Below, one piece after another: positions 1 to 64,000 of a DNA stretch of 64,000 nt. The notes under the pieces were generated by a model, which saw only the letters and a list, made by a program, of their open reading frames with translations, did no database searches and was not told where the DNA came from. Within the stretch, counting starts at the first letter, position 1, and each line of letters starts with the position of its first letter. The DNA is from Hyphomicrobium sp. (lineage in GTDB: Bacteria > Pseudomonadota > Alphaproteobacteria > Rhizobiales > Hyphomicrobiaceae). A program made the position numbers and the translations under genes. The stretch is from the NCBI GenBank assembly GCA_025351425.1, contig JANXVY010000050.1, positions 1 to 64,000 on the forward strand, given 5' to 3'.

Positions 1-581
1 TTTTAGGCCTACCCGTAGCTTTTAACACTCGCGGACACAGGAACTGCCCCCGTGCGGGTACGTCCACGCGAAGCGTGGCTCCGCCACGGCGAGCCTCGAG
101 GTCGTCCCATGCGTTATGGGCACCCTCGACTTGCATCCTGCTGCCACCGATTAGAACGCCTTCCGGATCAGCGCCCCCCGTTGCGACAGGACATGGCCAA
201 GATAAGCGACGCATCTGCGGGCGGGAATAAGTTTCTGAAAATTTGTTTCGAGCGACCCGCTCGCAACCCTCAGGGGCGAAATTTGCAAAGCCGCGTCGAC
301 GATCTCTCTTGCGCCGTGACCCGGCGCAACGTGCCCCATGACGTTTTGATGTGCCAGCGCTCCCTGGGTGCCTCTCCCCGGCCAGCCTAATCCGATATTC
401 ACTTTCTCTGGTCGAGGCGCCAATCGAGCTTGCGCCGATGCGAGCCCGCGCGGAGACGAGACGGACCGCGCACCGGCCATGGTGAGGTGCGCGGCGCATC
501 GGTCCGGCTGTTGGGTGCAAACGGCCCGTTGATCGTTGCGTTGACCGATCAATCGAGACTGCGGCTGCTGTGGCCAAGCAA
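1..581. other. Left-edge region without a supported gene
   Basis: Open frames on both strands here are rich in Arg, Pro and Gly, lack recognisable motifs and mutually overlap, so I do not call them. Short hairpins are visible around 60-85, including an inverted CCACGC/GCGTGG pair. A structured RNA is possible but I could not match one. Confidence 0.4.
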
Positions 582-610
582 AAAGGCCCCGACCTGGGGT
601 CCGGGCCTTT
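582..610 (-). terminator. Rho-independent terminator of the IalB-family gene
   Basis: Inverted repeat AAAGGCCC (582-589) / GGGCCTTT (603-610). Read on the minus strand the stem is followed by TTTTTG, so it should terminate the minus-strand gene that stops at 739. The 106-bp palindromic repeat lies between that stop codon and this terminator. Confidence 0.7.
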
Positions 611-624
611 CGCATTTCGTCACG

Positions 625-730
625 CTAGAGCAAATTCCGATCCTACGGAATCGGAATTTTGTTCTAGGTTATTGATTTTGCATCATTTTCTGCGACGAAC
701 CGGTATCCACTTCGTCGGAAAATGCTCTAG
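625..730. repeat. 106-bp bipartite palindromic repeat, copy A
   Basis: Bounded by CTAGAG and CTCTAG. It is made of two imperfect palindromes: one around ATTCCGAT/AATCGGAAT and one around CGACGAA/TTCGTCG with the CCGGTATCC core between. It is almost identical to the reverse complement of 6665-6770. The CCGGT-centred half resembles intergenic palindromes known across Rhizobiales genomes. It starts 8 bases after the IalB gene's stop codon, inside the 3' untranslated part of the transcript. Confidence 0.85.
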
Positions 731-738
731 ATGCACGC

Positions 739-1626
739 TTACTTCTTCTTTTCGGGGGCTGCCGCCGTGGGCGCTGCGGCTGCGGCAGCGGGAGCTGCGG
801 CGCCACCGGGGGCCGGCGGCAGCAGTTTCATCTGCTCTTCCTTGTACTTGTTCATGCGCTCGATCTGCATTTCGCGGATGCGGCCCATCAGTTCGCCACG
901 CGCCTTGGCGTATTCTTCGTTGTTGACGGGCTTGCCGGTCAGGGCTTCGTTGAAGCCATCGAGCGGGATCGGGAAGGGCACGGGCTGAACGGCCGCGTTC
1001 AGCGCGAGCACCATGATGCCGCCGCCGGTCTTCATCGATTCGATCATTTCGGGGGTGGCTTCGATTTCAGCGGTGCAGCCGCCGGGGTGGCAGAGCGAGA
1101 ACTTGAGATCGAACGGCTTAAGCAGTTTGTCGTCGAACGTCTCGTTCTTGGCGGCCTTCGCCCAGATTTCCTTGCTGTACACGGCAGCGCGCAGGCCGGG
1201 CGGGATCGCCATGCCGAGCGGGACCATGATCATGAACTGCTTCTTGTCGTTGCCTTCGATCTCGCGAAGGGCCGCCGATACGATCACCATACCGTTTTCG
1301 CCGTTGAGGCGCTCATGGTGGGTGAGGCAGATGTTCTTCTTGTTGACGGTTTCCTTGCCGTCCTTATCCTTCGTCTTCTGCTCCAGCTGTTCGCACAGCT
1401 TGACCCAGGCACTCTGGGGCTTGGCATCGGCGGCAGGGGCGCCAGCGGCAGGGGCGCCAGCGGCCGGAGCGGCGGCAGCGGGAGCCGCCGCAGCGGGAGC
1501 AGCGGCGGGGGTTGCTGGCTTGGCGGCGGGCGCCGCAGGCTTCTTTTCTTGTGCCATGGCCGAGGCCGAGACGCCCACGGCTAAAATCGCAGCCAGAATG
1601 GCCCGTGGCATAACAGCGTGTGTCAT
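739..1626 (-). CDS. Invasion-associated locus B (IalB) family secreted protein
   Basis: 295 residues. An N-terminal signal peptide ends near SAMAQ (about residues 1-25), so export to the periplasm is expected. Ala/Pro low-complexity linkers flank a central domain (about 75-215) with the IalB hallmarks: a W-x-K-x-C start, an R-x-x-x-P-L-G-like segment (MVPLGMAIPPGLR) and a C-H-P-G-G-C disulfide pair. IalB is named for Bartonella invasion but is widespread in free-living alphaproteobacteria, where its role is unknown. The gene stands alone, followed by a 106-bp repeat and a terminator. The Ala/Pro tracts at both ends suggest envelope spanning or disorder. Family assignment is by motif reading. 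Confidence 0.8.
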   Translation of the reverse strand: MTHAVMPRAILAAILAVGVSASAMAQEKKPAAPAAKPATPAAAPAAAAPAAAAPAAGAPAAGAPAADAKPQSAWVKLCEQLEQKTKDKDGKETVNKKNICLTHHERLNGENGMVIVSAALREIEGNDKKQFMIMVPLGMAIPPGLRAAVYSKEIWAKAAKNETFDDKLLKPFDLKFSLCHPGGCTAEIEATPEMIESMKTGGGIMVLALNAAVQPVPFPIPLDGFNEALTGKPVNNEEYAKARGELMGRIREMQIERMNKYKEEQMKLLPPAPGGAAAPAAAAAAPTAAAPEKKK

Positions 1627-2105
1627 GAATCAGTCTACCTTTGCGTTACGAGCCCTGGTCCCCGCGTCCGGCGGAAACCATGCCCAGCCCCTCTTCGAAA
1701 TCGGTCAAATGCGCAATTTAGTGGCGCAACTCTGCGGCAACCCCGGTCCCTCCGGATGGAAAAGACCGTCGTTGGCAGGATCGCGATGCGCTTTAGCTGG
1801 TGGCGATGACTGCTGGTCGCCGCCCGCCGCTCAGCCATCTGTTTTCGCGGCCCCAGCAAGTGCCAGCCGCCGCGTTAACGACGATCGCTGGGGCCGGACT
1901 AAGGCTGCGAATAAGGCATTCCCGTGACCGTTTTGTTGGGCGGTCCAAGGGGCGCCCAGGTTCTCGTGTTGATCGTTGCAAACGCGCCACGCGACATCTG
2001 CTATCGATGGCGAAAGCCGGTCGCGTGCGCTTTGCGTTGCCGGCTGCAATGGGTTCACCATAAGACTTATGAGGCGAAATGGCGCGAGACCGATCGAGAG
2101 CGACG
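1627..2105. other. Divergent intergenic region between the IalB-family gene and the solute-binding protein gene
   Basis: About 480 bases between two divergently transcribed genes. Competing short frames show no recognisable protein. Promoters for both flanking genes must lie here, but I see no clear -35/-10 pair. Confidence 0.4.
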
Positions 2106-3917
2106 ATGGGGCAGGCATTCAGGCTCAACGTACTGCGGGCGGCGTTCGCATGCTGGGCGTTGTGCGTTGCTGGCAGCGGCGGCGTTGCGGGCGAGCCTCA
2201 GCATGCCATCGCCAGGCACGGACAGCCCAAGCACGCGGCGGGATTTGCGCACTACGAAGCCGCGAACCCGGACGCCCCCAAGGGCGGGCGGCTGGTGCAG
2301 GGCATCCTCGGCTCCTTCGATAGCACGAACCCCTTCATCATCAACGGCGGGCCTGCCGACGGCGTGATCGCAACCGGCAACGTCACCGAAAGCTTGATGT
2401 CGCGCAGTCTGGACGAGCCGTTCACGCTGTATGGGCTGCTGGCCGAGAGCCTGGAGGTTCCAGCCGACCGCAGCGAGGTGACGTTCACTCTCAATCCATT
2501 GGCTAGATTTTCCGACGGCCACCCGGTGACTGCCGACGACGTGTTGTTTTCACTGAACGTCTTGCGCGACAAGGGGCGGCCCAACCATCGGTTCTACTAC
2601 AAGAAGGTAGGGAAGGCCGAGCGGCTCGGCGAGCGGAAAGTGCGTTTCGTGTTCGAAAGCGGGAGCGGCACGGAGCTGCCGTTGATCCTGGGACTGATGC
2701 CGATCCTGCCCGCCCATCTGCTCAAGGCCGATACGTTCGAGCAGACCAGCCTCGAGCCGTTCGTGGGCTCGGGTCCCTATAAGATGACGCATATCGATGC
2801 GGGGCGCGCGGTCACTTACACGCGCGATCCCAACTACTGGGGCCGCGACCTTCCCGTCGTGCGGGGGCGCTACAATTTCGACGAACTGAGGTTTGAATAT
2901 TTCCGCGACGATACGGCGATGTTTGAAACCTTCAAATCGGGGGGGCTCGATGTCCGCCTCGAAGACGATCCGGTCAAGTGGTTCCAGGGCTACGATTTTC
3001 CGGCCGCCAAGGACGGGCGGATTGTCAAAGCCGAGCTGGAAACGCAGCAGCCGGCCGCTATGGGCGGCTTCGTCTTCAACACACGCCGGCCGATGTTTGC
3101 CGACCCCCAGGTGCGGCACGCGCTGGTGCAGATGTTCGATTTCGAGTTTGCCAACAAGACGCTGTTCAACGGGCTTTACAAGCGGACGCAGAGCTTCTTC
3201 GAGCGCTCCATGCTGTCGTCGTTTGGACGGCCAGCGGACGGCGAGGAACGGCGGCTGCTCGCGCCGTTTGCGGGCAGCGTCAGTCGCGAGGTGATGGACG
3301 GGACGGCCATCCTGCCTCAGACAGATGGATCGGGCCGCAACCGGGAAAATCTCGGCAAGGCGTTGGAAATATTAAAGGCGGCCGGCTATCAAACGGTCAA
3401 CGGCAAGCTCGTCGAGACGAAGAGCGGCCGTCCGCTGACGTTCGAGGTCCTCGTCAGTACGGCTGGCCAGCAGAGGGTGTTGCTGGGCTTCAAGGCCGAT
3501 CTCGAGCGCATCGGCATCGCGACCACCATCCGCCAGGTGGACAGTGCGCAGTTTCAAGCCCGGTTGCGGACATACGACTTCGACATGGTCCAGTACACGT
3601 GGAACGCTGCGTCGCTGTCGCCGGGCAACGAGCAGACGTTTAGGTGGTCGGAGAAGGCGGACGGCAGTTATAATTATGCGGGCGTCGACAGCCCCGCCGC
3701 AAATGCAATGATCAAAGCCATGGTGGAGGCCGTCGAGCCGGCGGCGTTCGTTTCGGCGGTGCGCGCGCTGGACCGGGTCTTGCGATCAGGCGATTACGTC
3801 ATCGCGCTGTATCATGTGCCACGCGACTGGGTCGCGCACGCGGCGCGCATTCATATTCCTACGCCCGAGCCCATGACGGGACTTTCAGTTGATACTTGGT
3901 GGTCTGTAAACAAATGA
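2106..3917 (+). CDS. Family 5 extracellular solute-binding protein (YejA-like)
   Basis: About 603 residues from ATG 2106; an in-frame start at 2079 would add nine residues. The signal peptide is hydrophobic (RAAFACWALCVAG) with likely cleavage near GVAGEP. The body matches periplasmic binding proteins of oligopeptide/nickel ABC importers: A-P-K-G-G near the N-terminus, F-x-L-x-x-x-A-x-F-S-D-G-x-P-V-T-A-D-D-V and a G-S-G-P-Y-K motif. Length and the ANPDAPKGG segment fit the YejA branch. No permease or ATPase genes follow, which is unusual for this family. Its stop overlaps the start of the acyl-CoA ligase (ATGA), implying coupled translation. The ligand is unknown. Confidence 0.88.
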   Translation: MGQAFRLNVLRAAFACWALCVAGSGGVAGEPQHAIARHGQPKHAAGFAHYEAANPDAPKGGRLVQGILGSFDSTNPFIINGGPADGVIATGNVTESLMSRSLDEPFTLYGLLAESLEVPADRSEVTFTLNPLARFSDGHPVTADDVLFSLNVLRDKGRPNHRFYYKKVGKAERLGERKVRFVFESGSGTELPLILGLMPILPAHLLKADTFEQTSLEPFVGSGPYKMTHIDAGRAVTYTRDPNYWGRDLPVVRGRYNFDELRFEYFRDDTAMFETFKSGGLDVRLEDDPVKWFQGYDFPAAKDGRIVKAELETQQPAAMGGFVFNTRRPMFADPQVRHALVQMFDFEFANKTLFNGLYKRTQSFFERSMLSSFGRPADGEERRLLAPFAGSVSREVMDGTAILPQTDGSGRNRENLGKALEILKAAGYQTVNGKLVETKSGRPLTFEVLVSTAGQQRVLLGFKADLERIGIATTIRQVDSAQFQARLRTYDFDMVQYTWNAASLSPGNEQTFRWSEKADGSYNYAGVDSPAANAMIKAMVEAVEPAAFVSAVRALDRVLRSGDYVIALYHVPRDWVAHAARIHIPTPEPMTGLSVDTWWSVNK

Positions 3918-5488
3918 CGGCAACAACGCTTCTCGAACCGCAGAAATTCCGCAAGGTCCATCCCGGGCAGACCTTCAATATGGCGGCCTATGCGATCTCG
4001 CGTGCCGCGCTCACCCATCCCGACAAGGAGGCGCTGGTCGTCGTCGCCGATGCGGCGCATGCGCGGCCGGTCGAGATCTGGACCTATGCGAGGCTCGAAC
4101 GCGCCGTGCTGGCGGTCGCGGCTGGATTGCGCGAATACGGATTCGAGCGGGGATCGCGCATCATCATCCGCCTGGACAACACGAGCGCCTATCCGATCGC
4201 GTTTTTCGGTGCGATCGCAGCCGGGTACGTACCGGTCGCAACGTCGGCTGCGCTGTTGCCGGCCGAAGTTGCGTTTCTGCTGGCCGACAGCGGCGCGGCG
4301 GCGATCATCTCGGCGCCCGAACTCGCCCTCGATGTGGTTCCCGAAGGCGTGCAGCAGATGACTGCGGGGGATGTTGCGCGGTGGATCAGGGCCGCGCCTT
4401 CATCGACCTACGCCTTCACGCTTGCCGGCGATCCCGCCTTCCTCATCTATACGTCGGGCACAACGGCGCAGCCGAAGGGCGTGCTGCACGCCCAGCGTTC
4501 GATCCTCGGCCGGCGGCCGATGGTTGCGGGCTGGTCTGGACTGACCGGGGACGACCGGGTGGCGCATGCTGGCGCGTTCAATTGGACCTTTACGCTCGGC
4601 ACCGGCCTGACCGACCCGTGGGCGAATGCGGCGACCGCGATCGTTTATACGGGGCCTAAAGACCCCGCATTCTGGCCGGGGCTGATCGCCAAGACGCAAG
4701 CGACGATCTTTGCCGCCGTGCCGACGGTGTTCCGTCAGGTTCTCAAGTACGGTGCGCCCACGCGCGAAAACCTGGGCGTGTTGCGCCACGGGCTGATCGC
4801 GGGTGAAGCTCCGCCCGCCGACCTGTTCGACGCCTGGCGCGAGGCCACGGGCCGCGAGCTTTACGAAGCGCTGGGGCAGAGCGAGATATCGACCTATGTC
4901 TCGACGAGCCCCAGCGTGCCGCGAAAGGCTGGTGCGATCGGCAAGCCGCAGGCTGGGCGCCGGATCGCCATTCTGCCCGTCGAAAGTGGAGATGAGCCGC
5001 TGGGGCCTAACGAGGAGGGCCTGCTCGCCGTGCACCGCTCCGATCCGGGCTTGATGCTGGGCTATTGGAACCGGCCCGAGGAGGACGCAGCGGTAACGCG
5101 CGGGGAGTGGTTCGTGGGCGGCGATCTCGCCATGATGGATGATGAGGGCTACGTCTGGCATCGCGGGCGGGGCGACGACGTGATGAAGGTGCTCGGCTAC
5201 CGGGTCTCGCCGCAGGAAGTGGAGGCGGCGCTGGCGCGTCATCCCGACATTGCGGAAGTCGCGTGCACTGCGGTGCGCGTGCGGGCCGACGTGACGGTGG
5301 TGGGCGCATTTATCGTGCCTCGCGAGGGGACGGCGCCGGATGCGACCGAAATTCTGGCGTTCGCCGCAACAAAGCTTGCCGACTACAAGCGGCCGCGCCA
5401 GATCGTGTTCGTCTCGTCCCTGCCACGCACGGCGAACGGCAAGATCAAGCGCAGCGCGCTGGTGGGTAAACCGGACCCGGCCGGTTGA
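3914..5488 (+). CDS. AMP-dependent acyl-CoA synthetase/ligase (aryl/alicyclic acid-CoA ligase-like)
   Basis: 524 residues from ATG 3914, chosen because it overlaps the previous stop as ATGA. ANL-superfamily adenylating enzyme: it would convert a carboxylic acid, ATP and CoA to acyl-CoA and AMP. The P-loop-like core Y-T-S-G-T-T-A-Q-P-K-G lies near residue 180, the Y-E-A-L-G-Q-S-E motif near 325, the G-D-L/hinge region with R-G-R-G-D-D near 420, and the C-terminal catalytic lysine segment R-T-A-N-G-K-I-K near 510. The layout resembles benzoate- or cyclohexanecarboxylate-CoA ligases. Coupling to a binding protein suggests an imported carboxylic acid as substrate, which is inference. Confidence 0.87.
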   Translation: MTATTLLEPQKFRKVHPGQTFNMAAYAISRAALTHPDKEALVVVADAAHARPVEIWTYARLERAVLAVAAGLREYGFERGSRIIIRLDNTSAYPIAFFGAIAAGYVPVATSAALLPAEVAFLLADSGAAAIISAPELALDVVPEGVQQMTAGDVARWIRAAPSSTYAFTLAGDPAFLIYTSGTTAQPKGVLHAQRSILGRRPMVAGWSGLTGDDRVAHAGAFNWTFTLGTGLTDPWANAATAIVYTGPKDPAFWPGLIAKTQATIFAAVPTVFRQVLKYGAPTRENLGVLRHGLIAGEAPPADLFDAWREATGRELYEALGQSEISTYVSTSPSVPRKAGAIGKPQAGRRIAILPVESGDEPLGPNEEGLLAVHRSDPGLMLGYWNRPEEDAAVTRGEWFVGGDLAMMDDEGYVWHRGRGDDVMKVLGYRVSPQEVEAALARHPDIAEVACTAVRVRADVTVVGAFIVPREGTAPDATEILAFAATKLADYKRPRQIVFVSSLPRTANGKIKRSALVGKPDPAG

Positions 5489-5729
5489 GACGAGGATCAG
5501 GACTGTGGCCGGGGCTGCTCAGGGCTGGAACTGCGAGGCGTGGCAGGGCGTTGGGCTTTGCGTGCATCAGCGTTTGCAAAGCCTCCGCTGGCTGGCGTTG
5601 ATATGCGTTGCGCTGCCGCTCAAGCCAGATTGACGTTTATCAAAGTCACATAAAAATCAATCAATTGGCAATGCGTTGGTGGTAGGCTTAATCGCTTGAG
5701 AGCGGAACGTCGTTGGTTGAGTTGTGCCG

Positions 5730-6668
5730 ATGGGTTGGTTCGAAAGCTTATGGACGGCAGTGGCGGTCATGGTTGGCGGCTACGTAGTGCTGGCCGCTCT
5801 CGTCACCTTGCTGCAGCGCAACTTGATCTATAAGCCCGACCCGCGCCGCACCACGCCCCAGGACTCCGGTCACGCCGACGTGGACGTGTGGCACGTTCCG
5901 GTCGCTCACGCCCAGGATCACGCACCCGTTCAACGCAAGCGCATCTGGGCGTCGGCCACCAACGGCGACGAGCTGGTTGCGTGGTATGCGAAGCCCATGC
6001 CCGGGCGGCCGACGATCCTCTATTTTCACGGCAATGCGGGATATATCGAACTCAGAAGCCTGCGGCTTGCGGAGCTGCAGGCGCGTGGGTTCGGCGTGGT
6101 GATGCCGAGTTATCGCGGCTATGGCGGGTCGAGCGGGCGCCCGTCGGAAGCTGTCAATGTCGCCGATGCGGTGACGGTCTACGATTTGCTGCAGGCGCGC
6201 GGGACCTCGGTCAGCGATATCGTGCTGTTTGGCGAAAGTCTGGGCACCGGGGTTGCGACGCAGCTGGCCGGGGTCCGGCGGGCGGCTGGGCTCGTGCTCG
6301 ACAGCCCGTATACGTCGATGGCCGACCTTGCTGCGCGCGACTACCCTTGGCTGCCGGTGCGCCAGCTGTTGTGGGACCACTACGAAACGATCCATCACAT
6401 CAAGCGCGTGACTGCCCCATTGCTGGTGATCCATGGCGAAGCCGACCAGCTCGTACCCGTCGAGATGGGACATGCGGTCGGCCGGGCCGCTGCTGGTCAT
6501 GCGACCGTGCTCACGTATCCAGATGCCGCGCACCTCGACCATTTGGGGCACGGATCGTTCGACGATGTCGAGCGCTGGATCATGCGTTTGCGACGGCGCG
6601 CACCAACGGCTGCCTATGAAAAAAGCCCGAGGCGCGCCCCGGGCTTGATCAAACCGATTATTGGCTAG
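5730..6668 (+). CDS. Alpha/beta hydrolase
   Basis: About 312 residues from ATG 5730 (GTG 5724 is an alternative). One N-terminal membrane segment (VAVMVGGYVVLAALVTLL) should anchor it. The hydrolase fold shows the oxyanion segment Y-F-H-G-N-A-G, the nucleophile elbow G-E-S-L-G, the acid segment E-A-D-Q-L-V-P and a His in A-A-H-L-D-H, as in Bem46/YfhR-type serine hydrolases. The last ~17 codons run through the stem of the rpsU terminator and the TAG stop lies in the CTAGAG border of the 106-bp repeat, so the C-terminal tail looks secondarily acquired. Substrate unknown. Confidence 0.85.
   Translation: MGWFESLWTAVAVMVGGYVVLAALVTLLQRNLIYKPDPRRTTPQDSGHADVDVWHVPVAHAQDHAPVQRKRIWASATNGDELVAWYAKPMPGRPTILYFHGNAGYIELRSLRLAELQARGFGVVMPSYRGYGGSSGRPSEAVNVADAVTVYDLLQARGTSVSDIVLFGESLGTGVATQLAGVRRAAGLVLDSPYTSMADLAARDYPWLPVRQLLWDHYETIHHIKRVTAPLLVIHGEADQLVPVEMGHAVGRAAAGHATVLTYPDAAHLDHLGHGSFDDVERWIMRLRRRAPTAAYEKSPRRAPGLIKPIIG
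6619..6646 (-). terminator. Rho-independent terminator of rpsU, inside the 3' end of the hydrolase gene
   Basis: AAGCCCG (6623-6629) pairs with CGGGCTT (6640-6646). On the minus strand the stem is followed by TTTTTT (complement of 6619-6624), fitting termination of the rpsU transcript. The same bases encode residues near the C-terminus of the convergent hydrolase. Confidence 0.75.
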
Positions 6669-6770
6669 AGCATTTTCCGACGAAGTGGATACCGGTTCGT
6701 CGAAGAAAATGCGACAAAAGCAACAACCTAGAGCAAAATTCCGATTCCGTAGGATCGGAATTTGCTCTAG
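6665..6770. repeat. 106-bp bipartite palindromic repeat, copy B
   Basis: Inverted copy of 625-730 with a handful of mismatches, mostly in the short spacer between the two palindromes. It begins with CTAGAG, whose TAG is the stop codon of the upstream hydrolase, and ends two bases before the rpsU stop codon. As with copy A, it lies between a minus-strand stop codon and that gene's terminator. Confidence 0.85.
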
Positions 6771-6772
6771 GT

Positions 6773-7159
6773 TTAGCGGCCGCCAAAACCGCCGCCGCCG
6801 CCAAAACCACCGCCGCCACCGCCAGCACCACCGCCGAAGCCGCCGCCACCAGCGCCGCCCGCGCCACCACCACCGGGGCCGCCGCGACCGGGGCCGCCAG
6901 GGCCGCCCTTGCCGCCAGGACCGCCGGCGCCGCGCACCACGACGGGCTTGCTCGGCAACAGACCTTCACGCTGCATCTTCTTGCGGGCGAGCTTGCGGGC
7001 GCGGCGAACGGCTTCCGCCTTCTCGCGCACCCGCTTTTCCGACGGCTTCTCGAAATAGTTGCGCAACTTCATTTCGCGGAAGATGCCCTCGCGCTGCATT
7101 TTCTTTTTGAGCGCCTTGAGAGCTTGATCGACGTTGTTGTCGCGAACGAGAACCTGCAC
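6773..7159 (-). CDS. rpsU: 30S ribosomal protein bS21 with a long glycine-rich tail
   Basis: 128 residues. Positions 1-66 are a standard bS21: [10 protein letters not shown] start, the K-K-K-M-Q-R-E-G segment and a basic helix ending R-K-L-A-R-K-K. S21 binds near the anti-Shine-Dalgarno end of 16S rRNA in the small subunit. From about residue 77 the protein continues for about 50 residues as Gly-Gly-Pro and then Gly-Gly-Phe/Ala repeats, ending F-G-G-R. Family members are usually 60-100 residues. The purE-purK genes lie upstream on the same strand, a common Rhizobiales order. The tail resembles RNA-binding or condensate-forming RGG/FGG segments; that parallel is inference. Confidence 0.93.
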
Positions 7160-7332
7160 GCGGATGTATCCCTTTATGTCTGACCGGTTCTATCTGACCG
7201 GTTGCTGCTTGTGCAGCGTTAAAACAACAAGCCCGGAACCGCGCAATTCTGCGCGTCCGAGCAATTCAAGCGCCGTGGATAGCAGAGCTTTCGCGGTTTG
7301 TCCAAGGGGAAGCGAAAAAAGTGCCGCACAAC

Positions 7333-8424
7333 TTATGATCCGGCGCCGGGTTTGGGCGTCAGGCGCGTGACATGCCCCATTTTACGGCCCGCCCGCGCCT
7401 CATGCTTGCCGTAGAGATGGACACAGGCGGCGGGCTCGGCGGCGAGTTTGGACCAGGTGTTGGCGTCCTTCCCGATCAGGTTGGTCATGACGGCATCGCT
7501 ATGGCGCGTTGTCGATCCGATCGGCCAGCCGGCGACCGCCCGGATGTGATTCTCGAATTGGCTGACGGGGCAGGCATCGATCGTCCAATGTCCCGAATTG
7601 TGCACGCGCGGGGCCGTCTCGTTCACATACAACACCGTGCGGCCGTTGTAATCGAGCGCGAAGAATTCGACCGCCAGCACGCCGACATAGTCGAGCGCTT
7701 CGGCAAGACCGCGGGTGGTGCGGACGGCCGCGTTGGCGACTTCGGCGCCGAGCCGCGATGGCACGGTCGCGGTATGGAGGATGTGGTCGCGGTGGTCGTT
7801 TTCGCTCACATCGTAGGCGGCAAACGCACCTTCGGCGCTGCGCACGGCGATGACGGAGACTTCACGCTGGAAGGGGACGAACTTCTCCAGGATGCTGGGT
7901 TGGTCTCGCATGGCGGCCCACGCGGCTTTGGCGTCGCCCGCAGTCAGGATCTTGGCCTGGCCCTTGCCGTCGTAGCCAAAGCGCCGCGTCTTGAGGATGG
8001 CCGGTACGCCGATCTGGATGATGCGCTCGTCTAGCTCGGCGAGGCTGTCGACACTGCCGAAATCGGCAGTCATGGCGCCGAGTTCGCGCGCCAGCCGCTT
8101 CTCGCTCAGGCGGTCCTGTGTGCAGGCGAGCGCCTTTGCGCCCGGGCGCACGGGAATACGCTTGGCGAGGAATGCGACCGTGCCGACAGGAATGTTTTCG
8201 AACTCATAGGTCGCCACGCCGACGCTGGCTGCGAAATTGGCCAAAGCCTTTTCATCGTCATAGGGAGCGATGGTCGTGGCGCAGGCGACATCGAGCGCGG
8301 GGCCCGGTTCGTCGGCGTAGATGTGGCACTTGAGGCCGAGGCGTGCGGCTGCGAGCGCGAGCATGCGCCCCAACTGGCCGCTGCCAAGAATGCCGATGGT
8401 CGAGCCGGGGCTTAAGGCGCTCAT
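7333..8424 (-). CDS. purK: 5-(carboxyamino)imidazole ribonucleotide synthase
   Basis: 363 residues, cytoplasmic ATP-grasp enzyme of purine synthesis: AIR + ATP + bicarbonate gives N5-CAIR. An N-terminal G-I-L-G-S-G-Q-L-G-R-M dinucleotide-like loop, K-T-R-R-F-G-Y-D-G-K-G-Q and the metal-binding E-x-N-E-T-A-P-R-x-H-N-S-G-H region (about 270-285) identify PurK. Length is normal. It follows purE with a six-base gap, and PurE uses its product, so the two are co-transcribed. Confidence 0.96.
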   Translation of the reverse strand: MSALSPGSTIGILGSGQLGRMLALAAARLGLKCHIYADEPGPALDVACATTIAPYDDEKALANFAASVGVATYEFENIPVGTVAFLAKRIPVRPGAKALACTQDRLSEKRLARELGAMTADFGSVDSLAELDERIIQIGVPAILKTRRFGYDGKGQAKILTAGDAKAAWAAMRDQPSILEKFVPFQREVSVIAVRSAEGAFAAYDVSENDHRDHILHTATVPSRLGAEVANAAVRTTRGLAEALDYVGVLAVEFFALDYNGRTVLYVNETAPRVHNSGHWTIDACPVSQFENHIRAVAGWPIGSTTRHSDAVMTNLIGKDANTWSKLAAEPAACVHLYGKHEARAGRKMGHVTRLTPKPGAGS

Positions 8425-8430
8425 GTCTGG

Positions 8431-8928
8431 TTATGTCTGATCTTTGGGGTGTTCGGCGACGGCTGCAGTCTGCCGCGCGCGGCGGACTTCCAGGCGGGCT
8501 TCGAGCGTCGCGTCGGAGAGAGCCAGTATGCTGGCGGCGAGCAGGCCTGCGTTAGTCGCACCCGGCTCGCCGATCGCGAGCGTTCCGACAGGAACGCCCG
8601 CCGGCATCTGCACGATCGAGTAGAGGCTGTCCTTGCCCGACAAAGCCTTACTCATCACAGGAACGCCCAGAACGGGCAGCGAGGTGAGGGAGGCGACCAT
8701 GCCCGGCAAGTGAGCGGCGCCACCAGCGCCTGCGATGATGACCTTAAGCCCGCGCGCGCGGGCGGATTTTGCATACGCAAACATCCGGTCGGGGGTGCGA
8801 TGGGCGGAGACAATGCGCGTCTCAAAGGGCACGCCGAGGTCATCGAGCACGGCGGCAGCGCACTTTAACGTCGGCCAGTCCGATTGGCTGCCCATGATAA
8901 TGCCGACGACGGGGTTGGGCGTGGTCAT
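8431..8928 (-). CDS. purE: N5-carboxyaminoimidazole ribonucleotide mutase
   Basis: 165 residues. PurE converts N5-CAIR to CAIR in purine synthesis. The [10 protein letters not shown] signature is at residues 9-18, with S-A-H-R-T-P-D at about 42 and [10 protein letters not shown] at about 70, all class I PurE motifs. First gene of the purE-purK pair. No strong Shine-Dalgarno sequence is visible before the ATG. Confidence 0.97.
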
Positions 8929-9075
8929 GAGGGGGCGACCTTGCGAAAACGGAAAGACGGGCCATTACAGGAGCACACGCGCCAGCGCAAGCTGCGCTTG
9001 GGGGCAAGCGGCAAGCGAACTGTGGGTAGAGCTAATAGGGCTCTCTGGCGGCCGCGCCGCTGCCAAGAAGCGAGG

Positions 9076-10188
9076 TCAAACGGCGTGAGGGATCTGCTGC
9101 GTCACCGGAATGGATAGGATCAGGCGCCTGCCGGGCTGTTCAACGAAATGGCGCAGCAGCAGGCTTAGACCGATCGCCAGTGCGGCCATGCCAAGAGCGA
9201 ACACGAAACCGAGCGCTGCATTGTCGAGGCCCATGGCGCGGTTGAGCAGGCTCACTCCGACGTTCTGGTGGACCAGATAGAGGGGGTAACTCGCGAGGCC
9301 GATCGAAACCATCAGGTCCAGGATGCGCCAACGGGGGAGCCGCCAGCCCATCGCCGCCACAAACATGGCAAGGAAGAACGTTGCCTTGAAGGCTGCCGTC
9401 ATCATCGAGGGCCGCCACGTGTGGTCGTACACATCGGAGCACAGGAGGTCGACGGCGAAACAGGCGGCCACGAAAAAGGCAGGCATTTTGTAGTTTTTGG
9501 GGTCGCGATGGATCATTTGCAGGAAAATGCCGGCTGAAAACAGCATGGAGTAGCGGCTCAAGAGAAAATAACGGTCGAAAGAAAAAAGGGATTCTGCCTG
9601 GAATTCGGTGGCCACGACGAGTTCAAGCGCGCACGCAAGACTGAAAATGAAAAAATTCCGCGCGAACTTGTCTTTAGTGCTGAAATAAAGGATCGCGGCC
9701 CACACATAGAACTTGACCTCGACGGCGAGCGACCAATAGGACGCATCGATCCAATCCGTAACCGGAGCAAAGTCCGACCACATCCGGGGATCGGTGAACG
9801 TCCAGGACGGAAGCAAATTCCAGAGCGTGGCTTCGCTACGGAAATGTTCGATCCGCGTGAAGGCTTGGACCACGAAAAGCGTGATCAGGGAGCAGACGAA
9901 CATGGCGGGCAGCAAGCGGGCGGCCCGGCGCAGGGCGAATTGCGCGAGAGTGGAGGAGCGCTCCAGCGTGAGTGCGATGACGAAACCGGAAATGAGGAAG
10001 AAAAAGTCGACGCCGAGGTAGCCGTTACGAAACAGAAAAAATTCCGCAAACGCGCCACCGTAGGGATAAAGGTTGACATCGTTGCTGGGGAGGGCCCACC
10101 GGCTGAAATAATGAAAGCCCACGACCAAGAGGGCTGCAATAGCTCTGAAAAAGTCTAATTCGCGAAATCGCGTATTTGTGCCGGTCAT
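9076..10188 (-). CDS. Acyltransferase family 3 membrane protein (OafA/YrhL type)
   Basis: 370 residues with about ten hydrophobic segments. The N-terminal F-R-E-L-D-F-F-R-A-I-A-A-L-L-V-V-G-F-H-Y start and the G-Y-L-G-V-D-F-F-F-L-I-S-G-F-V segment are signatures of acyltransferase-3 integral membrane enzymes. These O-acylate surface polysaccharides or lipids across the inner membrane, and the F-H in the first helix supplies the catalytic His. It stands between purE and the DUF465 genes and is probably its own unit. The acceptor sugar cannot be told; the exopolysaccharide genes at 18-21 kb are possible partners. Confidence 0.87.
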   Translation of the reverse strand: MTGTNTRFRELDFFRAIAALLVVGFHYFSRWALPSNDVNLYPYGGAFAEFFLFRNGYLGVDFFFLISGFVIALTLERSSTLAQFALRRAARLLPAMFVCSLITLFVVQAFTRIEHFRSEATLWNLLPSWTFTDPRMWSDFAPVTDWIDASYWSLAVEVKFYVWAAILYFSTKDKFARNFFIFSLACALELVVATEFQAESLFSFDRYFLLSRYSMLFSAGIFLQMIHRDPKNYKMPAFFVAACFAVDLLCSDVYDHTWRPSMMTAAFKATFFLAMFVAAMGWRLPRWRILDLMVSIGLASYPLYLVHQNVGVSLLNRAMGLDNAALGFVFALGMAALAIGLSLLLRHFVEQPGRRLILSIPVTQQIPHAV

Positions 10189-10288
10189 CGGTAATCTCCG
10201 ATCGACTGAAAAATAATATTGTTTAAATCATGACTGCGCCATCGGCAACTGCGCCGATCGCCGCCAATCGAGTTTTTCTTAAACGTTG

Positions 10289-10495
10289 TTAAGCGATAAT
10301 ATCGGGACGCAGGCGGTCTTCGACGCTGGCCATCTGGTCTTTGATGGCGAGCTTGCGCTTTTTCAGGCGCCGGATGTGGAGCTGATCAGCTGCCGACGCA
10401 AGCTCGAGGGCCGCAATTTCAGCATCCAGATCGCGGTGCTCGCTGCGCAGCGCAATCAGTTCATCGCGCAATTCGCGTTCGTCATGCCGTGCCAT
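10289..10495 (-). CDS. DUF465 (YdcH family) small protein
   Basis: 68 residues from ATG 10495; the open frame extends further upstream, but residues before this Met look unlike the family. GAGGG lies about 12 bases before the start. An all-helical small protein with repeated E-x-x-L-R heptads and the DUF465 signature I-R-R-L-K-K-R-K-L-A-I-K-D near the C-terminus. Function unknown; these short coiled-coil proteins are common in proteobacteria and often neighbour purE in Rhizobiales. A second family member is divergently encoded at 10777. Confidence 0.85.
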   Translation of the reverse strand: MARHDERELRDELIALRSEHRDLDAEIAALELASAADQLHIRRLKKRKLAIKDQMASVEDRLRPDIIA

Positions 10496-10776
10496 GCGGT
10501 CTGCCGCCCTCAGTTCACTTCGTCTCCGGTGCCGCGCAGAGGCGCTCGGCATCAGCACCCCCGTGCGGCGCGGACTATCGTCGGGTTTCGCCTTGCAAGC
10601 AAGCCTGTCGGCTCTTCGCTTGCCGACCAAAAGCAGCGCAAACAAATCGCGAAAAATTGATAGGAATGGTTAATCTTTGGGCTAGGATGCCGTTAAAATT
10701 GGCGCACTGCGGCATGGACACCCCGTCACGGCTCTGTCACCATGACAGGGTTGTGAAATCTCTAGCGGAGGAATGG

Positions 10777-10941
10777 ATGTCTCTATCGACTCATCTCGCT
10801 GAGCTGACGGAGAAGCATAAGCTTCTCGAGCGCCGCATCGCTGAAACCATAGCCAAGCCGAGTACGGACGAACTAGAGATCCGGCGGTTGAAGCGAGAAA
10901 AGCTCAAGATCAAAGATCGCATCACCGAGCTCAAGTCGTAA
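10777..10941 (+). CDS. DUF465 (YdcH family) small protein
   Basis: 54 residues from ATG 10777, chosen because GGAGG at 10767-10771 is ideally spaced; longer in-frame starts lack this. Coiled-coil protein with L-x-E-K-H-x-L-L-E-R-R-I and the family motif I-R-R-L-K-R-E-K-L-K-I-K-D-R-I. It shares the C-terminal motif with the divergent gene at 10289-10495, suggesting an old duplication. A strong terminator follows. Function unknown. Confidence 0.9.
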   Translation: MSLSTHLAELTEKHKLLERRIAETIAKPSTDELEIRRLKREKLKIKDRITELKS

Positions 10942-10968
10942 GTATCCCGCAGATACGTTAGAAGGCAG

Positions 10969-10999
10969 AGGCGCGACGTAATCGGGTCGCGCCTTTTTT
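10969..10999 (+). terminator. Rho-independent terminator after the plus-strand DUF465 gene
   Basis: AGGCGCGAC (10969-10977) pairs with GTCGCGCC (10986-10993), followed by TTTTTT. It lies 28 bases after the stop codon. Confidence 0.9.
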
Positions 11000-11018
11000 G
11001 TTGCCGTTTTGACAGGCC

Positions 11019-11657
11019 TCAATGCTTGCTGGGCACGCCCGCCAGCGCCTGTTGACACCCGGGCGACGCCTGCCCCGCCTTTTCGCGCAGGCACCTCATC
11101 GTCGCTGGCCCCTTTTCCACTGAAGCACACAGCGCGGCCAGATCGGCTGTGCACGCCGCCCTGGCTTGCTTGTTGAGCAGGCCCCTGGCTTGCGCGGCTT
11201 TGACAGCGTCCTGGCAACCGGGAGACAGTTTGGCCGCTTTCTCCTTGAGGCATTTGGCGATGCGGCCGTGGCCCTTCTCGACGCCCGGGCAAACGGACGC
11301 GACGTCTGCCTGGCAAGCCTTCATGCCGCGTTGGCCCTTGTTTCCTTCGGCGTTAGCGCGCGCGGGGGAATTCTTATCGAGCACCGTTTGGATGGCGGAC
11401 CTGCACGCGGGGGAGAGCTTGGCCTGATTGTCCTTGAGGCAGGCGAGCTTGCGGCCACCGCCCCGGTCAACTTGACCGCACAACGCCATCATGTCGGCCC
11501 GGCAAGCCGCCATGGCGGCATGGCCTGGAGCTTGAGCTGCAGGCATGGCAGGAGTTGCGGCCGGCGGTTGAGAATTGGGGGCAGCCGTTTGCGCCAGGGC
11601 CAGCATCGGCGTCAGCAGCAGAACCGCCGTGGCGGTCACAAGCTTCAGTCGGATCAT
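11019..11657 (-). CDS. Secreted protein with three cysteine-rich repeats
   Basis: 212 residues from ATG 11657; the frame extends upstream but this Met starts a clear signal peptide (MIRLKLVTATAVLLLTPMLALAQ). After an Ala/Pro linker there are three repeats of about 50 residues with the same cysteine plan: C-x-A-D-x-x-x-L-C, then C-L-K/R-E, then L-S-P-x-C, beginning near residues 52, 115 and 170. This is the pattern of the cysteine-rich (GLG1/Golgi apparatus protein 1-like) repeat, often seen in secreted alphaproteobacterial proteins. With four cysteines per repeat, disulfides in the periplasm are likely. Role unknown. Confidence 0.82.
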   Translation of the reverse strand: MIRLKLVTATAVLLLTPMLALAQTAAPNSQPPAATPAMPAAQAPGHAAMAACRADMMALCGQVDRGGGRKLACLKDNQAKLSPACRSAIQTVLDKNSPARANAEGNKGQRGMKACQADVASVCPGVEKGHGRIAKCLKEKAAKLSPGCQDAVKAAQARGLLNKQARAACTADLAALCASVEKGPATMRCLREKAGQASPGCQQALAGVPSKH

Positions 11658-11799
11658 GAAGGCTCTCGTCCTGTTTGAAGGCTGGCTGTTTGAAGGCTGG
11701 GCTACGGACGCGTCTGGCGTTCGTGTTGGCTCGGCTATCAAACGGGAGGGCGCCGCGCATCCGTCGCTATCCATCTCGTCTCCGACAGGAGAGGCCGGG

Positions 11800-12963
11800 T
11801 CAGGCGTCGACCGAAGCTGCGCTGATGGCGACGACCTCGCCACGCTTAAGCGTCAACGCAAGTTCGCCGCGCTTTAGCCGAAGTGCATCTTCGCCAAATA
11901 CGACGCGCCGCCAACCCATCAGCGGCCGCACCTTGGTGTCGTCTTCGGAGGCGATCTGTTCGAGTTCTTCTGTGTCGGCGATCAGGCGCGGTGCCACGCG
12001 GTGGCGAGCTGCGGCCGCTTTCAGCAGGACCTTCAGCAATTCGACGGTCGCGTTGGCTTCGGCCGAAAGGGGCGTTGCGTGCTCGAGCGGCGGGACGGTC
12101 TTGGGATCGCGGGCGATCCCGCGCTTCACGGCGTCGATGATCTCCTTGGCGCGCGCGGAGCGGGCAAACCCATCGCTGAGGGTGCGCAGTTCCGACAGCT
12201 TTTCGACGGTTGCCGGCGCCTGATTGGCGATGTCGTACAGCGCTTCGTCGCGCAGAATGCGGCCGCGCGGCACGTTCTGGCCCTGGGCCAGGCGCTCGCG
12301 CCAATCGGCCAACTCGATGAGAATCGCGAGCGCCTTGCGGTTTTTGACCCGCAGCTTCAAGCGCTTCCAGGCTTCTTCCGGCAGTGTCTGATAGGTCGAG
12401 GTGGCCATGAGTTCGGCCATTTCTTCGCCCACCCAATCGGTGCGCTTGCTCGTGCACATTTCGTCGATCAGGTAGGCGTACACGTCGCGCAGGTGGGTGA
12501 CGTCGGCGAGGGCGTAGGTGAGTTGGCCCGGGCTCAGCGGGCGGCGGCTCCAATCGGTAAATCGCGAGGATTTGTCGAGATCGACGCCCGTGACCTTCTT
12601 GACGAGATTGACGTAGCTCACGCTCTCGTTAAAGCCGCAAACCATCGCCGCAATCTGCGTATCGAAGACGGGACGTGGTACGGCGCCGGTCTGGGCAAAG
12701 ACGATTTCGATATCCTGCCGCGCGGCGTGGAACACCTTGACCACGACTTCGTTCATCATCAGCTCGTAGAACGGGGCGAGGTCAAGGCCGGGGCTCAGCG
12801 GATCGACGACGACCTCGGTATCGGGGCTTGCCATCTGGATGAGGCAGAGTATCGGCCAGAAGGTCGTTTCACGCATGAATTCGGTATCAACTGCGACGAA
12901 GTTGGACTTCGCGAGTTGGGTACAGGCCTCTTGCAGGCCGGCTGTGGTGGTTATGACGCGCAT
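11800..12963 (-). CDS. rnd: Ribonuclease D
   Basis: 387 residues. 3'-5' exoribonuclease trimming tRNA and small RNA ends. DEDD exonuclease motifs are visible: V-D-T-E-F-M-R near 27, the A-R-Q-D-I-E segment near 83 and Y-A-L-A-D-V near 150. They are followed by an HRDC domain around 210-290 with the L-x-x-W-R-E-R-L-A motif. Length matches the family. Monocistronic on the minus strand; the tRNA-Ala gene lies upstream on the opposite strand. Confidence 0.95.
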   Translation of the reverse strand: MRVITTTAGLQEACTQLAKSNFVAVDTEFMRETTFWPILCLIQMASPDTEVVVDPLSPGLDLAPFYELMMNEVVVKVFHAARQDIEIVFAQTGAVPRPVFDTQIAAMVCGFNESVSYVNLVKKVTGVDLDKSSRFTDWSRRPLSPGQLTYALADVTHLRDVYAYLIDEMCTSKRTDWVGEEMAELMATSTYQTLPEEAWKRLKLRVKNRKALAILIELADWRERLAQGQNVPRGRILRDEALYDIANQAPATVEKLSELRTLSDGFARSARAKEIIDAVKRGIARDPKTVPPLEHATPLSAEANATVELLKVLLKAAAARHRVAPRLIADTEELEQIASEDDTKVRPLMGWRRVVFGEDALRLKRGELALTLKRGEVVAISAASVDA

Positions 12964-13124
12964 GGGTTCGCGCTATAGCGCACGCTGCGCCCTTTGTCGC
13001 GGTTTTGTCATGCGGGTTATGCCTGCAATTTTCGTTTTGCCGCTTGCAGTTTGGTGGTGAAGCGCTTAAGCACACGGTCTCTCGGCAGCCGGGCTCCCGC
13101 CGCGCCGGGCTTATGACATGGAAT

Positions 13125-13200
<76 letters not shown>

Positions 13201-13401
13201 TTCTCCTTTCACGTTCCCACGGGCTTGCGTCATTTGAGGCCAGTGGCGCGCCGCGTTCAAGATAAGCGTGTGCGACGAGGTGGGTCTGGCTTGAGCAGGA
13301 CCGTTGGATCCAGTACAACCACGACACGTAAAGCGTTGAGCGCGGTGGCTTTGGTTGGGGCGCTGCGGTCAGCTGCCAAATAGTCATCTTAAGGGCCCGC
13401 C

Positions 13402-14337
13402 ATGAGGCTGAACGAGACGCCCGGCCTTGCCCGATGGACGACCCGCATCGGATTGTTTTCGGTGGCGCTGGCGCTGGTTGCGCTGGCGGCGCACCGGTTT
13501 GGTCCGATGGCGACGGTGACGGCGTTCAATCTCGTGCTGGTTGCCTTCGCTGGCGCCTTGGTCACGTTGGCGCTTGGAGTGGCTGCGGCCGTCGTCATTT
13601 GGCGTGAGGGCTGTACCGGGGCGATGCGGGTTTCGTTCGGGATTGCGATGGCGTTAGGTCTGCTAGGCTGGCCACTCGCGTTCATTCCGGCCTACCGGGA
13701 ACTTCCCGCCATCAATGACGTGAGCACCGACGCCAATTCGCCGCCCAAGTTCGTCGAGCTGGTCAAGTTGCGTGGGGCGGGTGCCAATACGTCGACCTAT
13801 CCGGTGACGTTCGCCAAGCTGCAGGCCGAGGCCTATCCGGACCTCAAGCCGATGTTCATAGATCGTCCGGTCGAAGAAACGTTCGAAATCGCCCGCGAGG
13901 CGGTGTTCCGGCAGAAGATGAACATCGTGCGCGAACAGGCGCCCGAGAACAAACCGGGCAAGCCCGGCGTGATCGAAGCCGTCGACAGAACGCCGATTTT
14001 CGGGCTCTACGACGATATCTCGGTGCGCGTCGACGGCGATAGCACGCGCTCGCGGATCGATCTGCGATCGGCGTCGCGGTTCGGCCGTCACGATCTTGGC
14101 CGCAACGCTGAACGCATGCGCCGCTTGATGCGGGAAATCGTGGCGCGGTTGGAGGCAACCATACCTTCGGCCACCGGGGAAAGCTACGTCAAATGGCGCA
14201 ATCGCGGCCAGCGGCTGCTGAGCAAGCGTGCGCTCGAATCGGTCGGCAAGCTCAAAGGCGGCGATGGCGGCCGGGACGAAAAATCACTTCGCAAAGACGC
14301 AACGGCCGCCAAGAAGTCTCAGCGCTCGCAAGAATAA
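13402..14337 (+). CDS. DUF1499 family membrane protein
   Basis: 311 residues. Three hydrophobic segments fill the first ~100 residues (around 17-32, 40-66 and 75-95). They are followed by a soluble domain (about 110-260) with the DUF1499 pattern: N-D-V-S-T-D at the start, an R-x-x-F-x-x-x-x-x-x-Y-P-D-L-like segment, E-A-V-D-R-T-P-x-F-G-F-like, and V-R-x-x-x-x-x-x-R-I-D-L-R-S-A-S-R-F-G-R-H-D-L-G at 225-250. The C-terminal 40 residues are Lys-rich. The domain is common in Rhizobiales with no established function. The adjacent cupin gene is convergent. Confidence 0.85.
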   Translation: MRLNETPGLARWTTRIGLFSVALALVALAAHRFGPMATVTAFNLVLVAFAGALVTLALGVAAAVVIWREGCTGAMRVSFGIAMALGLLGWPLAFIPAYRELPAINDVSTDANSPPKFVELVKLRGAGANTSTYPVTFAKLQAEAYPDLKPMFIDRPVEETFEIAREAVFRQKMNIVREQAPENKPGKPGVIEAVDRTPIFGLYDDISVRVDGDSTRSRIDLRSASRFGRHDLGRNAERMRRLMREIVARLEATIPSATGESYVKWRNRGQRLLSKRALESVGKLKGGDGGRDEKSLRKDATAAKKSQRSQE

Positions 14338-14365
14338 ACCTGCGTGCGAAGGTTTTGGCGTGCGG

Positions 14366-14830
14366 TCAGGCGAGGAACTTCGCGATCACTGCGTCCGCTT
14401 TGAGGCTTTCAAGATCGTTCTCGGTCGGCAATTGGGGTTTGTCGCGCTGGGCGTCGACCATGCACAGGAAGCCAAGCGGGACGTCTGGGCCAGCGCGAAA
14501 CTGATGCCATGTCATCGGGGGTACGGTCACGAGGTCGTTTTGCAACAGGGCGACGACGCGGTCGCCGACGAGTGCCTGGCCGCCGCCGCGCAGAATGAGG
14601 ACCGCGTGCACGTGCTCGTGGCGCTCAAGCGTCGAATGGCCGCCGGGGGCGACCTCGAAATAGCGCAGCTCGCCCGCGATGTCGGGGCGTGAAAACAGGG
14701 TTTGGCGCGAGATGTCCTTGAACAGCGCGCGTTCGTCTTCTTTGTAGGGCTTGTGCTCGACGCCTTCCCATCGGTGGCCGTCGGGCGTGGGCATAAAGGC
14801 GCGGTGGGGTTTGTCTTCAGGGTGGGTCAT
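14366..14830 (-). CDS. Cupin domain protein
   Basis: 154 residues from ATG 14830; upstream codons in frame look non-coding. A single conserved beta-barrel cupin: the metal-binding box G-G-H-S-T-L-E-R-H-E-H-x-H (about 70-85) and second box near W-H-Q-F (about 118). Cupins of this size are enzymes or sugar/acid-binding proteins of many functions. It lies downstream of the RuBisCO-like gene on the same strand, 135 bases away, so the two may act in one pathway, for example as isomerase or epimerase; that is inference. Confidence 0.82.
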   Translation of the reverse strand: MTHPEDKPHRAFMPTPDGHRWEGVEHKPYKEDERALFKDISRQTLFSRPDIAGELRYFEVAPGGHSTLERHEHVHAVLILRGGGQALVGDRVVALLQNDLVTVPPMTWHQFRAGPDVPLGFLCMVDAQRDKPQLPTENDLESLKADAVIAKFLA

Positions 14831-14965
14831 GGTCTCGATTTGAATACGCGTTTTCGGTTTCGCATTGCTGCGGCAACGTTGTCTGCCGGGGGCGGGCAAG
14901 TCCGTAATTGGCCGCATCGCAATACGCGTTGGCGCGCAGGCTAGCCCAAACGAGCGGCTGCGTCG

Positions 14966-16111
14966 TCACCGATATGGGAACGTCTCAACCGCGCACTGAA
15001 AGGCATTGGCTTGGGCCGTGATCTGGGTGCGCGCCGCCAGCAGGTCGCCGCCGATCAGCAGCATGGCATTCGTGCCGTAGGTTCCGAGGATTTCGGGAAT
15101 CCGCTCGAGTTTCATGCCACCGGCCGGCACCGGCAGGCTGGACTTGATACCGGGGCAGGGTGCGAGTGCTGCCGCGGCGATTTCCTTGCAGGTCTCAGTC
15201 GAATAGCCAAAGCGTCCGCCGACGTTGGGATAGATGATGCCATCGGCCCCGATCATGCGGAACAGCTGGCCGAGCAGGACCGCCGGCGCTATGCGGGCCG
15301 CGCCTGCCATCGCCGGGTGCGCGATGAAGGCCATATCTTCATTCCCGGCAACGAGTGCCTGGAAGGATGCCAGTCCGACGATCATCGGGGCGATGAGCAC
15401 GGTGTCGAGGCCATGGTCGCGGGCGACGCGCACCTGATGGCGCAACGCATCGAGGTTGCCGCTGAGGCTCGGCAGATAGTGCGTGGCTTTACCGGTCGAA
15501 CTGGCGGCCTTGTCAATTGCGCACGAGATGGCCTTGACGCGGGCCTCGAACGGCGCGCGGGCCTGATCGGCCAAGCCGTGATCGTCTTTGATATAGTCCA
15601 ATCCGCCGAGCGCTAAGCGGTGCGCCAGATCGGCGAGCTGCTCGACGGCAAGGCCTTGGGGTTTCAGGGCCGAGCAGGTGAGCGCACGCGACGTGGCGCG
15701 GACTCGGGCTCGCAAGCCCTCGGGCCCATGGCGGGGGCCGCTGAAGCGGGAGCTGAGGATGGTGGGAATGACGACGCCGGCAAGCGTTACGTCGTCGTGG
15801 ATCGAGGTGTTGCCAAACAGAATGTTGAGCAACTGCCCGGCTTCGAAGCCCGTCGTTTCCACGTTGAGTGCGATAATGGCGTCAAAGGTGCCGTCGCCGC
15901 GGTCGGTAATCCCTTCGACCTGGCCGACGATGTCGCGCAGCACACACGCGTCATCCACGGCGGCGACGGGCATTTCTATGCTCTGTTCGACGGCGATGGC
16001 GAGCGCACGGTCTTTGATCTGATCGGCAGTGGTGCGAATGCGGTAGATGGCCTGAAGTTTCGGCGTCACGGGCAGATCGCACCTCGTTAATTCAAGCCGC
16101 TCCAGGTTCAC
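14966..16111 (-). CDS. RuBisCO-like protein (form IV large-subunit homologue)
   Basis: 381 residues, shorter than true RuBisCO (about 475). The C-terminal barrel keeps recognisable landmarks: A-L-K-P-Q-G at 148 (K175 region of RuBisCO), G-L-D-Y-I-K-D-D-H at 170-178 (the carbamylated-lysine K-D-D-E motif with Glu changed to His), H-Y-L-P at 211, A-H-P-A-M-A at 264 (in place of H-R-A-M-H) and I-G-G-D near 362. Loop 6, normally G-K-L, reads G-G-R-F-G-Y at 298. These changes rule out a carboxylase and point to a form IV enolase/isomerase-type enzyme. Neighbouring cupin gene on the same strand. The reaction is unknown; sulfur salvage and sugar-acid pathways are known for relatives. Confidence 0.88.
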   Translation of the reverse strand: MNLERLELTRCDLPVTPKLQAIYRIRTTADQIKDRALAIAVEQSIEMPVAAVDDACVLRDIVGQVEGITDRGDGTFDAIIALNVETTGFEAGQLLNILFGNTSIHDDVTLAGVVIPTILSSRFSGPRHGPEGLRARVRATSRALTCSALKPQGLAVEQLADLAHRLALGGLDYIKDDHGLADQARAPFEARVKAISCAIDKAASSTGKATHYLPSLSGNLDALRHQVRVARDHGLDTVLIAPMIVGLASFQALVAGNEDMAFIAHPAMAGAARIAPAVLLGQLFRMIGADGIIYPNVGGRFGYSTETCKEIAAAALAPCPGIKSSLPVPAGGMKLERIPEILGTYGTNAMLLIGGDLLAARTQITAQANAFQCAVETFPYR

Positions 16112-16194
16112 GCGGGGTGGTCTACCAGGCCCCCGGAGCTTGGGAGGAAGGCGGCTGCAAGAGGATTGCTGCTTTGCGGCATGTTCGAATTGAA

Positions 16195-16271
16195 TGGTCG
16201 GAGCGACAGGATTTGAACCTGCGACCCCTAGTCCCCCAGACTAGTGCGCTACCAGGCTGCGCCACGCTCCG
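16195..16271 (-). tRNA. tRNA-Pro (anticodon GGG)
   Basis: 77 bases including CCA on the minus strand. Acceptor CGGAGCG / CGCTCCG, anticodon stem CTAGT/ACTAG with loop CTGGGGG (anticodon GGG), T-loop GGTTCAAATCC. It reads CCC/CCU proline codons. Confidence 0.96.
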
Positions 16272-16326
16272 ACATCAGCGGCCACTTGTGCCGGGGTTTT
16301 GGGCCGGGGTCAACACCACAAACGGA

Positions 16327-17535
16327 TCAAGCCGCCTGCAATTCACCGCGGTCGAAGGCTGCGCAATACTGCGACCAGTCGGCGGCGTTGATATCGGCCA
16401 GCGTGCGCGCCGACTGGAGGACGGCTTTAATCGCTTTGCGGTCGTCGGCCGTGCCAATCAAGTCGTCTGCGGTGGCGGAACCAAGCCTGCCCGAACCGCG
16501 CAGATGTCCCCAGGCGGTCAAATGCGCCATGGTGCGGACGACGTTTTCGAACGCGCTGGCGCTGGCGGCGACGGACTTCTGATTGAGGCGGTCGGCCGTT
16601 GGTTGCATTTGTCGCAGCAGAAACGGCCCGCGGTTGTAGACCTGCGCGCTCAGGAACGCCGGAGGATTAGCCTGGAACAGAGCCTGGATGGCCGCGACGC
16701 GGTGGGCTTCACTTTGCCACTTGGGTTGGGGATGGGCGACGTAAGGGGCAACCGCGGAGGGCAGCGCGGCCTTGAGATCCAGCAGCCAATTGCCGTCGGG
16801 AGAGCCGGTGCCTTCGACCAGCAACACGAAGCGCGCAACGCCGAGGCTGCCGGTGCCGGCGACGCGGCGGGCGGCGTCGATGAGGGTGAACGCTTTCGGG
16901 TTGGCGGCCTTCTTTGCGAAGCCGGCGAGGAACGCGGCGAGATGCTCTTTATCGCCGGGGGCAAGGGGCAGCGTCTTGGCGGGGGCGATGACGAGTGTGC
17001 GTTGGCCGGCCTTCTTGACCGTGCGCTTGTCCAGGAACTTGACGGGATCGCGCTTTCGCAAGCTGTCGATCAAATCGCCGATGGGGCCGTCGGCCGTCTT
17101 GCGCTCGATCCAGCGCGGTTTGCCGCTGCTGAGCGCTTCGAAATAGTGCTCGACCAGCTGGCGAGCGAGATCCTTGGCGGCCGCGTCTTTGATGGCGAGC
17201 GAGGGGGCGGCCACGATGATGCTGGTCGCGAGGCGGAGGATGTCCCACGAATGGGGCGCGCAGATCGTCTCGTCGAAGTCATTGATATCGAAATAGGTGA
17301 GGCCGTTGTCGCCGAGAAAGGTGCCGAAGTTTTCCAGATGCAGGTCGCCGCATAGCCAAGCTGCGGGCCCCGACGGCGCGAGCTTCTGTTCGCTCATACG
17401 CTGGTGGAACAGGTGGCAGGTGCCGCGCAGAAAACTGAAGGCGTTGGCTCGCATCGCGGCCATCTTCATGGCGCATCGCTCGGGCTCGCGGCGCGCGTTA
17501 TAGGTGGCAATTGAATCGGACGCTGTCTGGCTCAT
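16327..17535 (-). CDS. DUF2252 family protein (kinase-like fold)
   Basis: 402 residues, soluble. The C-G-D-L-H-L-E-N-F-G motif at 62-71 and the following F-D-I-N-D-F-D-E at 82-89 are DUF2252 hallmarks; they resemble the catalytic and metal-binding loops of aminoglycoside-phosphotransferase-like kinases. A G-x-G-S-L-G-V-x-R segment appears near 225. No phosphotransfer substrate is established for this family, and nothing in the neighbourhood suggests one. It starts at ATG 17535 just after the small membrane gene region. Confidence 0.86.
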   Translation of the reverse strand: MSQTASDSIATYNARREPERCAMKMAAMRANAFSFLRGTCHLFHQRMSEQKLAPSGPAAWLCGDLHLENFGTFLGDNGLTYFDINDFDETICAPHSWDILRLATSIIVAAPSLAIKDAAAKDLARQLVEHYFEALSSGKPRWIERKTADGPIGDLIDSLRKRDPVKFLDKRTVKKAGQRTLVIAPAKTLPLAPGDKEHLAAFLAGFAKKAANPKAFTLIDAARRVAGTGSLGVARFVLLVEGTGSPDGNWLLDLKAALPSAVAPYVAHPQPKWQSEAHRVAAIQALFQANPPAFLSAQVYNRGPFLLRQMQPTADRLNQKSVAASASAFENVVRTMAHLTAWGHLRGSGRLGSATADDLIGTADDRKAIKAVLQSARTLADINAADWSQYCAAFDRGELQAA

Positions 17536-17606
17536 GGCTTCCCTGTTCTCAGCAGCATCACGCGGACGAGGGAGCTGATCTGAATGACGTTTTTATGACA
17601 GTGCGT

Positions 17607-18065
17607 CTACGACAACAAGCGCCGCGAAATCAAGCTTGGGCGGCGGCGGGGGTGTCCTTGGGGCGGCAACGCACCGTTTGCCGTGCGAGCAGTGAGGGGA
17701 GGCGTGACGCGGCGGATCAGGCGGCTTTGACGGCCATGCGGGAGCACCATGACCGGCCGCAACAGGAACGGACGCCGGTCGGCGAGGATTTTGGCGGGCC
17801 GCCTCAGACGGACAGGGACGTGACGGAAGGCTCGCCAGATCCAGAGCAGCGCCGCGATCGTGAGCGCGGCCATGGCGGTCAATGTTCGCTGCGGCGTCGA
17901 TTTATCGGAGGTGGCGGCGAGCAGCAGCACCAGCCCCACCAAAACGAGCGGCGGCCAAATCCCTGGGTGCGATGTCCGCGCTGGCGTCCGCGGTCGCAAG
18001 GATGGATGGAGCCGAGGCCGCCTGCTGGAAGCGCGCGCGCGTGGTTGGCCGACGGGGTTGGTCAT
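17607..18065 (-). CDS. Small two-pass membrane protein coupled to the O-antigen ligase gene
   Basis: Up to 152 residues. Its ATG overlaps the stop of the upstream O-antigen ligase-like gene as ATGA, the main reason to accept it. Two hydrophobic stretches (PPLVLVGLVLLLAA near 38-51 and LTAMAALTIAALLWIW near 62-77) could span the membrane. The rest is Arg/Pro-rich and resembles no family I know, and the C-terminal half may not be functional sequence. If real, it could assist polymerisation or export of the polysaccharide. Confidence 0.45.
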   Translation of the reverse strand: MTNPVGQPRARASSRRPRLHPSLRPRTPARTSHPGIWPPLVLVGLVLLLAATSDKSTPQRTLTAMAALTIAALLWIWRAFRHVPVRLRRPAKILADRRPFLLRPVMVLPHGRQSRLIRRVTPPLTARTANGALPPQGHPRRRPSLISRRLLS

Positions 18066-19420
18066 GCCTGCAACCCCGCTGCGCGCCCGGTATCGGGTTC
18101 ATGGAACGGCGAACTCGCCAATCCCCACACCATGGCCATCAGCACGTAGAAGCTGCGCCAGTGGTCGCTATCGATGATCACGCCTTCGGCTGCCGTCGCG
18201 ATGAACGCGGCAAACGCAATGAGGAACAAAGGGCGCGCCGCGTTGGGGGTTAACACGTGCTGGAAGCCGACGAGGACTGTCAGGCCTGTCATGAGCCAAT
18301 AGGTCATGCCGCCCAACCAGCCGGCGTTGAGGAACATGCTGAGAAAGACGTTGTGAACTTCTTCGGTATGGTAGACCGAGGTGAATTCTCCCGCGCCGAT
18401 GCCGAGCGGGTGTTCCAGCAGGAGGCGGATCGCCTTTTCCTGGCCGCCGAAGCGGCCGGCCGGTCCCACATCATAGCTCTGCGTCATGCTGGAGCGCTCG
18501 GACAGGAAGCCCCCGAGCTTATCGTCCTGCAGCACGGCCAAGGTCACAATTGCCGCCAGTCCGGCGCCCGCGAGCACCAGCCCGATGATCTTGTTGCGTT
18601 GGGAGCCAGTGCGGGCGGTGGCGAAGGCAAGCACGCCATAGATGCCGAGCGCGACCAGCAGATTGAGCCAGGCGCCGCGCGAGAAGCTCAGCAGGACGGC
18701 GAGTGCGAGCGCGCCCGCGACGCCAACAGCTGCGGCTGCGACCTGCCAGGACCGCGTGAGCGCCAAATGTAGGGCGTACAGGAAGGGGGCGACGAGAAAC
18801 GGGCCGAACACGTTGGGGTCTTTGAACGGCCCTGTCGCCCGGTCGAACCGGGTGAACAGCTCATAGGCGCCCGGGAGCAGCTTGAAATAGCCGATGAAGG
18901 CCGCTGTAGCCGCAAGGGTTGCCGCAAACAGCCAGCCGTTGAGGATCAGCGTGCAATGGCGGGCGGGCGCGCGGGCGATGAAGGCTGCCAGAACGAAGGA
19001 CGCGATATAAAGATAAAGCGAGATGGCGGTGAATGTCGTCGATCCAGCCGTATCGTGCGACTGGGTGGCGGCGAGGAACCCGGCGGCGGCCGCGATGGTC
19101 CAGAGCGCGATGTAGAGGGCGAGCATCGGAGTGATCGCGACGAGGCCAACGGCTGGAAGCAGCGCGACGAGGCCCATCAGCATCAGGTCGACGGGGGCTG
19201 GTTCGGTAAATACGATGCCGCTGACCGCAAACGCGAACCAGACGAGCGCCAGGATAGCCTGATGGACCGCACCCATGGCGGCGGGTGGATGGGCGCGAGG
19301 CGCGTGTGCGATCGGACCCGGCTGGCGTGGGTGAGCTGGCCGCGCGCGCGGTGTTCGAGCCGTGCCGAGCGTCGCACTGCGAGGGCGCGGAGCCGGGCGG
19401 ATGAGGGACGCTGAACGCAT
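18062..19420 (-). CDS. O-antigen ligase/polymerase (Wzy/WaaL-like) membrane protein
   Basis: 452 residues from ATG 19420; the open frame extends to 19777 but that N-terminal part is Arg-rich and non-membrane, and another possible start is 19276. About ten to eleven hydrophobic segments plus the Wzy_C region: F-K-D-P-N-V-F-G-P-F, S-F-S-R-G-A-W and H-P-L-G-I-G-A-G-E-F followed by H-N-V-F-L. These mark enzymes that polymerise or ligate undecaprenyl-linked glycans on the periplasmic face. It is close to the polyprenyl-phosphate sugar transferase upstream, giving a small exopolysaccharide locus. Confidence 0.85.
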   Translation of the reverse strand: MRSASLIRPAPRPRSATLGTARTPRARPAHPRQPGPIAHAPRAHPPAAMGAVHQAILALVWFAFAVSGIVFTEPAPVDLMLMGLVALLPAVGLVAITPMLALYIALWTIAAAAGFLAATQSHDTAGSTTFTAISLYLYIASFVLAAFIARAPARHCTLILNGWLFAATLAATAAFIGYFKLLPGAYELFTRFDRATGPFKDPNVFGPFLVAPFLYALHLALTRSWQVAAAAVGVAGALALAVLLSFSRGAWLNLLVALGIYGVLAFATARTGSQRNKIIGLVLAGAGLAAIVTLAVLQDDKLGGFLSERSSMTQSYDVGPAGRFGGQEKAIRLLLEHPLGIGAGEFTSVYHTEEVHNVFLSMFLNAGWLGGMTYWLMTGLTVLVGFQHVLTPNAARPLFLIAFAAFIATAAEGVIIDSDHWRSFYVLMAMVWGLASSPFHEPDTGRAAGLQA

Positions 19421-19608
19421 GAACGGGATCAACCAAAACGGCGTGAAGAGTTTCTGAAGCTTGGCAATGCAGATCGCGGGCCAAACCGGCCGGCTAGTCC
19501 AGCGGCCGCTTGGGGTTTTCTTCGACACCGGCCGAAGATCTGCCGGGGCGCAAGCGTGCGGTTCTGGGACGGCTCGAACGCTGGAAAGGCCGGGGCCTCG
19601 ATCGCGGA

Positions 19609-21126
19609 TCAGAACGCGTTTTCGCGCTGGGCGATGAGGCTGTAGGGCGTCTTGGCCAGGATGTAGGCGTCGAGGAACACGCTCCAGTTCTCGATGTAGT
19701 AGAGGTCGTGGGCGACGCGCTGCTGGATCTTGTCGGCGGTGTCGGTTTCGCCTCGCCAGCCGTTGATCTGCGCCCATCCGGTGATGCCGGGCTTCACCTT
19801 GTGACGCGAGAAATAGCCGTCGACGACCTCGTCGTAGAGCTTTGAACCGGCCTTTGCCTGCATGGCGTGCGGGCGTGGGCCGACGAGCGATAGATTGCCG
19901 ATCAGCACGTTGAACAGCTGGGGCAGCTCGTCCAGGCTGGACTTGCGGATGAAGCGGCCGACGCGGGTTACGCGGTCATCGTGCTTGGTGACGAGCGTGC
20001 CGGCGGCTGCATCGCAGCGGTCGGTGTACATCGAGCGGAACTTATAGACTTCGATCAGCTCGTTGTTGAAGCCATAACGCTTTTGGCGGAACAGCACGGG
20101 CCCGCGGCTGTCGAGCTTGATGGCCGCTGCGATCACCGCCATCACGGGTGCGAGCATGATGAGCGCCGTGACGCCGACGATCTTGTCGAACAGCCATTTT
20201 GAAACGGTGCCCCAGTCGGTGATCGGCTTGTCGTAGAGATCGATCATCGCGACCGAGCCGACGTGGGAGTAGGTGCCGGGGGTGAAGCGCAGCTTCGTGG
20301 CCCGGGCCGGTAATTTGATTTCCGCCGGCAGAACGGAGAGACCCTTCATCACGGCGGCGAGACGGTCTTCGGCACAAATCGGCAGTGCAACGATGACGAG
20401 GTCGAGCCTCGTCGAGCGGCCCAGCATCACGAGGTCGGTGAGGCCGCCGAGACGGGGATAGCCCGCGATCAGGTTGGGCGAGCGCTCGTCGTCGCGGTCA
20501 TCGAAGATGCCGCAGATGCGGATATCGCCCGACATGTCGCCTTCCAGCTGGGAGATGAGTTCAGCCGTGACGGGGCCGGCGCCATAGATGGCGGCGCGGC
20601 GATACAGCCGGCCCTGGCGGGCCAGCCGGTGGAGGTAACCCGACAGGAGTACGCGGCCGCTGATCAGACCGACCGTGCCGGCCCAGTACCAGGTGGCGAG
20701 CCAGACGCGCGAGAATTCGGTGCCCATTTTGAGGAAGAACAGGGCTGCCAGCAGCACAACGAAGGCCAGGGTCCAGCCAATGAGGAGCCGCGCCATGTTG
20801 CTCAAGGCCGACGAAAGCGCCGGCATGGAGTAGAGCCCGAACAGTTCGAGCGAGATGACGGTTGCGAACCCGGTTGCGATATGGGCGGCGAGGTAAGCCG
20901 GATTGGCATGCACGAGGGGCTCGTTCACGTAGGCCGACGCGATCACGAGGCCGAGCAGGGCGACGAGCAGACCTTCGAACGCCCGGAACAGGCCGCGCAG
21001 CACCACCGGGGAGATCAGGCTCGACTTGTTGGCGTACGAGAAATCCGCCAGCCTCGGTACGCTCATCGAAAGTGCCCCGCCGGGGATGCGATTGAGATGG
21101 CGAGCGGAAGGTGCCGTCGAGAACAT
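19609..21126 (-). CDS. Undecaprenyl-phosphate glucose/sugar phosphotransferase (WcaJ-type)
   Basis: 505 residues from ATG 21126 (ATG 21066 is also possible; the frame is open to 21312). Five N-terminal membrane segments, then a CoA-binding-like Rossmann domain (A-I-Y-G-A-G-P-V near 185), then a sugar transferase domain with its own hydrophobic hairpin (KWLFDKIVG...). That domain has the signature [29 protein letters not shown]-x-G-x-x-S-L-V-G-P-R-P. It transfers a hexose-1-phosphate to undecaprenyl phosphate, the first step of exopolysaccharide assembly. The full pathway is not in the window. Confidence 0.93.
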
Positions 21127-21408
21127 ATGCGTCAACCCGATGTGGTTAGAGAGTGGTTGACGGGCACTAAGCAGCTGCCGTGCCAGTGCGGGCAGCGCGA
21201 GCGGATTGGGCGCGCGATGGTTAGCCAAAGGTAAAGGTGTCGGGGGAAAGGCGCGCGTGGCTTGCAGCTTCAGGCTGTGAGATGGGCCGATTTTTCTCGC
21301 GCTGGTCTGCAACGGCGCGGCTGCGGCGCCGGCGGAGTAAACAATGCCTTAATAATTTCGTCCTAACGTCAGTGTTACGATTTGGGACACCTGGGAGGGA
21401 TTGCGCTC

Positions 21409-21750
21409 ATGATGGAATTGTCAAGTTCAGGCCTGGGGTGCCGCGATGCCGTGCTAAGGTCGGCTGCTGCCGACGGCGCGCCCGTATCCAATCTTGCAGC
21501 CCTGCTCGACCGGTTCACGCACGCCATCACGCACCCCGAAGACGAGACGGTGGGCAACTTTGCCCAGACCGTCGAACAGCTGCATGGGGAACTCGCGCTG
21601 CTAGCGGGACATTTCGGGATTTCGGACGGCGAGTGCGACCTGATCGATTTCGACGCCATCTTCCCTGAGGGCGCTCCCGAGGCGGTCATCGAGCCGGGGC
21701 TTGCTGCTGGCGAAGAGCTCGCACATCTGTGCGGCCTGCTGAGCCGCTGA
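21409..21750 (+). CDS. Hypothetical acidic small protein
   Basis: 113 residues from ATG 21409, chosen because GGGAGGG at 21393-21399 is well placed. Soluble, acidic, mostly helical, with D-F-D-A-I-F-P-E-G-A-P near the middle. I do not recognise a family. It lies convergent with the SET-domain gene, with four bases between the two reading frames. The good ribosome-binding site and consistent codon use are the support. Confidence 0.6.
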   Translation: MMELSSSGLGCRDAVLRSAAADGAPVSNLAALLDRFTHAITHPEDETVGNFAQTVEQLHGELALLAGHFGISDGECDLIDFDAIFPEGAPEAVIEPGLAAGEELAHLCGLLSR

Positions 21751-21754
21751 ACCC

Positions 21755-22150
21755 TCAAGCCCACGCTGGATTGGCGGGGCTCGCGTCGAACTTATAGTCG
21801 ATGAACAGCTGTTCGCCTTGTTCGATGTCGCGCAGGGTATAGAGGGTGACGACCTCGCCCTCGGGTGTTGCGCGCCAGGAACGGCCGGCGTTGGGTTGCG
21901 TGCTGTGATTGAGCATCTCGATCCAGCCGAGCACGACGAATGCCGACCCGTCGGCGTCCTCGAACCAGTAACGGCTGAGCGTGGAGCCCGCCATCGCCGC
22001 GACCTCGTGGGCGGGCAGGCGGATAGTATGGAATTCGCCCAGAACCTCTCCATGCGCGAGCCGGCGGGCGGCAAACACGCCCCGGCCCATGGTGGGCGTC
22101 ATGCGGACGTTGATGGGGGCGGCATCGGGGATGGTCACGTTCACGGTCAT
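21755..22150 (-). CDS. SET domain-containing protein
   Basis: 131 residues, a bare SET fold. Visible elements are G-R-G-V-F-A-A-R-R at 22-30, M-L-N-H-S-T-Q-P-N at 79-87 (the N-H-S pseudoknot) and L-F-I-D-Y at 114-118, together forming the AdoMet and substrate sites of lysine methyltransferases. Bacterial stand-alone SET proteins have few known targets. Downstream of pnp on the same strand, separated by a strong hairpin. Confidence 0.85.
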   Translation of the reverse strand: MTVNVTIPDAAPINVRMTPTMGRGVFAARRLAHGEVLGEFHTIRLPAHEVAAMAGSTLSRYWFEDADGSAFVVLGWIEMLNHSTQPNAGRSWRATPEGEVVTLYTLRDIEQGEQLFIDYKFDASPANPAWA

Positions 22151-22171
22151 GATTGGCCAGCCTGCATGAGA

Positions 22172-22205
22172 AAGCCGCCGGATTGCTCCGGCGGCTTGGT
22201 TTTTT
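22172..22205. terminator. Hairpin between pnp and the SET-domain gene
   Basis: AAGCCGCCGG (22172-22181) pairs perfectly with CCGGCGGCTT (22188-22197). On the plus strand a TTTTTT run follows; on the minus strand, the direction of pnp, the stem is followed only by TTTCTC. It most likely ends or processes the pnp transcript. Confidence 0.7.
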
Positions 22206-22218
22206 CGAGGCAGGCAGA

Positions 22219-24405
22219 TCAGTCGCGGCGGGGGCGGCGCTGACCGCCGCCTTCGCGGCGCGGCGGACGGCTTTCGAACACTTCCTCCGGCTCGCCTTCG
22301 GCACGCGGGATTTCTGCGCCCGTCGTCTGGTCGACGATCTTCATCGACAGGCGCGTCTTGCCGCGGTCATCGAAGCCCAGCAGCTTCACGTAGACTTCCT
22401 GGCCTTCCTTCACGACTTCCCCGACGGTCGCAGGGCGGCCGTTGGTCAGCTGGGAAATATGGACGAGGCCGTCCTTGGCGCCGAAGAAGTTCACGAACGC
22501 GCCGAAGTCCATGATCTTGACGATCTTGCCCTTATAGATCTTGCCGACTTCGGCTTCCTGGGTGATCGACTTGATCAGGTCCATGGCCTTGTCGATCGAC
22601 TCCTTCTTGGAGGCGGCGATCTTGATGGTGCCGTCGTCGTCGATGTCGACCTTGGCGCCCGACTGTTCGACGATGCTGCGGATGACCGAGCCGCCGGTGC
22701 CGATGACTTCACGGATCTTTTCGGTCGGGATCTTGATCGTTTCGATGCGGGGGGCGTGCTCACCCAACTCGGTGCGCGGCGCCGTCATCGCCTTTTCCAT
22801 CTCGGCGAGGATGTGCAAGCGGCCGGCCTTCGCCTGATCGAGCGCGATGCGCATGATCTCTTCGGTGATGCCGGTGATCTTGATGTCCATCTGCAGCGCG
22901 GTGATGCCATCGCTGGTGCCGGCAACCTTGAAGTCCATGTCGCCCAGGTGATCTTCATCGCCCAGGATGTCCGACAGAACCGCAAAGTCCTTGCCTTCCT
23001 TGATCAGGCCCATCGCGATGCCGGCGATGGGGCGCGGCAGCGGAACGCCGGCGTCCATGAGGGCGAGCGAGGTGCCGCAAACGGTCGCCATCGACGACGA
23101 GCCGTTGCTTTCCGTGATCTCCGAAACCACCCGGATCGTGTAGGGGAACTGGTCGGCGGCCGGCAGCAGCGGACGCACGGCGCGGTAGGCGAGCTTGCCG
23201 TGGCCGATTTCGCGGCGGCCGGGCGAGCCCATGCGGCCAACTTCACCCACCGAGTATGGAGGGAAGTTGTAATGCAGCAGGAAGCGCTCTTTCTTGGTGC
23301 CTTCCAGGCTGTCGATGTACTGCTCGTCTTCGCCGGTGCCCAGGGTCGCTACGACGAGGGCCTGGGTTTCACCGCGGGTGAACAGCGCCGAGCCGTGGGT
23401 GCGCGGCAGCACGTGGACTTCGGAAACGATGGGGCGGACCGTCTTCAGGTCGCGGCCATCGATGCGGCGGCCGGTCTTGACGACGTCGGTGCGCATGATG
23501 TCCATCTGGACCTTCTTGAAGGCTTCGCCGACCAGCGTCTTTTCGGCGGCGTCGCCTTCGGGAAGCTTGATCCCGTCGAGCAGCTTCTTGGCGCTTGCGA
23601 CCAGGTCCTGGCGCTTGGCCTTTTCCGGCGTCGAGAAGGCGGTGTGCAGCGTCGCTTCGGTCAGGGAATGAACCTGGGCCTTGTACTTGTTTTCGGCTGG
23701 CGGTTCGAAGTTCCAAGGTTCCTTGGCGGCCGATTCGGCAAGCTTCAGGATCGCCTTGATCACGGGCTGCATATGCTGGTGGCCGAAAATGACCGCGCCG
23801 AGCATCTGGGATTCGGAGAGTTCCTTGGCTTCCGATTCGACCATCATCACAGCGTCTTCGGTGCCGGCGATGACGAGGTCGAGGGCGGACGCCGCCATCT
23901 CGTCGACCATCGGGTTCAGGACGTATTCGCCGTTGATGAAGCCGACGCGGGCGCCGCCGATGGGGCCGAGGAAGGGCAGGCCAGACAGCGTGAGGGCGGC
24001 GGAGGCGGCGACCATTCCGAGCACGTCGGGGTCATTTTCCATGTCGTGCGAGAGCACGGTGATGACAACCTGGGTTTCGTTCTTGAAACCTTCGACGAAC
24101 AGCGGGCGGATGGGGCGGTCGATGAGGCGCGAGGTCAGCGTCTCTTTTTCGGTCGGGCGGCCTTCGCGCTTGAAGTAGCCGCCGGGAATCTTGCCGGCTG
24201 CGTACGTGCGTTCCTGATAGTTGACGGTCAGGGGGAAGAAATCGATGCCGGGCTTCGCGGAGCGGGCGGCGACGACGGTGGCGAGTACGCTGGTCTCGCC
24301 ATACTGGGCGTAAACGGCGGCGTCGGCCTGGCGGGCCATATGCCCGGTTTCGAGGCGCAGCTTGCGGCCGCCCCATTCAATATCGACGCGATGGATGTCA
24401 AACAT
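22219..24405 (-). CDS. pnp: Polyribonucleotide nucleotidyltransferase
   Basis: 728 residues. Phosphorolytic 3'-5' exoribonuclease and RNA-decay enzyme. Two RNase PH domains (about 10-145 and 320-455) flank an alpha-helical linker; then a KH domain with I-G-T-G-G-S-V-I-R near 570 and an S1 domain (about 620-690) with [13 protein letters not shown]. The C-terminus is Arg/Gly-rich, [14 protein letters not shown]. Co-transcribed downstream of rpsO, the classical arrangement. A long stem-loop precedes it, suggesting post-transcriptional autoregulation. Confidence 0.98.
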
Positions 24406-24486
24406 CTGGGTTGTCTTTCTCTACGGACAGCAAATCCCTGCCCTATGCGGGGATCTGGCAACGGTTAGTGGGCAGTTCAATGCGCA

Positions 24487-24520
24487 GAGCGCCGAGCCTC
24501 GCATGCGAGACCCGGCGCTC
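24487..24520 (-). promoter_or_regulatory. Long stem-loop in the rpsO-pnp gap
   Basis: GAGCGCCG (24487-24494) pairs with CGGCGCTC (24513-24520), enclosing the perfect palindrome CTCGCATGCGAG (24498-24509), so nearly the whole 34-base element can fold into one stem. Equivalent rpsO-pnp hairpins in other bacteria are cut by RNase III for PNPase autoregulation; no T-run follows it, so a plain terminator is less likely. Confidence 0.6.
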
Positions 24521-24542
24521 GAAGTTTCCGGTGTCGACGGGC

Positions 24543-24824
24543 TCAGCGGCGGATGCCGAGCTTTTCGATGATTCCCGTGTAGCGCTTCACGTCCTTGCGC
24601 TTCACATAGTCGAGCAGCTGGCGGCGCTGGCTCACCATCTTGAGGAGCCCACGGCGGGAGTGATTATCCTTTTTGTGGGTCTTGAAGTGGTCGGTCAAGT
24701 GGTTAATGCGGTGCGTCAGAACGGCGATCTGGACCTCGGGCGAGCCGGTGTCGTTGGCCTTCAGCGCGTTGCTCTTGATGACTTCGGTCTTTGCGGCCTT
24801 ACGGACCGGCAAGATATCCGACAT
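24543..24824 (-). CDS. rpsO: 30S ribosomal protein uS15
   Basis: 93 residues. Small-subunit protein that binds the central domain of 16S rRNA. The family pattern is complete: [12 protein letters not shown][24 protein letters not shown] near 28-60 and the C-terminal [14 protein letters not shown] segment. Upstream of pnp in the same direction. Upstream neighbours usual elsewhere (truB) are absent. Confidence 0.97.
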
Positions 24825-25095
24825 CGGGGGATCCTTTCAAAGAAGAGTGGAAGGGAGGCGGCCACAGCCGGGATGTCGTCCAGCTGGGTCACTTTAGAGT
24901 TTCTCGGGTCGACACGAGAAAAGCCGCACTGGGCTCAAGCCCGCACGGATCGTGCACACGTACGACGAAACGATTCTTCGCGCCAACGAAAAATTTGCTC
25001 AGATTTACGGTGTTTGGCCGCGACACCGTTGTTTCGCGCGTGCGAATGGGAGCATGGTACTATGGTAGACGATCGCTAACGAGGATCAAAGCTCC

Positions 25096-25800
25096 ATGCG
25101 GGCCGTGTCGCAGCGCCACGACAAAGACCATGACGACGAGGCGGGCCCGGCCGGCGCAACGCGTGCAGCCGCGAAGCCCGGCCAGTTGCCGCGGGTGCTG
25201 ATCGCCGACAAGAGCCCGGTGGTGCGTGCCGGCCTCGAAGACTATATCCGCCGCGACGGGCGGTTCGACGTGCTGGGCTCGACCGCCAATGGGCAGGCGT
25301 TCGCCAGCCTCGCGCTGGAAAAGCAGGTCGATATCGGCATCGTTGGATGGGCGCTGCCGGACATGACGGGCGGTGCGCTGCTCGCGCTGATGAAGCGCCG
25401 GCAGTCGCCGACGCGGATCATCATCTATACGGGCGACGCCAGCGCGGACGTGCTGCGCGAATCCGTGCGTGAAGGCGCATGGGGGTTCACGTCCAAAGCG
25501 GAAGACCCGGACGTTTTGATCGAGACGATTGCTGCGGTGGCGCGGGGGCGAATGTCGGTGCCGTATATCGACATCCGCACCATAACATCCGATCCGCTTG
25601 AGAGCCTGACTGCGCGAGAACGCGAATTGCTGGCGGCGCTCGCCAACGGCTGGACGAACCTGCAGATCGCAGCGCGCATCGGTATTTCCAGCAATACGGT
25701 CAAGTACCATTTGAAGAACTTGTACGATAAGCTTGGCGTCAACAACCGGGCGATGGCGGTCGCCATGTACATGTCCACGGGACCGCGCGAACAGCGTTAG
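25096..25800 (+). CDS. LuxR/NarL-type response regulator with a degenerate receiver
   Basis: 234 residues. After a ~32-residue charged N-terminal extension, a receiver-like domain (33-150) is followed by a LuxR helix-turn-helix (about 168-228: L-T-A-R-E-R-E-L-L, I-G-I-S-S-N-T-V-K-Y-H-L-K-N-L-Y-D-K-L). The phospho-acceptor Asp is replaced by Gly84 (I-V-G-W-A-L-P-D-M) and the acidic pair reads D38-K39 rather than D-D, while T112 and K134 are kept. It therefore probably does not work by normal phosphorylation. No sensor kinase is nearby. Followed 46 bases later by a cysteine-rich repeat gene that it might regulate (inference). Confidence 0.9.
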   Translation: MRAVSQRHDKDHDDEAGPAGATRAAAKPGQLPRVLIADKSPVVRAGLEDYIRRDGRFDVLGSTANGQAFASLALEKQVDIGIVGWALPDMTGGALLALMKRRQSPTRIIIYTGDASADVLRESVREGAWGFTSKAEDPDVLIETIAAVARGRMSVPYIDIRTITSDPLESLTARERELLAALANGWTNLQIAARIGISSNTVKYHLKNLYDKLGVNNRAMAVAMYMSTGPREQR

Positions 25801-25846
25801 GGACCCGGTGTTTCCACGCTGTTCATGGATTTTGGAGGCTGGGGAG

Positions 25847-26221
25847 ATGGTCGTTTACAGGTTTCACGCAGTCTCGTTGGCCATGCTTGTTAGTGCTGCG
25901 CTGCTGGCCGCGCCGGCTCAAAGTCAGACCCAGACGGGGGCCAAATGCTCGATGGCCTTGCAACTGGCGGGCAAATGCAGCTCGGGCGTGACGTGTACGA
26001 CCGCGATGAAGCTCGCTGGCAAATGCGGCGTAAGGACGAAATGCACGGAGGCAATGAAGCTTGCCGGCAAGTGCAACGCTGGCGTGACGTGCACAGATGC
26101 AACGAAGCTGGCGGGGAAATGCGGCACGGGTGCGAAGTGCACGGAGGCGATGCAACTGGCCGGCAAGTGCAGCACCACCCCCAAATGTACATCCACTCAG
26201 CATCTGGCCGGCAAATGTTGA
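25847..26221 (+). CDS. Secreted protein of six 16-residue cysteine-rich tandem repeats
   Basis: 124 residues from ATG 25847 with GGGGAG directly upstream. A signal peptide (about 1-26, ending APAQSQ) precedes six head-to-tail copies of C-T-x-A-M-x-L-A-G-K-C plus a five-residue linker, the last copy truncated after its second Cys. Cysteines alternate with spacing nine and four residues: twelve in all. The mature protein is basic, with a G-K before every second Cys. I do not recognise the family. A periplasmic or surface disulfide-bonded or metal-binding rod is plausible. Confidence 0.8.
   Translation: MVVYRFHAVSLAMLVSAALLAAPAQSQTQTGAKCSMALQLAGKCSSGVTCTTAMKLAGKCGVRTKCTEAMKLAGKCNAGVTCTDATKLAGKCGTGAKCTEAMQLAGKCSTTPKCTSTQHLAGKC
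25946..26218 (+). repeat. 48-bp in-frame tandem repeats (5 full units plus 33 bases)
   Basis: Each 48-base unit encodes one 16-residue cysteine repeat. The units differ at many third positions and in the linker residues, so the array is not a recent slip but its periodicity is exact. Confidence 0.85.
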
Positions 26222-26321
26222 GAGCCTCGACGCTCCATTTTGTTTGACACCGTGCCGGACTCTGGCGTTTTCGGGCGTCGATGCATCAAATCCCACGCAC
26301 GACAGCTAGAAACGGTCCCCC

Positions 26322-27605
26322 ATGAAGAAGCGGTTTTGGTTTGTTGCCTGCATCGCGCTTGTGGCCGGTATGGGGAGTGGTTTTATCGCCGCCACTGCGG
26401 GGGAGGTTGCGCGCGGCGACTTCGGGCGGCTGGATCATGTCTTCCTGATCGTGATGGAAAACGAGACGGACAGGAATATCCTTGGAAATGCGAATGTTCC
26501 GTTCATAAATGCGTACAGTAAAGTCGCCAATCGGGCGGCAAATTACTTTGGCGTCGGCCATCCAAGTCTTCCCAATTATCTGGAAATCGTTGGCGGATCG
26601 AATTTCGGGGTCGACGGCGATCGCTGGCCGGAGTGGATCGAGGGCGGGTGTGTCGACCATGCCGTGGGCAGCGCCTGGTGCAAGGTGGCGGTGCCGCCGA
26701 TTGCAAGCCCGGGCACGGACGCGGCGGTTTTGGCTACGGGAACGCAAGCTCGCGACTGCAATGGTCAGATCCGGTCACTGCCTCAGCCGGTCGCCGCGCC
26801 CAACAACTGCGCGCTGCACGACTATCCGGCCGCACCCTTCGAGGCCCTGTCGATTGCGGACCAGCTGGTTGCGAGCGGCAGGTCTTGGAAAGCGTATGAG
26901 GAAAGCCTGCCTTTGGTTCAGCCGGGCGTCGCTGGCGTCAATTATTCCGACGGTGCATTTTCGAACTTGAGTCCCGCTTCGGTTTTTGAAACCGAAAAGG
27001 TGGTGATCGAGCAGTTATACGCTGTCAAACATAATCCGTTTGCGTATTTCAAAAGCGTGCAGCTCGGCAAAAATCCGCGGCTCAGCCTGCAGCAGGTCAA
27101 GGATTTCGACGGCCTCGACGGACTATGGGCCGATCTGAGAGCTGGGACTGTGCCGAACTTGTCGTTCATCGTGCCCAATCAGTGCCACGACATGCATGGC
27201 CGGGTGGCCGGCAGCACGGCGATTTGCGATGGCCACACCGATGCCCAAAAGGCCCTGTTGCTTGGCCAAAGCGATGCAGCCGTTGCGAAAATCATCAACG
27301 GCATCAAGGCGTCGCGGTCGTGGGCGCGGGGGCGCAACGCCATCGTGCTGGTGTGGGACGAGAACGATTATGCGAATGCCGCCAATCGCGTCGTCATGCT
27401 GGTCGAGACCAATTACGCGGACAACGGGCGGGTCGACGAGGCCGGCTACGACCATTTCTCGCTGTTGCGCACGCTAGAGGCGGGGTTCCATCTGCCATGC
27501 CTCAATCATGCGTGCGATGCGACGTCCAAGGTCATGAACGAGATGTTCGGCGCGGGAGGCGAGCCTGCGCCTGGCCATAAAGGGCGGAGCTCGCGGCGGG
27601 GTTGA
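26322..27605 (+). CDS. Secreted phosphoesterase (phospholipase C/acid phosphatase family)
   Basis: 427 residues. Signal peptide: MKKRFWFVACIALVAGMGSGFIAATAG. Alkaline-phosphatase-fold phosphoesterase (PF04185-like): V-M-E-N-E-T-D metal-binding start near 45, G-V-G-H-P-S-L-P-N-Y near 78, F-I-V-P-N-Q-C-H-D-M-H-G near 285, V-W-D-E-N-D-Y near 345 and a late Y-D-H-F-S-L-L-R-T-L-E motif. Several cysteines suggest disulfides. Acts outside the cytoplasm, probably releasing phosphate from a lipid or nucleotide. Stands alone; no Pho box recognised. Confidence 0.85.
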   Translation: MKKRFWFVACIALVAGMGSGFIAATAGEVARGDFGRLDHVFLIVMENETDRNILGNANVPFINAYSKVANRAANYFGVGHPSLPNYLEIVGGSNFGVDGDRWPEWIEGGCVDHAVGSAWCKVAVPPIASPGTDAAVLATGTQARDCNGQIRSLPQPVAAPNNCALHDYPAAPFEALSIADQLVASGRSWKAYEESLPLVQPGVAGVNYSDGAFSNLSPASVFETEKVVIEQLYAVKHNPFAYFKSVQLGKNPRLSLQQVKDFDGLDGLWADLRAGTVPNLSFIVPNQCHDMHGRVAGSTAICDGHTDAQKALLLGQSDAAVAKIINGIKASRSWARGRNAIVLVWDENDYANAANRVVMLVETNYADNGRVDEAGYDHFSLLRTLEAGFHLPCLNHACDATSKVMNEMFGAGGEPAPGHKGRSSRRG

Positions 27606-27959
27606 GGGTGGTTGCCCGTTCTGAAAGCGCCGGACGGCTCGGCGACCGGCGTTGGTGCGACCAACTGAACCAGATGTCCCGCTGACCGAGTTCGGCCGGG
27701 GTTTCCGAATTAGGCGTTCGCCTATGCACAATGACTTTTGGCTAAGCCAATTGGGCGCAAAACCCACAGACGGTTGCGGTGCAGCACAGTTTCTTAATGG
27801 ACGGTCTACCCTGCCGGGTAGGATTCCTGCCCCCCGTCTGCGAGCGAACGCTCCCCGTGTGGGTGTTGTGACAAAAGTACAAGATGGGCGATGTCTCCCA
27901 TGCAAGATGTTGCCGGTCAGGTGCCGGCGGCACGATCCATTCCTAGAGGAGACGTTCCC
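27606..27959 (+). promoter_or_regulatory. Leader/promoter region of the serine-cycle operon
   Basis: 354 bases without a supported gene. It contains the perfect inverted repeat TTGGCTAAGCCAA (27738-27750), a possible LysR-type or other dimeric operator, and the short hairpin CTACCC/GGGTAG (27806-27821). A good Shine-Dalgarno sequence, GAGGAG, precedes the sgaA start. No transcription start can be fixed by eye. Confidence 0.45.
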
Positions 27960-29156
27960 ATGCTGGTGCAGCCCCATCTGTTCATTCCTGGCCCGACCAA
28001 CGTTCCCGATGTCGTGCGCCGCGCGATGGACATTCCGATGGAGGACATGCGCAGCCCCGAGTTCCCCAAATTCACGCTGCCGATCTTCGAAGACCTGAAG
28101 AAGGTCTTCAAGATGAAGGATGGCCGGGTGTTCATTTATCCCTCGTCGGGCACCGGCGCGTGGGAAGCTGCGATGACGAACACCCTCGCGGTGGGCGACA
28201 AGGTGCTGATGAGCCGCTTCGGTCAGTTCTCGCTGCTCTGGGTCGACATGGCGGAGCGCCTCGGCCTCAACGTCGTGCTGTGCGATGAAGAGTGGGGCAC
28301 TGGCGTGCCGCTCGAGAAGTATGCCGACATCCTCGCCAAGGATACCGCTCATGAAATCAAGGCTGTGTTTGCGACCCACAATGAAACCGCAACCGGCGTT
28401 TCGAGCAACATCGGCGGCGTGCGCAAGGCGCTGGACGCGGCCAAGCATCCCGCGCTGCTGATGGTCGACGGCGTGTCGTCGGTCGGCTCGCTCGATATGC
28501 GCATGGGCGAGTGGGGAGTCGACTGCTGCGTTTCGGGCTCGCAGAAGGGCTTCATGCTGCCGACCGGCCTTGGCATTCTCGCCGTCAGCCAGAAGGCGCT
28601 GGACGCCAACAAGACGCTGAATGGCCGCATGAACCGCTGCTTCTTCTCGTTTGAAGACATGATCAAGACCAACGACCTGGGCTACTTCCCCTATACCCCA
28701 GCAACCACGTTGATCCGCGGACTGCGCGCGTCGCTCAACCTGATCGAGCACGAAGGCCTCGAGAACATCTTCGCCCGCCATCACCGCATGGGCGCTGCCG
28801 TTCGCTCCGCAATCGATGCCTGGGGCCTCAAGCTGGTCGCGAAGGAGCCGAAGTGGCACTCGGACACCGTGTCGGCTATCCAGGTGCCGGATGGCGTCGA
28901 CGCGATCAACGTGCTGAAGACGGCCTACTACCGCTACAACACGTCGCTGGGAACCGGCCTCAACAAGCTCAACGGCCGCGTGTTCCGCATCGGCCATTTG
29001 GGCGCGCTCGACGAGGTCATGATAGGCGGCGTGCTGTTCGCGGTCGAAATGGCGCTGCTCGACAACGGCGTAAAGCTCAAGGCGGGTTCGGGTACGGGTG
29101 CGGCTGCCGAATACTTCCGTTCGACAACGAAGAAGTCGGCCTCGCAGGCATCTTAA
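27960..29156 (+). CDS. sgaA: Serine-glyoxylate aminotransferase
   Basis: 398 residues from ATG 27960 with GAGGAG before it. PLP enzyme (class V) that converts serine and glyoxylate to hydroxypyruvate and glycine, the step that regenerates the C1 acceptor in the serine cycle. N-terminal L-F-I-P-G-P-T-N-V-P-D, substrate-binding S-S-G-T-G-A-W-E-A near 62, M-V-D-G-V-S-S-V-G near 168 and the PLP lysine K196 in S-G-S-Q-K-G-F-M-L-P. Length is typical of Hyphomicrobium/Methylorubrum enzymes. First gene of the serine-cycle operon; a 10-bp stem-loop separates it from mcl. Confidence 0.96.
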   Translation: MLVQPHLFIPGPTNVPDVVRRAMDIPMEDMRSPEFPKFTLPIFEDLKKVFKMKDGRVFIYPSSGTGAWEAAMTNTLAVGDKVLMSRFGQFSLLWVDMAERLGLNVVLCDEEWGTGVPLEKYADILAKDTAHEIKAVFATHNETATGVSSNIGGVRKALDAAKHPALLMVDGVSSVGSLDMRMGEWGVDCCVSGSQKGFMLPTGLGILAVSQKALDANKTLNGRMNRCFFSFEDMIKTNDLGYFPYTPATTLIRGLRASLNLIEHEGLENIFARHHRMGAAVRSAIDAWGLKLVAKEPKWHSDTVSAIQVPDGVDAINVLKTAYYRYNTSLGTGLNKLNGRVFRIGHLGALDEVMIGGVLFAVEMALLDNGVKLKAGSGTGAAAEYFRSTTKKSASQAS

Positions 29157-29176
29157 CCTGCTCAAGCATACTCACG

Positions 29177-29220
29177 CGAAGGGCGGTCGCCCCGACGTTT
29201 GGCCATCTGGCCGCCCTTCG
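29177..29220 (+). promoter_or_regulatory. Intercistronic stem-loop, sgaA-mcl
   Basis: CGAAGGGCGG (29177-29186) pairs perfectly with CCGCCCTTCG (29211-29220). The 24-base loop holds a smaller palindrome GGCCATCTGGCC. No T-run follows, so it is more likely an RNA-processing or stability element than a full terminator. Confidence 0.6.
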
Positions 29221-29306
29221 CAACAGCGCCTAGTCACATTCGCCCGGCTGCTTTCAGAGTGCCGTCACGGCGCTTCATGGCATCAAAAAAAGATGAGGAA
29301 ACCCCG

Positions 29307-30266
29307 ATGAGCTACACGCTTTATCCCCTTCGCAAGTCCCGCCTGCAGCGCTCGTATCTCGCTGTACCCGGTTCGAATCCGACCATGATCGATCGCGCCA
29401 TCAAGAGCGCTGCCGACTACGTGTTCCTCGATTGCGAGGATGCGGTTGCGCCGCCCGAAAAGGAGCAGGCCCGCAAGAACATCATCCAGGCGCTCAACGA
29501 TCTCGACTGGAAGGGCGCCGGCAAAAGCGTCTCGGTGCGCATCAACGGCCTCGACACCCATTACATGTACCGTGACGTGGTCGACATCATGGAACAGGCG
29601 GGCGCCAAGCTCGACACGATCCTGATCCCTAAGGTCGGCGTGCCTGCCGACGTCTATACGGTCGAATGCATCGTGAGCCAGATCGAAGTCGCCAAGGGCC
29701 TCAAGAACACCGTGGGCACCGAAGCCCTCATCGAAACGCCGCTCGGCATGGCCAACGTCGAAGCCATCGCTTCCGCCAACAGCCGGCTTGAATCGATGCA
29801 CTTTGGCGTCGCCGACTATGCCGCTTTCAACAAGGCCCGCACCGTTGTCATCGGCGGCCTCAACCCCGACTATCCCGGCGACCAGTGGCATTTCGCCCTC
29901 TCGCGCATGACGGTCGCCTGCCGCGCCTTCGGCTTGCGCCCAATCGACGGCCCGTTTGGCGGCATCGACGATCCGGAGGGCTACACGGCCGGCGCCAAGC
30001 GCGCTGCGGCACTCGGCGTCGAGGGCAAGTGGGCGATCCATCCTTCGCAGATCGAACTTGCCAACGCGGTGTTCTCGCCGACGGCTGCTGAAATCAATAA
30101 AGCCGAGCGCATCCTCGTGGCGCTGAAGGAAGCCGAAGCCCAGGGCAAGGGGGCGGCCTCGCTCGATGGCAAGATGATCGATGCGGCCTCCGAGAAAATG
30201 GCCAACAACCTGCTCGCGACCGCAAAGGCCATCAAGGCAGCGGACGCCATGCGCGCCAACGGCTGA
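29307..30266 (+). CDS. mcl: L-malyl-CoA lyase
   Basis: 319 residues from ATG 29307, preceded by GAGGAAA. HpcH/HpaI-CitE-type lyase cleaving malyl-CoA to acetyl-CoA and glyoxylate, the last step of the serine cycle. L-A-V-P-G-S-N-P-T near 20, [14 protein letters not shown] near 39-52, the [13 protein letters not shown] segment near 81, [11 protein letters not shown] near 108, and I-D-G-P-F-G plus G-K-W-A-I-H-P-S-Q near 215-250 all match malyl-CoA lyases. Gene order sgaA-mcl-mtkA-mtkB-ppc supports the lyase over CitE or methylmalyl-CoA-only roles. Confidence 0.95.
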
Positions 30267-30274
30267 CACTGCGC

Positions 30275-30303
30275 CCTCTCCCCGTGCAAAAAACGGGGAG
30301 AGG
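30275..30303 (+). promoter_or_regulatory. Intercistronic stem-loop, mcl-mtkA
   Basis: Perfect 11-bp stem CCTCTCCCCGT (30275-30285) / ACGGGGAGAGG (30293-30303) with loop GCAAAAA, starting nine bases after the mcl stop codon. The CCTCTCCCC/GGGGAGAGG arms recur before ppc. Confidence 0.75.
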
Positions 30304-30351
30304 TTATGCCAAGAAAATTTGGAAACGTCCCCCTTTCACTGGAGGTCCCAC

Positions 30352-31521
30352 ATGGACATTCACGAGTATCAAGCCAAAGAGCTTCTGACCAAGTTCGGTG
30401 TGCCGATTCCGCGTGGCGGCCTCGCCTATAGCCCCGAGCAGGCGGCGTATCGCGCCTCCGACATCGGCGGCTCGGCTTGGGTGGTGAAGGCCCAGATCCA
30501 TTCGGGCGCCCGTGGTAAAGCCGGCGGCATCAAGTTCTGCAAGTCCGATCGCGAGATCGAGGATGCGGCCGAGACGCTGCTCGGCAAGAAACTGGTGACG
30601 CACCAGACCGGGCCTTCCGGCAAACTGGTTTCGCGCCTCTACATCGAGGAAGCGACGCAGATTGCTCATGAATTCTACCTCGGCTTCGTGATGGACCGCG
30701 GCTCGGAGCGCATCATGGTGGTCGCGTCGGCGGCTGGCGGGATGGAGATCGAGGAGATCTCGGCCAACAAGCCCGAAAGCCTTATCCGTGTGAGCGTGGA
30801 CCCGGCGGTCGGGATGCAGCAGTTCCAGGCCCGTGAAGTGGCGTTCGGCTTGGGCGTCGATCCCGATCTCGTGAGCAAGATGGTGCCCGTGATCATGGGG
30901 ACCTATCGCGCGTTCCGCGACCTCGACGCGACCATGGTCGAAATTAATCCGCTTGTGATCACCAAGGACAATCAGATCGTGGCGCTCGACGCCAAGATGA
31001 GCTTCGACGACAACGCGCTGTTTCGCCGTCCGCACATCTCGGAATTGCGCGACAAGAGCCAGGAAGACCCGCGCGAAACGTATGCCTCCGACCGTGGGCT
31101 CGCCTACGTCGGCCTCGATGGCGACATCGGCTGTGTGGTGAACGGGGCAGGACTTGCGATGGCGACGCTCGACATGATCAAGCTCGCCGGCGGGGAGCCT
31201 GCGAACTTCCTCGACATCGGCGGCGGCGCCAGCCCTGAGCGGGTTGCGAAATCGTTTCGCGCGGTGCTGAAGGACAAGAACGTCAAGGTGCTGCTGGTCA
31301 ACGTGTTCGCCGGCATCAACCGCTGCGACTGGGTCGCCAAGGGCGTCGTCGACGCGGTGAAGGAGCTGAACATCACCATGCCGGTGATCGTGCGGCTCGC
31401 CGGAACCAACGTCACGGAAGGGCGCAAGATCATCGACGAGAGCGGGCTTGCGGTCATCAGCGCAGATAGCCTGGGTGATGCTGCCGAAAAAGCCGTCGCT
31501 GCTGCCAAAAAAGCCGCCTAA
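30352..31521 (+). CDS. mtkA: Malate-CoA ligase (malate thiokinase) beta subunit
   Basis: 389 residues from ATG 30352 with GGAGG at 30341-30345. ATP-grasp subunit homologous to Suc[13 protein letters not shown] start, [14 protein letters not shown] near 45, E-I-N-P-L-V near 198, and the C-terminal G-G-G-A-S-P-E-R-V / [10 protein letters not shown] segment. With MtkB it makes malyl-CoA from malate, ATP and CoA. Sequence alone does not separate it from succinyl-CoA synthetase; placement between mcl and ppc does. Fifteen bases before mtkB. Confidence 0.93.
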
Positions 31522-31536
31522 GGGAGAGATGAAACC

Positions 31537-32436
31537 ATGGCAATTCTGATCGACGAGAACACGCCGGTTCTCATTCAAGGCTTCACCGGGCGCATCGGCA
31601 CGTTTCACGCCCAGGAAATGATCGACTACGGCACCAACGTGGTCGGCGGGGTCACGCCCGGCAAGGGTGGCGCGACGCATCTGGGCCGGCCGGTGTTCAA
31701 CACCGTCAAAGGTGCCGTGGCCGAGACGGGTGCTACCGCCTCCATCGTATTCGTGCCGCCGCCGTTCGCGGCGGATGCGATCATGGAAGCCGCCGATGCC
31801 GGCATCAAGTACTGCACGTGCATCACGGATGGCATTCCGGCGCAGGACATGATCCGCGTGAAGCGCTACATGCGCCGCTACAGGGCGGAAAACCGGATGA
31901 TCCTGACGGGGCCCAACTGTGCGGGCACGATCTCGCCGGGCCGGGCTATGCTGGGCATCATGCCGGGCAACATCTATTCCAAGGGCCGCATCGGCATTGT
32001 CGGCCGCTCGGGCACGCTTGGCTATGAAGCGGCAAGCCAGCTGAAAATGCTCGGGCTCGGTGTCTCGACGTCGGTCGGGATCGGCGGCGATCCGATCAAC
32101 GGTTCGTCGTTCAAGGACATCCTCGTCCACTTCGAAAACGATCCCGATACCGACGCCATTTTGATGATCGGGGAAATCGGGGGGCCGCAGGAAGCCGAAG
32201 CCGGCATGTTTGCGCGCGACCACATGAAGAAGCCGCTCGCCGCTTATATCGCAGGCCTTTCGGCGCCCAAGGGCCGCAAGATGGGCCATGCGGGGGCGAT
32301 CGTGTCGGCGTTCGGGGAGTCGGCTGCGGAAAAGGTCGATATCCTCAAGGGTTGCGGCGTGCATATCGTGGCGACGCCTGCCGAAATGGGCTCGACGCTC
32401 ATGACGCTCGTGTCAGGTGCGAAAAAGGTGGCTTAA
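31537..32436 (+). CDS. mtkB: Malate-CoA ligase (malate thiokinase) alpha subunit
   Basis: 299 residues, SucD-like. CoA-binding N-terminus with Q-G-F-T-G-R-I-G-T-F-H near 15 and V-T-P-G-K-G-G near 42; G-P-N-C-A-G-T-I-S-P near 122; V-G-R-S-G-T-L-G-Y-E near 150. The phospho-histidine region is K-M-G-H-A-G-A-I near 248, where His is the active-site residue phosphorylated during catalysis. Tight 15-base spacing from mtkA fits equal production of the two subunits. Together they form the malate activation step feeding malyl-CoA lyase. Confidence 0.94.
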   Translation: MAILIDENTPVLIQGFTGRIGTFHAQEMIDYGTNVVGGVTPGKGGATHLGRPVFNTVKGAVAETGATASIVFVPPPFAADAIMEAADAGIKYCTCITDGIPAQDMIRVKRYMRRYRAENRMILTGPNCAGTISPGRAMLGIMPGNIYSKGRIGIVGRSGTLGYEAASQLKMLGLGVSTSVGIGGDPINGSSFKDILVHFENDPDTDAILMIGEIGGPQEAEAGMFARDHMKKPLAAYIAGLSAPKGRKMGHAGAIVSAFGESAAEKVDILKGCGVHIVATPAEMGSTLMTLVSGAKKVA

Positions 32437-32458
32437 TTCAGCGGGGAGCGGGGCAATC

Positions 32459-32486
32459 CCTCTCCCCATCCCGCGACGGGGAGAGG
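32459..32486 (+). promoter_or_regulatory. Stem-loop sequestering the ppc ribosome-binding site
   Basis: CCTCTCCCC (32459-32467) pairs perfectly with GGGGAGAGG (32478-32486). The 3' arm is the purine-rich Shine-Dalgarno candidate nine bases before the ppc ATG, so folding would hide it. The arms share sequence with the mcl-mtkA stem. Confidence 0.65.
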
Positions 32487-32495
32487 CAGACATCC

Positions 32496-35372
32496 ATGAA
32501 CGAGCAAGTGAAGCCTTCAGCCGCTCAGCCTGCCGCGCTCGACGAGCTCGCCTTGCGCGAGCAGTTGCGCCAGATGCGCACGCAAATTCCCGATCAGCCC
32601 AATCTCAACCCGATCGTGAACGTCGCTTTCGACCTGTCGCGGCGGCTCGAGGGTGGCGAGATCTCGATGGTCGATCTCAGAGCGCTGGCAAGCCGCCTGA
32701 TGGACCGCGCCTGCACGCAGCGTGCCCGCCGGCTGCGCGCCCGCATCGGCTTTACCGATAGCCAGGCGACGCTCAAGGATTTCATGGAAGGCATCGATGC
32801 GACGGCCAATACGGCGGTCGATGGCGACCTCGGCTTTGCCCAGTTCAAGGAACGCTGGGAGCGCGCGCGCTCAGGGATCGTGCTGACGGCGCATCCGACG
32901 TTCGGCGTCTCCGAAGCGCTCTCGCGGCACATGGTCGAATTGGCGACCGCCAACGATGCGCACGACATTGCCGGGATCGGCCATGCCCATCGTCCCGACG
33001 ACGGCATCGACCTGACCTACGAGCACGGCTGCGCGCAGGAAACCATAGCGAACCTGCGCAACGGATATTCCGATTTGCTGAACGCGTTCTTTTCGGCAGC
33101 GGCCAACCGGTTCGGCGAACGCGCCTATACGCTGAAGCCCAAGCTCACCTCGATGGCGTCCTGGGTCGGCTACGACCTGGACGGGCGGACGGACATTCCC
33201 TGGTATCGCTCCTATCAGATCCGCATCCAGGAAAAGCGCGCAGGCCTCATCGACGTACGCGAGCGGTTCCTAGCGCTCAAGCACCGGTTGGGCGATGCGC
33301 CCGACACCCAACGGCTTTCGCGACAGATCACAGGCAAGCTCGACCTCGCCATTGCGTCCGTCGACGAGCAGGTTCGCGCACTCGCCAATATGGGGCCGGA
33401 TGCCACGGCGTTGCCGCGCGTCGCCAACGTGCTCGCGCGCACCGACAACTACAATCTGACGTCCACTGCGCCGCTGACCACGCTCTTCGACGAACTGACG
33501 GCGACCATCGAAACACCCCAGCTGAAGCGCGCCATGGCGACGTTCTCGGGGCTCGTCGAGGCGACGGGGCTTGGCACCGCGCACATCCATCTCCGCATCA
33601 ACGCCCAGCAGCTGAACAACGCCTTCCGCGCCTATGTGCATGAGCCGTGGACGCGCGATTTGTCTGAACGGCAGGCGCTGGCCCGCATCGTCGAGATGAT
33701 CCGGACGTGTCCGAGCGAAAGCGTCAACTTCGGTTCGCTGGAGCTGGAGACCGCGACCGCCATCCGCCAGTTTGGCCTCATCGCGCAAATCCAGAAGCAC
33801 GTCGATGCCGAGACGCCGATCCGGTTCCTCATCGCGGAATGCGAGAGCCCGGCAACCGTGTTGATCGCGGTCTTTTTCGCCAAGTTGTTCGGCGTCGAGA
33901 AGATCGTCGACATCTCGCCGCTGTTTGAAACGCCGGCCGGCCTTGAAGGCGGCGCGCGGCTCATGGAGCGGCTGCTGGATGAGGAAGCCTATCGCGACTA
34001 CGTGAAGGGCCGCGGGCGGCTGTCGATGCAGACCGGATTTTCGGATGCGGGACGTTTCATCGGTCAGATTTCGGCGTCGATTGCGATCGAGCGGTTGCAG
34101 CAATCGATTGCCGAGATGATGCACAAGGCGGGGCTCAGCGACGTCGAGTTCCTGATGTTTTCGACCCACGGCGAGAGCATCGGCCGCGGCGCGCATCCAG
34201 GTGATCTGAAAACGCGCCTGCATTACGTCTTCCCCGACGAATCGCGGCTACGGTTCGCTAATCATGCGATCCCCGTGAAGCACGAGACGAGCTTCCAGGG
34301 CGGCGACGGCTTCATGTTCTTTGGCAACCGTCCGCTGACTGCGCGGGCGATGGCGACCATCATTCTGGATGCCCACCGCGAGCCGGTGGCGGGTGATCCG
34401 TTCTATGCCGACCAAAACCTGTCGCTCGATTTCTTCCTGCGGCTGCGCGCCTACCAGCAGGCGCTGTTTGGCCACGACGGCTATCGCGCTGTGCTGGGGG
34501 CGTTCGGCTCCAGCTTGCTGTTCAAGACCGGATCGCGCGCGGTGAAGCGCCAAAGCGACGGCGCCAGCGTGCACGACCGGGGCGACCCGTCGCGCATGCG
34601 GGCCATTCCCAACAACGCGATCCTCCAGCAGTTCGGCTACATCGCCAACGTCGTCGCGGGGCTGGGGGCGGCCGTCGGCTCCGACAAGGAGCGCTTCATC
34701 GCGCTCGCCAAACGCTCGGCGCGGCTTTCGACGCTGCTCGAAATGATTGCGGCGGGCAAGCGGCTGTCGTCGCTCAACGCGATGGGCGCCAACGCGATGG
34801 TGTTTGATCCGGGCTTTTGGGCCTCGCGCGCGTCGTGGGGCCGGGAAGAGGCGCTGCAACCGGCGTTCCGGCTGCTGTCCAGCACGTTGCTCGACGACGA
34901 GCGCGCGACCAGCATCAACCGCCTGGTGCATCATCTGCGGCTCGACAGCATCGACCTCCACGCCATCATGACGGAAGTCGGCTACGGCAACGTCAACCAG
35001 CTCGATGAAGCCCGGCTGGAGCTCGACGTGCTGCAGGCGATCCGTCTGGCGCTGATCATGCGGGTGTTCATCCTGGCCGCCCAGCTGCCCCGGTTTTCGC
35101 CGCAGAACGATACCAGCCCGACGCAGATCCTGGGCCGCGCGCTATCGCTGGACGTGCCGGAAGTCATCGCGTTCATGCGGCAGGCATTCCCGCACCGCGT
35201 GTCCGCCGCGGTCGATGCGGCAAGCTACGACGAGAAGGCGACCTACCGTCCGCGCGGGATCGACGATTACGGCCGGCTCGAGACCGAAATCCTGGGGCCG
35301 ATGGAAACGGCTTACGAGTTCATCCGCGAAATCGGCACCGGCATTTCGCATCACTTCGGGGCGTTCGGCTGA
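32496..35372 (+). CDS. ppc: Phosphoenolpyruvate carboxylase (divergent type)
   Basis: 958 residues from ATG 32496. Adds bicarbonate to PEP giving oxaloacetate, the CO2-fixing step of the serine cycle. The first catalytic His is in V-L-T-A-H-P-T-F-G at 129-137 (E. coli enzyme: L-T-A-H-P-T-E). The second catalytic loop, normally H-G-R-G-G-T-I-G-R-G-G, is shortened to S-T-H-G-E-S-I-G-R-G-A-H at 556-567, and the C-terminus lacks the usual N-T-G ending. It is therefore an atypical member, although position after mtkB makes the role clear. Divergent PEPCs are known in methylotrophs. Confidence 0.88.
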   Translation: MNEQVKPSAAQPAALDELALREQLRQMRTQIPDQPNLNPIVNVAFDLSRRLEGGEISMVDLRALASRLMDRACTQRARRLRARIGFTDSQATLKDFMEGIDATANTAVDGDLGFAQFKERWERARSGIVLTAHPTFGVSEALSRHMVELATANDAHDIAGIGHAHRPDDGIDLTYEHGCAQETIANLRNGYSDLLNAFFSAAANRFGERAYTLKPKLTSMASWVGYDLDGRTDIPWYRSYQIRIQEKRAGLIDVRERFLALKHRLGDAPDTQRLSRQITGKLDLAIASVDEQVRALANMGPDATALPRVANVLARTDNYNLTSTAPLTTLFDELTATIETPQLKRAMATFSGLVEATGLGTAHIHLRINAQQLNNAFRAYVHEPWTRDLSERQALARIVEMIRTCPSESVNFGSLELETATAIRQFGLIAQIQKHVDAETPIRFLIAECESPATVLIAVFFAKLFGVEKIVDISPLFETPAGLEGGARLMERLLDEEAYRDYVKGRGRLSMQTGFSDAGRFIGQISASIAIERLQQSIAEMMHKAGLSDVEFLMFSTHGESIGRGAHPGDLKTRLHYVFPDESRLRFANHAIPVKHETSFQGGDGFMFFGNRPLTARAMATIILDAHREPVAGDPFYADQNLSLDFFLRLRAYQQALFGHDGYRAVLGAFGSSLLFKTGSRAVKRQSDGASVHDRGDPSRMRAIPNNAILQQFGYIANVVAGLGAAVGSDKERFIALAKRSARLSTLLEMIAAGKRLSSLNAMGANAMVFDPGFWASRASWGREEALQPAFRLLSSTLLDDERATSINRLVHHLRLDSIDLHAIMTEVGYGNVNQLDEARLELDVLQAIRLALIMRVFILAAQLPRFSPQNDTSPTQILGRALSLDVPEVIAFMRQAFPHRVSAAVDAASYDEKATYRPRGIDDYGRLETEILGPMETAYEFIREIGTGISHHFGAFG

Positions 35373-35384
35373 CGGGGTTAGCGC

Positions 35385-36599
35385 TTACGCGTGGGCGGGT
35401 GCCGACCGTTTGAGGGCCAAGATCCGGTCGAGACCGGCGGGCAGAGGGCGGGCGGCTTGGGGCTGTGGCGCGCGTTGTGGACGGCGCAGCCAGCCTACAA
35501 TTGCGCGGCGCTGCGCCATGGCGGGTTTCTCGATCGCGATCCAGGACGCCAGCGCCAACCCCGACGTCAACGCGAGGGTTGCTGCCGCCAGAGATACCGC
35601 ATCGAGATAGGGAAAGGCCTCCAGCAGGGTTTGCTGCACGGGGCTTGCGTAGATGTAGAGGCCGAACGACACATCTGCCGGTTGCGCGTCTCGTCCCGCT
35701 TTCGCGGCGGCAGTCAGCGCTGCCGGATCGGAGTGCGCGACTCTGCCCCTGTGGAATGAACTGGCGTAGATGGCCAGATAGCCAATGAACAAAGCGCCGG
35801 TCAGTTCGCCAAACCGCGAGCCGATGGCGAGGGCGAACACGGCAAACAGGGCGGCCAAGATCGAAGCGCGGATGACGAGGCGTTCGCGCAACTGGTAGGC
35901 CAGCACGCCCATTCCGAAATACAAGGCGAAGTAGCGCAGATTGTCGAATGCCGAGTACGTCTCTATCGGCTTGGGTGTTCCGATGAACACGAGGGCTACC
36001 CCGAGCGCCAGGGCCGCAGTGGCCGGGGCCTTGTATTTGCCTGTCAACAGGCCGGTGGCGCAGATCAGCGCCAGGATGGCGTAGCACAGCACTTCATACT
36101 TTAGCGTCCACAGAGACATGTTGACGAGGCCGCTCGCCGGCAATCCGGTGAACACGCCCGGAAGCGGCGCCGAGCCGGTGATGAGCAGCAGCGTGCGGGT
36201 GAGATAGCTCGGGAGTACTGGGTCGGCCCAGTAGCGCGCCGGCGGGAACGCGCTGACGAGGGGCCCAAGCACCAGCGCGGTCAGCAGAACGCACACGATC
36301 AGTCCGGGGAAGATGCGCAAGCCGCGTGCGACGGCAAAGTCGATCAAGCTGCCGCTGCGGGCGTAGCTCTGGGTCACAAGGATGCCGCTCATGAAGAAGA
36401 ATACCTGCACCGCGTGCTCGCCCAGCGAGTGGCCGGTGAGACTGTAGAGGGGCTCGGCTGCCGTCGTACCGGTTACAAAGAAGAACGAATGCGAGATCAG
36501 CACCGCGGCTGCCATCATCAGCCGCAAAGGGCCGAAGCTGTTGGCGTCGGGGGCGAGACACTCCGCCAAGGTGATGGACTGGGGGCGAATTTGTGTCAT
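35385..36599 (-). CDS. Acyltransferase family 3 membrane protein
   Basis: 404 residues from ATG 36599 (the frame is open to 36707). Ten or so hydrophobic segments. N-terminal F-G-P-L-R-L-M-M-A-A-A-V-L-I-S-H-S with the catalytic-type His, then G-E-H-A-V-Q-V-F-F-F-M-S-G-I-L-V near 60, identify an acyltransferase-3 enzyme that modifies surface glycans. It is distinct from the relative at 9076-10188. Convergent with ppc, divergent from prfC. Target unknown. Confidence 0.85.
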   Translation of the reverse strand: MTQIRPQSITLAECLAPDANSFGPLRLMMAAAVLISHSFFFVTGTTAAEPLYSLTGHSLGEHAVQVFFFMSGILVTQSYARSGSLIDFAVARGLRIFPGLIVCVLLTALVLGPLVSAFPPARYWADPVLPSYLTRTLLLITGSAPLPGVFTGLPASGLVNMSLWTLKYEVLCYAILALICATGLLTGKYKAPATAALALGVALVFIGTPKPIETYSAFDNLRYFALYFGMGVLAYQLRERLVIRASILAALFAVFALAIGSRFGELTGALFIGYLAIYASSFHRGRVAHSDPAALTAAAKAGRDAQPADVSFGLYIYASPVQQTLLEAFPYLDAVSLAAATLALTSGLALASWIAIEKPAMAQRRAIVGWLRRPQRAPQPQAARPLPAGLDRILALKRSAPAHA

Positions 36600-36729
36600 T
36601 TCGGGACATTGATCCAGATCAGGAGGATGTATCGGGGGCGGGACGCATGGTCTGTGCCAGAATGTGGGATGGGGGTAAGCTGCGGTGCGCGCGCTTGCAC
36701 GCCCCACGGCCTCGCGCTAACCACCTTCG

Positions 36730-38397
36730 ATGGAACAACTTGCGACCAAACCCCTGTCGAACAATCCGCCGCTCTCGGACGATGAGCGCGAGATCATGCG
36801 CCGGCGCACGTTTGCGATCATCTCGCACCCGGACGCCGGTAAAACCACGCTGACGGAAAAGCTGCTGTTGTTTGGCGGCGCGATCCAGCAGGCTGGCCAG
36901 GTGCGGGCTCGCGGGGAGCGGCGGCGGACCAGGTCCGACTGGATGGAGATCGAGAAGGCGCGCGGGATTTCGGTCACGTCGTCGGTGATGACGTTCGAGC
37001 GTGACGGCATCATGTTCAATCTGCTCGACACGCCGGGCCACTCCGACTTCTCGGAAGACACTTATCGCACGCTGTCGGCGGTCGATGCGGCCGTCATGGT
37101 GATCGACGCCGCCAAGGGCATCGAAAGCCAGACCCGCAAGCTGTTCGAAGTCTGCCGCCTGCGCGATATTCCCATCATCACGTTCATCAACAAGATCGAC
37201 CGCGAGGCGTCCGATCCCCTTTCGCTGCTGGACGAGATTTCGTCGGGGCTGGCACTCGACATGGTGCCGATGACGTGGCCGATCGGGCTTGGATCGGATT
37301 TTCGCGGCTGCTTCGACATCGTGCATAACCGCATTCTGCTGCCCGAAGGCGAGCGGACGACGCCGTTCGGGCGGGTGGTGCAAGTGGACAGCCTTGCCGA
37401 CTTGACCTCGCTGCCGGGGGATGCGTCCAGCATCGATGACCGGATCGCGCAACCGGCGCTCGAAAGCCTGCAGCTCGCGATGGGCGCGCTCAGCGAATTC
37501 AAGCTCGACAGCTTCCACGAGGGGCATTTGTCGCCGGTGTTCTTCGGGTCGGCGCTGCGCAACTTCTGCATCGAGGATCTGCTGAACGGGCTTGCCTCGT
37601 GGGTGCCGGGGCCATTGCCGCGCAAGGCGCGTCTGGTCGGTGAGAAGTCGGGAGGCGAGCTGCGCACGGTCTATGCGAACGAGAAGGACGTGACCGGTTT
37701 TGTGTTCAAGGTGCAGGCGAACATGGACCCCAATCACCGCGACCGGGTAGCGTTCGTGCGGTTGTGCTCGGGCAAGTTCAAGCGCGGCATGAAGCTCTTT
37801 CATGTGCGCGAAAGCCGCCAGATCGCCGTTACGCAGCCGATCCTGTTCTTTGCCCAGACCCGCGAAACCGTGGATGACGCTTATGCCGGCGACATCATCG
37901 GCGTGCCCAACCACGGCACCATGCGGGTCGGCGATACGCTCACCGAAAAGGAGCCGCTCAGGTTCGAGGGCATCCCGAATTTCGCGCCTGAACTCCTGCG
38001 CCGCGTGCAGATCGAAGATGCGATGAAGATGAAGCAGCTCAATCGCGCGCTTGACGATCTTGCCGAAGAGGGCGTGGTCCAGGTCTTCCACCCGCTGCTC
38101 GGGTCGCGGCCGATCCTCGGCGTCGTCGGCGCGCTGCAGCTCGATGTGCTGGCGTCGCGGTTGCGCGCGGAATACGGCGTGCCGATCAGCTACGAACCCG
38201 CGCCGTGCGAGGCAGCGAGATGGATTTCATCCGACAAGCCGGAGCTGGCGACGGCTTTCGTCGATCGCAACAAAAACTGGATGGCGAAAGATCGCGACGG
38301 CGCGCTCGTCTATCTCGCCGAAAGCGACTGGAAGCTGCGGCACACGATGGAGAATAATCCGGACATCACTTTTTCCGCGGTGCGCGAGCGGGGGTGA
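36730..38397 (+). CDS. prfC: Peptide chain release factor 3
   Basis: 555 residues. Translational GTPase that recycles RF1/RF2 after termination. G1 S-H-P-D-A-G-K-T-T-L-T-E-K near 34, switch region R-G-I-S-V-T-S-S-V near 78, D-T-P-G-H-S-D-F-S-E-D near 99 and N-K-I-D near 156 are present. F-F-G-S-A-L-R-N-F and the domain II/III R-G-M-K-L and F-A-P-E-L segments distinguish RF3 from EF-G. Length near the usual 530. Single gene. Confidence 0.96.
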   Translation: MEQLATKPLSNNPPLSDDEREIMRRRTFAIISHPDAGKTTLTEKLLLFGGAIQQAGQVRARGERRRTRSDWMEIEKARGISVTSSVMTFERDGIMFNLLDTPGHSDFSEDTYRTLSAVDAAVMVIDAAKGIESQTRKLFEVCRLRDIPIITFINKIDREASDPLSLLDEISSGLALDMVPMTWPIGLGSDFRGCFDIVHNRILLPEGERTTPFGRVVQVDSLADLTSLPGDASSIDDRIAQPALESLQLAMGALSEFKLDSFHEGHLSPVFFGSALRNFCIEDLLNGLASWVPGPLPRKARLVGEKSGGELRTVYANEKDVTGFVFKVQANMDPNHRDRVAFVRLCSGKFKRGMKLFHVRESRQIAVTQPILFFAQTRETVDDAYAGDIIGVPNHGTMRVGDTLTEKEPLRFEGIPNFAPELLRRVQIEDAMKMKQLNRALDDLAEEGVVQVFHPLLGSRPILGVVGALQLDVLASRLRAEYGVPISYEPAPCEAARWISSDKPELATAFVDRNKNWMAKDRDGALVYLAESDWKLRHTMENNPDITFSAVRERG

Positions 38398-38495
38398 CAC
38401 GGCGTTTACCGTGTTTTCAATTGAGGCGCCGTGGGGCTAACGATTTGTCAGCGCGCGCCCCATATGCTCCAGCATGAGCATCGGGTGGGGCTGAC

Positions 38496-38774
38496 ATGAA
38501 GCTGATTTTGGCGCTCGTCCATTTCCTAGCGATCATGGGTTTTGCCGCCGTCGCCGTCGTGTTGATCGGCTGGGCCATGGTTTCAATGCGCGATTGGGTC
38601 GCCCCTTTGCAGGCGTGGGCCATGCGTTGTGTTCCGTGGTGGAGCGGCGGACCAGCCGCCCGTGACGCCGCCGCCTTCCAGCATTCCCATGATCGTTTCG
38701 AGGCGCTGTCGCACGGGTACGACTGTTCATCTGGCGGTGGCGATGGGGGCGGCGATTGCGGCGGGGCGGATTGA
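38496..38774 (+). CDS. Small single-pass membrane protein with Gly/Cys-rich tail
   Basis: 92 residues. One N-terminal membrane helix (LVHFLAIMGFAAVAVVLIGWAMV), an amphipathic middle and a C-terminus S-S-G-G-G-D-G-G-G-D-C-G-G-A-D, a type of tail seen in small bacterial membrane proteins of unknown function. A GGTGGGG stretch precedes the ATG. I recognise no family. Confidence 0.55.
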   Translation: MKLILALVHFLAIMGFAAVAVVLIGWAMVSMRDWVAPLQAWAMRCVPWWSGGPAARDAAAFQHSHDRFEALSHGYDCSSGGGDGGGDCGGAD

Positions 38775-38788
38775 GCTGCCTGCGTGCT

Positions 38789-38850
38789 CATTGACCGCTT
38801 TCGCGGTCAGTGGGCTGCCGCCCACACCGGCCCGGGAGCACAGCTCCCGG
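38789..38850. repeat. Two adjacent intergenic hairpins
   Basis: TGACCGC (38792-38798) / GCGGTCA (38803-38809), extendable by a wobble pair, and CCGGGAGC (38832-38839) / GCTCCCGG (38843-38850). They lie downstream of the small membrane gene, probably a terminator or palindromic repeat region. Confidence 0.5.
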
Positions 38851-38986
38851 ACCCACAGTTTTTTTCGCTCCTTCGCGTTTCACCGTCCGGGCCCGTTGCC
38901 GGAGATAAAACACGCACTTGGCAGCGCGTGGCTTGCACCGTAAACGAGCAAGCGAACCCCGCAATGCTGGATGCGAAACCCCTCAT

Positions 38987-39886
38987 ATGACTAAGTCCCC
39001 CGACACGGCCCTTGGTGATGCCGACCTGATGATACATGTGCAGCGTATCGCCGACGCGCTGGACCGCCTCGCGCCCAAGCCGCTCGTCGCGCCCGATTTC
39101 GAGGCGGCCGAGGCGTTCGTGTGGATGTCCGAGCCCGAAGGATTCGAGCCGGTCGCCAAGGTCAACCGGGTTCCGCTACAACTGCTGGAGGGCGTCGAAC
39201 GCGCGGCTCAGCAGCTCGTCGAGAATACCGAACGGTTTGCGCGCGGGTTGCCTGCCAACAATGCCCTGCTGTGGGGCGCACGCGGCATGGGCAAGTCGAG
39301 CCTCGTCAAAGCGGCGCATGCGCGGGTGCGTGAAATGCTCGGCCTTGGCACGCGCAGTTACGATCTGAAGCTCGTCGAAATCCATCGCGAGGATATCGCC
39401 GCGTTGCCGCGCGCGCTGCACCATATGCGGACCTCGCGCCACCGGTTCATCGTGTTTTGCGACGACCTCTCCTTTGATCGCGACGACACCAGCTACAAGT
39501 CGCTAAAGGCCGTGCTTGAAGGCGGCATTGAGGGGCGGCCCGACAACGTCATCTTTTACGCGACCTCAAACCGGCGGCATCTGATGCCGCGCGACATGGT
39601 CGATAACGAGACCGCGACAGCGATCAATCCCGGCGAGGCGGTCGAGGAAAAGGTTTCACTGTCCGACCGCTTCGGGCTGTGGCTCGGGTTCTACAACTGC
39701 TCGCAGGACCAGTATCTGGCGATGGTGCGGGGGTATGCGGCGCACTACGGTCTTCAAATCGCCCCGGCCGAACTGGAACGGGACGCACTTGAGTGGGCGA
39801 TGACGCGCGGCGGCCGCTCGGGACGCGTCGCGAGCCAATATATCCAGGACCTCGCCGGAAGGCTCGGCACACGCATCGGGGTGTAA
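38987..39886 (+). CDS. DUF815 family AAA-type ATPase
   Basis: 299 residues from ATG 38987 (the frame is open to 38918). Walker A is G-A-R-G-M-G-K-S-S near 99-107, Walker B is F-I-V-F-C-D-D-L-S-F near 152, and sensor N is F-Y-A-T-S-N-R-R-H near 186, followed by the family motif L-S-D-R-F-G-L-W-L. Known only as a conserved predicted ATPase. No strong ribosome-binding site. Followed by a tandem 46-bp repeat. Confidence 0.9.
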   Translation: MTKSPDTALGDADLMIHVQRIADALDRLAPKPLVAPDFEAAEAFVWMSEPEGFEPVAKVNRVPLQLLEGVERAAQQLVENTERFARGLPANNALLWGARGMGKSSLVKAAHARVREMLGLGTRSYDLKLVEIHREDIAALPRALHHMRTSRHRFIVFCDDLSFDRDDTSYKSLKAVLEGGIEGRPDNVIFYATSNRRHLMPRDMVDNETATAINPGEAVEEKVSLSDRFGLWLGFYNCSQDQYLAMVRGYAAHYGLQIAPAELERDALEWAMTRGGRSGRVASQYIQDLAGRLGTRIGV

Positions 39887-39916
39887 AGGAAGGGAAGAAC
39901 AGGGGAATCGCTATTT

Positions 39917-40008
39917 TTTGGTCGGGCTTAGTAGCCCTTAGGGACCCTGGTCCCCGGGATTATTTGGTCGGGCTCAGTAGCCCTCCGGGGCCCTGGTCCC
40001 CGGGATTA
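39917..40008 (+). repeat. Tandem 46-bp direct repeat
   Basis: Two abutting 46-base units (39917-39962 and 39963-40008) with four mismatches. Each can fold two hairpins: GGGCT/AGCCC and GGGACC/GGTCCC (the latter GGGGCC/GGTCCC in unit 2, pairing through G-U). It lies between the ATPase gene and the broken DUF1304 gene. Confidence 0.85.
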
Positions 40009-40023
40009 AGTGGAGCTGACACC

Positions 40024-40376
40024 ATGAAGCTGCTGGCTTTGGGTTTCGTCGCGCTTGTCGCGGCGCTGCATGTGGGGTCCTGATCCTAGAGATGTTTTTC
40101 TGGGACCATCCGTTTGGGCGCAAGACCTTCAAGATGACGCCAGAATATTCTGCGGCCTCAAGGGCGCTGGCCGCAAACCAGGGGTTCTACAACGGGTTTC
40201 TCGCGGCCGGCCTCGCGTGGGCGCTGTGGGCCGACCGGTTCGATCTCAAGGTGTTTTTCCTCGGCTGCGTGATCATCGCGGGCGTCTATGGTGCGATGAC
40301 CGCCAAGCGCACCATCCTCTACATTCAGGCGCTTCCCGCAGCGCTGGCACTCGCGGCCGTCTGGGCGGCCAGATGA
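40024..40376 (+). pseudogene. DUF1304 family membrane protein, frameshifted
   Basis: ATG 40024 begins M-K-L-L-A-L-G-F-V-A-L-V-A-A-L-H-V-G, the usual DUF1304 N-terminus, but the frame stops at 40081-40083. The remainder, L-I-L-E-M-F-F-W-D-H-P-F-G-R-K through L-A-A-N-Q-G-x-Y-N-G-F-L-A-A-G-L to the end at 40376, is intact in the next frame. One extra G in the GGGG run at 40074-40077 would restore a protein of about 117 residues, the family length. Four membrane helices expected. Either a recent mutation or a homopolymer sequencing error; a shortened product from ATG 40092 (94 residues) could still be made. Confidence 0.85.
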
Positions 40377-40403
40377 TCAGGCTCACCCAGCTGGCGCTGC
40401 GCG

Positions 40404-40447
40404 GCGGGCTTTCGCCCGCACCCAATTGGGGGAGCGTGCTCCCCCAA
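40404..40447. terminator. Convergent hairpin pair between DUF1304 and rpoD
   Basis: GCGGGC (40404-40409) / GCCCGC (40414-40419) and the perfect TTGGGGGAGC (40426-40435) / GCTCCCCCAA (40438-40447). They lie between converging genes. The second resembles intergenic palindromes of alphaproteobacteria and may act as a bidirectional terminator. Confidence 0.5.
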
Positions 40448-40507
40448 ACCCCCGCCCTTTGTGATTTTTAACGTGACTGGGGCCTCGCCCCTCGCGTTGG
40501 GCCGCAA

Positions 40508-42517
<2,010 letters not shown>

Positions 42518-42690
42518 GGCGGAACTCCCGCTAAATTGTTTAAGGATGCCGCCACGCCAGGGGGGTGGCGGCTGTCTGGTGATTGCGAACGGCACGGCCC
42601 GGAGGCTGCGCAATTTGAGAAAATCCGACTGGGCTTACACTACCGATGGCGCTGCCGCTGCAGATGGACTGGGTTCGATCGTTCGGGCGG

Positions 42691-44628
42691 TCAGGCAATG
42701 GTATCGTCGTTGGCTGGCTCCGGGGTGAATTCACCCAAGCGCTGCTGCAACTCAACGATGGTACCGAAGCTTTCAGCACTGGGATCTTCATGCCAGACAT
42801 GTTCCGCGGCGTCCAAAGACCGGCGAACACCCTGCATCCCCTGTTGGAGGGCATAGGCGTGCGTCCAGCCTGCTTCGACTGTTTCCCTGTCAGCTGAGAC
42901 CTCGGCGAAGCGATCCCGTCGGTGCGTGGCTATTTGCTCAATCGCGACCAACGTGCTTGCGAACCCTCCGTTCTGGAGGTGGGATCGTAATTCCTCTCTG
43001 TCAAGTGTTTTTTCGCTGGCCTGGGCAGAAAGAAGCGCTTCGCGCAGCTTCAGCAACGGTTCGGCGGTCATCGTCAGGTCCGCCAAAGCTTCGGCCCGCT
43101 CGCCGATCAGCCAGGGATGGTTGAGGCAGGCGCGCAGCAGCAGAGCTTCGCGCTGCGGCAGAGTGACCGTGGCGCCGACGGCCAGCGCGCTGTTGCGCAG
43201 GGCGCTGCTCGCCTGGGCAGGGACGGCCGGCCCGCCCGGGCGGAATCCCGCGCCGCGACCGCCTGCCTGCCCGCGTGGCTTGGCCGGTGCCTGACCGGTG
43301 TATTGACCGGCGACACTTCCCGATCCGCGGCGGCCGGCTGGGCCTTGCGGCCGCATCGCCTGATAGAGCCGGTCGCGGATATCGCGCTCGTAATGGCCGC
43401 GTACGACGGGGTCGAGGATGCCCTTCGTCAGGTCGCGCAGGCGCTGCTCCAGGTGGGCGCGGCGTTCGGGCGTCGTCAGGTCGCCCGCGGCGCTTTCGCG
43501 TTCGAACAGCACGTCGACCAGCGGGCGGGCGGCCTTGAGGATGCCCGCCATCGCCTCGGTGCCGCGCTGGCGGACGAGATCGTCGGGGTCCAGGCCGTCG
43601 GGCAGGAAGGCGAAGGAGACCGAGTAGCCGGGCTTCAGATGGGGCAGCACGTTGTCGATGGCGCGGAAAGCAGCCTTGCGGCCTGCGCTATCGCCGTCGA
43701 AGCACAGCGTTGGTTCGGGAACAAAGCGCCACAGCAGCTTGATCTGATCTTCGGTCAGGGCCGTGCCGAGGGGGGCGACGGCGTCCGCGAAGCCTGCTTC
43801 GGCCAGCGCCACCACGTCCATATAGCCTTCGACGACGATGATGCGGCCGCCCGCGTGGGCGGCGGGGCGCGCCTTGGCGGCATTGAAGAGGATGTGGCCC
43901 TTGTGAAACAGCGGCGTTTCGGGCGAGTTCAGGTATTTGGCGGGTGCGGTTGGGTCGAGGGCGCGGCCGCCGAATGCGATGACGCGGTCCTTCAGGTCGG
44001 TGATCGGGAACGTCACACGGTCGCGGAAGCGGTCATAGGGCACGGGGATGTCGTCGCCGCCGATCAGCATTCCGGACAAGACCATCTCGGGCACGGTGAA
44101 GCCCGCTTTGGCTAAGTGTTCTTTCAGCGCGGTCTTGGCGTTGGGCGCATAGCCTATGCCAAAGGCTGCCACCGTTTCCCGCGCGAGCCCGCGCTTCTCG
44201 ATGTAGCGGCGGGCCCCGGCGCCAGCGTTCGCGTGCAACTGCTGGCGGAAAAACACCGCGGAGGCATCCAGCAGCGCATAGATCCGCGTGCGCTGGTCCT
44301 GGACTTCGGCGTCGCGCTCTTTGGAATAGTTAGCGCGCACCGGCATGGGCACGCCCGCCTCCTGCGCCAGCCGCTCGACCGCTTCGGGGAAGCTCAGCCC
44401 TTGCGTCGTCATCAGGAACTTGAAGATATCGCCATGCTCGCCGGAGGCAAAGCAGTGGTAGAAGCCCTTCTGGTCGTTAACGAAAAACGACGCGGTCTTT
44501 TCCATCTTGAAGGGCGAGAGACCGGCGTATTCGCGGCCCTTTTTCTTGAGCGCAACGCTGCGGCCCACGACCTGGCTGACGGGCAGCCGGGCGCGGATTT
44601 CATCCAGGAAATGATCGTCGAATCGCAT
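42691..44628 (-). CDS. dnaG: DNA primase
   Basis: 645 residues from ATG 44628 (the open frame to 44856 is non-homologous). Makes RNA primers for replication. The N-terminal zinc domain is altered: usual C-P-F-H is S-P-F-K and C-F-G-C-G is C-F-A-S-G, so the four-ligand zinc site is lost. The TOPRIM core is intact: V-V-E-G-Y-M-D-V near 260 and C-F-D-G-D-S-A-G near 310. The C-terminal helicase-binding domain follows a Gly/Pro-rich linker. Located just upstream of rpoD. Confidence 0.96.
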   Translation of the reverse strand: MRFDDHFLDEIRARLPVSQVVGRSVALKKKGREYAGLSPFKMEKTASFFVNDQKGFYHCFASGEHGDIFKFLMTTQGLSFPEAVERLAQEAGVPMPVRANYSKERDAEVQDQRTRIYALLDASAVFFRQQLHANAGAGARRYIEKRGLARETVAAFGIGYAPNAKTALKEHLAKAGFTVPEMVLSGMLIGGDDIPVPYDRFRDRVTFPITDLKDRVIAFGGRALDPTAPAKYLNSPETPLFHKGHILFNAAKARPAAHAGGRIIVVEGYMDVVALAEAGFADAVAPLGTALTEDQIKLLWRFVPEPTLCFDGDSAGRKAAFRAIDNVLPHLKPGYSVSFAFLPDGLDPDDLVRQRGTEAMAGILKAARPLVDVLFERESAAGDLTTPERRAHLEQRLRDLTKGILDPVVRGHYERDIRDRLYQAMRPQGPAGRRGSGSVAGQYTGQAPAKPRGQAGGRGAGFRPGGPAVPAQASSALRNSALAVGATVTLPQREALLLRACLNHPWLIGERAEALADLTMTAEPLLKLREALLSAQASEKTLDREELRSHLQNGGFASTLVAIEQIATHRRDRFAEVSADRETVEAGWTHAYALQQGMQGVRRSLDAAEHVWHEDPSAESFGTIVELQQRLGEFTPEPANDDTIA

Positions 44629-44737
44629 GGGGTAACGATAGACGATTTTGGGGAAGGGGCGGGGGGAAGCGGAGGGGACGGGCAGATCATGCCCGATATC
44701 CACAGGGCAGGATCGTGCAGGATCGGATCTCGCAGCT

Positions 44738-45439
44738 TCAGCGGCGTCCAAAGCCCGAGAGGATCGGACGAACGGCGACGCCTGGCCGATCGGAGGGGTC
44801 GCGGACCGTGCGGCGCTGGTTGCGGTCGACGCCGGTTGCGGCGGCCGGATCAGCATAGGTTTTCTGGGCCTGCCGCAACTGTCTCACGTGGCCGGGGAAC
44901 TCTGCTTCCAGGCGCTTGCGGCGGCGTTCGTCGCGCTTGGCGATTTGGGCGGGCGTCAGGGCGCCGAGCGGCTGTCCGTAGCAGTTCGCGTCGGGATCGC
45001 CAGGCTTCAAGACGGCGCTGGCGCAGGTGGCCCAGTTCAGCCAGCAGGCGGCTTTGTAAATGACGTACACCACGGTTGCAGATTTTTCCTGCTGGTCCTC
45101 GCCGATCCCCAGCAAGTGATCGGGGAAAAACACGCTGGCGGCGTGAAACCCGAGCAGCACGGCGATGGCGACGGGTAACGCGCCACTCCAGCCGATGTCG
45201 TGGAGGCGCCGGGCGGTGACGCAGGCGTACATCCAGTACAGCAGCAGCAGCGGTGCGAGCCACCGGGCGTCGGGCGGTGCGTCGTTCAGCCGGATTTGGC
45301 CGTCGATCCAGGATTGGAGCCCGAACAGGCAAAGGGCAAGCGGGAGGCCATATAGCAAATAGCCGTCCGCCGGAAGCCGGCCTTTCGGTGTGAAGTAGAC
45401 CAGAATGTATTTCACGATGCCCTCGCTCGCCACCACCAT
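44738..45439 (-). CDS. DUF805 family membrane protein
   Basis: 233 residues from ATG 45439 (the frame is open to 45559). The first half resembles DUF805: F-T-P-K-G-R-L-P-x-x-x-Y-L-L-Y-G, four membrane helices, and the R-R-L-H-D-I-G-W-S-G motif near 78, the family's best marker. The C-terminal ~70 residues are charged and cytoplasmic, with a conserved-looking E-F-P-G-H-V-R-Q-L segment. Function unknown. It interrupts the common YqeY-dnaG neighbourhood. Confidence 0.78.
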   Translation of the reverse strand: MVVASEGIVKYILVYFTPKGRLPADGYLLYGLPLALCLFGLQSWIDGQIRLNDAPPDARWLAPLLLLYWMYACVTARRLHDIGWSGALPVAIAVLLGFHAASVFFPDHLLGIGEDQQEKSATVVYVIYKAACWLNWATCASAVLKPGDPDANCYGQPLGALTPAQIAKRDERRRKRLEAEFPGHVRQLRQAQKTYADPAAATGVDRNQRRTVRDPSDRPGVAVRPILSGFGRR

Positions 45440-45499
45440 GGGTCGAGGGTCGCAGAAATAGGTTTTGGGATTCTTTACTCGGTGTATTTGCGGATTTGG

Positions 45500-45594
45500 C
45501 TGGCGCAAGCTGCGGCGGCCCGTGCCGGCGGATCGCTTTTGCGCGTCACCCTGGCGCAAGCTGCGGCGGCCCGTGCCGCCGGATCGCTTTTGCG
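45500..45594 (+). repeat. 44-bp direct repeat, two copies
   Basis: Copies at 45500-45543 and 45551-45594 differ at one base (GGCGG versus GCCGG), separated by seven bases. Both begin CTGGCGCAAGC and end CTTTTGCG. The second copy abuts the stop codon of the YqeY gene. Confidence 0.9.
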
Positions 45595-46047
45595 CTATTT
45601 TAACAAGTCTTTCACGATGCCGCTTGCCTTGCCAAAATCCATCTGGCCGGCAAACTGCTCCTTCATGACGGCAATCACCTTGCCCATGTCCTTCATGCCC
45701 GCAGCACCGAGGGTTGCGATCAGCTTGATTGCGGTGGCTTTGACTTCCGCGTCCGACATCTGCTTGGGCATGTAGGCTTCGATGACGGCGATCTCGGCTT
45801 GTTCGGCCGCGGCCAATTCCGGGCGGCCGCCGCTCGTGAACTGCTCGACCGAGTCGCGGCGCTGCTTCACCATCTTGGCGAAGACCTGGAGGATTTCGGC
45901 GTCGCTGATCGCATCCTTGCCGGAGGGGCGGGCCTCGATGTCGGCCGACTTTATGGCCGAGCTCATCAAGCGCAGCGTGCCGAGCTTGGCCTTGTCGCCG
46001 GCGCGCATCGCGTCCTTGGTGTCATTCAGAATCTTGTCGCGCAGCAT
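45595..46047 (-). CDS. GatB/YqeY domain-containing protein
   Basis: 150 residues. Single YqeY domain, related to the tail of the GatB amidotransferase subunit: M-L-R-D-K-I start, L-G-T-L-R-L-M near 22-28, E-I-L-Q-V-F-A-K-M-V-K-Q-R-R-D-S near 50 and the C-terminal G-A-A-G-M-K-D-M-G-K-V motif near 115. Possibly interacts with tRNA; exact role unknown. Divergent from carA, a common order in Rhizobiales. Confidence 0.93.
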   Translation of the reverse strand: MLRDKILNDTKDAMRAGDKAKLGTLRLMSSAIKSADIEARPSGKDAISDAEILQVFAKMVKQRRDSVEQFTSGGRPELAAAEQAEIAVIEAYMPKQMSDAEVKATAIKLIATLGAAGMKDMGKVIAVMKEQFAGQMDFGKASGIVKDLLK

Positions 46048-46245
46048 CTTGCTGTCTCCTCAACGTCAAACCGGGTCTTTAGTCCCGCCGCCCCAGCCCT
46101 GCAAGCGCGTATGTCGCATCGGGGGGCAGTCCGCTTCATTGACGGCGGGGTTGCGCTCGCCTAAGCACGGGCCTTGCAACGCAACTCGTTTCCTTCGCCG
46201 CGCCAAGCCGTGCGCGCTGCGACCGCCCGCCTGTGGAGTTTTCCC

Positions 46246-47460
46246 GTGACCCTCGTCATTCCCACGCCTGCCCCTTGGGCCGACAAACCGCTGACGGCGC
46301 GTCTCGTGCTGGCCGATGGCACGGTGATCGCAGGGCAGGGCCTTGGCGCGACAGGCGCTGCCGTCGGGGAAGTCTGCTTCAACACCGCGATGACGGGCTA
46401 TCAGGAGATCCTGACCGATCCTTCGTATGCCGGCCAGATCATCACGTTCACATTTCCACACGTGGGCAACACCGGCACCAACGCCGAGGATAGCGAGACC
46501 TCGAACCTCGCGAGCCGTTCGGGCGTACGCGGTTGCGTGTTGCGGGCTCCCGTCACCGAGCCGTCCAACTACCGCGACACAGGGCATCTGCACCATTGGC
46601 TGGCGGCGCGCGGCATCATCGGCATCAGCGGCATCGATACGCGCGCGCTGACCGCGATCATCCGCGAAAAGGGCATGCCGAACGGCGTGATCGCGCACGA
46701 CCCGGCGGGCAAGTTCGATATCGACAAGCTGAAGGCCGATGCCAAGGCGTGGCCGGGGCTCGCGGGCATGGACCTCGTGCCGGACGTGACCAGCGGGCAG
46801 AGCTACGTGTGGGACGAAATGCGCTGGGCGTGGGAGACTGGCTACAAGCACAATGCTCACCCGGAATTTCATGTGGTCGCGATCGACTACGGCCTGAAGC
46901 GGAACATCCTGCGCTGCCTCGCATCGGCTGGCGCACGGGTCACGGTGCTGCCGGCCACGGCGACGGCTGCCGACGTGCTCGACCGCAATCCGGACGGCAT
47001 CTTTCTGTCGAACGGGCCAGGCGATCCGGCGGCGACCGGCAAATACGCCGTGCCGGTCATCAAGCAGCTGGTCGCGTCCGGCAAGCCTGTTTTCGGCATC
47101 TGCCTTGGCCATCAAATGCTCGGGCTGGCGCTAGGGGCCAAGACCGCCAAGATGCATCAGGGCCATCACGGCGCGAACCATCCGGTCAAGGATCACACGA
47201 CCCACAAGGTCGAGATCGTATCGATGAACCACGGGTTCGCGGTCGATCGCGGCAGCCTGCCGGACGGCGTCGAGGAGACCCATGTGTCGCTGTTCGACGG
47301 TTCGAACTGCGGCCTGCGGTTGAAGGACAAGCCGGTGTTTTCCGTGCAGCATCACCCCGAAGCGAGCCCCGGCCCGCAGGACAGCCATTACCTGTTCGTG
47401 CGGTTCGCCAACCTGATGCGTGCGGCCAAGGGCCAGCCAGCCAAGCCGGAACGGACGTAA
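46246..47460 (+). CDS. carA: Carbamoyl-phosphate synthase small (glutaminase) subunit
   Basis: 404 residues from GTG 46246, chosen because GGAG at 46234-46237 is well spaced and the homologous N-terminus begins here. It supplies ammonia from glutamine for carbamoyl phosphate (arginine and pyrimidine synthesis). The CPSase small-chain domain has [11 protein letters not shown] near 45 and S-G-I-D-T-R near 127; the class I glutaminase has the nucleophile Cys in F-G-I-C-L-G-H-Q near 285 and catalytic H-x-E in Q-H-H-P-E-A near 370. carB is not in the window. Confidence 0.96.
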
Positions 47461-47464
47461 CCGG

Positions 47465-49684
47465 TTATTCCGCGGCCAGCGGCATCGGCATCGAGGTGTC
47501 GTAGTGCTGGGCGAGGGCGGCGAGGTGCGCACGGATGCGGCTCTGCGGTCCCAGATAGTTGCGCTCGCTCACTTGCAAGGCGTCGAGTGCGCGGTCGAGG
47601 AGCAAGCGGCCTTCGGTGCCGTTGGCCTCGCCGGCTGCGATCAGGCACAGCATCAACACGGTTTCGATGGTGTCGGGATGGCGTTCGCCCAGCGAGCGCT
47701 CGCGGATGTCGAGGGCGTGCGTGAGCATGGACCGGGCGGGGGCATGGGCGCCGGCCAGCCGGTAGAGGTTGCCGAGGGCCGCATAGCCGGTCGCGGTTGC
47801 CGGATGCGCCGGGCCGCAGTTCGCCGCCAGGGTGCGCGTGCCGGCGTTGAGGAGTTCCTCGGCGGCGCCGAACTGGCCAAGTTCGCCCAGCACGGTGCCG
47901 ATGCTGATCATGCTCGAGGCCTGATCGAGGCTGTCCTGGCCGCTCACAGCGATGAATTGCGACCACGCCAGGCGATGCTCGGTTTCGGCGGCGTTCAGGT
48001 GACCCTGGCAGCGCAAGGCTTCGGCGAGGATGGACAAGGTGAGCGCGTATTCGCGGCTGAACTTGCCGGCCGCACGGCGGATCGACAACGCCTGGCGGGC
48101 GACGTGTTCAGCGTCCAGGCCGCGGCCTTGTTTCACCAGCGACAGGGCATAGTCGTCGACGAGGTCGCCGACGGCTGGGTGCTCATTGCCGACGGCCAGC
48201 GCCATGGTGGCCAGCGCACCGCGATAATGGGTTTCGGCGGTTGCGAAGCGGCCCTGTTCGCGCAGGCAGTTGGCGAGTTGGCCTTCTGCGCTCGCAGTCT
48301 TGGGATCGGAACTGCCGAACGCCTGCTCGCGGGCGGCCAGCAGGTGCCGATAAGCCGTCTCGGCTTGGGCGAACTCGAACCGTTCCATGCGCTCGATCGC
48401 TTCGGCGCGCCATTCGTCCATGGTTCGCGTCACCGGCCGGCGCGGCAGTAGCGGCAAGGAGATGATGTTGCCGATCGAGGCCGGCTTGGGAATCGTGGCG
48501 CTGCCAAGGGCTGACGGTTCGAGCACAGGCTCGGCGCTGGCTGGTCCCGCACGCCGGGCGAGCGCCGTTGACCGGCTCGACGACGGCGTGCGCGTGCGCC
48601 AGCGCACGGTTGCCACCGACAGGATGCCCAGAGCCACGAGCAGCTGCTGCCACGCTAACGCGTTGGGTGGCCAGTTGCGCAGGCTGCCTGGGCTTTCATG
48701 GACGGCTGCACGGGGGGGTGGACTTGCGGGCGCGGCTTCCGCTTCGGCTGCAAACGTCCGGGCGAGGGAGGGGTTTGCTTCCGTGTCCAGGCTGGCGACG
48801 GCGACGTTTACGTCCGCGTCGCGCGCGGTGACGAGGGTCGAGAAGGACAAGCTTGCGGCCGCCATCGCTTGCGGCGAGCCTAGCGTGTTGACGCGGGCGA
48901 GCGCACCCGCCGGACGGGAACCGCGATCTGTCAAAGTGACGATGGGGCCGCGCGGTCCCAGCGTGATGCGGGGCGTATTGAGAATGGCAGCCTTTGCAGA
49001 CCTTGCCGCGTCGGCATTGTTGGCTGCAAACGCGGGCAAGCTGCGGAGGCTCGCTACTACAGCCACGGAGCGGCCGTTGCGGGCCGGCGCCGTTGCGATC
49101 AGGCGGTTTTTCAGCATCAGCAACTGGTCGGGGTCGACCCGGCCGATGAACCCTTCGACGGCAGGGTAGGTGCGGCGGCGGCTGAACCGGGCTTCTTCCT
49201 GGCTCGGCGCCCAGATCACGATGACGCGCAGCTTCGCCACGCCGGACTTGTTGAATTCGAGCTTCTCGGCCACGCCCCGCGTCACGTCGATGGTGCGCAA
49301 CATGTAGAAGGGGCCGAAATCGTTGACGCGGATGTGAGCGGCCGTGCGGTTGGCCGGGTTCCAGATCAGCAGTTCGGTGCCATCGGGGTAAAGCGAGCTG
49401 GCCGCGTGGCTGTCGCTGTCGGGGTCGAACTCTTCGCCCGAGGACGTGTACGTGCCGACGTTCATGGAGTCGCGATCGGCGCTGTCGTAGAACGAGGTGA
49501 TCTCCTCGCGCTCGTTGCCGACGATGAGGCGCATTTCCTCGACCGTCTTAACCCGGTGGCAGATGCCGTTGTAGCAATGGACCTCGCCGGGGGTCTTGGC
49601 GAGCGAAGGCGTCGTGAGCGACAGGGCGGCGGCGTAGGCGGCCAGGATCGGAGCGGAAGCCTTCGACGCGTTGCGCTGTCGCAT
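47465..49684 (-). CDS. RlpA-like septal/peptidoglycan domain fused to TPR repeats
   Basis: 739 residues from ATG 49684 (GTG 49735 would add 17). A signal-type hydrophobic N-terminus is followed by a double-psi beta-barrel domain: G-T-Y-T-S-S-G-E-E-F-D, A-A-S-S-L-Y-P-D-G-T and R-V-N-D-F-G-P-F then R-x-I-D-V-T, matching the RlpA pattern. A long linker has one probable membrane helix (QQLLVALGILSVATV, near 350), followed by about seven kinesin-light-chain-type TPR repeats with A-x-A-E-x-x-Y/H-R-x-x-L. RlpA proteins bind or cleave denuded glycan at septa. The TPR half after a membrane helix suggests a cytoplasmic scaffold. Divergent neighbour is a bactofilin. Confidence 0.8.
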   Translation of the reverse strand: MRQRNASKASAPILAAYAAALSLTTPSLAKTPGEVHCYNGICHRVKTVEEMRLIVGNEREEITSFYDSADRDSMNVGTYTSSGEEFDPDSDSHAASSLYPDGTELLIWNPANRTAAHIRVNDFGPFYMLRTIDVTRGVAEKLEFNKSGVAKLRVIVIWAPSQEEARFSRRRTYPAVEGFIGRVDPDQLLMLKNRLIATAPARNGRSVAVVASLRSLPAFAANNADAARSAKAAILNTPRITLGPRGPIVTLTDRGSRPAGALARVNTLGSPQAMAAASLSFSTLVTARDADVNVAVASLDTEANPSLARTFAAEAEAAPASPPPRAAVHESPGSLRNWPPNALAWQQLLVALGILSVATVRWRTRTPSSSRSTALARRAGPASAEPVLEPSALGSATIPKPASIGNIISLPLLPRRPVTRTMDEWRAEAIERMERFEFAQAETAYRHLLAAREQAFGSSDPKTASAEGQLANCLREQGRFATAETHYRGALATMALAVGNEHPAVGDLVDDYALSLVKQGRGLDAEHVARQALSIRRAAGKFSREYALTLSILAEALRCQGHLNAAETEHRLAWSQFIAVSGQDSLDQASSMISIGTVLGELGQFGAAEELLNAGTRTLAANCGPAHPATATGYAALGNLYRLAGAHAPARSMLTHALDIRERSLGERHPDTIETVLMLCLIAAGEANGTEGRLLLDRALDALQVSERNYLGPQSRIRAHLAALAQHYDTSMPMPLAAE

Positions 49685-50010
49685 GAGCGGCCATGCCGAC
49701 GCGGCAGCGTGCCGTTTTTTCCCCCAGTTTGGCACCTACGATCTCCGCTGGACCGTACGCGATGTCCCGTTCGCGCACTGGAACCCTACTTTATGTTGCA
49801 CGTGAACACTAAACGTCACCCCACGTGAGGTGACCATATCTGTGTAAAGGACTAGTGAACCCGCTCGAACGTTGTCGAGGTCACCTGTGGAAACCGGGGA
49901 AAGACGCAGCTTCAAGGGTGTTCGGCAAGAGACATTTGCCGCGAAACATCCTTATCGTTTCAACCCAAAGGGGTTGAGTATTGCGTCGCTCGCCTTATTG
50001 GGGGAAACGC
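49685..50010. other. Divergent promoter region, RlpA/TPR gene and bactofilin gene
   Basis: About 325 bases. Holds the inverted repeat GTCACC (49815-49820) / GGTGAC (49829-49834) with CACGTG in the loop, which could be an operator. No gene recognised. Confidence 0.4.
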
Positions 50011-50483
50011 ATGCTGATCGTTGAAGCCGATATGAACGTCCAGGGCCGGCTGACGATCGTGGGCACCGTCCGGCTGGAGGGGCGCTTCGACGGAACGCTC
50101 GTCTGCTCGCGCCTGGAAATCGGGACCGATGGCTACCTGATGGGCGAGGTCGTGACCGGGGAACTCATCGTCGCAGGGCAGATCGTGGGGCGCGCGCAGG
50201 CCCGGCACATCCATCTCACGGCTTCGGCCATCGTCGAGGGCGAGCTGCGGCACGAGCAATTGCAGATGGATGCCGAGGCTGTGCTGGTCGGTGAAAGCCG
50301 CCGCCATCCGCGCCTCGAAATGCCGACCGAGTTCCTCGCGCTGGAAGCCCGCGCGCGTCATGCCGAAGACGATTTCCGCAAGCTCGAAACCGAGAGCCGG
50401 GTGCGGCGGGCGGAAGAAGCACTCAATGCCAAGGCCCAGTTTGCCGCGCTGCGGGCGCGCTTCCCGGCGCGGCGGGTGCCGGT

Positions 50484-50487
<4 letters not shown>
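50011..50487 (+). CDS. Bactofilin (polymer-forming cytoskeletal protein)
   Basis: 158 residues from ATG 50011, preceded by GGGGGAAA. The beta-helix region (about 10-100) shows the regular G-x-x-x-G pattern: G-R-L-T-I-V-G-T-V-R-L-E-G-R-F-D-G-T-L, I-G-T-D-G-Y-L-M-G-E-V, S-A-I-V-E-G-E-L, as in bactofilins. The C-terminal third is a charged coiled coil, longer than in many relatives. Bactofilins polymerise without nucleotide and position cell-wall enzymes, which fits the RlpA-like divergent neighbour. Its TAA shares bases with the stop codon of the convergent metC-like gene. Confidence 0.87.
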
Positions 50488-51671
<1,184 letters not shown>

Positions 51672-51820
51672 TGGCGAGGCACTCCGCTTGCGGCGTTGAG
51701 GCGGTGTTGTGCGTTGAGCTTGCAGGTTCGGTCAAGGTGGGACCAGACCGAGGGAGGCATTGCATTGCGGGTGCCAGACTTTTAGGCTTGGCGGACACGA
51801 CGGAAAGGCAGTGGGCGCCA

Positions 51821-52627
51821 ATGGATGGTTTGAGCGGGCCGTGGATGATGGACGAAGGGGTGGCCATTGCCGCTCTGGGCGCGCTTGCCGTGTTGGCGAT
51901 CGCGCTGCTCGTTTTCTGGCGTTTCGTGCGCCGGGCACGCCGGCGGTCGCGCTCCATCGCCGGCCTCATGATGCCGCCTATGGTGGATCAAACGGCCGGG
52001 CATGATAACGGCGCCTCAGCTCGCGGCGGCACGGTCGTGCTGTTCACGCCGCACCCGGGCGCGCACGATGCGGCCCAGTTGGAGCCGCACGAGCACGTTG
52101 CGCGTACCGTGCACGCTCACGGCGTGAGCGCTGGACATGCGGGCGGTTCGATCAGTCCGCTGCATGCCGTGAGCGTTCCACAGAAAACGGGCGGGGCGAC
52201 CACTCCTACTGCCCCCTCTACCTCCGCCTCTGCCACCTCCGCCTCTGCCACCTCCCCCATTCCCGCCGCGCCACGCCGGCGTCCCAGGCCTGCGAACGCA
52301 ATTGATGAGACGGTGGTTTCGCCCGAACTTCTGCTCGCCCGGGCGCGGAGTTTGCTCGCGGCCGGCGCACCGGAAGATGCGGCCGCGCAATTGCGGCTAT
52401 GCGTGCGGCTGGCGGGCAAGCTCAAGCAGCCGCTCATCGAGGCCAATGCGCGGCTCGAACTTGGCGATCTCGCGGGAGCGGCGGGCGATCTGACGACGGC
52501 GTGCGAGCACTGGCAGATGGCGCGCGCACTGTATGCCGATCTCAAGCTCGCCTCCGAAGGCAAGGCTGCGGAAGGCCGGATGGAGCGCGCCCATTGTCCC
52601 ACCGACTGGGTGCTGACCAAGTTCTGA
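51821..52627 (+). CDS. Hypothetical membrane-anchored protein with TPR-like C-terminus
   Basis: 268 residues from ATG 51821 (the frame extends upstream; ATG 51845 is also possible). One membrane helix (AIAALGALAVLAIALLVFW) near the N-terminus, a Ser/Thr/Ala/Pro low-complexity linker with the repeat S-A-S-A-T, then a helical domain (about 180-260) with L-L-A-R-A-R-S-L-L-A-A-G-A-P-E-D-A-A-A-Q-style TPR-like pairs. No family recognised. Divergent from metC; its end abuts the convergent secreted protein. Confidence 0.6.
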   Translation: MDGLSGPWMMDEGVAIAALGALAVLAIALLVFWRFVRRARRRSRSIAGLMMPPMVDQTAGHDNGASARGGTVVLFTPHPGAHDAAQLEPHEHVARTVHAHGVSAGHAGGSISPLHAVSVPQKTGGATTPTAPSTSASATSASATSPIPAAPRRRPRPANAIDETVVSPELLLARARSLLAAGAPEDAAAQLRLCVRLAGKLKQPLIEANARLELGDLAGAAGDLTTACEHWQMARALYADLKLASEGKAAEGRMERAHCPTDWVLTKF

Positions 52628-52636
52628 GGCGTCGAA

Positions 52637-53548
52637 TTACTGAATGACCACCTCGACTTGGACGAAGTCGCCGGGGCGGAGGAGGAAGTCGCGGCGATAG
52701 GATTTGCCGCCTTTCTTGGCGATGGCGGCATAGGTGCCCGGCGCCAAGATGTGAGTCGGGATCGCGCCCACGCTTTCCTTGACGATTTCGCCGGTTGGCG
52801 TCTGGATCGACCATTGCGTATCGGGCACCGCGTCGCCGCCGGGTTCGGCCACCAGCTTGAAGGCGACTTTGCCAGCTGCGTGGGAGAGCACGGCTTCCGT
52901 CAGCTTGCCGGCTTCGACCGTCACGTCGGCGCGCACGATGGCGTTGGCGTCGCCGTAGATCGAGGTCAACTGGTAGATGCCGGCGTTGAGGCGGATGATG
53001 AGGCCCGGCTTTGCGCCCGTCATCACGTTGGCGCGGTTGCCGAACTGATCGCGCTCATCCGACTGTATCGTATAGGTCACGGCGTTGGCGGGCGCTTCCA
53101 GGCCGCCGATGTCGGCGGTGACGCGCAGGCCGCCCGCGTTCAGCACGAACTGCTCGACCGCGCCGTCGGCGGGCTTTACCGCGATCCTGCGGGTCAGGTT
53201 TGCGCGGCCATAGGCGACGTTGACGGTGTAGTCGCCGGCGGAGACTTTGAGGGTCGGGGCCGCCTCGCGGTAGGTGGCGATCAATTTGGGCTTGCCGTCC
53301 GCTTCGGGCTTGGCCCCAAAAACCCGCCAGATCAGCCCAGCGTCGAGGCGCTGGCCGTCCGCGGTCAGCAGCGCTTCCAGGCGCACGCTCGCCAGCACGG
53401 CCGGGGCAGGGGCCGGTTCTGCGCCACCTACGCGGGGCACCGCCGTGATGCCGGTCTGCCAGTTGGCGGGGGGCTGTTGGGCGACCGCGGGCTGCGCGGC
53501 GGAAAGCCACGCGACGCCCATCAGCACACTCAAGCCTTGTTGTGTCAT
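52637..53548 (-). CDS. Secreted protein with beta-sandwich repeats, relative of the upstream VWA protein
   Basis: 303 residues. Signal peptide (1-23, ending PAVAQ). The mature part carries repeated segments of about 75 residues with the pattern P-A/T-x-x-x-x-x-x-G-x-Y-x-V/L-x-x-x-Y-G followed by V-x-x-G-x-x-x-x-x, resembling carboxypeptidase-regulatory/PEGA-like beta sandwiches. The same pattern fills the C-terminal half of the VWA protein upstream, 70 bases away on the same strand, so the two probably arose by duplication and work together at the envelope. Function unknown. Confidence 0.65.
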   Translation of the reverse strand: MTQQGLSVLMGVAWLSAAQPAVAQQPPANWQTGITAVPRVGGAEPAPAPAVLASVRLEALLTADGQRLDAGLIWRVFGAKPEADGKPKLIATYREAAPTLKVSAGDYTVNVAYGRANLTRRIAVKPADGAVEQFVLNAGGLRVTADIGGLEAPANAVTYTIQSDERDQFGNRANVMTGAKPGLIIRLNAGIYQLTSIYGDANAIVRADVTVEAGKLTEAVLSHAAGKVAFKLVAEPGGDAVPDTQWSIQTPTGEIVKESVGAIPTHILAPGTYAAIAKKGGKSYRRDFLLRPGDFVQVEVVIQ

Positions 53549-53618
53549 GGCCGTTCCGGTTTGTTTGCGTTCGAGCAGATAGGCGGGCCTCGTGGCCGCC
53601 GTATGTCAAAGGGTTGCG

Positions 53619-55619
53619 TCAGGGCAGCGCGAAGTCCAATGTTCGCGGCTGTCCGTCGGCCGCGATGTCGAGCGGTTTTTCCAGCCGCTGGCCATTGACG
53701 TCAAGGCGGACCTGGTAGCGACCGGGCGCAAGCACCAGCTTCGGGCTTGCCTGCAGCGTACGCACCACCAGCCGGCCGCCTGCGTCGCGCAGTTCCCATG
53801 TCAGATCCGGTGCACCGCCAGCCGCGGGCGGAGTGAACTTCAAAGCGACCGGGCTTGCGTCGAGCTTCAACGCTACGCGGCGGTTCGCGCCGGGCTCGAT
53901 GTCGACATCCTGCGTGGCCTTGACGTTGTGTGCGCCGATTGCCGCTTCGATGCGATAGCGGCCGGCGGCGAGCGTAAATTCGGGCGTGGGCGCGGTGGTG
54001 GTCGCGATTTCGCGGGGCTCGCCGTCGAGGCTGAGGATGCGCGCGGCAATCGGCAGCTTCGAGGCTGCAGGGCTTGCGTCTTTCTTCGCGATACCTGCGT
54101 CGGCCGTAACGGTCAGCCTTGCGAGCCCCAGCGACACCGCGCGCTTCACCACGTCGCCCGCGCCGATGCCGACCCGCTGGCGCACGTCGATGTCGCCCGA
54201 ACGCGCGGTTACGTAATAAGTACCAGCCGGCAGCACAAACGTGGGGCGGATGCTCGCCGCGCGGGCGATCTCGCGGCGGCCGCCGGGAGCGTCGGGGTCG
54301 TCCTTGCTGATCAGGAAGGTAACCCCGTCGAGCGGCTCGCCGTCGGGTTTTGCTACCGCCGTCAGTTCGAGGCGGCCGGCGCCGGTCAACAGGTTCTGGT
54401 CGAGAATGGTGCCAGGGCCGAGCACGATCTTGGCTTCGCTGGCGGCGAGGCTTTCGCTTGCGCGGAGCTTATAGGTTCCGGCGGGCAGTACGAAATCGGC
54501 GTCCTGCGCGCGGCCGATCCAGAGCGTGGGGCGGGGCTCGCCCGTTGCGGTCAGCGGGGTCAGGGTGACGAGTGCGTTGGGTGCGGCCTGACCATCGGGG
54601 ATGTCCTTGACGATTACCCGCAAGGCGGCGGCCTCCATGGAGACCTCTAGCGGCGTCGGGCCGGGGCCTGCGACCTCGACGGTTTTTGAGGCCGTAGCGA
54701 ACCCAACCTTCGCCTCGACGGTATAGGAGCCGGGGTCGAGCGGCGCCGTCAGCGTGCTGGCCGTAGAGGTCGCGCTCGGGGTTGTTGCGCCCGCCTTGGT
54801 GATGCGCCATTCGATGGGGATGGCGAGGGTGGCTGAATTGGCGGCGAGGCGCGCGCGCAGGCTCAGCCCCGGGGGGCCGGACGGCGTGGCGGGTTCGCTG
54901 GGTTTTGCGGCCTGCGCTTGAGGGCTGGGTGCGGCCGGCTGGGGCGCGCCCGTATCGAGGAGGGCCTGCCGGATCGCCTCTGGCAGCATCGTCGCTAATG
55001 CTGCCTGATCCTTGACGTCGAACAGCGTGCCGCCGGTCGATTTGACGATGCAGGCGACCCGGCCGAGCTCATCGCGGTCCAGGCCGAGAGATACGAGATG
55101 GATCTTGAGATTGGGGGTGCTGGCTGCGATCTCCGCGGCGGCTTCACACGGGTCCTGGCGGCAGTTGTCGGCGTTGTCGTGGATCAGCAAGATGCTCGGC
55201 TGCGACTGGCCCGCCAGCGCATTGGCTGCTTCACGCAGGGCGCCAGCAATAGGCCCCTTGCCGCGCGGGTTGAGCTTGTCGAGGGGCGCGATGATGCGGG
55301 CTGCATCGCCGGCTGCCACGGGCGCCAGAACTTCGATGTCGCTGCAATCTCCGCCGCGGCGGTGGCCGAAGCTCAACAAGCCCGTCTTTGCGCCGGCTGG
55401 CAATTTCTGCAGCAAGGGTCGCAGAGCGTCGCGCGCAAGATCGAGCTTGGAGGCTTTCTTCTCGCCCTCGAAGCGGCCCCACATGGACCCCGAGCCGTCG
55501 AAGACGATCATCGCGGCGGGCGCGTCGCCGGCGCGTGCTGCCGGGACGAGCCCGAGCGCGAGCGGCATAAGGGCCAGAAGGCCCAACAGTATTTGCGCAT
55601 TGAGCCTATTCGTCAGCAT
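53619..55619 (-). CDS. Secreted VWA-domain protein with multiple beta-sandwich repeats
   Basis: 666 residues from ATG 55619 (the frame is open to 55763). A signal peptide (1-30) is followed by a von Willebrand A domain (about 31-210). Its MIDAS start D-G-S-G-S-M-W-G at 41-48 is intact, but the usual Thr of the G-K-T-P-I segment is Gly (G-K-G-P-I), which may weaken metal binding. It continues with five or six repeats ending A-G-x-Y-x-V/I-x-A-x-x-G, each about 75-80 residues. Such VWA proteins mediate protein contacts in the periplasm or at the surface. Co-oriented with the smaller relative downstream. Confidence 0.85.
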   Translation of the reverse strand: MLTNRLNAQILLGLLALMPLALGLVPAARAGDAPAAMIVFDGSGSMWGRFEGEKKASKLDLARDALRPLLQKLPAGAKTGLLSFGHRRGGDCSDIEVLAPVAAGDAARIIAPLDKLNPRGKGPIAGALREAANALAGQSQPSILLIHDNADNCRQDPCEAAAEIAASTPNLKIHLVSLGLDRDELGRVACIVKSTGGTLFDVKDQAALATMLPEAIRQALLDTGAPQPAAPSPQAQAAKPSEPATPSGPPGLSLRARLAANSATLAIPIEWRITKAGATTPSATSTASTLTAPLDPGSYTVEAKVGFATASKTVEVAGPGPTPLEVSMEAAALRVIVKDIPDGQAAPNALVTLTPLTATGEPRPTLWIGRAQDADFVLPAGTYKLRASESLAASEAKIVLGPGTILDQNLLTGAGRLELTAVAKPDGEPLDGVTFLISKDDPDAPGGRREIARAASIRPTFVLPAGTYYVTARSGDIDVRQRVGIGAGDVVKRAVSLGLARLTVTADAGIAKKDASPAASKLPIAARILSLDGEPREIATTTAPTPEFTLAAGRYRIEAAIGAHNVKATQDVDIEPGANRRVALKLDASPVALKFTPPAAGGAPDLTWELRDAGGRLVVRTLQASPKLVLAPGRYQVRLDVNGQRLEKPLDIAADGQPRTLDFALP

Positions 55620-55707
55620 GGCACCGCCCCTGTTAACCTTGAGCGCGTTGTACCAGAAGCGGAATTGGATTAGCGAGAGGCTCTTTGCCGTTGGGGACGC
55701 ATCTTCC

Positions 55708-56277
55708 ATGACCAATGCTACGCTCGACCTGCTGCGCACACGGCGCTCGCAGAAGCCCGACAAGATGACCGCGCCGGGGCCGTCCGCCGATCAGCTCGAA
55801 ACGATCCTGACGCTCGCCGCGCGCGTGCCCGATCACAAGAAGCTCGCACCGTGGCGGTTCGTGGTGTTCGAGGGCGCGGCCCGCGCCAAGGCCGGCGAGC
55901 TCTTCGCGGAGGCCTGTCTTGCGGAAGACAAGGAGCCGCCGTCGCCGGTGCGGCTTCAGTTCGAGCGCAACCGCTTGTTGCGCGCGCCGGCCGTCGTCGC
56001 CGTCATTTCGCGGGTGGTCGAGAGCCCGGGTGCGCCCGAGTGGGAGCAGGTGCTGTCGGCGGGGGCTTGCTGCTTCAATATGTGCCTCGCCGCCAACGCG
56101 ATGGGTTTTGCGACGTGCTGGATCACCGAATGGGTCGCCTACAGTGGCACGGTGCGCGCGGGGTTAGGTCTTGCCGCGAACGAGCGCATCGCGGGGTTCA
56201 TCTATTTCGGCACGGCCAGCGAAAAGCCGACCGAGCGCGACCGCCCCGACATGGCGAAAATCGTCACGAGGTGGTGA
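55708..56277 (+). CDS. Nitroreductase family protein (YdjA-like)
   Basis: 189 residues from ATG 55708; the open frame extends far upstream antisense to the VWA gene. FMN-dependent NAD(P)H oxidoreductase: R-R-S-Q-K near 12, A-A-R-V-P-D-H-K-K-L-A-P-W-R-F near 37-51, W-E-Q-V-L-S-A-G-A-C-C-F-N-M near 112 and G-F-I-Y-F-G-T near 163 match the YdjA subgroup. Substrate unknown. Convergent with nadK, three bases apart. Confidence 0.9.
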   Translation: MTNATLDLLRTRRSQKPDKMTAPGPSADQLETILTLAARVPDHKKLAPWRFVVFEGAARAKAGELFAEACLAEDKEPPSPVRLQFERNRLLRAPAVVAVISRVVESPGAPEWEQVLSAGACCFNMCLAANAMGFATCWITEWVAYSGTVRAGLGLAANERIAGFIYFGTASEKPTERDRPDMAKIVTRW

Positions 56278-56280
56278 CTC

Positions 56281-57063
56281 TCAATACCTGAACTGCTCGG
56301 TCAGGATGCGTTCGTCCATGCTGTGATGGGGGTCGCACATCATGTAGAGCTCGATCTGGCGGGCTTTCTCGATTTCGACGCGGACCACGGAGCGGGTCTC
56401 GAAATGGTCGGCGACCGCGCTGACGGGGCGTTTTTCCGCCTCCAGCACGTCGATGACGATGTGAACCTTGTTGGGCAGCAGCGCGCCGCGCCAGCGCCGC
56501 GGCCTGAATGGACTGATCGGCGTCAACGCCAGCAGCTGGGCGTTGATCGGCACGATCGGACCGTGCGCCGAAAGGTTATAGGCGGTGGAGCCGGCCGGCG
56601 TTGCCACCAGCGCGCCGTCGCAGATCAGCTCGGGCAGGCGCACGGTGCCGTCGATCGAGATCTTCAACTTCGCGGCCTGGGCGGTTTCGCGGAATAGCGA
56701 AACTTCGTTGATCGCCAGCGCCTTATGGACCGTTCCGTCGCGGCAGGTCGCGACCATGAACAGCGGGTTGACACGGCTGACCTCGGTGCGCGCGAGGCGC
56801 TCGTGAAGGTCATCCTCGCGGTAGTCGTTCATCAGGAAGCCAACAGAGCCGCAGTTCATGCCGAAGATCGGTAGACGATCGTGGATGTGACGGTGGAGCG
56901 TCTGCAGCATCAGCCCGTCGCCGCCAAGCGCCACGATGCAGTCGGCCTCAATTGAGGCGCGGTTGCCGTAGCGGGCGGTCAGGGCCTGCAGCGCGGCTTG
57001 CGCTTCGGGGCTTTCGCTGGCAACGAAGGCCACGCGCTCATAAGGAGGTTTCGGCTTGGCCAT
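56281..57063 (-). CDS. nadK: NAD kinase
   Basis: 260 residues. Phosphorylates NAD to [13 protein letters not shown] near 46, [10 protein letters not shown] near 72, N-E-V-S-L near 118 and the [16 protein letters not shown] motif near 155 are the complete signature. Length as in other alphaproteobacterial enzymes. Single gene. Confidence 0.97.
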
Positions 57064-57255
57064 ATGAGTCCTTGGGAGAGGTCCTTGAGGGGGCCTTCAC
57101 GCGATCCTGTTGGTGGAAAGAGCCGCTTTGCGCCACGATCCACAGTGAGGACCGCGGTGCGTAAAACCGGTGTGGCGCACGGCTTGCCGCGTCCAAGCCA
57201 TCGCAACGCAATAGCGCATCGGGATTGATCGCGCAAAGGAGGGCGTGCTGTTTCC

Positions 57256-57618
57256 ATGACCGACACAGGCGAACATACAACGCGAGACACTGGCGAGATG
57301 GTTCTGGTCTATGCCACCTTTCCGACCCTGGAGCTTGCCAAGGAGGTTGCGCGTGAGTTGGTCCAGGACCGGCTGGCCGCGTGCGTGAACATTTTCCCCG
57401 GGATGACCGCCGTCTACGAATGGGAGGGGAAATTATGCGAAGACGCCGAAGTCGCCGCCATCGTCAAGACGCAACGCGCACGGCTGGCCGGCGTCTTCGA
57501 AGCGGTGCGGTCGCGTCATCCGTATGCCAACCCCGCACTGATCGCGCTCGAGGCCAGCGGCGGCTCGGCCAGTTATCTCGCCTGGGTGCTCGGCCAGACC
57601 CGGGCGGGGTCCGGTTAG
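57256..57618 (+). CDS. cutA: Divalent-cation tolerance protein CutA
   Basis: 120 residues. Small trimeric cytoplasmic protein linked to copper and other cation tolerance. V-Y-A-T-F-P near 17, A-A-C-V-N-I-F-P-G-M near 43, Y-E-W-E-G-K near 56 and the C-terminal H-P-Y-A-N-P-A-L-I-A-L-E near 90 are family marks. Divergent from nadK. Confidence 0.94.
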   Translation: MTDTGEHTTRDTGEMVLVYATFPTLELAKEVARELVQDRLAACVNIFPGMTAVYEWEGKLCEDAEVAAIVKTQRARLAGVFEAVRSRHPYANPALIALEASGGSASYLAWVLGQTRAGSG

Positions 57619-57622
57619 CGGC

Positions 57623-58996
57623 TCAGTTACGATCGGGACGCTGGAACATTTCATAGACCAGGCGGCGCGATTTCGACATGCCTTCGGTCGCGCTGGCCGT
57701 GCGAGGCGGCGCATACGGCTTCGGCGGCGGGCGGTGGACCACCACGGGCTCTGGTGCACGCTTTGGATGGGCTGCGGCGGGAGGATTGGGATAGTTGGTA
57801 TGGGCGGCTGGCTTGCGCTCGCGTTTGCCCTCCTTCACGGGCCCGTCGGGAACGTCGGCGGGAACGTCGGCGGCTGTCACTGGTTCGGGGGCTGCACTAT
57901 CGGGCTGGGTCATTGCCGCGGCCGCGATCCGGTCGGCCGCGGGCTTCGCGTCGACTGGGGCCTGAAGGACCTGCGGGCCGCCGATGGTCATGCGTCCCGG
58001 TAGCGGCGGCGCGCTGCGGACCACAACGTCCGCTGCGGCGACGGCGACGGGCGCGGGTTCGCTCCGGGGGCGAATGGCGGGGACGGGCACGGGGACGGCG
58101 GAAGGCAGGGCCGCGGCGACGGCGTTCGGTGCGCGTGGCGGCTGCGGCACGGTCTGGCGGTACGGCAAGCTGCCGGTCTCGACGGCGGAGCGAACAGTGT
58201 TCGTTGTCCAGGCCGACGTGACCGCAGCCGCCGCGATTTGGGGCTGGGCGATTTGGGGCTGGGTGGCGGTGCCGTGACCGGCCTGCTTATCGGTCTTATC
58301 CGTCGATTTTTCCGCACGGGCCAGAATGCTGTGGGGGATGCAGCGGCCGTTGTCGGCAAGACCCTGGCCGGACGGGCAGGTCTTCCCGCACGCGCGGCCG
58401 GCATGGCCTTGGACGAGCGTCAGTAGGATGAAATCGGGCTGCTCAAAGGGCAGGCTTGCATTCACGCGGTCGGTGAAAGCGGCCATGGCGCGCTTGGAGG
58501 ATGCACCCCAGTGGCCATCGGCCTCGCCGTCGAAGCAGCCGACGCGCTTCAGCTCGTTCTGCAGGTCGAGAACCAGCGAGCGGCGCTGCTCCTCCGAATT
58601 CGGCTTGGACGAGGTCAACTTGCGCGGGGTCGCAGGTTCCGATGCGACCTGGGTTGTCCAGGGCGTTTCGACAACGTGCGCATCGGCATGTTTGGACGGG
58701 ACGGCTGCCGACGGACGGGCGAGATAATCAAAGGTTCTTGCGGACTGGCCCGACGCCGGTGCTGCGGGTTTCGACCCGGCTGTCGCGGACTCGGGTTCGG
58801 CTGGGCGCTGGGCGGGACCTTCGAGCGAGCGGGCGAGCTGGCCGACCAGTTGGCTCCAACCGGACGCGCCCTCGGAGCCGCGATCAGCCGTTCCGCGATC
58901 GGAGGGGGCAGACTTCAATATCAGCGGCGTCATCACGGCTGCCGAGCCGAGGCCCATGCCGAGGGCCAATACACCAAAGACGCTTACAATGCGCAT
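57623..58996 (-). CDS. Membrane-anchored protein with a peptidoglycan-binding-like domain
   Basis: 457 residues from ATG 58996, preferred over ATG 59038 because GGAG lies nine bases before it. An N-terminal membrane helix (VFGVLALGMGLGSAAVMTPLI) and long Pro/Ala-rich disordered stretches surround one folded domain (about 145-235): L-Q-x-E-L-K-R-V-G-C-F-D-G-E-A-D-G-x-W-G, typical of peptidoglycan-binding repeats, followed by A-C-G-x-T-C-P-x-G-Q with paired cysteines. Probably periplasmic and wall-associated. Many Rhizobiales carry this domain next to caspase-like proteins, but no partner is nearby. Confidence 0.72.
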   Translation of the reverse strand: MRIVSVFGVLALGMGLGSAAVMTPLILKSAPSDRGTADRGSEGASGWSQLVGQLARSLEGPAQRPAEPESATAGSKPAAPASGQSARTFDYLARPSAAVPSKHADAHVVETPWTTQVASEPATPRKLTSSKPNSEEQRRSLVLDLQNELKRVGCFDGEADGHWGASSKRAMAAFTDRVNASLPFEQPDFILLTLVQGHAGRACGKTCPSGQGLADNGRCIPHSILARAEKSTDKTDKQAGHGTATQPQIAQPQIAAAAVTSAWTTNTVRSAVETGSLPYRQTVPQPPRAPNAVAAALPSAVPVPVPAIRPRSEPAPVAVAAADVVVRSAPPLPGRMTIGGPQVLQAPVDAKPAADRIAAAAMTQPDSAAPEPVTAADVPADVPDGPVKEGKRERKPAAHTNYPNPPAAAHPKRAPEPVVVHRPPPKPYAPPRTASATEGMSKSRRLVYEMFQRPDRN

Positions 58997-59038
58997 AACC
59001 CGCTCCAACACACGCAGGAGATTAATCAAACTATTCAA

Positions 59039-59739
59039 AGGCGGGAGGTAACGCTCAGATGGGCCGCCGTGCGGACATCTTCAGCACGCATCTCGCCTTA
59101 ATGTTCCGTTTACCACCATAGCGCGCTGGGGCTCGCGGAACAATCGATGATTGCTACATTTGTCGTTGAACTTGTTATTCCGTCAGCAACCTCAGGATGT
59201 TACTGACAAAAAATACACGCTGCTGCCCACGGCCCCGGCTTTTCAGCGGACAACCTGTGTAGCACGCAAGGCCGCATTGGGGATAATCGGGTCTAAATTC
59301 CGCCGTCCTCAATTGGGTCACAGGTGGGCGTTGCGCAGATACAACAGAGAGCCTTTGCGAGGGGTTCAGCCTATAGGACTGATTCCCCTTACCAATTTAT
59401 CGGGAATCAGTTAGCTGTCTGTCAGGGAGTTTAATTTGCGTCGGTTGTTTGTGCCCTTCCAGCTTCTACGAGTTATACACAGGCCTAAGATCGAGCGGCG
59501 GTCCGGACTGTGGATAAACCTCCAAAAGCCTAGGGTGCCGGTCCTTAACACGGTGAATTCGACGATTTCGTTCCCTGCCAGCCATCTTGGGGAAGATGCT
59601 GGATGCTCACAGGACAGCGGTGTTGGACAATTTCACGTGCGGTCGTTTTGCGTCGGGCTTTGAGCCGTATCCCTGCGTTCCAGTATAAAAAAATACTCGG
59701 TCCGATTTGACTGGTACTTGCTTAGGTCGGCCCATCTCA
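59039..59739. other. 700-base intergenic region with inverted repeats
   Basis: No supported gene. It holds two notable inverted repeats: the imperfect GTCAGCAAC/GTTACTGAC (59182-59207) and the perfect 10-bp ACTGATTCCC (59379-59388) / GGGAATCAGT (59403-59412). It looks more AT-rich than the neighbouring coding DNA. Possible promoter region for the next gene or trace of a lost element. Confidence 0.5.
59379..59412. repeat. Perfect 10-bp inverted repeat in a gene-free region
   Basis: ACTGATTCCC and GGGAATCAGT separated by 14 AT-rich bases. Could be an operator, an RNA hairpin or an element end; no flanking duplication is obvious. Confidence 0.6.
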
Positions 59740-60987
59740 ATGGAGAGGGCAATGAGACATGCCTTAGGCGTGTTAGGGGTGTTAGCAGCGGGCGTTCTGC
59801 TTGCTGTGTCCGCCGCAATGAACTGGCAGTTTGGTTTCAGCCTCGGGCGGACTCCGCTCGATGGCCAGATTCTGGGTGCAGCAAGTGCTGCAGCCGACTG
59901 CATGAAGGCGCTGGTGCCATTCTTCTTCTTCGCCGCATGGCGAAACAGAATGTGGTCGCAAGCGGCTGCGTCCGCCGTCGTGTGGGCCGTGGTTACGGTC
60001 TACTCGCTGACGTCGGCTCTGGGTTATGCGGCGCTTACGCGCGCCGACACCACCGGGGCTCGCTCGGCTCAATCGCTGAGCTATCAGGACGTGCGGGCCG
60101 ACATGAAGCGTGCGCAGGATCAGCTGAGCTGGATTCCCCAGCATCGGCCTGCTGTCACGGTTCAGGCAGACCTCGACGGCTTAAAGGGTCAAAAGGCCTG
60201 GGGCTGGTCGGAAGGCTGCACGAAGCTCGACGGCAAGGCTGAACGCCAGCTGTGCGATAAGTTCCATGGTCTGCAAGCCGAACTGGGTTCTGCCCAGCAG
60301 GCGGCCGAACTGGAAAAACGCATTGCAGACGCCCAGCATAAGCTTGACGGCCAGGCAACACGTGTGGGTTCGGCCGATGGCGATCCGCAGGCTGCCGTGC
60401 TCGCCGACCTGCTCGGGAAAGTTTTCCCGAATTTGAAGGTCAGCGACGTTCAGACGATGATGACTGTGTTTGTCGCACTTCTCCTCGAGGTCGGATCTGG
60501 CCTTGGGATGTACGTCGCCTTCAGCCAATGGCGTCTTTATGACGTGCAGGCTCCCTCGGCACCGCGCTTTGTTCCGGTGGCCCAGGCTGCGACGATCGAC
60601 ACCGCTGCGGTAGCGGTGGCAGCGCAACCCGCTGTGCAACAAATTGCAAAACCGCGTTCTGGCGCCAACGATAATCGTTCGGCTCCGGCTGTTGCCCGTA
60701 TGATCGCTCCCGAAAACGACGTGGAGCGGTTCTATAAGGAGAGTATCGAGGTCACGGATGGTTCCAGTCTGACTGCAACTGAACTTTATGAAGACTATTG
60801 TGCCTGGTGTGAAACCAAATCGAAGGAGCCTCTCGCACTACCCACTTTTGGTCGCGCATTCGGTGAACTAGGCGTCAAGAAGGAAAAGATTGCAGGCAGA
60901 ATTCGGTATATTGGCATCGCGCTGAAGTCCGAAGCGGACCGACAGGAGGATAAGAAACCGCCCGTCTACGCCGTTCAGGCTGCCTAA
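59740..60987 (+). CDS. Membrane/coiled-coil protein with a phage D5-primase-like winged-helix C-terminus
   Basis: 415 residues from ATG 59740; ATG 59752, two bases after GGAGAGGG, is an alternative. Three to four membrane helices: VLGVLAAGVLLAVSAAMNW, LVPFFFFAAW, ASAVVWAVVTVYSLTSALG, and later MMTVFVALLLEVGSGLGMYVAF. Between the third and fourth is a ~140-residue soluble, partly coiled-coil loop. The C-terminal domain (about 330-400) has V-E-R-F-Y-K-E, A-T-E-L-Y-E-D-Y-C-A-W-C, L-P-T-F-G-R-A-F-G-E-L-G-V and R-I-R-Y-I-G-I, the pattern of the winged-helix tail of phage/plasmid D5-type primase-helicases. Such a domain on a membrane protein is odd. Terminator follows. Confidence 0.75.
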   Translation: MERAMRHALGVLGVLAAGVLLAVSAAMNWQFGFSLGRTPLDGQILGAASAAADCMKALVPFFFFAAWRNRMWSQAAASAVVWAVVTVYSLTSALGYAALTRADTTGARSAQSLSYQDVRADMKRAQDQLSWIPQHRPAVTVQADLDGLKGQKAWGWSEGCTKLDGKAERQLCDKFHGLQAELGSAQQAAELEKRIADAQHKLDGQATRVGSADGDPQAAVLADLLGKVFPNLKVSDVQTMMTVFVALLLEVGSGLGMYVAFSQWRLYDVQAPSAPRFVPVAQAATIDTAAVAVAAQPAVQQIAKPRSGANDNRSAPAVARMIAPENDVERFYKESIEVTDGSSLTATELYEDYCAWCETKSKEPLALPTFGRAFGELGVKKEKIAGRIRYIGIALKSEADRQEDKKPPVYAVQAA

Positions 60988-61298
60988 AGGCAGCATCCTC
61001 AAAGGCCCCGCAAGGGGCCTTTGTCGTTTCTGGGAGTTTCAACAGGGGTGGCGCAAGCCGCCCTTTTTTTGTTGCCCGCGGTTGTGGGGCTGGATCGCGG
61101 GCGGATGCCGATAGCGTGGGTGCTGATGACTGGGCTGCGAAATATGGAGCCGGGCGGCCAGCCAGGTTGTACCAATTGGCAAGAACATTATGGCGGAGAG
61201 CGCCTGTTTGGTGCTTGGATTGTCGCGCGACCTTAGGCTAAGCTGTTGAGAATAAACGGATATGCTAAAAAAAACATAACGCTACCTCAGGAGGGGAC
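60988..61298. other. Region between the winged-helix membrane gene and the AOR operon
   Basis: Contains the terminator at 61001-61022, then about 270 bases with no supported gene. The end (61235-61298) is AT-rich with an A-run and GGAGGGG just before the ferredoxin ATG, so the aor promoter probably lies here. Confidence 0.5.
61001..61022 (+). terminator. Hairpin terminator after the winged-helix membrane protein gene
   Basis: Perfect stem AAAGGCCCC (61001-61009) / GGGGCCTTT (61014-61022) with loop GCAA, 14 bases after the stop codon. The T-run is short (TTTG, then TTTC). Confidence 0.75.
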
Positions 61299-61802
61299 AT
61301 GCTCAAGGCTCTGGTGATCGATCCGGGTAAATGCACGGGCTGCAAGCAGTGCGAAATGGCTTGTTCTTACGAGAACGAGTTGGAGTTCAATGTCTCGAAA
61401 TCGCGCATCCGGGTGTTTGATTTCCACGAACAGGGGAAAATGGTCCCCTATACCTGCACGCAGTGCGCAGAAGCCTGGTGCCAGCAAGCCTGCCCGGTGA
61501 ACGCCATCACCACGGACGCAGCGAGCGGCGTCAAGATCGTTCATGAAAACCTGTGCGTCGGCTGCAAGGTGTGCACCATCGCCTGCCCGTTCGGAACGAT
61601 CAATTACAACGCCTCCACCGGCAAGGTGATCAAGTGCGATCTTTGCCAAGGCAGCCCGGCTTGCGCCGAAGCCTGCCCGACCGCCGCCATCACTTATCAG
61701 GACGTCGAGCAGGCGGGCTTCGACAAGATGAAGATGTGGGCCGCCAAATCAGGCGCCGCCTCGGAAAGCCACGGCGCGAATGCGCCGGTTGCCAAGCACT
61801 GA
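61299..61802 (+). CDS. Four-cluster ferredoxin-like subunit of aldehyde:ferredoxin oxidoreductase (AorA-like)
   Basis: 167 residues. Sixteen cysteines in four blocks: C-T-G-C-K-Q-C-E-M-A-C (12-22), C-T-Q-C-x4-C-x3-C-P, C-V-G-C-K-V-C-T-I-A-C-P and C-D-L-C-x4-C-x3-C-P, enough for four [4Fe-4S] clusters. This is the DMSOR-B/HycB type of polyferredoxin. In Aromatoleum aromaticum the small AorA subunit of this kind forms electron-conducting chains with AorB. GGAGGGG precedes the start. First gene of the aor operon, 76 bases before the catalytic subunit. Ala/His-rich C-terminal tail of about 25 residues. Confidence 0.9.
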   Translation: MLKALVIDPGKCTGCKQCEMACSYENELEFNVSKSRIRVFDFHEQGKMVPYTCTQCAEAWCQQACPVNAITTDAASGVKIVHENLCVGCKVCTIACPFGTINYNASTGKVIKCDLCQGSPACAEACPTAAITYQDVEQAGFDKMKMWAAKSGAASESHGANAPVAKH

Positions 61803-61878
61803 GTGAGCCGTATTCGATCAACAGCTGCGCAAGTGCCGACGCGTGACGCGGGCCAGCGCCGATAGACAGGAGACACCT

Positions 61879-63726
61879 ATGGGTTGGACTGGAAAAATTC
61901 TTCGCATCAATCTGACGAACCGGACGGTCAAGTCCGAGCCGACAAACAAGGATTGGGCGCTCAAGTATCTCGGGCAGCGCGGGCTCGCGACCAAGTATCT
62001 GGTCGAGGAAGTCGACGCCAAGGTCGATCCGCTCGGGCCCGACAACAAGCTGATCATGGCGACAGGGCCGCTGACGGGCACTGCCGCCTCGACGGGCGGG
62101 CGCTATTCGGTCATCACCAAGGGACCGCTGACGAACGCGATCGCGTGCTCCAACTCGGGCGGTTATTTCGGCGCCGAGATGAAGTTCGCGGGCTGGGATA
62201 TGGTGATCATGGAAGGCAAGGCGTCCTCGCCGGTCTACGTCACTATTTTCGATGACAAGGCTGAAATCCACGACGCCAAGGATATCTGGGGCACTTCGAT
62301 CTGGCATGCGGACGAGTGGATCAAGAAGCGCCATCAAGACCCGATGATCCACGTTGCCGGCATCGGCATCGCGGGGGAAAAGCTCGTGCTCTATTCCGCC
62401 GTCGTCAATGACCTGCACCGGGCAGCCGGGCGCTCCGGCGTTGGTGCGGTGATGGGCTCGAAGAACCTGAAGGCGGTCGCCGTTCGCGGTACCGGCGGCG
62501 TCAAAGTGCGCGACGGCAAGGCCTTCCTGGCGGCGACAGCCGCGGGCAAGAAGGTGCTGCAAGGCAACGGCGTCACCGGCGCAGGTTTGCCCACTTACGG
62601 CACGCAGGTTTTGATGAACGTCATCAACGAAGCGGGCGCCATGCCGACCCGCAACTCGCGCGACGTGCAGTTCGAAGGGGCGCACGACATTTCTGCCGAA
62701 GCGATGGCGACGCCACGCAAAACCGACGGCAAGCCAAACCTTCTGACCAACCAGGCCTGCTTTGGCTGCACCATCGCGTGCGGGCGCATTTCGAAGATCG
62801 ACGAGACGCACTTCACGATCAAGAACAAGCCGGAATACTGGAAAGCGTCCGGCGGGCTGGAGTATGAGGCCGCGTGGGCGTTGGGGTCTAATACCGGGGT
62901 CAAGGATCTCGATGCGCTGACTTACGTCAACTTCATCTGCAATGAACAGGCGCTCGATCCGATCTCGTTTGGCGCTACGGTTTCGGCGGCGATGGAGCTT
63001 TACGAAATCGGTGTGCTGACCAAAGAAATGACCGGTGGCATCGAGCTGAAGTTCGGCTCTGCCGAAGCGCTCGTCAAATGCGTCGAGCTCACCGGCAAGG
63101 GCGAGGGCTTTGGTAAGGAGCTGGGTCTTGGCTCGGCGCGCCTCACCGCCAAGTATGGGCATCCCGAGCTGTCCATGGCGTCTAAGGGCCAGGAATTCCC
63201 GGCCTATGACGGCCGCGGCATTCAGGGGATCGGCCTTGCTTACGCGACGTCCAACCGGGGCGGCTGCCACCTGCGCGGCTATACCATTTCGTCGGAAATT
63301 TTCGGCATTCCCGAAAAGACCGATCCGCTGACGACCGTGGGAAAGCCCGCGCTCGTCAAGGCGTTCCAGGATGCGACGGCCGCCGTCGACAGCTCGGGGG
63401 TGTGCGTGTTCACGACCTTCGCTTGGACTTTGAACGACATCGCGCCGCAGCTCGATGCGGCCATCGAAGGCGGGTGGACCGCCGACAAGCTTGTGGAACT
63501 GGGCGAACGCATCTGGAACATGGAGCGGCAGTTCAACAACCGCGCAGGGTTCACCGCCAAGGACGACAGCCTGCCGCCGCGCTTCCTCAAGGAAGCCGCC
63601 AAGACCGGGCCCGCCACGGGCAAGGTCAGCGGCCTTGAGACCATGCTGCCCGAGTATTATGCTCTGCGCGGATGGACCAAGGACGGCGTGCCCACCAATG
63701 AGACGGTTTCGCGGTTGGGGCTGTAA
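61879..63726 (+). CDS. Aldehyde:ferredoxin oxidoreductase catalytic subunit (AorB-like, W/Mo-pterin)
   Basis: 616 residues from ATG 61879, with AGGAGA before it. Oxidises aldehydes to acids, or reduces acids, with a tungsten or molybdenum bis-pterin cofactor. N-terminal M-G-W-T-G-K-I-L-R-I-N-L; pterin-binding A-G-R-S-G-V-G-A-V-M-G-S-K-N-L-K near 183-198; cluster ligands C294, C297 and C301 (C-F-G-C-T-I-A-C) and the late C509 in D-S-S-G-V-C, the D-x-x-G-(L/V)-C motif. Length is typical. Operon with the polyferredoxin and an FAD/NAD-binding subunit, the heterotrimeric arrangement of Aromatoleum-type AOR. No tungstate transporter in the window. Confidence 0.94.
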   Translation: MGWTGKILRINLTNRTVKSEPTNKDWALKYLGQRGLATKYLVEEVDAKVDPLGPDNKLIMATGPLTGTAASTGGRYSVITKGPLTNAIACSNSGGYFGAEMKFAGWDMVIMEGKASSPVYVTIFDDKAEIHDAKDIWGTSIWHADEWIKKRHQDPMIHVAGIGIAGEKLVLYSAVVNDLHRAAGRSGVGAVMGSKNLKAVAVRGTGGVKVRDGKAFLAATAAGKKVLQGNGVTGAGLPTYGTQVLMNVINEAGAMPTRNSRDVQFEGAHDISAEAMATPRKTDGKPNLLTNQACFGCTIACGRISKIDETHFTIKNKPEYWKASGGLEYEAAWALGSNTGVKDLDALTYVNFICNEQALDPISFGATVSAAMELYEIGVLTKEMTGGIELKFGSAEALVKCVELTGKGEGFGKELGLGSARLTAKYGHPELSMASKGQEFPAYDGRGIQGIGLAYATSNRGGCHLRGYTISSEIFGIPEKTDPLTTVGKPALVKAFQDATAAVDSSGVCVFTTFAWTLNDIAPQLDAAIEGGWTADKLVELGERIWNMERQFNNRAGFTAKDDSLPPRFLKEAAKTGPATGKVSGLETMLPEYYALRGWTKDGVPTNETVSRLGL

Positions 63727-63749
63727 GTTCGTCACCGTCCGGGTGATTT

Positions 63750-63800
63750 GCGAGGGGACGTTCCCGTCCCCTCGCGCGCCCCTGCCAGGGCTCGCCCTGG
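63750..63800 (+). promoter_or_regulatory. Two stem-loops between the AOR catalytic gene and the FAD subunit gene
   Basis: Perfect 11-bp stem GCGAGGGGACG (63750-63760) / CGTCCCCTCGC (63765-63775) and CCAGGG/CCCTGG (63785-63800). No T-run follows the first, so it may trim or stabilise the mRNA between cistrons. Confidence 0.65.
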
Positions 63801-63826
63801 ACCCTTTTAATTCGGCGGGATAGCCC

Positions 63827-64000
63827 ATGAAATTGATCAGCTACGTCATTCTCGGAGCGGGGCCTGCGGGCGTGACGGCGGCCGAGACCATTCGTTCGCT
63901 CGACAAGAACGGAACCATAACCATGATCGGCGGCGATCCCGAGCCGCCATACTCGCGCATGGCCATCCCCTATCTGCTGCACGGCTCAGTCAAGGAGCAG
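63827..64000 (+). CDS. FAD/NAD-binding oxidoreductase subunit, partial (AorC-like)
   Basis: The first 58 residues only; the gene continues past the right edge. Y-V-I-L-G-A-G-P-A-G-V-T-A-A-E at 6-20 is a dinucleotide-binding GxGxxG fold, followed by P-P-Y-S-R-M-A-I-P-Y, typical of pyridine nucleotide-disulfide oxidoreductases such as the NADH-linked AorC subunit. In the aor operon it would pass electrons between the AOR iron-sulfur chain and NAD. Identity beyond the first domain cannot be judged here. Confidence 0.82.
   Translation, partial: MKLISYVILGAGPAGVTAAETIRSLDKNGTITMIGGDPEPPYSRMAIPYLLHGSVKEQ

Follow-up and report, generated by a model that had tools for sequence, protein, structure and literature searches.

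The reactions of the MTA-isoprenoid shunt are in print for two purple bacteria, Rhodospirillum rubrum and Rhodopseudomonas palustris (PMC5893883), and the R. rubrum papers PMC3475740, PMC2597038 and PMC3490199 are cited in PMC6302742. In this route, a RuBisCO-like protein (RLP) of the DeepYkr clade is a 5-methylthioribulose-1-phosphate (MTRu-1-P) 1,3-isomerase, yielding 1-methylthioxylulose-5-phosphate (MTXu-5-P) and 1-methylthioribulose-5-phosphate at 3:1, and a cupin acts as a glutathione-dependent MTXu-5-P methylsulfurylase that forms DXP (PMC5893883). The same source reports in vivo tests of the R. palustris pair of RLP1 and cupin and in vitro tests of RLP1; methanethiol fell 4-to-5-fold when either rlp1 or the cupin gene was deleted, and MTXu-5-P built up in the cupin mutant. 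There, rlp1 and the cupin gene are RPA2169 and RPA2170, mtnP and mtnA are RPA4821 and RPA4820, a putative mtnD is also present, and RLP1 is placed at 53% to the R. rubrum RLP (PMC5893883). MtnA and Ald2 are listed as acting on both methylthio and 5-deoxy sugar phosphates, 5-deoxyribose-1-phosphate being among those of MtnA (PMC10986504). PDB entry 3qfw carries the title "Rubisco-like protein from Rhodopseudomonas palustris", and we infer that it is RLP1 (RPA2169) because RLP2 has a separate entry, 2qyg.

The RLP and cupin genes of the window

We refer to the whole stretch of DNA analysed, 64,000 nucleotides long, as the window. At 14966..16111 on its minus strand, a frame of 381 aa with a GTG start encodes an RLP that is a predicted MTRu-1-P 1,3-isomerase of the DeepYkr clade, on the basis of its PDB match, Pfam assignment, structural model and place in a tree. 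The protein scored 70.9 bits against Pfam RuBisCO_large (cut-off 30.1), for which it is the sole match in its own genome, and its predicted model had a mean pLDDT of 92.1; this length, Pfam score and model indicate that the frame is not a chance one. Residues 175-178 read K-D-D-H and residues 265-269 H-P-A-M-A, and loop 6 reads N-V-G-G-R-F-G with G-R-F aligned to the RuBisCO G-K-L, which puts Arg300 at the loop-6 lysine position. The residues named in the first-pass annotation (K-D-D-H with His178, H-P-A-M-A and the loop-6 G-G-R) are therefore correct, and the alignment bears out its description of a form IV RLP with metal-site and loop-6 residues unlike those of RuBisCO. A bona fide RuBisCO was ruled out by K-D-D-H and Arg300, as against Glu and Lys in rubisco_G018.

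The cupin gene follows at 14366..14917 (183 aa), and the reading frames and Pfam (Cupin_2, 38 bits, cut-off 27.2) confirm that a K-D-D-H RLP and then a same-strand cupin, as first described, are real and that both lie on the minus strand. The cupin is a predicted MTXu-5-P methylsulfurylase, based on its match to R. rubrum Rru_A2000, its conserved His and Cys residues and Pfam; no NCBIfam family was found for it at E 0.001. Its true start may be Met30 (14830), giving 154 aa, because the two best PDB matches start at cupin residues 35 and 47 and tblastn matches in relatives start between residues 3 and 50. The top PDB match was Rru_A2000 (3jzv, E 4e-52), with 84/147 positions identical (57%). 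Among 59 aligned cupins, His100, His102 and His104 were invariant in 58/58 rows with letters at these positions and His138 and Cys152 in 57/57, and Rru_A2000 has the equivalents of all five.

The RLP matched 3qfw best among PDB sequences (357 bits; runner-up 120 bits), and its model aligned with 3qfw at Z 49.1 and rmsd 1.3 over 350 residues with 49% identity, the next structure reaching Z 44.2. In the sequence alignment 177/361 positions were identical to the R. palustris protein, the motifs KDDH, HPAMAG and GGRF were common to both, and 21 of 22 listed active-site-region positions were equal, the exception being 297 (V vs Y). All 61 cupin-type rows aligned, and 3qfw, share K150, K175-D-D-H178, H265-P and G299-R-F. 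The first-pass annotation had called the substrate unassigned and suggested that the RLP-cupin pair may define a small pathway of its own. Identity of 49% to 3qfw leaves space for divergence, but the 21 shared active-site-region positions, the same partner cupin, whose invariant His and Cys agree, and the presence of mtnP and mtnA in the genome all speak against a distinct pathway, and we give this proposal very little credence. A substrate can instead be assigned from the motifs held in common with 3qfw and from R. palustris RLP1, an MTRu-1-P 1,3-isomerase that works with a cupin methylsulfurylase (PMC5893883). We suggest that the RLP and cupin of the window are very probably the MTRu-1-P 1,3-isomerase and MTXu-5-P methylsulfurylase of the MTA-isoprenoid shunt.

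Relatives, phylogeny and pathway genes

A scan of genome contigs with six search peptides gave 106 candidate stretches, of which 62 are relatives. A cupin match lies directly downstream of the RLP gene in 58/62, which upholds the view of the cupin as a genuine partner; the opposite outcome raised in the first-pass annotation, a cupin unlinked in all relatives, did not hold. The cupin match starts -103 to +91 bases from the RLP stop in 56/58 linked loci, and in the other two (L038 and L053) the RLP frame stops early. The four relatives lacking the cupin comprise two in which the contig ends inside the RLP gene (L056 and L059) and two that are distant at 37-38% (L052 and L054). A cupin is also beside the RLP in two genomes of the same family (G037 and G097) and on a Terrarubrum plasmid. 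K-D-D-H conservation across the 62 loci is in part a product of the search itself, in which DYIKDDHG was one of the six peptides; 3qfw, G037 and G097 do not carry this bias.

This linkage bears on a further alternative, in which the RLP isomerises 5-deoxyribulose-1-phosphate (from 5'-deoxyadenosine) to 1-deoxyxylulose-5-phosphate and the cupin handles the methylthio form only. The listing of both MtnA and Ald2 for methylthio and 5-deoxy sugar phosphates (PMC10986504) would suit it, as would an aldolase gene that adjoins mtnA in the same genome. However, the cupin is retained in 58 of the 62 relatives and the published reaction removes a methylthio group that is absent from 5-deoxy sugars, and the R. 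palustris rlp1 and cupin mutants have an MTA phenotype (PMC5893883); we consider this alternative very unlikely. The boldest reading left is that the window pair also accepts 5-deoxyribulose-1-phosphate and makes DXP directly.

In a maximum-likelihood tree of 76 rows, of the RuBisCO superfamily kind that the first-pass annotation had advised, 61 cupin-linked RLPs including those of the window and 3qfw formed one group (96/93). A second group (99/96) held 10 RLPs adjoining transketolase genes, with the Shinella zoogloeoides RLP, which has no transketolase, inside it, and the two groups together were separate from MtnW, OiaX and RuBisCO at 99/97. OiaX, MtnW and the Vibrio row are placed with less certainty, owing to long branches that were flagged in the tree that included those rows, and no starred small group surrounded the window RLP in the 76-row tree. 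It had also been considered that the protein might cluster at high identity with a characterised RLP: the clustering with 3qfw was found (96/93), but the identity is only 49%. Position 178 is Glu in MtnW, OiaX and RuBisCO and His in the 61 cupin-type rows; in the transketolase-type rows it is His in 9/10 and Asp in Vibrio, and position 176 is Glu for Asp in 3/10 (Vibrio KEDD; Ponticoccus and G099 KEDH).

Upstream of the window pair are a tRNA-Pro gene and a DUF2252 gene, and downstream is a DUF1499 gene on the opposite strand. With these as the nearest neighbours, the earlier observation that no methylthioribose genes adjoin the pair stands, and none would be expected there because rlp1/cupin and mtnP/mtnA are separate loci in R. 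palustris. Elsewhere in the genome, on other contigs that also differ from each other, are mtnA (TIGR00512, 414 bits, cut-off 279) and mtnP (TIGR01694, 305 bits, cut-off 275), and matches for dxs, dxr and O-acetylhomoserine sulfhydrylase were all above cut-off. No match to acireductone dioxygenase (MtnD) was found in the genome at E 0.001.

We considered mtnA co-occurrence as proof of the pathway and dropped it: an RLP of the window's clade occurs in 3/103 family genomes (G000, G037 and G097), with 15 more matching genomes at no more than 34% identity, and mtnA is in 95/103, so its co-occurrence says little. Among 18 chosen RLP-bearing genomes, 15 of the cupin type and three of the transketolase type (G099 and the genomes of L052 and L054), mtnA matched in 18/18 and was above cut-off in 17 (partial in G099), and mtnP matched in 18/18 and was above cut-off in 16 (just under in the L057 genome, far under in the L054 genome). 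These matches are consistent with the shunt and do not discriminate.

Contig C25 of the genome holds a cluster (L094, 4999-8099) in which apt is followed after 770 bases by mtnA, and mtnA after 3 bases by a class II aldolase gene. The aldolase is the only Aldolase_II match in the genome; it scored 73.7 bits against mtnB, below the cut-off of 137, and its best score, 246 bits, was for L-fuculose-phosphate aldolase, just under the cut-off of 264. We read it as ald2-like because its gene adjoins mtnA, and for the same reason the RLP is maybe not the only route. The group probably represents a DHAP shunt alongside the MTA-isoprenoid shunt, a gene set resembling that reported for R. palustris.

Elsewhere in the window, a CitE/malyl-CoA-lyase-like gene (29199-30266) and a gene for a PEP-carboxylase-domain protein (32352-35372; 62 bits vs 815 for the standard NCBIfam model) are compatible with a methylotroph and the serine cycle. 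A cystathionine beta-lyase gene (50484-51671, minus strand; 512 bits, cut-off 366) belongs to methionine metabolism and is far from the RLP-cupin pair.

In the proposed shunt, MtnP would convert methylthioadenosine to 5-methylthioribose-1-phosphate and MtnA would convert this to MTRu-1-P, both enzymes being encoded elsewhere in the genome. The RLP would then move the carbonyl along the chain by 1,3-isomerisation to give MTXu-5-P, with the RuBisCO barrel supplying Lys150, Lys175 and the K-D-D-H loop as the presumed catalytic elements. The cupin, with a metal probably held by His100, His102, His104 and His138 and perhaps with use of Cys152 and glutathione, would strip the methylthio group to leave 1-deoxy-D-xylulose-5-phosphate and a methanethiol equivalent. 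The former would enter isoprenoid synthesis through Dxr, and the latter would return to methionine through O-acetylhomoserine sulfhydrylase. The gene pair, its family membership, the conservation of its residues and the other pathway genes in the genome are established, and we infer that the window RLP and cupin carry out the reactions reported for R. rubrum and R. palustris; identities of 49% (RLP) and 57% (cupin) are no proof of the same substrate.

A sister clade beside transketolase genes

In the sister clade, the RLP gene comes directly after transketolase genes, the N and C halves (TK-N and TK-C) being two genes; G099 has one fused 669-aa transketolase gene with all three transketolase domains. 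Loci of this kind are L054 (5013-11128), L097 (3694-9125) and likewise L098-L100 and L104, with variants in L101, L103, L052 and L096, the last with a fused transketolase. No cupin match was found in the eleven transketolase-clade loci searched, and the RLPs of L052 and L054 were under the MtnW cut-offs.

Plasmid records show this arrangement. In 19 of 20 plasmid records with an RLP at least 60% identical to that of L054, a matching transketolase C lies immediately upstream on the same strand with 2-11 bases separating the two matches, the exception without a transketolase being Shinella zoogloeoides; the 20 records are not independent because six are Ensifer adhaerens. The next four records (35-40%) have transketolase C in three (Ponticoccus and two Vibrio nigripulchritudo) and the cupin in Terrarubrum. 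Five of these regions, from Rhizobiaceae and Devosiaceae plasmids (Pararhizobium, Mariluticola, R. rosettiformans, Ensifer sp. PDNC004 and Shinella WSC3-e), were examined; each has a divergently oriented sugar ABC transporter followed by mtnK, mtnA, TK-N, TK-C and RLP, and HMM searches found mtnK and mtnA in L054. The Ponticoccus order is purine-nucleoside phosphorylase, amidohydrolase, mtnA, molybdopterin oxidoreductase, TK-N, TK-C and RLP. In V. nigripulchritudo the genes are those for TK-N, TK-C, RLP and an FGGY kinase, and the annotation of that stretch shows neither mtnK nor mtnA.

We tentatively put at slightly under an even chance that the transketolase-linked clade is an undescribed branch of methylthioribose/5-deoxyribose catabolism, with transketolase in the place of the cupin. 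In such a branch the product of the RLP would be a 1-substituted xylulose-5-phosphate (MTXu-5-P or DXP), which the dedicated transketolase would cleave between C2 and C3. This would release glyceraldehyde-3-phosphate and a two-carbon unit, and methanethiol may leave the latter on the thiamine cofactor. Counting against this reading, no mtnK or mtnA was found beside the RLP in L052 and G099, where part of the neighbouring frames was scanned, nor is either annotated in V. nigripulchritudo; mtnA matches lie elsewhere in the L052 and G099 genomes. The KEDD of Vibrio, the KEDH of Ponticoccus and G099 and the non-independence of the plasmid records also count against it.

Two further loci, in Marinovum algicola (L105, 175-6005) and Paracoccus seriniphilus (L106, 165-6005), have the same split transketolase (67%), adjoining an FGGY or xylulose kinase gene and a molybdopterin oxidoreductase gene, and neither stretch has an annotated RLP. 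There the transketolase may receive its substrate from the kinase in place of the RLP, and RLP and FGGY kinase could then be two ways to a 1-substituted xylulose-5-phosphate that transketolase cuts. No description of the transketolase-linked RLP branch was found in the literature searched, which took in few subscription journals, where it may be in print. If true, the transketolase partner would give the same intermediates another fate, and we find the sister clade more interesting than the window pair, itself ordinary.

Comparison with known systems

Among superfamily members with other functions, MtnW (DK-MTP-1-P enolase; Geobacillus 2oek/2oem, Bacillus 2zvi) has the RuBisCO-superfamily barrel, acts in the universal methionine salvage route and aligned with the window RLP at Z ~44; 2oek has KDDE and a loop-6 P-Y-G-S, whereas the window RLP has KDDH. 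An MtnW enolase was ruled out by NCBIfam scores of 157/409 and 110.7/513.6 bits (score/cut-off), by these residue differences and by the genome's lack of an acireductone dioxygenase match. OiaX (3-oxo-isoapionate-4-phosphate decarboxylase) is also a form IV member of the RuBisCO superfamily; it was ruled out at 53.1 bits against a cut-off of 700, and the window RLP is 24% identical to a plasmid OiaX.

R. palustris RLP1 and its cupin RPA2170 have the fold, residues and gene pair seen in the window, although RLP1 has diverged in sequence from the window RLP. The R. palustris mtnA and mtnP genes are side by side by gene number, in contrast to their location on different contigs here. The R. rubrum cupin Rru_A2000 has the invariant His and Cys in common with the window cupin along with the 84 identical residues, and the R. 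rubrum DeepYkr RLP is in the same clade as the window RLP by way of R. palustris RLP1 only. We are confident, on grounds of homology, that the window pair is a further case of an already published route, and it would extend this known form of methionine salvage, with methanethiol release and a feed to isoprenoids, to another bacterium. K-D-D-H together with the cupin would accordingly be a mark of the MTA-isoprenoid shunt described in R. rubrum and R. palustris, and not of an unknown route.
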